From positions 1 through 22,692 of IMG/VR virus record IMGVR_UViG_3300047552_000818: a stretch of DNA of 22,692 nucleotides, one strand, 5' to 3'. Position 1 is the first letter of the stretch. Each line of letters starts with the position of its first letter. Positions 1 through 22,692 of the stretch are shown piece by piece. The position numbers were made by a program, and so were the translations under genes. Below the pieces are notes generated by a model. It saw nothing but the letters and a program-made list of their open reading frames with translations. It searched no databases and was not told the DNA's origin. Source of the stretch: a virus.

Positions 1-442
1 TCGGCACAAGACTGTCAGGTACTAGGTTCTGAATAGCAAGGTATGGTCTTTGCTTTGTAACGAAGCCGACCGCACCCTCGACTGCCTGTTTGACTCCCGG
101 AGCTTCAAAGATTGGCGTGAAAGCGCCCTGTGCGACTCCTCCTACAGTACGCAGTCCAGCACGAGCCAAATCCTTTGTTGCACCTAAGGTGCCCGATACA
201 TCAGTTATGTCACGTTGTTGCCCAAAAGACTCTGCGCCTGTCTCCACTGCCTGTTTTACCTCTCCTGCAATCCTTCCGAAATCAGAGGCTACCCGTGATA
301 GATACCCCGGAGTTTCAACACCAGCTTGAGTTGCCACCCCTTCAGGTGTCTCACTGAGGGAGTTGAAGTCGAAGGTATCACTTATTGCTTCGCCACTAAC
401 ACCAACTGGGGAGGCGCTGAGTTTGTTAAAGTCAAAAGCCAT
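1..442 (-). CDS. Partial virion-associated protein, cut by left edge
   Basis: An open frame starts at ATG 442 and runs off the window, so 147 residues of the N-terminus are visible. It begins MAFDFNKLSASPVG and repeats the motif FDFNxLSxxPxG at residues 3-14 and 24-35. The rest is rich in A, G, V, T and E, has no recognisable catalytic motif, and looks helical. It starts one base after the stop of the upstream 473-aa gene, so it is the next gene of the tail/internal-virion operon. There is no Shine-Dalgarno sequence; TAGAAT and TACAAT lie just before the start. Position and composition suggest a large internal virion or DNA-ejection protein. That is an inference from context, not a family match. 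Confidence 0.75.
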   Translation of the reverse strand, partial: MAFDFNKLSASPVGVSGEAISDTFDFNSLSETPEGVATQAGVETPGYLSRVASDFGRIAGEVKQAVETGAESFGQQRDITDVSGTLGATKDLARAGLRTVGGVAQGAFTPIFEAPGVKQAVEGAVGFVTKQRPYLAIQNLVPDSLVP

Positions 443-443
443 G

Positions 444-1865
444 TTAATTGTATTCTATCGTGTAACCCTGTTCTATAGCACTGGTTATGCCAGACGAATC
501 AAGCACTCCATATCGTACCTGCCCGTCTGGTGACAACACCTTTACTGGGGCAGAGAGGCCCGATGATGTCATTATTGCACCACGAACCTGTAGCAACTCG
601 CGACGTGCCTGTGTTGCGTTCATGTTCAGGGTCAATGACGTTTGCGCTTTCTCGAGCAGTTTACCTTCAAAGTCTGAGACAGCACCCTGACCCTTCAACT
701 CACCTCTTGCAGCAAGTGCAAGACTAGCCTTTAGATTGGCCACATTTTGTGCAACCACATAGGATGGATTCGTTGATATGTTGCGACCGACAATGTTAGT
801 AAGACCGAATGTTGTGTCAAAGTTCTTGTCGTTCAACAACAAGTTGATGTCATTGACTGTTGTTAGGTTCTTGTTCTGCTTCTTCGTGTCACCACCAGCT
901 ATTGCATCCCATGATTTTGTCGCCGGGTTCCATTGCATATCTACGCCGTTGATGCTTTTAACCTCTGGGGCTGGGGTAGTTTTTGTGCGAGCTTCTTCAA
1001 GCTGTGCTTGGTACAGCGGGTCATTCTGTCGTATCTTCTGGTTCCATAGGGTCATTTCCTTCTCACGGTCAAATGCGAGTTGAGATTCCTTTGCCTTAAT
1101 GTCAGCCTCGGCTTGCATCTTCTCGCTTGCAGTAAGGTCGTCGCGCATCATTTCAAAGTACATCTTCTGTGTGGCGAGTTGTGCTTCAATAGGCTGAAAC
1201 TCAGCGTCAACAAGCATCTGTGCACGCTCAAGAGCGAGGTTGTACTTACCTTCTGCAACAAGAGAGTCGATTGAGAGCCGTGCGAGTTTGCTGTTCTGCT
1301 CCGTCTGCATTTCATTAAGTTTCGCATCGTTTGCACCCCATGATTTACCCTGTAGGTTCTTGCGTGCCGCTGTCATCTGGTCTTCAAATGCTTGTCGTGT
1401 AGCGAGTATCTGGTTGTTGATGTCACGAACTTGTCCCTTGTTATCAAGGACGCCTTCCTGCATCTGTATCTCTGCGGTGCGTCTTCCCTTGTCCTGAAGT
1501 TGCGTGTTGAGTCCAAGCACATCTCTGGCGATACCCTGTAAGGTACCTCCTTTCTTTTCTGCCTGTATTTCCTCCTGTGCAAGTGCGTCTGCTTGTGCCT
1601 GATCTGCCTGTGAGAGCTTTATCTGTTCCGCCGTTGCTGCGTTTGCTGTTGCAAGGTTTTGCTGTGCGTTTGAGGTCGGCACTACAGGTGTCGGGGCTGT
1701 GACGCCGAGTTTAGAGGAATCTGTGGGCACGCTTGTTGCCTTCTGTACGGCTTGTGTGACCGAGGGTGCGCTGACAGGTGTGGGAGCGACTGGCTGCGGG
1801 GAGGTCATCGCCTGTGCCGACTTCAGTAGTCCCGTTCCCATTACGTCCGTGAATGTATATGCCAT
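444..1865 (-). CDS. Probable internal virion / DNA-ejection-type structural protein (473 aa)
   Basis: The protein has three parts. An A/P/T/V/Q-rich low-complexity N-terminus (about residues 15-75) is followed by a long charged A/Q/E/K-rich region likely to form coiled coils (about 80-300). A more globular C-terminal region (about 330-473) contains the stretch ARGELKGQGAVSDFEGKLLE. Segments of this LKGxGxxSDxE type occur in podovirus internal virion or DNA-transfer proteins, from my general knowledge of such families. There is no signal peptide or membrane segment. It starts one base after the stop of the 689-aa tail protein and ends one base before the next gene, so it is co-transcribed. Coding is convincing; the function is inferred. 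Confidence 0.85.
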   Translation of the reverse strand: MAYTFTDVMGTGLLKSAQAMTSPQPVAPTPVSAPSVTQAVQKATSVPTDSSKLGVTAPTPVVPTSNAQQNLATANAATAEQIKLSQADQAQADALAQEEIQAEKKGGTLQGIARDVLGLNTQLQDKGRRTAEIQMQEGVLDNKGQVRDINNQILATRQAFEDQMTAARKNLQGKSWGANDAKLNEMQTEQNSKLARLSIDSLVAEGKYNLALERAQMLVDAEFQPIEAQLATQKMYFEMMRDDLTASEKMQAEADIKAKESQLAFDREKEMTLWNQKIRQNDPLYQAQLEEARTKTTPAPEVKSINGVDMQWNPATKSWDAIAGGDTKKQNKNLTTVNDINLLLNDKNFDTTFGLTNIVGRNISTNPSYVVAQNVANLKASLALAARGELKGQGAVSDFEGKLLEKAQTSLTLNMNATQARRELLQVRGAIMTSSGLSAPVKVLSPDGQVRYGVLDSSGITSAIEQGYTIEYN

Positions 1866-1866
1866 A

Positions 1867-3936
1867 CTAGATTGCTAATTTAATTGGCGTGTGTGCCACT
1901 AATAATTCCTCTATTTCAATGTCCTCACCTCTTAATTCTACCTTAAACTGTATTGACTTAGACCGTTGTGCGATAAGAAGCTCACTGTAGCCGTCGTTGT
2001 TCTGTGGTGTTGTAGCGTCTAGGGTGCCGAGTTTTGTCCATCGGGATACAACTGCACGTCCTGTATCGCTTGCAGTGAGGTTCTTAATGTCCTCGTCTAT
2101 GTTGACAGTGTATGTTCCTGTTGACTCGGTGATGCTGGAAACGTGTGCAAGATACCCAGCTCCGGTGCCCTGGACAACCTCAACCTCATCCCCAGCGAGA
2201 ACATTTGCCCACTGTGTATCCGTTGTGGTGAACGTATTGCTGTCGGTCCAAGTTATCGTGCCCGAGAGGTCGGTAACACGCACGATGGGTTCTTCGTTTA
2301 CACCAGTTCTGTACTTAATAACAATCTTATCAAGACCTGTTACGAGACTACTGTGCTTTATGTAGAGCTTCTGCCAGTCGTCTTGAAGTTGTCGGCTTTG
2401 GAACTTACTTGTGATGAAATATCCTCTATTCTCGGTGTCTTTGAGAACGAATCCACCGCAGTCATATTCAGTCGTTCCCGTCTTTGCGACGTTTGCACCG
2501 TAGAAGATGTCCTGGTAGTATATACCAACAGTTGAACCGCGACCAGTTTCGTCCACAGATACTACCCCCTGTGCGCCCGAAGCATATGACTGTCCGAAGT
2601 CGGTCTTGAGATAGAACTGAAGTGTCTGGTTGCTTCCTCCTGTGCCAGTAAGGTCTACGGCTGTGCCTGCAATGGCGTTGTTGTATGAAGTTGCGAGTTT
2701 TATTGTCGTTGCGTCTATCTTAATCGTGTAGTAGAGTCCGTCATCAGTTAATCCAGCAAGGGTTGTGCCGTCTGCGTTTGAATACCGCACAGGAGTACCC
2801 GTTTCGTATCCTGTGGTGACAGTAATCCTGTCAGTTGTTGTGTTTACATCTGTTGTTGGTATGACATCAACGACAATCTTTGTTGCTGTTGTTGCGTGGC
2901 GGTGATAGAGGCCCACATTTTCATCGTAGCACCATATACCCGCTGGCTGTTCTGCTAGGAAGAGCTCACCCCTGTTGGTTCTTCCTGTGAGCGTACTGTC
3001 CACGTTAAAGAGCGCCAGTGTTCCCATTGTTGTAGATGAACAGCTCTTGTTTACGTTTTGCTCACCTAAAAACATGAGGCTGTCTGTGTAGTAGCAAGGG
3101 AACGCTGCAACCTCCTCAAGTCCCTGTGGTGTCCAGTACATTAGTTGCCCTGTACCATTTATGAAAAGGAATGAACCCTTGTAGGGTGTTGGTGATACAC
3201 ATGTTGAGGCTCCTATGTAGTAGGAATAGTTTGCACTGGTGGTCTTGCCATCCCAGACGAAGAACGCGCCATTCCCTGCGTTTGCAGTATCGTGCGTCGT
3301 GATTCCTATGTACCCATTATTCCATGCAAGTCCCCGTGCCTCGATTCCTGTCGGTATGGTTAGCTTCGGTGTGGTTACTCCAAAGGCCCCTGTTACCTGT
3401 TCAACCTCACTTCCGTCAGTAACTGCAACATTGACGGTTGAAAGAAAACTACAAGCGGCATGAACAGACGTACCAATGGATGCGCTGATGCCGCGGTCAG
3501 TCCAAGTATTAGCCCACCCGCCCGTTGAACGAGTGTAGAGGTCTTCGTAGGTGAAGTACCAAATGTCGTCATCAAAGATGATTGCCCCCGCCTTTTCTTT
3601 ATGGGATGAGCTGTTTACTGGTGCTCCTGTAGATGAGGTCTGTACGCAGTTCATGTACCCGCCGCAGTATGAGAGTGACTCGTTCCGCATGTCGAGGTTA
3701 AAAATGCCCTCATCAGTGCATACGTCAAAGATTCCCGCCCCTGGTGAGTTGTAGAGTATTGGTACACCAAAGTCAGCGTCATCGGCATCACTCAAGAAAC
3801 TAACGGTTGGCTTACTCAAACGAATATACCCCTCCTTATCAAAGACGAGGTTTCTATTCGCTATAATGTCAGGGACTTTGTTGTTAGCGTGCTGGACAGT
3901 CCATCTGCCATCTTCTCTTGCGGGTAGTTTCATCAT
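1867..3936 (-). CDS. Large beta-rich tail protein (tail nozzle/tube-like)
   Basis: This 689-aa protein is rich in T, G, N, S, V and aromatic residues, with many short beta-strand-like segments. The first 350 residues look like a beta-propeller (repeated pieces such as IIFDDDIWYFT, GAFFVWDGKT and GSFLFINGTGQLMYW). The pattern YFITSKFQSRQ lies near residue 505. The start ATGATG overlaps the TGA stop of the preceding gene (ATGA), which indicates translational coupling. It lies two genes downstream of the head-tail adaptor, where podoviruses carry the nozzle or tail-tubular B-like protein (T7 gp12). It is somewhat shorter than T7 gp12. The assignment rests on position, size and composition; a tail spike or other beta-propeller tail component remains possible. 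Confidence 0.8.
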   Translation of the reverse strand: MMKLPAREDGRWTVQHANNKVPDIIANRNLVFDKEGYIRLSKPTVSFLSDADDADFGVPILYNSPGAGIFDVCTDEGIFNLDMRNESLSYCGGYMNCVQTSSTGAPVNSSSHKEKAGAIIFDDDIWYFTYEDLYTRSTGGWANTWTDRGISASIGTSVHAACSFLSTVNVAVTDGSEVEQVTGAFGVTTPKLTIPTGIEARGLAWNNGYIGITTHDTANAGNGAFFVWDGKTTSANYSYYIGASTCVSPTPYKGSFLFINGTGQLMYWTPQGLEEVAAFPCYYTDSLMFLGEQNVNKSCSSTTMGTLALFNVDSTLTGRTNRGELFLAEQPAGIWCYDENVGLYHRHATTATKIVVDVIPTTDVNTTTDRITVTTGYETGTPVRYSNADGTTLAGLTDDGLYYTIKIDATTIKLATSYNNAIAGTAVDLTGTGGSNQTLQFYLKTDFGQSYASGAQGVVSVDETGRGSTVGIYYQDIFYGANVAKTGTTEYDCGGFVLKDTENRGYFITSKFQSRQLQDDWQKLYIKHSSLVTGLDKIVIKYRTGVNEEPIVRVTDLSGTITWTDSNTFTTTDTQWANVLAGDEVEVVQGTGAGYLAHVSSITESTGTYTVNIDEDIKNLTASDTGRAVVSRWTKLGTLDATTPQNNDGYSELLIAQRSKSIQFKVELRGEDIEIEELLVAHTPIKLAI

Positions 3937-4181
3937 GGTGCTACTGTTGCTATTTTACGTCTTGTTCCTTGGATAGTAATGGGAATGTTCGTTCCATCCC
4001 ACGTTCCTACGACAACGATGCCCTGTTTCTCCACACGTTCTAGTTGGGCTTCAAGTTTTGCAAGACGAGCCTCAACTTCGGCACTTAACGCAAGCGCATC
4101 ATTGCGTGCCTGTTTATTTGCGTCTTTCGTGTCTGTTGAGCTTCCTGCGTTTGCGTACATATTAGCGATAGTTATGGACAT
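3933..4181 (-). CDS. Small coiled-coil tail-module protein
   Basis: The open frame extends upstream to 4274, but the natural start is ATG 4181 (MSITIANMYANAG), because the longer N-terminus would lie inside the adaptor gene. That gives 82 residues and a 20-base overlap with the adaptor's stop at 4162. ATG 4160, just after that stop, is an alternative. Residues about 17-50 form a clear heptad-like helix (ALALSAEVEARLAKLEAQLE). The last 30 residues look like a small beta unit (VVVGTWDGTNIPITIQG). Small coiled-coil proteins between the adaptor and nozzle genes are common in podovirus-like genomes, but I recognise no family. It is translationally coupled to the downstream tail gene. Confidence 0.7.
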   Translation of the reverse strand: MSITIANMYANAGSSTDTKDANKQARNDALALSAEVEARLAKLEAQLERVEKQGIVVVGTWDGTNIPITIQGTRRKIATVAP

Positions 4182-4845
4182 TGGTTCGTAACTGTAGCTT
4201 GTCATCCCTGTCACGGCGGGCATAGTGGTCCACAACTCCGTTTTCCAGCTTGAATATCTCCTTCTCCAAGTCATCCATGATAGGCAGTTGGTTTATGAGC
4301 GCGAAGTCGTAGGCCGCATAGAGAGGTAAGATGCGGTGAAATAGTGAGGCGAAGCCCGGAGCTTTTGTTGTGTCGCTAACAAGGAAGTATTCAGGACCGC
4401 GTTTGTAGTAGGCCTTGAGGCTTGCGTCCTGTGAGTAATCTGGTTTTGGGTATAGTTTGACGGTGCTTCCAACCTTGTCGTAGTAGGCCGGGACACCTGC
4501 AGTCATCAAAAATGACGTTTCTGACTGTTGGTAGAGGTCTGCTGGGTCAATCGGCATGAGCTGTGCCCAATAACCATCGGAATCCTTACGTTCGAGACGT
4601 TCAAGTTCTAGGTGCGTGAGGTCAAGGGTGTAATCCTGTTGGTTTGCAACAAGCGGTGTCGTGGCGATAGGTAAATCTGTCTGGTTTCCATCATCCCACT
4701 GCCATCGTCCTTCAGCTTCTCTAATAAGGGCTACAACACGGTCTTGAGCGTTGTTAGCACTTACCGTGATGTCAGCAGTTGTGAAAGAGGTGGAGTCTGC
4801 TTTAACCAGTCGTCGCGCCTCCGCTAGTATTTGTGTGAACGTCAT
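4162..4845 (-). CDS. Head-tail adaptor (T7 gp11-like connector)
   Basis: This 227-aa protein is predicted to dock on the portal and link the head to the tail nozzle. It has an N-terminal helical part (ILAEARRLVKADS), a central part ending in the segment PAYYDKVG and LYPKPD (residues about 119-136), a following YYKRGPEYF, and C-terminal helices with FHRILPLYAAYDFALINQLP. The PxYY...LYPxPD pattern is characteristic of podovirus adaptor proteins. I chose ATG 4845, not the GTG at 4851, because TATAAT ends exactly seven bases before it, as in the portal gene. The N-terminal codons overlap the end of the upstream glycosyltransferase frame by 44 bases. Confidence 0.85.
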   Translation of the reverse strand: MTFTQILAEARRLVKADSTSFTTADITVSANNAQDRVVALIREAEGRWQWDDGNQTDLPIATTPLVANQQDYTLDLTHLELERLERKDSDGYWAQLMPIDPADLYQQSETSFLMTAGVPAYYDKVGSTVKLYPKPDYSQDASLKAYYKRGPEYFLVSDTTKAPGFASLFHRILPLYAAYDFALINQLPIMDDLEKEIFKLENGVVDHYARRDRDDKLQLRTNVHNYR

Positions 4846-6004
4846 TGCCACTATTATACACTATGGCGTTTAATGACTTCGCTATATCTTCACCGAGGGT
4901 GCTGTTGTTGTACTGCCAGTTTTGCGTGATGTGTTGCTTTGCCTGTTGTGCCATTTTCTTATACCTGTCGTGGTGAAGAACGGCATCTTCAAGTGTTTCG
5001 TACCAGTCATTCTTATTGCATAAGGCACCAGTCTTGCCGTCAGTGATGGTTTCTACACCCCGCACAGGCATGGAGTAGGGGTAGACGTTGCTTGCAATGG
5101 TGGGTATTTCAAACATTGAGTACTCCATCCATTTAATGTGTGATTTGGCACGGGTGAACTGTGTATCTACAAGCGGTGCAATGCCTACGTGCCACGGACG
5201 CTCTGAAAGCCACTTGGGGTACTCTCTAAACGTCGGTGTTGCACCAACAAGGGCCATTCTGAGCAGTAAGTCATCGTCTCCGGTCTTGAGGTGTGTGCCG
5301 ATGTGTTTTACGAGGTCTTTCATGCTTAAAAGTCCCAATACCTCGAACCATACGTGGTCATACTTACGCATTATCTCTAAAATGGGCTCTATAACCATGT
5401 CAAAGTCGTCTTTGTGCGAGTTTGAGCCTGAATACCCTATCGTAAACCTGTCTTTCGGTAGTTGTATGGGGGTTTCTGCCCAATCAGCCACGTCATTCAT
5501 GTTTGGAACGTGTATAAACGTCTTATTGAGCCCGTGACGCTCCTTAAAATGTGCATCGAGGCGGTTTTTCAGTGGAATTGTGCTTACTGAGATGGCATCA
5601 GCGAGGGAAAGTGTCGCAGAAAGGTAGGCTCGTTCGTGTTTGGTGTGCTTAAAGCGGTCATAGAGCTGGTTGCTCTCGGGTATATCAAGGTAATTGTCGT
5701 CTATGTCGATGATAACCTTCTTGCCGTGCTTCTGTGCATAGTAAAAAATAGCTCCTGCTGCGTGTGGATCAGCAAAGTAGCCAGTCCAAAACACATCAAA
5801 CTCCTTGAAGATGTTGTCCCACTGTTCTTCTATATTGCTACCGTAGGCAGTTATCTCCTGCCCGACGACACGAACATCATGGAACTTGGCGAGTTGTTCC
5901 ATTGGTTTGATGATGCGGTAATAGCCTATGCCACCATAGGTGTTCTTTACCTTACGTTCTGGTGTGTGTCCGTAATCGGTGAACGCCGCGAGTATCTTAG
6001 TCAT
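4802..6004 (-). CDS. GT-B fold glycosyltransferase (GT4-like)
   Basis: This 400-aa protein is likely a retaining nucleotide-sugar glycosyltransferase. The N-terminal Rossmann-like domain contains GGIGYYRIIKPMEQL (about residues 24-38), typical of the acceptor side of GT4 enzymes, and IIDIDDN (98-104). The C-terminal donor domain opens with GYSGSNSHKDDF (190-201) and has KWMEYSMFEIPTIAS, matching the acidic residue of the E-x7-E-like donor-binding region. Its start overlaps the upstream gene's stop (ATGA). Its last residues (YNSGNDVHTN onward) read through the promoter and start of the adaptor gene, so the natural end may have been lost on insertion. It is the final gene of the glycan cassette. 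The sugar and acceptor are unknown. Confidence 0.85.
   Translation of the reverse strand: MTKILAAFTDYGHTPERKVKNTYGGIGYYRIIKPMEQLAKFHDVRVVGQEITAYGSNIEEQWDNIFKEFDVFWTGYFADPHAAGAIFYYAQKHGKKVIIDIDDNYLDIPESNQLYDRFKHTKHERAYLSATLSLADAISVSTIPLKNRLDAHFKERHGLNKTFIHVPNMNDVADWAETPIQLPKDRFTIGYSGSNSHKDDFDMVIEPILEIMRKYDHVWFEVLGLLSMKDLVKHIGTHLKTGDDDLLLRMALVGATPTFREYPKWLSERPWHVGIAPLVDTQFTRAKSHIKWMEYSMFEIPTIASNVYPYSMPVRGVETITDGKTGALCNKNDWYETLEDAVLHHDRYKKMAQQAKQHITQNWQYNNSTLGEDIAKSLNAIVYNSGNDVHTNTSGGATTG
4853..4858 (-). promoter_or_regulatory. TATAAT promoter element directly upstream of the adaptor
   Basis: The minus strand reads TGTATAATAGTGGCAATG. A consensus -10 hexamer ends seven bases before the ATG, so transcription would begin at or near the start codon (leaderless type). 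The preceding bases ATAG are identical to those before the portal gene's equivalent element. This gives the tail module its own possible promoter inside the end of the glycosyltransferase gene. No clear -35 was seen. Confidence 0.5.
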
Positions 6005-6672
6005 GCCTCAATGCGTGGGGTTAAGTGCGGAACTGCGTGTATCACATCGCCACGGTAGGCTTCTGCAACAAGGTCAGTCCACGGTTGGTCTATGTAGTGT
6101 ACCTCAATTCCAGCTTTGTTGATTGCGTAGGGAAAAGAAATCTGGTCACGTACACTGTGACGGCAGTATTCTGCCCACCATGCATTGTTAAACGCCTCTG
6201 TACGGGCGTTATGCCTACGAATAATGAAGCTACACTCAGCAAGTCCACGATGTTTCCCATACCCGGAGTCTTCGTAGCCCTTCACCTGCTCAATAATCAC
6301 TTCAGGGTCGTCAAGTCTGTTCTTGGCACAGATAATCGCTTCGTCGTATAGGCAATCCCTATTTGGGTGCTTGAACACGGCAATGTCACTATCCTGTAGG
6401 TAACGCTCGACGACTTCTTCTGGTGTGATGAGTAGTTTTAGGTTTGCGTCCATCCATATGCTGTACTTGGTGTCTACGTACTGGTGTATGAGCATTTTGT
6501 GGATGCGCGAGTTTCGACGCTCACTCTTGAACCTATCGTGCACGGGGCGGTGTTCCCATGTCTTGCTACTGAACTGGTGTTCAGTGAACGCAAGCCACTT
6601 CGCACTTCCCTTGTTCTGGTCGTGGCGCAAGTCATCCTTACCGCCCGTCACTGCTGTAACGACGGTTATCAT
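6001..6672 (-). CDS. DUF616/TOD1-type glycosyltransferase-like protein
   Basis: This 223-aa protein matches the pattern of the DUF616 (TOD1/MUCI70) glycosyltransferase-like family: SIWMDAN at residues 71-77 (DxD-like), KHPNRDCLYDEA at 101-112, GLAECSFIIRRHN around 143-155, WW at 165-166 and QISF at 177-180. Members are GT-A-like and are known in plants and in bacterial and phage polysaccharide loci. Here it should act in the cytoplasm within the cassette. It has four-base ATGA overlaps with the genes on both sides, indicating strict translational coupling. Substrate is unknown. Confidence 0.8.
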   Translation of the reverse strand: MITVVTAVTGGKDDLRHDQNKGSAKWLAFTEHQFSSKTWEHRPVHDRFKSERRNSRIHKMLIHQYVDTKYSIWMDANLKLLITPEEVVERYLQDSDIAVFKHPNRDCLYDEAIICAKNRLDDPEVIIEQVKGYEDSGYGKHRGLAECSFIIRRHNARTEAFNNAWWAEYCRHSVRDQISFPYAINKAGIEVHYIDQPWTDLVAEAYRGDVIHAVPHLTPRIEA

Positions 6673-7451
6673 AGGAGGTGCGCTTCGCGTAGTACCTTGA
6701 GTCCATCGTCTTCCTCTGCGGTGTTTATGCCGTGCGTGTTCCCGATGTAGCCACGTTCACCCTCTATGCAGTACGCACTGACGCGATAGCTTGGTGACAT
6801 GAAGCCAACAAGGATGTTATTCGCCTCAATGAATCGTGCCATTGGGTATACCGTGGAGTTCCAGTCATAGAGCTCCTCTGTACCCTCACCAGCGGTTGTT
6901 TCTCCCTCACGGGTAAGCGTTGTGTCCGATAGGTCAAACTTCCCACCCATCTTCTCAAGTACGGAACGTGTGAAGAACTCGCACGAACCGCGCAGGTTCC
7001 CTTTAGGCATACCAAGTGAGTTTGCAAGTATCTCCCACTGACCGAATGAATCATCCTCAATAACATCTCGAAGCCACTTGTCGTTTAGTATGAGGTTGTC
7101 GTCATGGGTAAAGAGGAACAGGTCATAGTCTTTATAGTTATGCCCGGCAAGCCACTGATTTGAGTTACCCCAATCACCTATAGTGTTTGGGTGTTCCTCA
7201 TACGTCCAACCAAGTGCCTCTATTTCCTTCTTAGTGATGATGCGTTCGTAGAGTCTCTTGTCTAGGTCTGCACGATCGCCTGTGAACTCCCTACCCTTCT
7301 TCTCTTTCTTGGCGTGTTTTGGGTCGCGGTGTGATATACAGAAGAACTCATAGTCCCATCCTTCGGCACGCCTCTGCTTCAGCATCATCTCGTAAAACTG
7401 GCTTGGAAAATGCCAGCCCGACGCCACGACTGCTAGTCTTTTATTGGGCAT
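6669..7451 (-). CDS. GT-A glycosyltransferase-like protein
   Basis: This 260-aa protein begins with a beta strand typical of Rossmann-like GT-A folds (KRLAVVASGWHFPSQFYEMM). It has FLFTHDDNLIL at residues 112-122, where HDDN is a plausible DxD metal/nucleotide-sugar site. The region GNLRGSCEFFTRSVLEKMGGKFD and later aromatic segments fit the acceptor half of such enzymes. It overlaps the methyltransferase upstream by 19 bases and the DUF616 gene downstream by ATGA. A role in transferring a sugar in this cassette is inferred; the exact GT family is uncertain. Confidence 0.75.
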   Translation of the reverse strand: MPNKRLAVVASGWHFPSQFYEMMLKQRRAEGWDYEFFCISHRDPKHAKKEKKGREFTGDRADLDKRLYERIITKKEIEALGWTYEEHPNTIGDWGNSNQWLAGHNYKDYDLFLFTHDDNLILNDKWLRDVIEDDSFGQWEILANSLGMPKGNLRGSCEFFTRSVLEKMGGKFDLSDTTLTREGETTAGEGTEELYDWNSTVYPMARFIEANNILVGFMSPSYRVSAYCIEGERGYIGNTHGINTAEEDDGLKVLREAHLL

Positions 7452-7873
7452 AGTTCAAAGGTCATTTGGCGACCATTATTCTCTAATAAAGAAACCTTAA
7501 AGGGCTTGAAACCATACGATTTTCCGTACTGCTCATACCGCCTGTGGCCGTGTTCCATGTAGGTGAAGCTCTGGTCGGTGAACCGTCTACAATCTAGCGG
7601 ATCCTGCCATGCACAGATGTCTTCGGCATTCGGTACTCGTATCAGTATAGTGCCTTTTGTAACTCGGTGCAGTTCGTTCATCACAAAGATGAAGTCTGCG
7701 CCACGTTCTATCTGGGTTAAAACATTCTGCGCCACCACCTCGTCAAAGGAATTGTCTTCAAACGGGATACCGTCTAGTACGTTGAGAACTAGGTCCGGGC
7801 CTACATCACTTGATATGTCGGCGTTTATATAGCCCTCGCGTTTATCCCTACCACAGCCAAGGTTTAGTTTCAT
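7433..7873 (-). CDS. Class I SAM-dependent methyltransferase (short)
   Basis: This 146-aa protein starts with the SAM-binding motif KLNLGCGRDKREGYINADI (motif I, residues 2-20), followed by DLVLNVLDGIPFEDNSFDEV (motif II-like) and the strand TILIRVPNAEDI. It is shorter than most Methyltransf_11 proteins, so it may be a minimal domain. It overlaps the GNAT gene by ATGA. In this setting it most likely methylates a sugar (O- or N-methyl), but a protein or other substrate cannot be excluded. Confidence 0.8.
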   Translation of the reverse strand: MKLNLGCGRDKREGYINADISSDVGPDLVLNVLDGIPFEDNSFDEVVAQNVLTQIERGADFIFVMNELHRVTKGTILIRVPNAEDICAWQDPLDCRRFTDQSFTYMEHGHRRYEQYGKSYGFKPFKVSLLENNGRQMTFELCPIKD

Positions 7874-8187
7874 ATCTTATTCCAAGGTTTCATTTCTTTT
7901 AATGTGAGGCGCATTGCGGTATTGAGCCTATCGGTAAAGCCAAATGATTCATAGAAGGCTTTAATGTGTGGCTTGTCCTGTCGGACGGTCAACTCAACGC
8001 AGTCTGCACCCCTATCACGTGCTTCCTTTAATGCCTTGTTGATGAGTTCTGTTGCGTAGCCGTGCTTGCGGTGGTCTTCGCGTGTCCACACCTCCTCAAT
8101 CACGCACACATACCTCGACGGTAAGTGCACACAGTACATCTCAAGTGAGCTTATGACCTCGCCACCAATGTGTTTAGTGAACTTCAT
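7870..8187 (-). CDS. GNAT family N-acetyltransferase
   Basis: The acetyl-CoA binding motif is clear: TREDHRKHGYATELINKALK contains the R-x-x-G-x-A signature. It is followed by GADCVELTVRQDKPHIKAFY and SFGFTD, the usual final GNAT beta strand and helix. I start at ATG 8187 (MKFTKHIG), which overlaps the upstream stop as ATGA, rather than the longer non-ATG start at 8199. That gives 105 residues. Beside a DegT aminotransferase, the likely job is N-acetylation of the amino sugar made by the cassette. This is an inference from context. Confidence 0.82.
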   Translation of the reverse strand: MKFTKHIGGEVISSLEMYCVHLPSRYVCVIEEVWTREDHRKHGYATELINKALKEARDRGADCVELTVRQDKPHIKAFYESFGFTDRLNTAMRLTLKEMKPWNKI

Positions 8188-8921
8188 GGATAATACCACT
8201 CAATTCCTAGGTCTGCATACGTGTCGGGCGTGAACATTGCAAATGGATAGCACATGTTTCTGATGTCCCATCTGCGTATGTAGTTATCTACAGTGGTGAG
8301 TGTTCTGCCGGTCTTCACGATGTTGTTGGTGAACGGTATCTCACCTTCTAGGATTATGTTGCGCTGGGTTGTGCCCTCGTGGTAGGACAGGTTTCCATCT
8401 ACTGCAACGCTGTTCAGTACCTCCCTCGTTGTGTATCCAACCCCGCCATGACAATGTGTGGGGTATTGCTCATACCGTGAAATGCCAACAAGACCAACAA
8501 ACCCAACGTCACCCGTAAACGCATCGAGTATCTTCTTGTAGTACTGGTCGCCAAAGATAAGGATGTCTTCCTCAGTGAATATGAACCCGTCATGCGTAGT
8601 GTGTTTGTAGGCATAGTTGTAGCCACCAAAGCTCCCGCCCACATTCTCCCTGTCGAGTATGTTAAACCTACCATTCTTGGTTTGTGTTGCGTCGTACTTC
8701 TTCCACCAAGCATATGCCCACGGGCCGTTACAGACGATGACCGTGTCAAACTCAACACCACCGTCTATTGTCCTCTCGAGGTGTAGTATCAACTCCCACA
8801 GCTTCATCAGTTGAAACGTGGTTGTCTTGAGTTGAGGGTGGTGGGGAAAGTTTGCCTCTGGTCTGTGCTCCCGCACCAACCCATCACTGACGACGATTAC
8901 TTTACCGAGGCTATTGGGCAT
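8184..8921 (-). CDS. GT-A (GT2-like) glycosyltransferase
   Basis: With start ATG 8921 (MPNSLGKVIVVSDG), eight bases after the upstream stop codon, the protein has 245 residues. The open frame continues upstream to 8993 but would overlap the methyltransferase by 65 bases. It begins with a Rossmann strand KVIVVSDGL. It contains RENVGGSFGGYNYAYK and FIFTEEDILIF, where TEED (about residues 116-119) is the likely metal-binding acidic motif of GT-A enzymes. Later segments (GGVGYTTREVL) fit an acceptor loop. It is the first of four glycosyltransferase-like genes in the cassette. Donor and acceptor are unknown. Confidence 0.78.
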   Translation of the reverse strand: MPNSLGKVIVVSDGLVREHRPEANFPHHPQLKTTTFQLMKLWELILHLERTIDGGVEFDTVIVCNGPWAYAWWKKYDATQTKNGRFNILDRENVGGSFGGYNYAYKHTTHDGFIFTEEDILIFGDQYYKKILDAFTGDVGFVGLVGISRYEQYPTHCHGGVGYTTREVLNSVAVDGNLSYHEGTTQRNIILEGEIPFTNNIVKTGRTLTTVDNYIRRWDIRNMCYPFAMFTPDTYADLGIEWYYP

Positions 8922-8928
8922 ATATGTT

Positions 8929-9423
8929 TTATGCCCTAGTAAGTACTGCGTTGTATACGCCACTATCACCTTTCCCATAGCGGTCTTCCTCAAAGAAGGC
9001 GTCTAGGACGCGAAGTCCTACACTGGCACAGTAGTCGAGAAACTCCTGGTGAGGTACCGCTTGCCATATCTTCATGTGAGGCAAGTTACCCTCAGCACCG
9101 AAGCATATAAACATCACTCCGTCATCCTTGAGCCATTGCAGGTTATGTTTAATGGTTTCCTGCCACGTTAGGTCGTGCTCAAACACTGAGAACATGGCAA
9201 TGGTGTCGAACTTAGTACTGAACTGCGTTTCAGTGGCGTTCGCAACAATGTCTACCCCATTTCCGGCTACACGGTCCACACCTACATACTCACAGTCAGT
9301 AAAGTAATCCCGTATTGACCCGTTTACGTCCTGTGAACCTATCTCTAGTACGGAGCAGTTGCTGAAGCTCTTTGGGTACGTTGTGCGTAAGTCCTCTAGC
9401 CACTTCCTGTTGTTTAGATGCAT
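8929..9423 (-). CDS. SAM-dependent methyltransferase
   Basis: This 164-aa class I methyltransferase has motif I as SVLEIGSQDVNGSIRDYF (about residues 24-41), the acidic strand-2 end YVGVDRVAGNGVD, and the post-strand-4 motif FDTIAMFSVFEHDLTWQ. The C-terminal residues form the expected beta hairpin (SGVYNAVLTRA). The glycine-rich loop has S in place of a usual third glycine, which is tolerated in sugar/polysaccharide methyltransferases. It overlaps the aminotransferase by 10 bases. Probable substrate is the sugar or glycan made by neighbours; this is inferred. Confidence 0.8.
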   Translation of the reverse strand: MHLNNRKWLEDLRTTYPKSFSNCSVLEIGSQDVNGSIRDYFTDCEYVGVDRVAGNGVDIVANATETQFSTKFDTIAMFSVFEHDLTWQETIKHNLQWLKDDGVMFICFGAEGNLPHMKIWQAVPHQEFLDYCASVGLRVLDAFFEEDRYGKGDSGVYNAVLTRA

Positions 9424-10424
9424 AGTGAAGCTATGTTATGTGCCTGTTCCTTCGTTACTCCGTGGTGGAGTGGTACAAAGAAGTATGTGTTTTCTAACTT
9501 ATCCATTACGGGGCAATCCGTCTTGTATTGCTTGAAGATGCTGTACTTGTCATTTCTGTAGTGGTGCTGGCCTATCTCTATACCGTTGTCTGCCATCTTC
9601 TGTTTGAGCTCTTGGTAGTGGTCGGTGAAGCCTCCTGCGAGCCATATGTGGCTGAATAAGCCGTAGCTGTAGTAGATGTCGCCGAGCTCCTTGCGGTGAT
9701 TCACGAGTTCATCTATGTGCAGTAAGTTACCACGCCCTATCGCGGCGTTGATGTTGTTCATGTGGTACTTATACCCCGCTTCGGTAAGGTCTGTGTCTCC
9801 TAGCTTGTGCTTGAGGTCTCTGTCGTAACCGAACCAGCGAAGCCTGCGGGCTTTGTTGCCTTGCTCGTGGTCTTTGGTGATAAGAAATCCACCGTCACCA
9901 CTCGTGAGGGTTTTGATGGCTTGGAGACTGACTGCGGTGTAGTCGCTGACGCCCCAGTAATCGCTTCCCACTGCTTGTGCAGCATCTTCGATGACTGGTA
10001 ATCCCAGACCCAATAGTTCTTCAAGTCCACGGTTGTTACCTCCGAAGTGTACGAAGACGATTGCTTTGGTCTTCGGGGTGATTTTCCTTTTGACGTCTTC
10101 AACGGAGATGTTGAGGTCTTCGTCGATGTCAGCGAATACGATGCGAGCCTTTCTCCTAACCAACGGGAGATTCGTAGCAGTACACGTGAGAACCGGAGTG
10201 ATAACCTCGTCACCCTCCCGTATTCCTGCGAGCTCATACGCCAACTCAAGCGCGCTAGTTCCGCTGTTAAGTGACACAGCGTTCGGTAAATGAAACTTTG
10301 TTTGAAACTCATGCTCAAATAGTTTTACTTCTTCCCCTTCTGCTAATTGACCAGACTGAAGCACACGCTGTACGTTCTCGCGGGCTTCATCTGATACGAA
10401 TGGCTGGAACAGCTTTATTGCCAT
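9414..10424 (-). CDS. DegT/DnrJ/EryC1/StrS family PLP sugar aminotransferase
   Basis: This 336-aa fold-type I aminotransferase converts a keto sugar nucleotide to an amino sugar using glutamate or glutamine. Visible hallmarks are LNSGTSALELA (about 52-62, phosphate-binding loop), GDEVITPVLTCTATN (71-85), VIEDAAQAVG (144-153, the Asp that pairs with the PLP ring nitrogen) and SLQAIKTLTSGDGG (166-179, Lys171 as Schiff-base lysine). It is somewhat shorter than the usual 360-400 residues. It lies directly downstream of an RmlB-like dehydratase with a 10-base overlap, the typical pair for 4-amino-4,6-dideoxy or 3-amino-3,6-dideoxy sugars. The position aminated cannot be told. Confidence 0.9.
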   Translation of the reverse strand: MAIKLFQPFVSDEARENVQRVLQSGQLAEGEEVKLFEHEFQTKFHLPNAVSLNSGTSALELAYELAGIREGDEVITPVLTCTATNLPLVRRKARIVFADIDEDLNISVEDVKRKITPKTKAIVFVHFGGNNRGLEELLGLGLPVIEDAAQAVGSDYWGVSDYTAVSLQAIKTLTSGDGGFLITKDHEQGNKARRLRWFGYDRDLKHKLGDTDLTEAGYKYHMNNINAAIGRGNLLHIDELVNHRKELGDIYYSYGLFSHIWLAGGFTDHYQELKQKMADNGIEIGQHHYRNDKYSIFKQYKTDCPVMDKLENTYFFVPLHHGVTKEQAHNIASLCI

Positions 10425-11422
10425 AGTGGGTGGTCGTGATACCAGTCTATGTACTTCTTGAGTGATTCATCAAGGTCGCGGGGTGCTTTCCAGCCTAACT
10501 CCTTGAGCTTTGTACCATCAAGTGCATAACGGCGATCGTGACCTGGCCGAGTCGCATGATGGTCAACAAACTTGTATTTAAGTGGCTTGCCTATTATCCC
10601 TGCAACCTTCTCAGCAAGTGCGAGGTTGTCTAACTCCTGGTCGCCAACGATGTTGAATCGTGTCGGTCTGTCCACACCAGTACCATCTGAGTATTCTGCT
10701 GGGGCTACGTTCTGCATGATGTACAGCAGTGCGTTGGCTTGGTTACGTGCGTGTAGGTAGTAGCGTGAGCCAACTGCGCCGGGCTTACCGTGCACTGTTA
10801 CTTCCTCGCCGGCACTAATCTTCTTAATGAGTTGTGCCGTGTACTTCTCGGCATCTTGCATCTCTCCAAAAAGATTCATTGTATTGGTAATAATCACAGG
10901 CACACCGTATGTGCGCCAGTATGATACGCAGATTGCCTCCTGACACGCCTTAGATGCGCTGTAGGGATTGCTGGGGAGTATTGTTGCCCATTCCTTGTGA
11001 TTTACACCGTCAGGTGCAGGGCCATATACTTCATCGGTGCTTATCTGCATGAAGGTTATTGGCTTCACCTCACGGGCGAACTCGAGCATGTTAAGCATAA
11101 GTGCCACGTTGTTCATCACAAACGGCACAGGGTCGGTAATGCTTCTGTCTACGTGGCTTTCACTCGCTACGTTGATGATGAAGTCTACGATGCCGATACG
11201 CTTCTTGGTTGTCTCTGTGAATGGAGCCGATAGGTCGTGGGTTATTATCTCCACGCGGTCTTTCCACGCAGGATTACCCCTGAGCACTTCTTCAATGCGT
11301 TCTGGTGTGCCCTTGTGTGTCCATGCTGCGACACCAACAACGTCTAGGTCTGTGTTCGTTAATATCTCTTGAAGAACATGGGAACCCATGAAGCCCGCCA
11401 CCCCGGTCAAAAGCACCTTCAT
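10415..11422 (-). CDS. rmlB: dTDP-glucose 4,6-dehydratase-like NDP-sugar dehydratase
   Basis: This is a 335-aa extended short-chain dehydrogenase. It has the NAD-binding TGVAGFMGSH (6-15), the RmlB signature ASESHVDRSI (86-95), STDEVYG (128-134) with the Thr-Asp-Glu dehydration residues, and YSASK (154-158) with catalytic Tyr and Lys. It should convert an NDP-glucose to the 4-keto-6-deoxy form, the substrate for the next gene's aminotransferase. No nucleotidyltransferase (RmlA-type) is in the window, so the activated sugar presumably comes from the host. The start lies one base after the stop of the upstream small gene. The signature points to dehydratase rather than epimerase; the nucleotide is not determined. 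Confidence 0.88.
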   Translation of the reverse strand: MKVLLTGVAGFMGSHVLQEILTNTDLDVVGVAAWTHKGTPERIEEVLRGNPAWKDRVEIITHDLSAPFTETTKKRIGIVDFIINVASESHVDRSITDPVPFVMNNVALMLNMLEFAREVKPITFMQISTDEVYGPAPDGVNHKEWATILPSNPYSASKACQEAICVSYWRTYGVPVIITNTMNLFGEMQDAEKYTAQLIKKISAGEEVTVHGKPGAVGSRYYLHARNQANALLYIMQNVAPAEYSDGTGVDRPTRFNIVGDQELDNLALAEKVAGIIGKPLKYKFVDHHATRPGHDRRYALDGTKLKELGWKAPRDLDESLKKYIDWYHDHPLWQ

Positions 11423-11423
11423 A

Positions 11424-11708
11424 CTAAGAGAAGAATACCTCGCGTCCTTCTTCTGTCTTAATGTAGTTCAGGACGTGGTGTACCTTGTCTAGTGCCGCGG
11501 TGCGACTATTGTGCGGGGCAATCATTCCATTGGGGAATGAGTAGGTATAATTCGGGTCTTGTTCTTCCCTGATGTCGTCTGTCGGCACCGGGCACACATC
11601 CCTGCCATCAAGTTTAATGTTGGACAGTCCAGCCCTATTCGGGTTTGGTACTATCGCTAGTCGCGGGTCCAGCGTCTTCAGCTCCTTCTCGAAGTCTGAG
11701 GTTTTCAT
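11424..11708 (-). CDS. Small hypothetical phage protein (94 aa)
   Basis: I recognise no family. The protein is soluble and mixed in charge, with motifs SNIKLDGRDVCPVP and SFPNGMIAPHNSR and a C-terminal helix. There is no membrane segment or signal. It overlaps the end of the preceding gene by 74 bases in another frame, and its stop lies one base before the rmlB-like start. It therefore links the capsid genes to the glycan cassette in one transcript. A virion or capsid-accessory role is possible from position alone. Confidence 0.75.
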   Translation of the reverse strand: MKTSDFEKELKTLDPRLAIVPNPNRAGLSNIKLDGRDVCPVPTDDIREEQDPNYTYSFPNGMIAPHNSRTAALDKVHHVLNYIKTEEGREVFFS

Positions 11709-11892
11709 ATGTCTCTATGGCGTTAATTGCTAAGTTAAAGGCTACTGAAGCGATGTTCAGTGTCTTCTTAGATTCTACCTTATTTTTGACTCCGTAGCTT
11801 TTGCCGTTGTATACAAACGTGTACGCTATGAAGCCGTTGTTGACTGTCAACTCAATGGGACAGTCTTTATAGACGAATTGTGAGATTTGCAT
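11635..11892 (-). CDS. Small hypothetical protein downstream of capsid gene
   Basis: This 85-aa frame starts at ATG 11892 (MQISQFVYKD). The frame is open further up to 11961, but ATG 11892 has a strong ribosome-binding site, GAGGAAG six bases upstream, which is exceptional in this genome. The N-terminal half is beta-like (PIELTVNNGFIAYTFVYNGK) and the C-terminal half helical with an acidic tail. Function is unknown; such genes after the major capsid gene are often head-completion or decoration proteins, but nothing here proves it. Alternative hairpins just upstream could control its translation. Confidence 0.7.
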   Translation of the reverse strand: MQISQFVYKDCPIELTVNNGFIAYTFVYNGKSYGVKNKVESKKTLNIASVAFNLAINAIETYENLRLREGAEDAGPATSDSTKPE

Positions 11893-11900
11893 GATTGCTT

Positions 11901-11938
11901 CCTCTTTGTTGGCTCCCCCAAAGAGGTAGGGAAGCCAA
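11901..11938 (-). promoter_or_regulatory. Alternative hairpins overlapping the ribosome-binding site of the 11892 gene
   Basis: In the mRNA, TTGGCTTCCC (11938-11929) can pair with GGGGAGCCAA (11918-11909) with one G-U pair. Alternatively CCTCTTTG (11926-11919) can pair perfectly with CAAAGAGG (11908-11901), which contains the GAGG of the ribosome-binding site. Full versions of both helices cannot coexist because there is no linker, so the region can switch between an open and a closed site. This is seen in sequence; regulation is inferred. Confidence 0.45.
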
Positions 11939-11953
11939 ACAATCTTGGTAATG

Positions 11954-11968
11954 CCCCCCAAGCGGGGG
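11954..11968 (-). other. GC-rich hairpin after the major capsid gene
   Basis: The minus strand reads CCCCCGCTTGGGGGG, a five-base-pair stem with a four-base loop, starting four bases after the capsid stop codon at 11973. No T-run follows, so it is unlikely to be an intrinsic terminator. It may protect the abundant capsid mRNA end or slow read-through. Confidence 0.4.
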
Positions 11969-11972
11969 ACTG

Positions 11973-12968
11973 CTACGCAGTAGAGAATCCGTCAGTTGCT
12001 CCTGTCTTCAAGTTAATGAGCCAGTTGCTATTGAGGGTCTTTGCTACGAACGGCATCTTCCAACCAACTGTCGAGAATTGGTCGATAGGGTTGTCAGTGC
12101 TGTTAGCGCCCGGGTTCTTGACGTACACCTTAGGTGCGCGGATTGAACCGAGGTTGATAACGCCGTAAGCTTCCTTTCCGAAGAAGAAGTTGCTGTAGAC
12201 GTTTGCCACGTTAGTTGCGCTCGTTGAGAAGCCAGCGGTCAGCGTGTAGAGCTGGTCATTGGTTTCAACAAACTCAACACCGTGGAGCTTGCCGATAACA
12301 CCACGCATGATTGCATCAGCGTTAGTGTAGCGGTGTGCATCGAGCCACTCAGAGTTACCCATGAGGTCCATTGCTGTGTGAGGACCGACGATTGCTCGGT
12401 ACATTCCATTCTCAAACTTTGGAGCCTTGGCTACTTTAAGTGAGCGAACCACACGACGAACTTCGAGGCCCGTAAGGGTGTCGGAGGTGTGAATGGTTGA
12501 TACAGCAGTCGTTGAACCTGCTGCGCCACCTGTTGAGGTGGATACAAGAAGATTCGTTGCGCCTGTTGCAAGCTCGGTGCGGATAAGTCGGTCAATCGTT
12601 TCGCCGGCGTTCTGACCGTGGATTTCCACATGCTCACGAAGACCATCCTCGATGGTTGTAAGTGAGTAGAGGGAACCTACAGTAGTGTATGCACCGTAAT
12701 CTGCGAGTACCGCTGATACAGTTGCTGCCGTCATATCGACTGCCGAAGGGTTTGCTGCTTCAGAGAGAGCTGTCGTTGCGAGGGCGAGAGGTGAGAAACG
12801 TGTGAAATACACGGTCTTTCCACTGTTAAGCGGAATGTTCTTTACCTGTGCGCCGAAATCGTGGCGAAGCTCTGTCTTAGCACGCTCAAGGAATACTCGG
12901 TCGTAAAAAATCTGCATTGGACTCGTTAGACCTGGGTTTGCGCCTTGAGCAAAGGTTGTAGTTGCCAT
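11973..12968 (-). CDS. Major capsid protein (N4-gp56 family)
   Basis: This 331-aa HK97-fold capsid protein matches the N4-gp56 family: an N-terminal arm and SPMQIFYDRVFLERAK, then GKTVYFTRFSPLALATTAL (about 50-68), the segment LADYGAYTTVGSLYSLTTIED, a conserved KFENGMYRAIVGPHTAMDLM (about 182-201), and FFFGKEAYGVINLG toward the C-terminus. It follows a scaffold-like gene and a portal gene, the usual order. The start ATG 12968 has no Shine-Dalgarno site. The family is found in podo-, sipho- and myovirus-like phages, so it does not fix morphotype. Confidence 0.9.
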   Translation of the reverse strand: MATTTFAQGANPGLTSPMQIFYDRVFLERAKTELRHDFGAQVKNIPLNSGKTVYFTRFSPLALATTALSEAANPSAVDMTAATVSAVLADYGAYTTVGSLYSLTTIEDGLREHVEIHGQNAGETIDRLIRTELATGATNLLVSTSTGGAAGSTTAVSTIHTSDTLTGLEVRRVVRSLKVAKAPKFENGMYRAIVGPHTAMDLMGNSEWLDAHRYTNADAIMRGVIGKLHGVEFVETNDQLYTLTAGFSTSATNVANVYSNFFFGKEAYGVINLGSIRAPKVYVKNPGANSTDNPIDQFSTVGWKMPFVAKTLNSNWLINLKTGATDGFSTA

Positions 12969-12987
12969 GAACTAATATTTGCTAATC

Positions 12988-13467
12988 CTAATAAGGGTCA
13001 GCGTGTGGCAATATCTTTTCTAAATCCGCAACAGACATATTTTTAAGCTGTTCTGGGGTGTATTTACGCTCCACTTCGGTTTGTCCTTGGGTGGAGTTTA
13101 CGGCTGATGATGCTTCCTCGGCACGTCTCTGTTCATGCACTGTGCGCATGGCAACAGCTACGTAGGAGTTTGCGTCTTCTAGGGCTTTCTTACCACCGTT
13201 GCGTTGTATGAACTCAGCATCGGCTTTGGTGTACCCCTGACGGATCATGTCAGCTACTTCCCATATCTTCTCATCTATACTCTCTTGCGGTCTTGCCACC
13301 GCTTCTTGTGCTTTTGGTTCAGTAGCACGCTGTTTGTACTTGTGAGCCATTGCTTTGTATTTCAAAGCCTCAGCTCGCCAGTCTTTATCTTCTGTTGTGG
13401 TTTCTGTAACCTCAACTAACTCATCCGTTTGTTCAGGTTGGATTTCCTGTGTGTCATCAGTGTCCAT
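12988..13467 (-). CDS. Scaffold-like protein
   Basis: This 159-aa, highly charged protein is mostly helical. An acidic disordered N-terminus (residues 1-30, DTDDTQEIQPEQTDELVEV) is followed by a basic helix (DWRAEALKYKAMAHKYKQRA), a middle helical part, and a C-terminus with RKYTPEQLKNMSVADLEKIL. This composition and the position between portal and major capsid genes are typical of phage scaffolding proteins, which are poorly conserved in sequence. No protease motif is seen. It is inferred to guide procapsid assembly. Confidence 0.75.
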   Translation of the reverse strand: MDTDDTQEIQPEQTDELVEVTETTTEDKDWRAEALKYKAMAHKYKQRATEPKAQEAVARPQESIDEKIWEVADMIRQGYTKADAEFIQRNGGKKALEDANSYVAVAMRTVHEQRRAEEASSAVNSTQGQTEVERKYTPEQLKNMSVADLEKILPHADPY

Positions 13468-13531
13468 GATGATGTGGGTTATTCGCCATTAAAACGGGGC
13501 GATGTCCGTTAGGTTCGTTTTTAAGCGGAAC

Positions 13532-13549
13532 GATAACCGCGTTGTTATC
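13532..13549 (-). other. Hairpin at the end of the 80-aa gene
   Basis: GATAAC and GTTATC form a perfect six-base-pair stem with a six-base loop (GATAACaacgcgGTTATC on the minus strand), overlapping the stop codon of the preceding gene. No T-run follows. It is a plausible RNA processing or pausing element between portal-side and capsid-side genes; I have no stronger evidence. Confidence 0.35.
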
Positions 13550-13787
13550 TAAATGGGTTCTTTATCTTCTCTATCTTGCGCTGTACGATGCCGGTGTCAT
13601 TAAGGAAGTCTGCGAGTTTGTTGTAGGCAAGCACCCTACCAACGACTTCTGCTTTCAGGTGTTCTGCTGGTTGGGTAAGGTCGAGCGTATTCATGTCCTT
13701 TAGTGGCTCGATGTACTTCTCAACCATATCCTCTACCTGCGCCCAGTCCGGGTCGCTAAAGAACTTCTGATAGAGCTTCTCGTTCAT
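13545..13787 (-). CDS. Small hypothetical protein between portal and scaffold
   Basis: This 80-aa soluble helical protein starts MNEKLYQKFFSDPDWAQVED. Its C-terminus is basic (VQRKIEKIKNPFR). The ATG overlaps the portal stop by four bases, so it is translationally coupled to the portal gene. Small proteins at this position are common in phages with N4-gp56 capsids but I cannot assign a function. Confidence 0.75.
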   Translation of the reverse strand: MNEKLYQKFFSDPDWAQVEDMVEKYIEPLKDMNTLDLTQPAEHLKAEVVGRVLAYNKLADFLNDTGIVQRKIEKIKNPFR

Positions 13788-15607
13788 AGTCTCTGTACGG
13801 TGGGCTGTTGAGGTGCTTGTGGTAATGCGGCGTTAGGTTGCTGTGGAGCCTGAAGCTGTGCCTGTTGAGCTTGCTGTTGTATTTGTTCTGCTTGCTGGTC
13901 GGCGAGCTCCATTTCTGCGGGGCTGACACCGAGTTGCTCTGCATACTTGAAGAACAGCATCTTTGCGCGTGGGTCTTGTAGGCCATATGTCTGTAGGAGT
14001 GGCGTGAGGACGGCAAGGGTGTTGTTCACCATAAGGTTCGGGTCTGCCTGTTCATTACCGATGATGAAGTCAAACTCAAACTCAGCGTCATCATAGAACG
14101 CTTCCTTTATCTTGAGGAAGCGGTTTTCACCGTTCTTGCGGTAAGCCTCTATGGCCTTCTGCTTGAGCGCTTCTACGTCTGCTGGGTCTATATACACTCC
14201 GGTGAGGAGCCTGTCTTTTATGTAGTCACTTGCGACAATCTCTGATGCTGCCTGGTCGAGCTTGAGTAGCTCCTGTCCATTGCCTGTAAAGCGCATGATG
14301 TGTTCGGGTGTGAGGTCTTTCATCAACTGCGGTAGGACGAGCTCATTGAAGAACTCCTGTAGGAATAGGGTGAGGTTCTCACGCTTAAAGGCAAACACAT
14401 TCGTTGCCTGTTGTGTGGCGATAAGAGCGTTTGTTGCGGGAGTTGAGCTGGGGAGTGACTGTCCTGACACGGCTTCATAGGCAAATGTAATCTTATCTGC
14501 CTGTGCCATGTAGCTTTCTTCCTCTTGGCTAAATGCCGGGAGGTTGCGTTCCTCGTTAGCTATAGCTTCTATACCTGATGGTGAGCGTATGAGGTCGCCA
14601 TTCTGTAGGTCAGTAAGTACATTGCGTACAACAGTCTTGTCCTTGGTTTGGAACAGGTGCAGGGATGATAGTTCCATTGAGATGCGCTTGCCGTTCTTGA
14701 GCTCATTGACACGTGTCTGTATGTCGAAAAGGCTCTCAGGGATACCCATGCCGAGCCATCTACCAGGAACCCTTGTGTAGTGATAGTCCTTATACGGCCA
14801 TTCTTTGTGCCACTTTGAGCTAAAGAGTGTGATGCCAGCTTCACCTGTTACTTGCTTCTGCTCGTTTACCTCCTGTACGTCTGCGCCAGCAACAATAAAG
14901 AGTGCACGGACCATTTCATCTGAGTCGCTACCATCAAGCCAGCCCTTCTTAACCTCACCATAGCGCTTGTATACCTTGATGTATGGCGTGCTACTAAGCT
15001 GATTGACGTTGCCACCTGTGTCTTCAAATGACTCCGGGAGTTCTGCACTGCCGAAGCGTTCTATTGCAATATCTACGTTGTCCCAGCCCGTCTCTCGTAG
15101 CTGAGATGGTGTCATGTAGTGGATTGTTGTCACAAAACGACTGTCGTCTATGCACTCTACGGTAGGATCAAGGATAAGTCGGCGCAAATCTACTGCTTCT
15201 GCTCCGTCCTTGGTCTTTTCTATGACAAATGAGCCATACTTAGGTGCATCTTCGGCCATTTTGTTGAGCAACTTGCCCATCTCAGACCGCTTGAGCCATA
15301 CCTTCAGCTCCCTCTCGAGTAAGTAGGTGCTGTAGTAGCTCTTTGGGTTCATGGGCCACAAGCGTATGTTCTTTGTGTCCACGTTAAGCATCTTTGTTGC
15401 CACTTCGCACGGTGCAGTTGTTATGTTGAAGAAGATGAGCTCTCGGTTGAGGTAGGTGCCACCATTCTCGTACTTGCTGTTGAGATATAGGTGTGCACGT
15501 TTGAGCGTGTCGTACTGGTTGAAAGAGTAGCCAGGAACGACTGTTATCGAACTATTATAAAAGTCCTCGTTCTCTTTCCGTATTTGTGCGTATATAGATG
15601 CTTGCAT
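13784..15607 (-). CDS. Portal protein
   Basis: This 607-aa protein is predicted to form the dodecameric DNA entry ring in the capsid vertex. The start is ATG 15607 (MQASIYAQIRKENEDF); a TTG six bases upstream is unlikely. It carries a wing/stem region with RWLGMGIPESLFDIQTRVNE and a long helical crown region with QSLPSSTPATNALIATQQAT. The C-terminus is Q/A/P-rich and disordered (about 560-607). Size, position directly after TerL and these motifs fit the portal family used by N4-gp56 phages. A TATAAT hexamer ends seven bases before the ATG. Confidence 0.88.
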   Translation of the reverse strand: MQASIYAQIRKENEDFYNSSITVVPGYSFNQYDTLKRAHLYLNSKYENGGTYLNRELIFFNITTAPCEVATKMLNVDTKNIRLWPMNPKSYYSTYLLERELKVWLKRSEMGKLLNKMAEDAPKYGSFVIEKTKDGAEAVDLRRLILDPTVECIDDSRFVTTIHYMTPSQLRETGWDNVDIAIERFGSAELPESFEDTGGNVNQLSSTPYIKVYKRYGEVKKGWLDGSDSDEMVRALFIVAGADVQEVNEQKQVTGEAGITLFSSKWHKEWPYKDYHYTRVPGRWLGMGIPESLFDIQTRVNELKNGKRISMELSSLHLFQTKDKTVVRNVLTDLQNGDLIRSPSGIEAIANEERNLPAFSQEEESYMAQADKITFAYEAVSGQSLPSSTPATNALIATQQATNVFAFKRENLTLFLQEFFNELVLPQLMKDLTPEHIMRFTGNGQELLKLDQAASEIVASDYIKDRLLTGVYIDPADVEALKQKAIEAYRKNGENRFLKIKEAFYDDAEFEFDFIIGNEQADPNLMVNNTLAVLTPLLQTYGLQDPRAKMLFFKYAEQLGVSPAEMELADQQAEQIQQQAQQAQLQAPQQPNAALPQAPQQPTVQRL

Positions 15608-15614
15608 TGTCAAT

Positions 15615-15620
15615 ATTATA
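15615..15620 (-). promoter_or_regulatory. TATAAT promoter element directly upstream of portal
   Basis: The minus strand reads TGTATAATATTGACAATG with seven bases between hexamer and ATG, so a transcript from it would be leaderless. The element is almost the same as the one before the adaptor gene. It overlaps the end of TerL (stop at 15625-15623). No good -35 was found. Confidence 0.5.
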
Positions 15621-15622
15621 CA

Positions 15623-16813
15623 CTATCGAATCTGCGACCTTGCGCGGTTCTGTAGCACGCGGAACTCATCAAGTGGATCAAAGCCACGTTCTGTCATCAG
15701 CATGTTGGTCATGGCATACCTGACGGCATCTAGGGAATGACTGAACTGGTGTTCAGGAACCCGCAGTATCTTGCCATCTTTATCTGTCTTCCACAGGTAG
15801 TTACGGTACTCCCGTATGACATCTATTGAGCGCTTTGTTATGCTCATGCGCTGGCTTTGCACGAGCTGTATACCGTATTCTACACTATCTGGTCCCTTCT
15901 CTGCCGGGGTTATGCTTACACCGTAGGCCATTATCTCATCTATGCTCTTAGGTTCTGCGCTGTCAGCTACACAGAGGGTGCGGATTTCCTGTGAGTTGAG
16001 TATGTCGGCGAGCTGTTTGTTTGAAAGACCCTTCTGGTAGGTTATTTGGTCAAGGATATAGCCACCGTTGTAGTAGTAAATCGCCACGATTGCGCTGGGG
16101 TCGTTTGAATAGCCGAAGTCTAGCCCGAAGCGCTCAAGCCGTGCTTGGTGTGGGATTTCATCAACAATGTCCCAATCCTTATATATCTTGCCTTCTACCT
16201 CGCCAAGCTGTCCTTCTCCGTATACCTTCCACCAGGAGGCATTATTCTTGCGTTGCTCTATGGCTTTGACGATGTTCTCATCAAGGGCTTCGTTGTCTCT
16301 GTAGGTGAGGATGATGTGCTCGGCATCGTCGCGCTTACCTATAACGTGGTCATACACCCAAAACTCTGCAACAGGGTTCCAGTCAATGATAATAAACTCC
16401 TTAGTACGAACCTCGAGCTGGTCAAAGGCTTCATAGGGTACGTTGTTTGCCTCGTTTATGAATAATCTGTCTCGGCGTGGACCGCGCACCTTACCTGGTT
16501 GGTCGGCTGAGAAGAACTCTATCTTGCTACCTGTTTCAAAGGTGTAGACGTAGTCGCTTCTGTTCCAGCGTTTGTCGTCATAGTAGTTGTGCTGTTCCAT
16601 TATTAAGAGGAAGTCGCGCATTGCTCCTCTTTTAAGGTGTGGGAATGACTCACTTACGACTGAGGTGAGTGTGGGTGTTTTATCCATTTGTGCCCGGGCT
16701 ATGAGGTACAGTAAAGCACTTATCGTCTTGCTTGCAGACGTTCCTCCTTGTATGCACCGGATACGCTTAGTCAGTGCTGAGATCCTCTTTGTTGCCGTCG
16801 TCTCTTTGAACAT
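15623..16813 (-). CDS. terL: Terminase large subunit
   Basis: This 396-aa packaging motor has an N-terminal ATPase with Walker A QGGTSASKT (residues 22-30) and Walker B RLFINEAN (116-123, catalytic Glu121). A C-terminal RNase H-like nuclease has its acidic residues in GLDFGYSNDPS (Asp232), CVADSAEP (Asp284) and HSLDAVRY (Asp362). It is slightly short for the family (400-500), but both domains are complete. The start overlaps the small terminase gene by 47 bases. With the small subunit it cuts and packages concatemeric DNA into procapsids. Confidence 0.93.
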   Translation of the reverse strand: MFKETTATKRISALTKRIRCIQGGTSASKTISALLYLIARAQMDKTPTLTSVVSESFPHLKRGAMRDFLLIMEQHNYYDDKRWNRSDYVYTFETGSKIEFFSADQPGKVRGPRRDRLFINEANNVPYEAFDQLEVRTKEFIIIDWNPVAEFWVYDHVIGKRDDAEHIILTYRDNEALDENIVKAIEQRKNNASWWKVYGEGQLGEVEGKIYKDWDIVDEIPHQARLERFGLDFGYSNDPSAIVAIYYYNGGYILDQITYQKGLSNKQLADILNSQEIRTLCVADSAEPKSIDEIMAYGVSITPAEKGPDSVEYGIQLVQSQRMSITKRSIDVIREYRNYLWKTDKDGKILRVPEHQFSHSLDAVRYAMTNMLMTERGFDPLDEFRVLQNRARSQIR

Positions 16814-17105
16814 CTACGTTTGCGCCAAACTCTTTACGCTTCTTGCGCTCTACATATTTGAAAGCGTGGACTGGGTCTGCAAGAGAAGCAACTATGGTTC
16901 TGCGTGCTTTTAATACTGGTGTTTCTCTAAGTGTCTTGATGCGCTCGGAAAACTCTGGGTCAGCCTTCATGTGTGCATATATTGTGTCTTGGTGTATGCC
17001 AGCGAAAAGAGCCATCTCTGCTATGGTTCCATCAAGCGCTGCGATTTCTTCTATTTTCCGAATGACCTCAGGAGTCATTACGGTAGGTCTACCCACATCT
17101 GCCAT
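16767..17105 (-). CDS. terS: Terminase small subunit
   Basis: This 112-aa protein has an N-terminal helix-turn-helix DNA-binding unit (GRPTVMTPEVIRKIEE, then GTIAEMALFAGIHQDTIYAH) and a helical oligomerisation part (PEFSERIKTLRETPVLKARR). That is the usual organisation of terminase small subunits of the HTH type. It lies immediately upstream of TerL with overlap. A TGGTATTAT extended -10 element ends six bases before the ATG. The domain reading and context agree well. Confidence 0.85.
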   Translation of the reverse strand: MADVGRPTVMTPEVIRKIEEIAALDGTIAEMALFAGIHQDTIYAHMKADPEFSERIKTLRETPVLKARRTIVASLADPVHAFKYVERKKRKEFGANVDVQRDDGNKEDLSTD

Positions 17106-17111
17106 GTGTCT

Positions 17112-17120
17112 ATAATACCA
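17112..17120 (-). promoter_or_regulatory. Extended -10 promoter for the packaging/capsid operon
   Basis: The minus strand reads TGGTATTATAGACACATG, an extended -10 (TGn plus TATTAT) six bases from the TerS start codon. It would give a leaderless transcript starting the terminase-portal-capsid operon. A hairpin just upstream could insulate it from the preceding small gene. Confidence 0.5.
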
Positions 17121-17122
17121 TA

Positions 17123-17140
17123 AGCCCCCGTGAGGGGGCT
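17123..17140 (-). terminator. Strong GC hairpin after the 48-aa gene
   Basis: AGCCCCC and GGGGGCT pair perfectly (seven base pairs, four-base loop). On the minus strand it lies four bases after the stop of the 48-aa gene and just before the TerS promoter. The following bases TATGGTATTAT are T/A rich but not a true T-run, so termination may be partial. Confidence 0.5.
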
Positions 17141-17144
17141 GTGG

Positions 17145-17291
17145 TTACTTGATGCGGAGCTTGAATGGCAGGAATGGGATGTGTAAGTATATCTTTCCTG
17201 TGTACCATCTCTCTACCTGTATCTTCTTCTTTGTCTTTGGGTACTTCTGCTTGGTCATACGGTCTTTGCGCGTTTTGTAGTCTGTAAACAT
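17145..17291 (-). CDS. Very basic 48-aa protein
   Basis: The frame starts at ATG 17291 (MFTDYKTRKDRMTKQ) and ends at TAA 17145. It is strongly basic, with KQKYPKTKKKIQVERW in the middle and a hydrophobic end (IYLHIPFLPFKLRIK). It is followed closely by a GC-rich hairpin and preceded by a TATACT -10 and a large palindrome, an arrangement that supports a real gene. The charge suggests nucleic-acid binding, or a small regulator of the late genes; no family is recognised. Confidence 0.65.
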   Translation of the reverse strand: MFTDYKTRKDRMTKQKYPKTKKKIQVERWYTGKIYLHIPFLPFKLRIK

Positions 17292-17318
17292 ATGTTAGTT
17301 GGTTATCCTCCCATAGTT

Positions 17319-17349
17319 AGTATACGGGTTTACTGAACCGCGGTACAGT
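17319..17349 (-). promoter_or_regulatory. Promoter with palindromic operator upstream of the 48-aa gene
   Basis: On the minus strand a TATACT -10 hexamer (17324-17319) has an 18-base palindrome (17349-17332, ACTGxACCGCGGTxCAGT, 16 of 18 positions symmetric) over its spacer/-35 region. That is a typical place for a dimeric regulator to bind. GGAGG lies further down in the leader, 15 bases before the ATG at 17291. No regulator gene can be linked to it. Confidence 0.4.
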
Positions 17350-17354
17350 GATTG

Positions 17355-17366
17355 CCTGTTGATAAC
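17355..17366 (+). repeat. DnaA-box-like 12-mer, copy 1
   Basis: CCTGTTGATAAC, one of five copies of SCTGTKGATAAC in the early and flanking intergenic gaps. It differs from a perfect DnaA box (TGTGGATAA) by one base. The same exact 12-mer recurs at 21589-21600. Confidence 0.55.
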
Positions 17367-17390
17367 TATACGGCTTACTTAGGCCGTATA
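17367..17390 (-). terminator. Hairpin over the stop codon of the 98-aa gene
   Basis: TATACGGC and GCCGTATA form a perfect eight-base-pair stem with an eight-base loop that contains the stop codon region. Downstream bases on the minus strand are AGTTATC, not a T-run, so it may be an mRNA end-stabilising structure rather than a full terminator. Confidence 0.4.
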
Positions 17391-17671
17391 TTGTCGAGTT
17401 CGTTAAGGAAGTGCTCTAGGTCAACCAGGGTATTGCTTACTCCCACTGCGTAGTCAGTGCTGTGTATTCTGTATTTATACATGTCCTCGCGGCGTAGTTG
17501 TATCCAGTCGCGCAACACCTTTATCTGTATATCTATACCCTCGTTGTATGAGTCGCGTTGCATCTGTATGAGCTTGCCTTCGAGTGCCCATGCGCCAAGT
17601 GGGCTCATCTTCGATAGGCCTTCGCGGACCGTATCTTCGAGTATCTGTTTCTGCATCTGGTCTGGTTCCAT
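17375..17671 (-). CDS. Small helical hypothetical protein (98 aa)
   Basis: A soluble, mostly helical protein: MEPDQMQKQILEDTVREG, then ALEGKLIQMQRDSYNEGIDI and a C-terminal helix LVDLEHFLNELDNIRPK. I recognise no family. It starts 11 bases after the stop of the exonuclease gene and belongs to the same leftward transcript. An AAGG lies 11-14 bases upstream, weak as a ribosome-binding site. It ends in a perfect hairpin. Confidence 0.75.
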   Translation of the reverse strand: MEPDQMQKQILEDTVREGLSKMSPLGAWALEGKLIQMQRDSYNEGIDIQIKVLRDWIQLRREDMYKYRIHSTDYAVGVSNTLVDLEHFLNELDNIRPK

Positions 17672-17682
17672 GTCAGTAGACC

Positions 17683-18432
17683 TTACGGTACAAGTTCAGT
17701 AGTTATCTCTGATGTGCGGGTGGTGCAGTAGGATGCGCATTTCTTACACTGGTAGCTTTGTTTATACCCTGATTTAGTGTTGCGTGGGCCTCGGCGTATC
17801 AACTCATCGTGTCCACAGGTCGGGCAAGCAAATGCGTCACCGGAGTCCACGTTCATATTAGGGTGGTTGCTCATGTAGCTACGCAATTTACTGTACACCT
17901 GTTCAGTAACTTCTATGTCGCGCTTGTTGTACCGCTTGATGTGTTCCCACGTTTTCATGTCTCCGTGGATTGCTTTGATCCACTGTTCAGCCCCAACGTG
18001 CATCTTCTTCTGTGGGATGCCTAGGTAGTCGGCGAGGTCTGCGAGCTTATTGGACGTGAAGGCGAACTTCTGTCGGGCGACCTTTAAGGTGTCTATGACC
18101 TGATGGGGATTAGGACACTCTAGGCCATTAAGGACCATACGAGCATTGCTTTTACGCTCATCGAAACGAGCCATATTGTGACCAATAACAATCTGTGCTT
18201 CCGAAAGTACCTTATGCAAATCTTGGGCAAGTTCCTTATCGTCATACCTGTCCTTTTTGTATGTCTTATAGTCCGGGAGCGCATGGACATGGACCTGTTT
18301 TTCTCCGAGCCATTTGTATGCAAAGGAGAGGAGGAAGTAGTCGTGCTCCATCGCGACCATGTTGGACTCATACTTCTCATAGTTCCAACCAAGGATGGGC
18401 GACACTTCCAAATCGTATATCAGTGTTTTCAC
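17683..18432 (-). CDS. DEDD-type 3'-5' exonuclease with C-terminal zinc ribbon
   Basis: The 249-aa protein begins with exonuclease motif I YDLEVSP (Asp7, Glu9), has motif II IVIGHNMARFDERK (Asp91), and motif III RYNKRDIEVTEQVY (Tyr168, Asp172), the DEDDy pattern of RNase H-like 3'-5' exonucleases. A zinc ribbon follows: CPTC (203-206) and CKKC (229-232), plus Cys236. The start is GTG 18432; the overlapping ATG is out of frame. It is the first gene left of the divergent promoter region and may act in phage DNA processing or degradation of host DNA. The zinc ribbon may bind nucleic acid. Fusion of these two parts is less common. Confidence 0.85.
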   Translation of the reverse strand: MKTLIYDLEVSPILGWNYEKYESNMVAMEHDYFLLSFAYKWLGEKQVHVHALPDYKTYKKDRYDDKELAQDLHKVLSEAQIVIGHNMARFDERKSNARMVLNGLECPNPHQVIDTLKVARQKFAFTSNKLADLADYLGIPQKKMHVGAEQWIKAIHGDMKTWEHIKRYNKRDIEVTEQVYSKLRSYMSNHPNMNVDSGDAFACPTCGHDELIRRGPRNTKSGYKQSYQCKKCASYCTTRTSEITTELVP

Positions 18433-18558
18433 ATCGTGGGGCTAATTTGTAAATACTTGCTTTATAGTATCACACTGGTATACTGGCGGGTTTGACTTAT
18501 CCACAGGTTTGACAATGCGTGTTCTTGTGTAGGTGCTATACTTTTATCATTAGCAATA
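18433..18558. promoter_or_regulatory. Divergent promoter region between leftward and rightward genes
   Basis: This 126-base gap has no gene. Rightward, TGCTATACT (18534-18542) is an extended -10 with the ATG of the holin-like gene 16 bases on. Leftward, TATAAA/TACTAT around 18461-18468 could serve the exonuclease gene. A perfect DnaA box lies at 18497-18505. The layout suits a control region that switches between transcription units. Confidence 0.5.
18496..18507 (-). repeat. DnaA-box-like 12-mer, copy 2 (perfect DnaA box)
   Basis: On the minus strand the site reads CCTGTGGATAAG; the plus strand contains the exact DnaA box TTATCCACA at 18497-18505. It lies in the middle of the divergent promoter region. 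Confidence 0.6.
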
Positions 18559-18771
18559 ATGTATAGCCCTATGTTTGCAAATGTTTCAATGACAGCAACG
18601 GGAATGGTGACACTTCTCCTTTCGTGGTTGCTTGCCGGGCTTGGTGTCGAAGTTGGTGAGGAAAGTATCGCCGGTTTCGTACAAGCAGTATTAACAGCCG
18701 TTGGCTTCGTGTGGATGGTGTGGGGTCAACTTCGCCGCGATGACCTATCGTATGGAATCTTCCGAAACTAA
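18559..18771 (+). CDS. Holin-like membrane protein
   Basis: This 70-aa protein has two hydrophobic segments, GMVTLLLSWLLAGLGV (about 15-30) and SIAGFVQAVLTAVGFVWMVW (about 36-55), and a short basic tail GQLRRDDLSYGIFRN. The size, hairpin topology and charged C-terminus are those of a class II holin, which permeabilises the inner membrane. It is the first rightward gene after an extended -10 promoter and heads a cluster of small membrane proteins and a lysozyme. Holin function is inferred from topology and context. Confidence 0.75.
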   Translation: MYSPMFANVSMTATGMVTLLLSWLLAGLGVEVGEESIAGFVQAVLTAVGFVWMVWGQLRRDDLSYGIFRN

Positions 18772-18853
18772 ATGTGACGGTTTATTCGGTTGGGTCGCGT
18801 GGTTAATGGTTCTTTCCCTTGTATGCGGATACCTAGTTGGCTCTACTCAGTAA
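18752..18853 (+). CDS. Tiny single-pass membrane protein (33 aa)
   Basis: MESSETKCDGLFG is followed by a hydrophobic helix (WVAWLMVLSLVCGYLVGS). The start could also be ATG 18740 (37 aa). It overlaps the end of the holin-like gene by 20 bases in another frame. Overlapping tiny membrane genes are typical of phage lysis cassettes (antiholin or Rz1-like). It has a membrane helix but no lipobox, so an antiholin-type role is more plausible than Rz1. Coding is supported by composition and position only. Confidence 0.5.
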   Translation: MESSETKCDGLFGWVAWLMVLSLVCGYLVGSTQ

Positions 18854-19095
18854 CGCGCTGTCGTGATTGTAGTGTGGTCCTGAAGGAAGGCCAGGACGTT
18901 CGATGTTGGTATTGTGCAGCACACCCCTACAAGACTGTGGGGGTTTGTGTTGACTGCAGCACGTTAATACCAGATCAAAGCGAGTTTCGTTTTAAGTTGT
19001 ACGGCAACTACTGTTTGATGTGCGATATACGCGCAGAGAATACAGCTCGGAGGATTGTCGAAGAATATAGCCCTACACCAAGCCTTTTTGCCTAG
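18823..19095 (+). CDS. Double zinc-knuckle small protein
   Basis: Starting at ATG 18823 (MRIPSWLYSVTRC) gives 90 aa; ATG 18790 would overlap the tiny membrane gene more. It has four CxxC pairs: CRDC, CWYC, CVDC and CLMC, in the order expected for two zinc ribbons (first two pairs, then the last two). The C-terminus is a helix (AENTARRIVEEYSPTP). Small zinc-ribbon proteins of this type are often nucleic-acid- or protein-binding. It lies within the lysis-type region but does not look lytic. Function unknown. Confidence 0.65.
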   Translation: MRIPSWLYSVTRCRDCSVVLKEGQDVRCWYCAAHPYKTVGVCVDCSTLIPDQSEFRFKLYGNYCLMCDIRAENTARRIVEEYSPTPSLFA

Positions 19096-19126
19096 GTGTG
19101 GAAAACTCTGTTGAGTGGGCTGGTAA

Positions 19127-19135
19127 TGTATAATA
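19127..19135 (+). promoter_or_regulatory. TGTATAATA promoter element upstream of the membrane/lysozyme gene
   Basis: A perfect -10 hexamer TATAAT preceded by TG, 38 bases before ATG 19173. The same nine bases TGTATAATA occur before the portal and adaptor genes. A -35 match at good spacing was not found. Confidence 0.45.
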
Positions 19136-19172
19136 GACTGATTGTGGGAGGCATTAACAACCACAACAATCT

Positions 19173-19409
19173 ATGAAATCAAAAATAATAAAAATAATCG
19201 CTTACGTCATAGTTCTCGCTTCTATTATTGGTGCGACCTTCTTGCTTACGAAGCAAGCTGAACCAGTCGTATACGTTAACGAGGAGCCGGCGAACATTGA
19301 CGAGGTGATTAAGGTGCGAGCTGAAGAATGGCTCGCCACACCTGAAGCGTATGAGTACGCTAAAGATAAGGTGACGCAGGATTTAGTTTCCGAGTTGTCA
19401 AAAATCTAG
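19173..19409 (+). CDS. Membrane-anchored N-terminal part of a lysozyme (0-frame product)
   Basis: The 78-aa frame starts MKSKIIKIIAYVIVLASIIG, a basic end followed by a hydrophobic helix (about 5-26), so it should be a signal anchor or SAR-type segment. A helical charged domain follows (EVIKVRAEEWLATPEAYEYA) and the frame stops at TAG 19407. It ends on the run AAAAA with TAG three codons on. The next lysozyme frame has no start of its own and lies in the -1 phase, so this is probably the first half of a fusion. On its own it may also act as a membrane-bound protein of the lysis cassette. Confidence 0.65.
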   Translation: MKSKIIKIIAYVIVLASIIGATFLLTKQAEPVVYVNEEPANIDEVIKVRAEEWLATPEAYEYAKDKVTQDLVSELSKI

Positions 19410-19454
19410 CCCCTATCCCTGTTACACCGACCTTAACGAAGGGCGGTAGGGGCT
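19400..19454 (+). promoter_or_regulatory. Candidate -1 frameshift site with stem-loop
   Basis: AAAAA (19400-19404) lets the AAA tRNA slip back one base. Three bases downstream begins AGCCCCTA (19408-19415), which pairs perfectly with TAGGGGCT (19447-19454). Inside is a second stem ACCGaCCTT/AAGGgCGGT. The slip joins the membrane segment to the lysozyme domain. One missed A in sequencing would also restore the frame. Confidence 0.5.
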
Positions 19455-19741
19455 GTGAGCAGTATCGTACACTGTTTGAACAATATGATTGGCCTATAGA
19501 AACTGCACTTGCTATATGTCAGTTGGAGAGTGGCGGTGTGGCTACTGCAAGTAATTGGAAGGACTCGCACGAAGGATGCAATGGTTCGTTCGGAATTATG
19601 CAGATTGGTTGCCTGCACGGTGTTGATCGGGAGGAGTTGTACGACCCGGCGACCAATGTTAAGGTGGCTTTCATGCTGTGGAAGGATAGTGGTTTTACAC
19701 CTTGGAGTACGTATAAGAAATTACTAGCACTAAACAACTAA
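19403..19741 (+). CDS. Lysozyme-like transglycosylase domain in the -1 frame
   Basis: The frame encodes about 112 residues with the lytic transglycosylase/goose-lysozyme-like motif LAICQLESGGVATASN (Glu as catalytic acid), GSFGIMQIG and LYDPATNVKVAFMLWKDSG. Residues before it (CEQYRTLFEQYDWPIETA) are part of the same fold, yet no ATG or GTG lies in frame upstream; the only start is a TTG after the domain has begun. The domain therefore should be made by -1 frameshifting from the membrane-anchored frame, giving a 189-aa product that is exported and cleaves peptidoglycan for lysis. A broken gene is the alternative. Confidence 0.75.
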   Translation, partial: NLAPIPVTPTLTKGGRGCEQYRTLFEQYDWPIETALAICQLESGGVATASNWKDSHEGCNGSFGIMQIGCLHGVDREELYDPATNVKVAFMLWKDSGFTPWSTYKKLLALNN

Positions 19742-19743
19742 GT

Positions 19744-19830
19744 ATGGACATGATATTGTATGGCATCGTTATCGGGTTCGGCATAGCTCTTGCTTTGATT
19801 CACTTTTGGTCTGGCGGTGAGGAGATATAG
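19744..19830 (+). CDS. Tiny membrane protein (28 aa)
   Basis: MDMILYGIVIGFGIALALIH is nearly all hydrophobic, followed by FWSGGEEI. It starts two bases after the lysozyme stop at 19741. The position after a lysozyme and before a terminator, and the single helix, suggest a lysis accessory or pinholin-like role. It is too short for a family assignment. Confidence 0.5.
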   Translation: MDMILYGIVIGFGIALALIHFWSGGEEI

Positions 19831-19831
19831 A

Positions 19832-19843
19832 GCTGTGGATAAC
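19832..19843 (+). repeat. DnaA-box-like 12-mer, copy 3 (perfect DnaA box)
   Basis: GCTGTGGATAAC contains the exact reverse DnaA box TGTGGATAA at 19834-19842. It lies between the last lysis gene and the terminator. Confidence 0.6.
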
Positions 19844-19850
19844 TGGTTTG

Positions 19851-19885
19851 CACTACCATCCATTTGGGTGGTAGTGTTTGTTTAT
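19851..19885 (+). terminator. Rho-independent terminator after the lysis cassette
   Basis: CACTACCATCC (19851-19861) pairs with GGGTGGTAGTG (19866-19876), an 11-base-pair stem with one wobble and a four-base loop, followed by TTTGTTTAT. This would end the rightward lysis transcript before the replication genes. Confidence 0.8.
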
Positions 19886-19903
19886 ACGAGCTAATTACCC
19901 ATT

Positions 19904-20068
19904 ATGAATGAACCATATGATGTACGAGATAAGCCGGGAAGTGAGGACACTAGCGATCAAGCTAGAGAACGAGAGGCGCAAGAAACAGAGCGTCGAGAGG
20001 ATTATGCAGAGCAGTACCAGTACCAAGGAACAGACTTTGAATGTTCGAGAGCGTGGTACGGAGTATAG
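19904..20068 (+). CDS. Acidic small protein (54 aa), overlapping frame A
   Basis: MNEPYDVRDKPGSEDTSDQA is followed by a charged helix (REREAQETERREDYAEQYQY) and GTDFECSRAWYGV. It begins with the first ATG after the terminator, with no Shine-Dalgarno site. Another frame (19908-20120) covers the same bases, so only one may be real, or both. The even hydrophilic composition fits a small phage protein. No family is recognised. Confidence 0.5.
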   Translation: MNEPYDVRDKPGSEDTSDQAREREAQETERREDYAEQYQYQGTDFECSRAWYGV

Positions 20069-20120
20069 GGAGGAGCCAATTTATAGGGAAGGATTCAAAA
20101 AGATATGGAAAAAATACTAG
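19908..20120 (+). CDS. Basic helical small protein (70 aa), overlapping frame B
   Basis: MNHMMYEISREVRTLAIKLE and the following KNERRKK-type charged residues form a long helix; the C-terminus REGFKKIWKKY is basic. Starts at 19917 or 19920 are alternatives. It overlaps the next gene by 16 bases and shares most of its length with frame A in the other phase. Its codon use is as gene-like as frame A, so I cannot choose between them. Confidence 0.45.
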   Translation: MNHMMYEISREVRTLAIKLENERRKKQSVERIMQSSTSTKEQTLNVRERGTEYREEPIYREGFKKIWKKY

Positions 20121-20302
20121 ACACAATTAAGGATGGCGAGGAGGCGATGGAGTATTGGGACAACACCAGACACTCTATCGTTCGTAAGTTGGACAGGTGG
20201 CTGGAAGACCTCCGTGTGATTCGGGATAGAACAAATGAGGTTGATACTCGCAAGAGGGTCGAATACCTCATGCTGAAATTAGAAGCAGAATTAGATTACT
20301 AA
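20105..20302 (+). CDS. Small helical protein (65 aa)
   Basis: MEKILDTIKDGEEAMEYWDN and RVEYLMLKLEAELDY describe an all-helical, charged protein. It overlaps the preceding frame and ends one base before the next start. No family is recognised. It belongs to the early replication transcript. Confidence 0.7.
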   Translation: MEKILDTIKDGEEAMEYWDNTRHSIVRKLDRWLEDLRVIRDRTNEVDTRKRVEYLMLKLEAELDY

Positions 20303-20303
20303 T

Positions 20304-20504
20304 ATGGAACACATTGGAAACTACCTGGACAAGTACCGGCACATGATTGCTGAGCATGACGCGCAGGTTGCGTTGAGTGCTGCGGTGGACAGCCTACAGA
20401 CAGCTCTTATTGACCAGGGTAAGGCCATTGAGGACTGCAAGAAGGCGTGTCAGGAGGCATTAGAGGGATTAGAAGCTATGAAGAAACAGTATGCGCACAA
20501 TTAA
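20304..20504 (+). CDS. Small coiled-coil-like protein (66 aa)
   Basis: MEHIGNYLDKYRHMIAEHDA is followed by an A/L/Q-rich helix (ALSAAVDSLQTALIDQ) and CKKACQEALEGLEAMKKQ, indicating a coiled coil. It overlaps the start of the annealing-protein-like gene by 14 bases, so the two are translationally coupled. Function unknown. Confidence 0.72.
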   Translation: MEHIGNYLDKYRHMIAEHDAQVALSAAVDSLQTALIDQGKAIEDCKKACQEALEGLEAMKKQYAHN

Positions 20505-20865
20505 CATTAAGGGGAAAGAATACGTCCCGGTAGTGGAGCGTGTTAAGGAGTTACATAAGTTGCATCCATACGTTTCAGTCATCACCGAGGTTGTAGAGTT
20601 TGGTGAGCGTGTTTCTGTAAAGGCAACAATAGCGATTGGAGGTCACACAGCAGACGGCAAGGGTTTTGTGCAGACGTTCACCGGACACTCACAAGCAGAG
20701 TATGGGAAGGGAATGATGGGTGGCGTGGCGCTTGAAGTAGCTGAGACGAGTGCAGTTGGTCGAGCACTTGGGTTTGCCAATATTGGTCTTATAGACGGTA
20801 TTGCGTCGGCAGATGAGATGAAAAAAGTTGGTAGAAATGGTGACGTAGACGAATTGCCTTTCTAG
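20491..20865 (+). CDS. Probable single-strand annealing/recombination-type protein
   Basis: The 124-aa protein has the phage pattern INIKGKEYVPVVERVKELHK, a beta region VSVKATIAIGGHTADGKG, and the conserved ETSAVGRALGFANIGL with GIASADEM (about 85-110). This E-T-S-A-x-G-R-A-L motif is seen in many phage proteins beside HNH and SSB genes and is related, in my judgement, to Rad52/Erf-like annealing proteins. The end DVDELPF resembles the C-terminal tip of SSB. It sits upstream of an HNH nuclease and an SSB-like gene. The family is named with moderate confidence. Confidence 0.65.
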   Translation: MRTINIKGKEYVPVVERVKELHKLHPYVSVITEVVEFGERVSVKATIAIGGHTADGKGFVQTFTGHSQAEYGKGMMGGVALEVAETSAVGRALGFANIGLIDGIASADEMKKVGRNGDVDELPF

Positions 20866-20866
20866 T

Positions 20867-21229
20867 ATGAAACGTAAGCCACTTACACCAGAGCACAGAA
20901 AGAAGATAAGCGAAAAACTTTCAGGAGAAAATAGTTATCTTTGGGTAGGTGATAGTGTTGGTTACCGTGGCATACACGATTGGGTTAGGAAGCATTTAGG
21001 TAGGGCTACACACTGCAGTAATGTTGAGTGTAAGTACCCAAGGAAAAACTCAAGTCGCCAAACCATAAAACACCCTAAGCGTTTTGAGTGGGCAAATAAA
21101 GACCATAAGTACAGAAGGGTGTTGGAAGATTACATGAGCATGTGTACAAGTTGTCATCGTCTTTACGACTATGCAAACCACTTGTCCAACAAGGGGAGTG
21201 GTACAGGATCAATTAAAAATAAGATATAA
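20867..21229 (+). CDS. HNH endonuclease with NUMOD3-like motif
   Basis: This 120-aa protein opens with the NUMOD3-type DNA-binding motif KPLTPEHRKKISEKLSGENS. Cys50 and Cys55, and Cys93/Cys96 in MCTSCHRLYDY, build the zinc site, and RGIHDWVRKHLG and FEWANKDHKYRR fit the HNH fold common in phage homing endonucleases. It is inserted one base after the annealing-protein gene and before the SSB-like gene. It probably acts as a free-standing homing nuclease. It could also take part in DNA processing, but NUMOD3 favours homing. Confidence 0.82.
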   Translation: MKRKPLTPEHRKKISEKLSGENSYLWVGDSVGYRGIHDWVRKHLGRATHCSNVECKYPRKNSSRQTIKHPKRFEWANKDHKYRRVLEDYMSMCTSCHRLYDYANHLSNKGSGTGSIKNKI

Positions 21230-21239
21230 CTAACATTAT

Positions 21240-21530
21240 ATGGCAGAAAAAGAGTTCCCGAAGGGTATTAGGTTTGATTTACCAAAGGCAGGTGCCCCGG
21301 AGTTCATTAGGGGTAGGATCAGTATTAACGTTGAGGAGTTTGTTCCTTACGTTCAGTCAAAAGTGAATGAGCGCGGTTGGGTGAACTTCGACATTAAGAA
21401 GGGTAAGGAGAGTGGCAAACTCTACCTCGACTTGAATGACTGGAAGCCGAAAACTACTGAACCGCAGGTCAGTACGGAGAAGGAACCATACAATCCTGAC
21501 GGCATAGACCCGGAGAATATACCTTTTTAA
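21240..21530 (+). CDS. SSB-like small protein
   Basis: The 96-aa protein has a beta-rich core (GIRFDLPKAGAPEFIRGRIS, then NFDIKKGKESGKLYLDLNDW) and a disordered C-terminus ending DPENIPF. The acidic-PF tip matches the C-terminal interaction peptide of bacterial SSB. The domain is not a textbook SSB OB fold by eye, so it may be a divergent single-stranded-DNA-binding protein. Its neighbours (annealing protein, initiator) fit this. A terminator follows 24 bases after the stop. Confidence 0.6.
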   Translation: MAEKEFPKGIRFDLPKAGAPEFIRGRISINVEEFVPYVQSKVNERGWVNFDIKKGKESGKLYLDLNDWKPKTTEPQVSTEKEPYNPDGIDPENIPF

Positions 21531-21554
21531 TACGGCCTTATAGGTATCCATCAG

Positions 21555-21575
21555 CACCCCTCAGGGGGTGTTTTT
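21555..21575 (+). terminator. Rho-independent terminator after the SSB-like gene
   Basis: CACCCC (21555-21560) and GGGGTG (21565-21570) form a six-base-pair stem with loop TCAG, followed by TTTTT. It ends the first part of the replication transcript. Confidence 0.8.
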
Positions 21576-21577
21576 GG

Positions 21578-21600
21578 GTTATCCACACCCTGTTGATAAC
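21578..21600. repeat. Inverted pair of DnaA-box-like 12-mers, copies 4 and 5
   Basis: GTTATCCACACC (21578-21589, perfect DnaA box 21579-21587) and CCTGTTGATAAC (21589-21600, one mismatch) face each other and share a base. The inverted pair lies between the terminator and a possible promoter TTGATA/TACAAT. Confidence 0.6.
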
Positions 21601-21623
21601 AGTAAAAAACACTGTGGTACAAT
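21593..21623 (+). promoter_or_regulatory. Possible promoter overlapping the DnaA-box pair
   Basis: TTGATA (21593-21598) and TACAAT (21618-21623) are separated by 19 bases, slightly long. Its start would be about 21630, upstream of a structured RNA element. The -35 overlaps copy 5 of the 12-mer, so binding there could repress it. Confidence 0.4.
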
Positions 21624-21645
21624 GTTTGAGGTAGAACATTTACAC

Positions 21646-21695
21646 GGGGGGCGCGTCGCAACGCGACAGGCACCAATGCCCTTATCTCGCCCCCC
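21646..21695 (+). ncRNA. Structured RNA, three-way junction
   Basis: Outer stem GGGGGGCG (21646-21653) pairs perfectly with CGCCCCCC (21688-21695). Inside are GTCGC/GCGAC (21655-21659 with 21663-21667, loop AAC) and GGCA/TGCC (21669-21672 with 21677-21680, loop CCAA). Seventeen Watson-Crick pairs in 50 bases in an otherwise A/T-rich gap strongly suggest a functional RNA. It lies in the leader of the GIY-YIG-type gene or forms a small RNA; a TTTTATC/GATAAAA hairpin follows. No known family is recognised. Confidence 0.5.
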
Positions 21696-21727
21696 TTGTA
21701 AGCGTTTTATCAGATAAAAAAATTGGT

Positions 21728-22096
21728 ATGGAAATAGAGAAAAGCCCAACGGGTATGAAGCTACCGAAAAGGTCTGGTAGAGCTGGGTATGTGTATGTGG
21801 TTCGTTGTAATTGCTGTGAGAGTTTTTATAAGATTGGTAGATCAAAAAGCGTACCGAGAAAAAGGATTAAGTCTTACATTACAAACAACCCACATGGAGT
21901 TGAGTACATTTTTGGGTTTCGTGTAAAAAACAGCTATGAACGCGCGGAGTGGGCTACTCATGTGCTGCTTTCGAGATATCACCACCACAATGAGTGGTTT
22001 TATGACGAGGGAAATAATCTTGAAGACATTTGTTTTAGTCTGACAAGCAGTGAAACAAGTCACGGTTCCGATTTTAAGAGACTCATAAAGATATAG
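21728..22096 (+). CDS. GIY-YIG superfamily nuclease (T5orf172/MUG113-like)
   Basis: The 122-aa protein has GYVYVVRCNCCESFYKIGRS (about 20-39), which contains the GIY and YIG equivalents (YVYVV and YKIG). Arg46, then ERAEWATHVLLSRYHHHNEW (about 71-90) provide the conserved basic and Glu residues of the T5orf172/MUG113 branch. The core is complete. There is a 32-residue C-terminal tail. The start follows a structured leader, and it ends one base before the initiator gene. It likely acts as a DNA nuclease in replication or homing; role uncertain. Confidence 0.78.
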   Translation: MEIEKSPTGMKLPKRSGRAGYVYVVRCNCCESFYKIGRSKSVPRKRIKSYITNNPHGVEYIFGFRVKNSYERAEWATHVLLSRYHHHNEWFYDEGNNLEDICFSLTSSETSHGSDFKRLIKI

Positions 22097-22097
22097 T

Positions 22098-22692
22098 ATG
22101 GATGACTTCAAACCCGATTACTACCAGATACCGTACTTGGTAGCAGAAAAGTGCGATCCACACGAAGCGTTTGTCTACGCAATTATTTATTGGTTTGCAA
22201 AGATGAAGGAAGGTCACTGTTGGGCATCGAACGAGAGGATAAGCAAATCACTTCCGTATAAAAGTTCCCCAGCAAGTGTCGCAAACGCCGTGAGTAAGCT
22301 GTCCGAGCTTGGATTTATACACTGCATGTATATAGACGAATCGAAGCGAAACAGGAAAGAAATAATACCTCTGGTTGTCTACGCGATTAACCCACCGGTT
22401 AAACCGTCTAACCCACAGGTTAATCGCGATACATCCACAGGTGAACAGATAGAGATAAGTAAACGAGATAAAATTGTTTTGCATTCGCAAAACGATTCTG
22501 ATGACGTTTCTTATCAACGACTAGACGACAATGGAGATGTGTATGAAACCCGCGCCAAAACTACAAAAGACCCTCTTATTGAGTTTTTTCGGTCTGAATG
22601 TAGGAAGCAGGTTGGCATTTCACCCGTCATACCAATAGCCGTAGCAAGAACACTGCTCATTACAGCGCGCAAGCACCTTACTGACGTTCAGA
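22098..22692 (+). CDS. Winged-helix replication initiator (O-like), cut by right edge
   Basis: The frame starts at ATG 22098 (MDDFKPDYYQIPYLVAEK) and remains open to the window end (198 residues). The N-terminal part is a winged-helix domain: AFVYAIIYWFAKMKEGHCWA, SNERISKSLPYKSSPASVAN and SKLSELGFIHCMY, as in phage replisome organisers and lambda O-like proteins. A linker with a seven-residue repeat (INPPVKP, SNPQVNR) is encoded by two DNA palindromes. After it comes a second helical domain (KDPLIEFFRSECRKQVGI). It should bind the origin and load the host or phage helicase. Family assignment is by pattern; the missing C-terminus would help. Confidence 0.75.
   Translation, partial: MDDFKPDYYQIPYLVAEKCDPHEAFVYAIIYWFAKMKEGHCWASNERISKSLPYKSSPASVANAVSKLSELGFIHCMYIDESKRNRKEIIPLVVYAINPPVKPSNPQVNRDTSTGEQIEISKRDKIVLHSQNDSDDVSYQRLDDNGDVYETRAKTTKDPLIEFFRSECRKQVGISPVIPIAVARTLLITARKHLTDVQ
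22382..22428. repeat. Iteron-like palindromes inside the initiator gene
   Basis: TTAACCCACCGGTTAA (22387-22402, perfect palindromic arms) and CTAACCCACAGGTTAA (22408-22423) are 21 bp apart, two helical turns. They sit inside a larger perfect inverted repeat CGCGATTAACC (22382-22392) and GGTTAATCGCG (22418-22428). Their position inside the initiator gene is where lambda-like phages place the origin. Confidence 0.6.

Follow-up and report, generated by a model that had tools for sequence, protein, structure and literature searches.

Gene content and layout of the locus

The analysed stretch of DNA, hereafter the window, is a viral contig of 22.7 kb with a podovirus-type late operon on the - strand. 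The gene order on this strand is TerS, TerL, portal, scaffold, major capsid protein, two small genes, a block of nine co-oriented genes (4802-11422), a head-tail protein and tail-type genes. All nine reading frames of the block are open and in order. The features are listed in - strand order.

15623-16813 (-): terminase large subunit (phrog_2, 3.5e-34)
13784-15613 (-): portal, T7 gp8-like (phrog_332, phrog_1216)
12988-13467 (-): scaffold protein (phrog_2592, 5e-4)
11973-12968 (-): major capsid protein (phrog_1357, 1e-55)
11635-11961 (-): x1, small protein between capsid and x2 (no Pfam match)
11424-11708 (-): x2, small conserved protein, usual left border (no Pfam or PHROG match)
10415-11422 (-): RmlB, RmlB-type NDP-hexose 4,6-dehydratase of the SDR type (Pfam GDP_Man_Dehyd, 9e-47)
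9414-10424 (-): DegT, DegT-family sugar aminotransferase, probably acting at C4 (Pfam, 3e-68)
8929-9423 (-): MT1, Rossmann methyltransferase, swapped part (Methyltransf_23, 7e-8; phrog_32762, 3e-21)
8184-8921 (-): GTA, probable GT-A glycosyltransferase, swapped part (Glyco_tranf_2_5, 2e-4, below cut-off)
7870-8187 (-): GNAT, short acetyltransferase of about 105 aa (Acetyltransf_1, 2e-13)
7433-7873 (-): MT2, Rossmann methyltransferase, frequent in relatives (Methyltransf_11, 9e-5)
6669-7451 (-): GTB, glycosyltransferase with predicted GT-A fold (model pLDDT 93.6; no profile match)
6001-6672 (-): GTC, TOD1/MUCI70-like GT-A glycosyltransferase (Pfam TOD1_MUCI70, 1e-25)
4802-6004 (-): GTD, GT4-like glycosyltransferase, invariant gene of the locus (phrog_7162 glycosyltransferase, 2e-29)
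4162-4851 (-): head-tail structural protein, conserved right border (phrog_399 and phrog_2941, head and packaging, weak)

The junctions were re-measured. RmlB/DegT and DegT/MT1 overlap by 10 bases each, GNAT/MT2, GTB/GTC and GTC/GTD by 4 bases each, and MT2/GTB by 19 bases. The GTA/GNAT overlap is 4 bases with an ATG start or 16 with a GTG. The only gap, of 7 bases, separates MT1 from the ATG of GTA at 8921. The overlaps of 4-19 bases and the single gap given in an earlier sequence-only reading of this DNA are thus exact. At the borders, one base lies between RmlB and the preceding gene x2, and GTD shares 44 bases with the head-tail gene. A scan for promoters and terminators inside the block returned signals no higher than chance.

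That reading had also placed the cassette between the capsid and head-tail genes, which was confirmed with intact frames and neighbours identified by profile. The cassette does not follow the capsid gene directly, as two small conserved genes (about 11424-11961) intervene. Homologues of x2 were found in about 54 loci, and x2 is a candidate acceptor or assembly protein. Elsewhere in the window, on the + strand, there are a short gene of lysozyme type (SLT_3) that encodes 72 aa and has a sub-threshold Pfam match (19523-19738) and, in the early region, a T5orf172 (GIY-YIG-like) gene (21728-22093).

Four of the nine products had been called glycosyltransferase-like, and rightly so: GTB and GTC have predicted GT-A folds, GTC and GTD match profiles, and GTA is the weakest case. 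The structure-based search that had been suggested was run for GTB and GTC, and both predicted models match GT-A glycosyltransferases. Foldseek paired the GTB model with WrtF, TarP and SpsA at about 1e-6, and the GTC model (pLDDT 92) with proteins of the UGGT and GT6 type. GTA was considered as a member of the GTB family and dropped; iterative searching links the two, single-sequence profile comparison does not. Among related loci, the nearest relative of MT1 is 34% identical and lies in L065. L016 carries a 32% homologue of GTA in the corresponding place and a 64% homologue of GNAT, and MT2 homologues in relatives are 65-70% identical.

Predicted sugar chemistry and supply of the activated sugar

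RmlB contains the TDE and YxxxK motifs, as read from its sequence, and its best PDB matches are dTDP-glucose 4,6-dehydratases (3e-41). Against NCBIfam TIGR01181 it scored 1.7e-64 and 218 bits, which is resemblance only, since the equivalog cut-off is 365. The family of DegT is certain; its best PDB matches are 4zwv, 4xau and 4zas (CalS13), and its best NCBIfam match is PseC, below cut-off. The CalS13 aminotransferase acts at C4 of a TDP-4-keto-6-deoxy sugar. Neither RmlB nor DegT reaches any equivalog cut-off, and a dTDP-4-amino-4,6-dideoxyhexose is our best guess for the cassette product. Taken together, the family and fold assignments support the earlier proposal that the virion operon holds a full complement of enzymes to make an amino-deoxy sugar, modify it and transfer it.

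No nucleotidyltransferase was found in the window. Of 23 phage records (the window and 22 relatives), 22 lack RmlA (NTP_transferase, PF00483), and one relative has one. NTP_transferase was detected in eight of the nine Patescibacteria genomes that carry GTB, and in three it adjoins the RmlB homologue. These counts (1/23 phage records, 8/9 host-type genomes) support the earlier proposal that the host must supply the sugar nucleotide. A cluster of proteins of about 280 aa in the relatives was considered as RmlA and rejected, as it has no NTP_transferase match and its translations, judged by eye, resemble GT-B transferases.

A fixed transferase and a variable middle in related phages

Capsid-based searches gave about 58 loci with more than 44% identity. 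The close phage relatives are all uncultivated, and many of their contigs are fragments. Their open reading frames were called by a simple longest-first method, which may miss short genes. For comparison we used the 32 loci that have both the capsid and the head-tail gene, a few of them from near-identical contigs. GTD lies between these two genes in all 32, and in 31 it is the last cassette gene; the exception is L065, where a methyltransferase stands between GTD and the head-tail gene. A chance arrangement is excluded by this conservation. The cassette is thus part of the virion operon and not a separate moron, in agreement with the sequence-only reading. Glycosyltransferase genes conserved in or beside the structural operon are a mark of phage virion glycosylation, and they were found here in 32/32 loci.

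The remaining content varies. The interval from capsid to head-tail gene ranges from 1.5 to 9.1 kb; DegT is present in 26 of the 32 loci, GTC in 25, an SDR in 19 and GTB in 11. The deep relatives L058, L064, L065 and L067 have GTD with little else. Other variants encode C-methyltransferase, cupin, cytidylyltransferase-like and UDP-glucose-dehydrogenase-like proteins or HNH/AP2 endonucleases. An alternative sugar module with an antibiotic-sugar-type C-methyltransferase and a cupin, often with an added cytidylyltransferase-like protein, was seen in six loci (L008:8674-10180, L028, L037, L038, L040 and L048). The HNH/AP2 genes lie within cassettes (L016:13376-14020, L045:14312-14776) and are possible agents of module exchange. 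In L009 the portal and GTD are broken over several frames, by assembly error or decay, and the L016 contig carries a further GT2 glycosyltransferase within its first 14 kb, not in the cassette (L170:3527-4495).

The suggested comparison of gene order with relatives that have no cassette was also run. The cultured Bacillus phage Pony and Paenibacillus API480 (capsid about 30% identical) have no block at this place, only small genes. In Podoviridae sp. ctQWt234 (MW202801; capsid 26%) different glycan genes occupy the same place, with a GTD homologue last. A search of cultured phages for near DNA matches to the window returned none, and GTB was not found in cultured phages.

Pairwise protein distances were compared with portal distances. 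The correlation (rho) was 0.78 for GTD, 0.76 for the head-tail protein and 0.68 for the capsid, and the GTD value includes a contribution from physical linkage to the head-tail gene, which alone would make GTD co-diverge with the structural genes. GTB (10 taxa) gave 0.66 and GTC 0.49. Values were low for DegT (0.21) and for RmlB (0.10), where the RmlB-type rows include paralogous SDRs. As GTD correlates about as well as the head-tail protein and DegT and RmlB poorly, we infer that GTD is passed on together with the head genes and that the sugar module is exchanged. Other phage lineages have relatives of GTB, GTC and DegT as well, at sites away from the capsid gene. The idea that GTB-bearing cassettes of other phages likewise follow a capsid gene directly was rejected, the genes of 420-490 aa there being GT4 glycosyltransferases. 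In another phage group with distant portals (L017-L021), RmlB is 61-67% identical to that of the window, and a GTD homologue lies nearby in most.

These data bear on the suggestion that the genes might be a mobile unit unrelated to late expression. It fails for GTD, which always lies between capsid and head-tail genes and tracks the portal. For the sugar genes it holds in half, since they are swapped among relatives and have kin elsewhere in other phages.

Kinship with Patescibacteria

All nine cellular relatives of GTB that were found are in Patescibacteria MAGs (9/9). Seven of the nine carry, upstream of GTB, a DegT gene 56-64% identical to that of the window, and often an SDR and a methyltransferase in between or alongside. 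Next to this chromosomal cluster, SDR-DegT-methyltransferase-GTB, are a GT4 and a PMT-like membrane protein. The nine Patescibacteria sequences form one group in the GTB tree, beside the phage group (90/84), and the exchange is therefore old. Kinship of the DegT-GTB cluster with these chromosomes indicates that the sugar is probably of a host-surface type.

A peptide-pattern search for the capsid in 84,980 genomes gave no confirmed match. A profile search found a capsid relative in 2 of 380 sampled genomes, all of the phylum to which one of these Patescibacteria belongs. In L168, a contig in a Patescibacteria MAG, a capsid gene (30%) is followed by small genes, a GT2, a methyltransferase, an SDR, a deacetylase and GTD, with long unannotated genes beyond. 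Gene kinship and, weakly, co-binning suggest Patescibacteria as the host of these phages, a link and not a proof. Both this link and the polymorphism at the level of the locus are additions to the sequence-only reading.

Interpretation of the locus

We interpret the block as a glycan locus of the virion operon, whose sugar would be transferred to a putative virion-protein acceptor, and give this a probability of roughly 0.6. Virion glycosylation is favoured over host-surface modification, and this in turn over DNA glycosylation, because no integrase, lipid-carrier transferase, predicted flippase or consistent set of 5-hydroxymethyl-base genes was found.

The strongest competitor, to which we give a minor though real chance, is that the infected cell has its own glycans changed by these enzymes, for superinfection exclusion or episymbiont adhesion. 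A similar role has been published for groundwater Patescibacteriota phages, whose rmlB and comparable genes were proposed as auxiliary metabolic genes for host adhesion (PMC12911398). The chromosomal SDR-DegT-methyltransferase-GTB cluster with its closely related DegT points the same way, and export by the host itself could still be supplied by a soluble set of enzymes. Against this stands the late structural position in every relative. Integrase was found in 0/23 records (control search: 14/14), although the records may be incomplete and the search did not extend to serine recombinases. The initiating sugar-1-phosphate transferase PF02397 was likewise found in 0/23 (control search: 9/14). None of the window's cassette proteins is a flippase or polymerase candidate; their maximum 19-residue hydropathy is 1.36, below the threshold of 1.6, so that no multi-membrane protein was predicted, and no flippase-type protein was evident in the relatives either.

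We consider it improbable that the transferases instead put sugar on hydroxymethylated bases of the phage DNA. Phage transferases are known that place a variety of glycans on DNA (Pyle 2024, as cited in PMC12619734). In L119 (13176-13946) and L112 (13173-13979), of a different phage group, a Tet_JBP-like 2OG oxygenase gene lies downstream of a related GTC-DegT-GTB-GTD-like set and upstream of the terminase, which suggests DNA glycosylation in that phage group. This oxygenase has no homologue in the window, its relatives or further stretches of the contigs of nine relatives; the Pfam Tet_JBP search gave zero matches anywhere and is hence uninformative. Among the 23 records, a thymidylate-synthase-type enzyme (PF00303) occurs in one, with a stop inside, and a C5 methyltransferase above cut-off in just four. 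Moreover, DNA-modifying genes need no place between capsid and head-tail genes. Least probable, by a little, is mobile cargo in a permissive late-operon site, with no virion function: the middle genes swap, several cassettes contain HNH/AP2 endonuclease genes and GTB has moved among phage lineages, but GTD is kept in 32/32 loci and co-diverges with the portal, and most relatives, like the window, have intact cassette frames.

For virion glycosylation we propose the following course. During late expression the phage would draw on dTDP-glucose of a host that has RmlA. RmlB would convert it to the 4-keto-6-deoxy sugar, and DegT would aminate this, most likely at C4, to give dTDP-4-amino-4,6-dideoxyhexose. 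GNAT and the methyltransferases could cap the sugar, and GTA, GTB and GTC may build a short chain. GTD, acting in the cytoplasm, probably makes the initial bond to a virion protein. With left and middle genes traded among relatives, the sugar would change while GTD and the adjoining structural genes stay.

More tentatively, and at somewhat less than even odds, a lineage of short-tailed Patescibacteria phages may have, within the virion operon, an obligatory, polymorphic glycan locus of O-antigen-like build, with a coat sugar of host type (glycan mimicry) that is traded among strains and an anchoring transferase inherited with the head. Sugar genes of metagenomic phages are routinely labelled auxiliary metabolic genes for the host surface. 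Here the position, one invariant transferase and the exchange of the other genes favour the virion, and offer a testable alternative for a large annotation class. If the host belongs to the Patescibacteria, the locus would also open a way to study particle assembly in phages of ultra-small episymbionts, and would supply uncharacterised glycosyltransferases (GTB) and amino-sugar pathways.

Comparison with known systems

In serotype conversion of the gtrABC type, membrane proteins and lysogeny are defining. The window cassette differs in having no predicted membrane flippase or membrane transferases, and integrase was found in 0/23 records. Bacterial O-antigen and capsule loci share with it the conserved border gene or genes and the variable middle of sugar-synthesis and transferase genes; unlike them, it shows no polymerase, flippase or lipid-carrier transferase and sits in a virion operon.

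With the dTDP-4-amino-4,6-dideoxyhexose pathways of Rml/DegT (CalS13) type, the locus has in common a dehydratase followed by an aminotransferase, which would act on a dTDP-4-keto-6-deoxy sugar as judged from the best PDB matches. It differs in that the phage has no RmlA and its enzymes score below equivalog cut-offs. The O-antigen nucleotide-sugar genes of groundwater Patescibacteriota phages (PMC12911398) are alike in phage rmlB, related genes and the same likely host phylum; they were read as host-adhesion genes, whereas the window locus is tied to the capsid/head-tail operon. ctQWt234 agrees in layout, with a GTD homologue as the last of the glycan genes that separate the capsid gene from later structural genes, but its enzymes are an Fe-S oxidoreductase, PhyH and a NodB-like protein, and its capsid is 26% identical.

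In mycobacteriophages, virions are glycosylated, with glycans at the C-termini of capsid and tail tube subunits (Freeman 2023, as cited in PMC12619734). Compared with that account, phage-encoded glycosyltransferases are a shared feature, and a glycan on head or tail subunits would be another. Beyond what is described there, the window adds a full nucleotide-sugar branch (RmlB, DegT, GNAT and methyltransferases) and four transferases in a podovirus-type operon, and its lineage combines a conserved transferase with swapped sugar genes.
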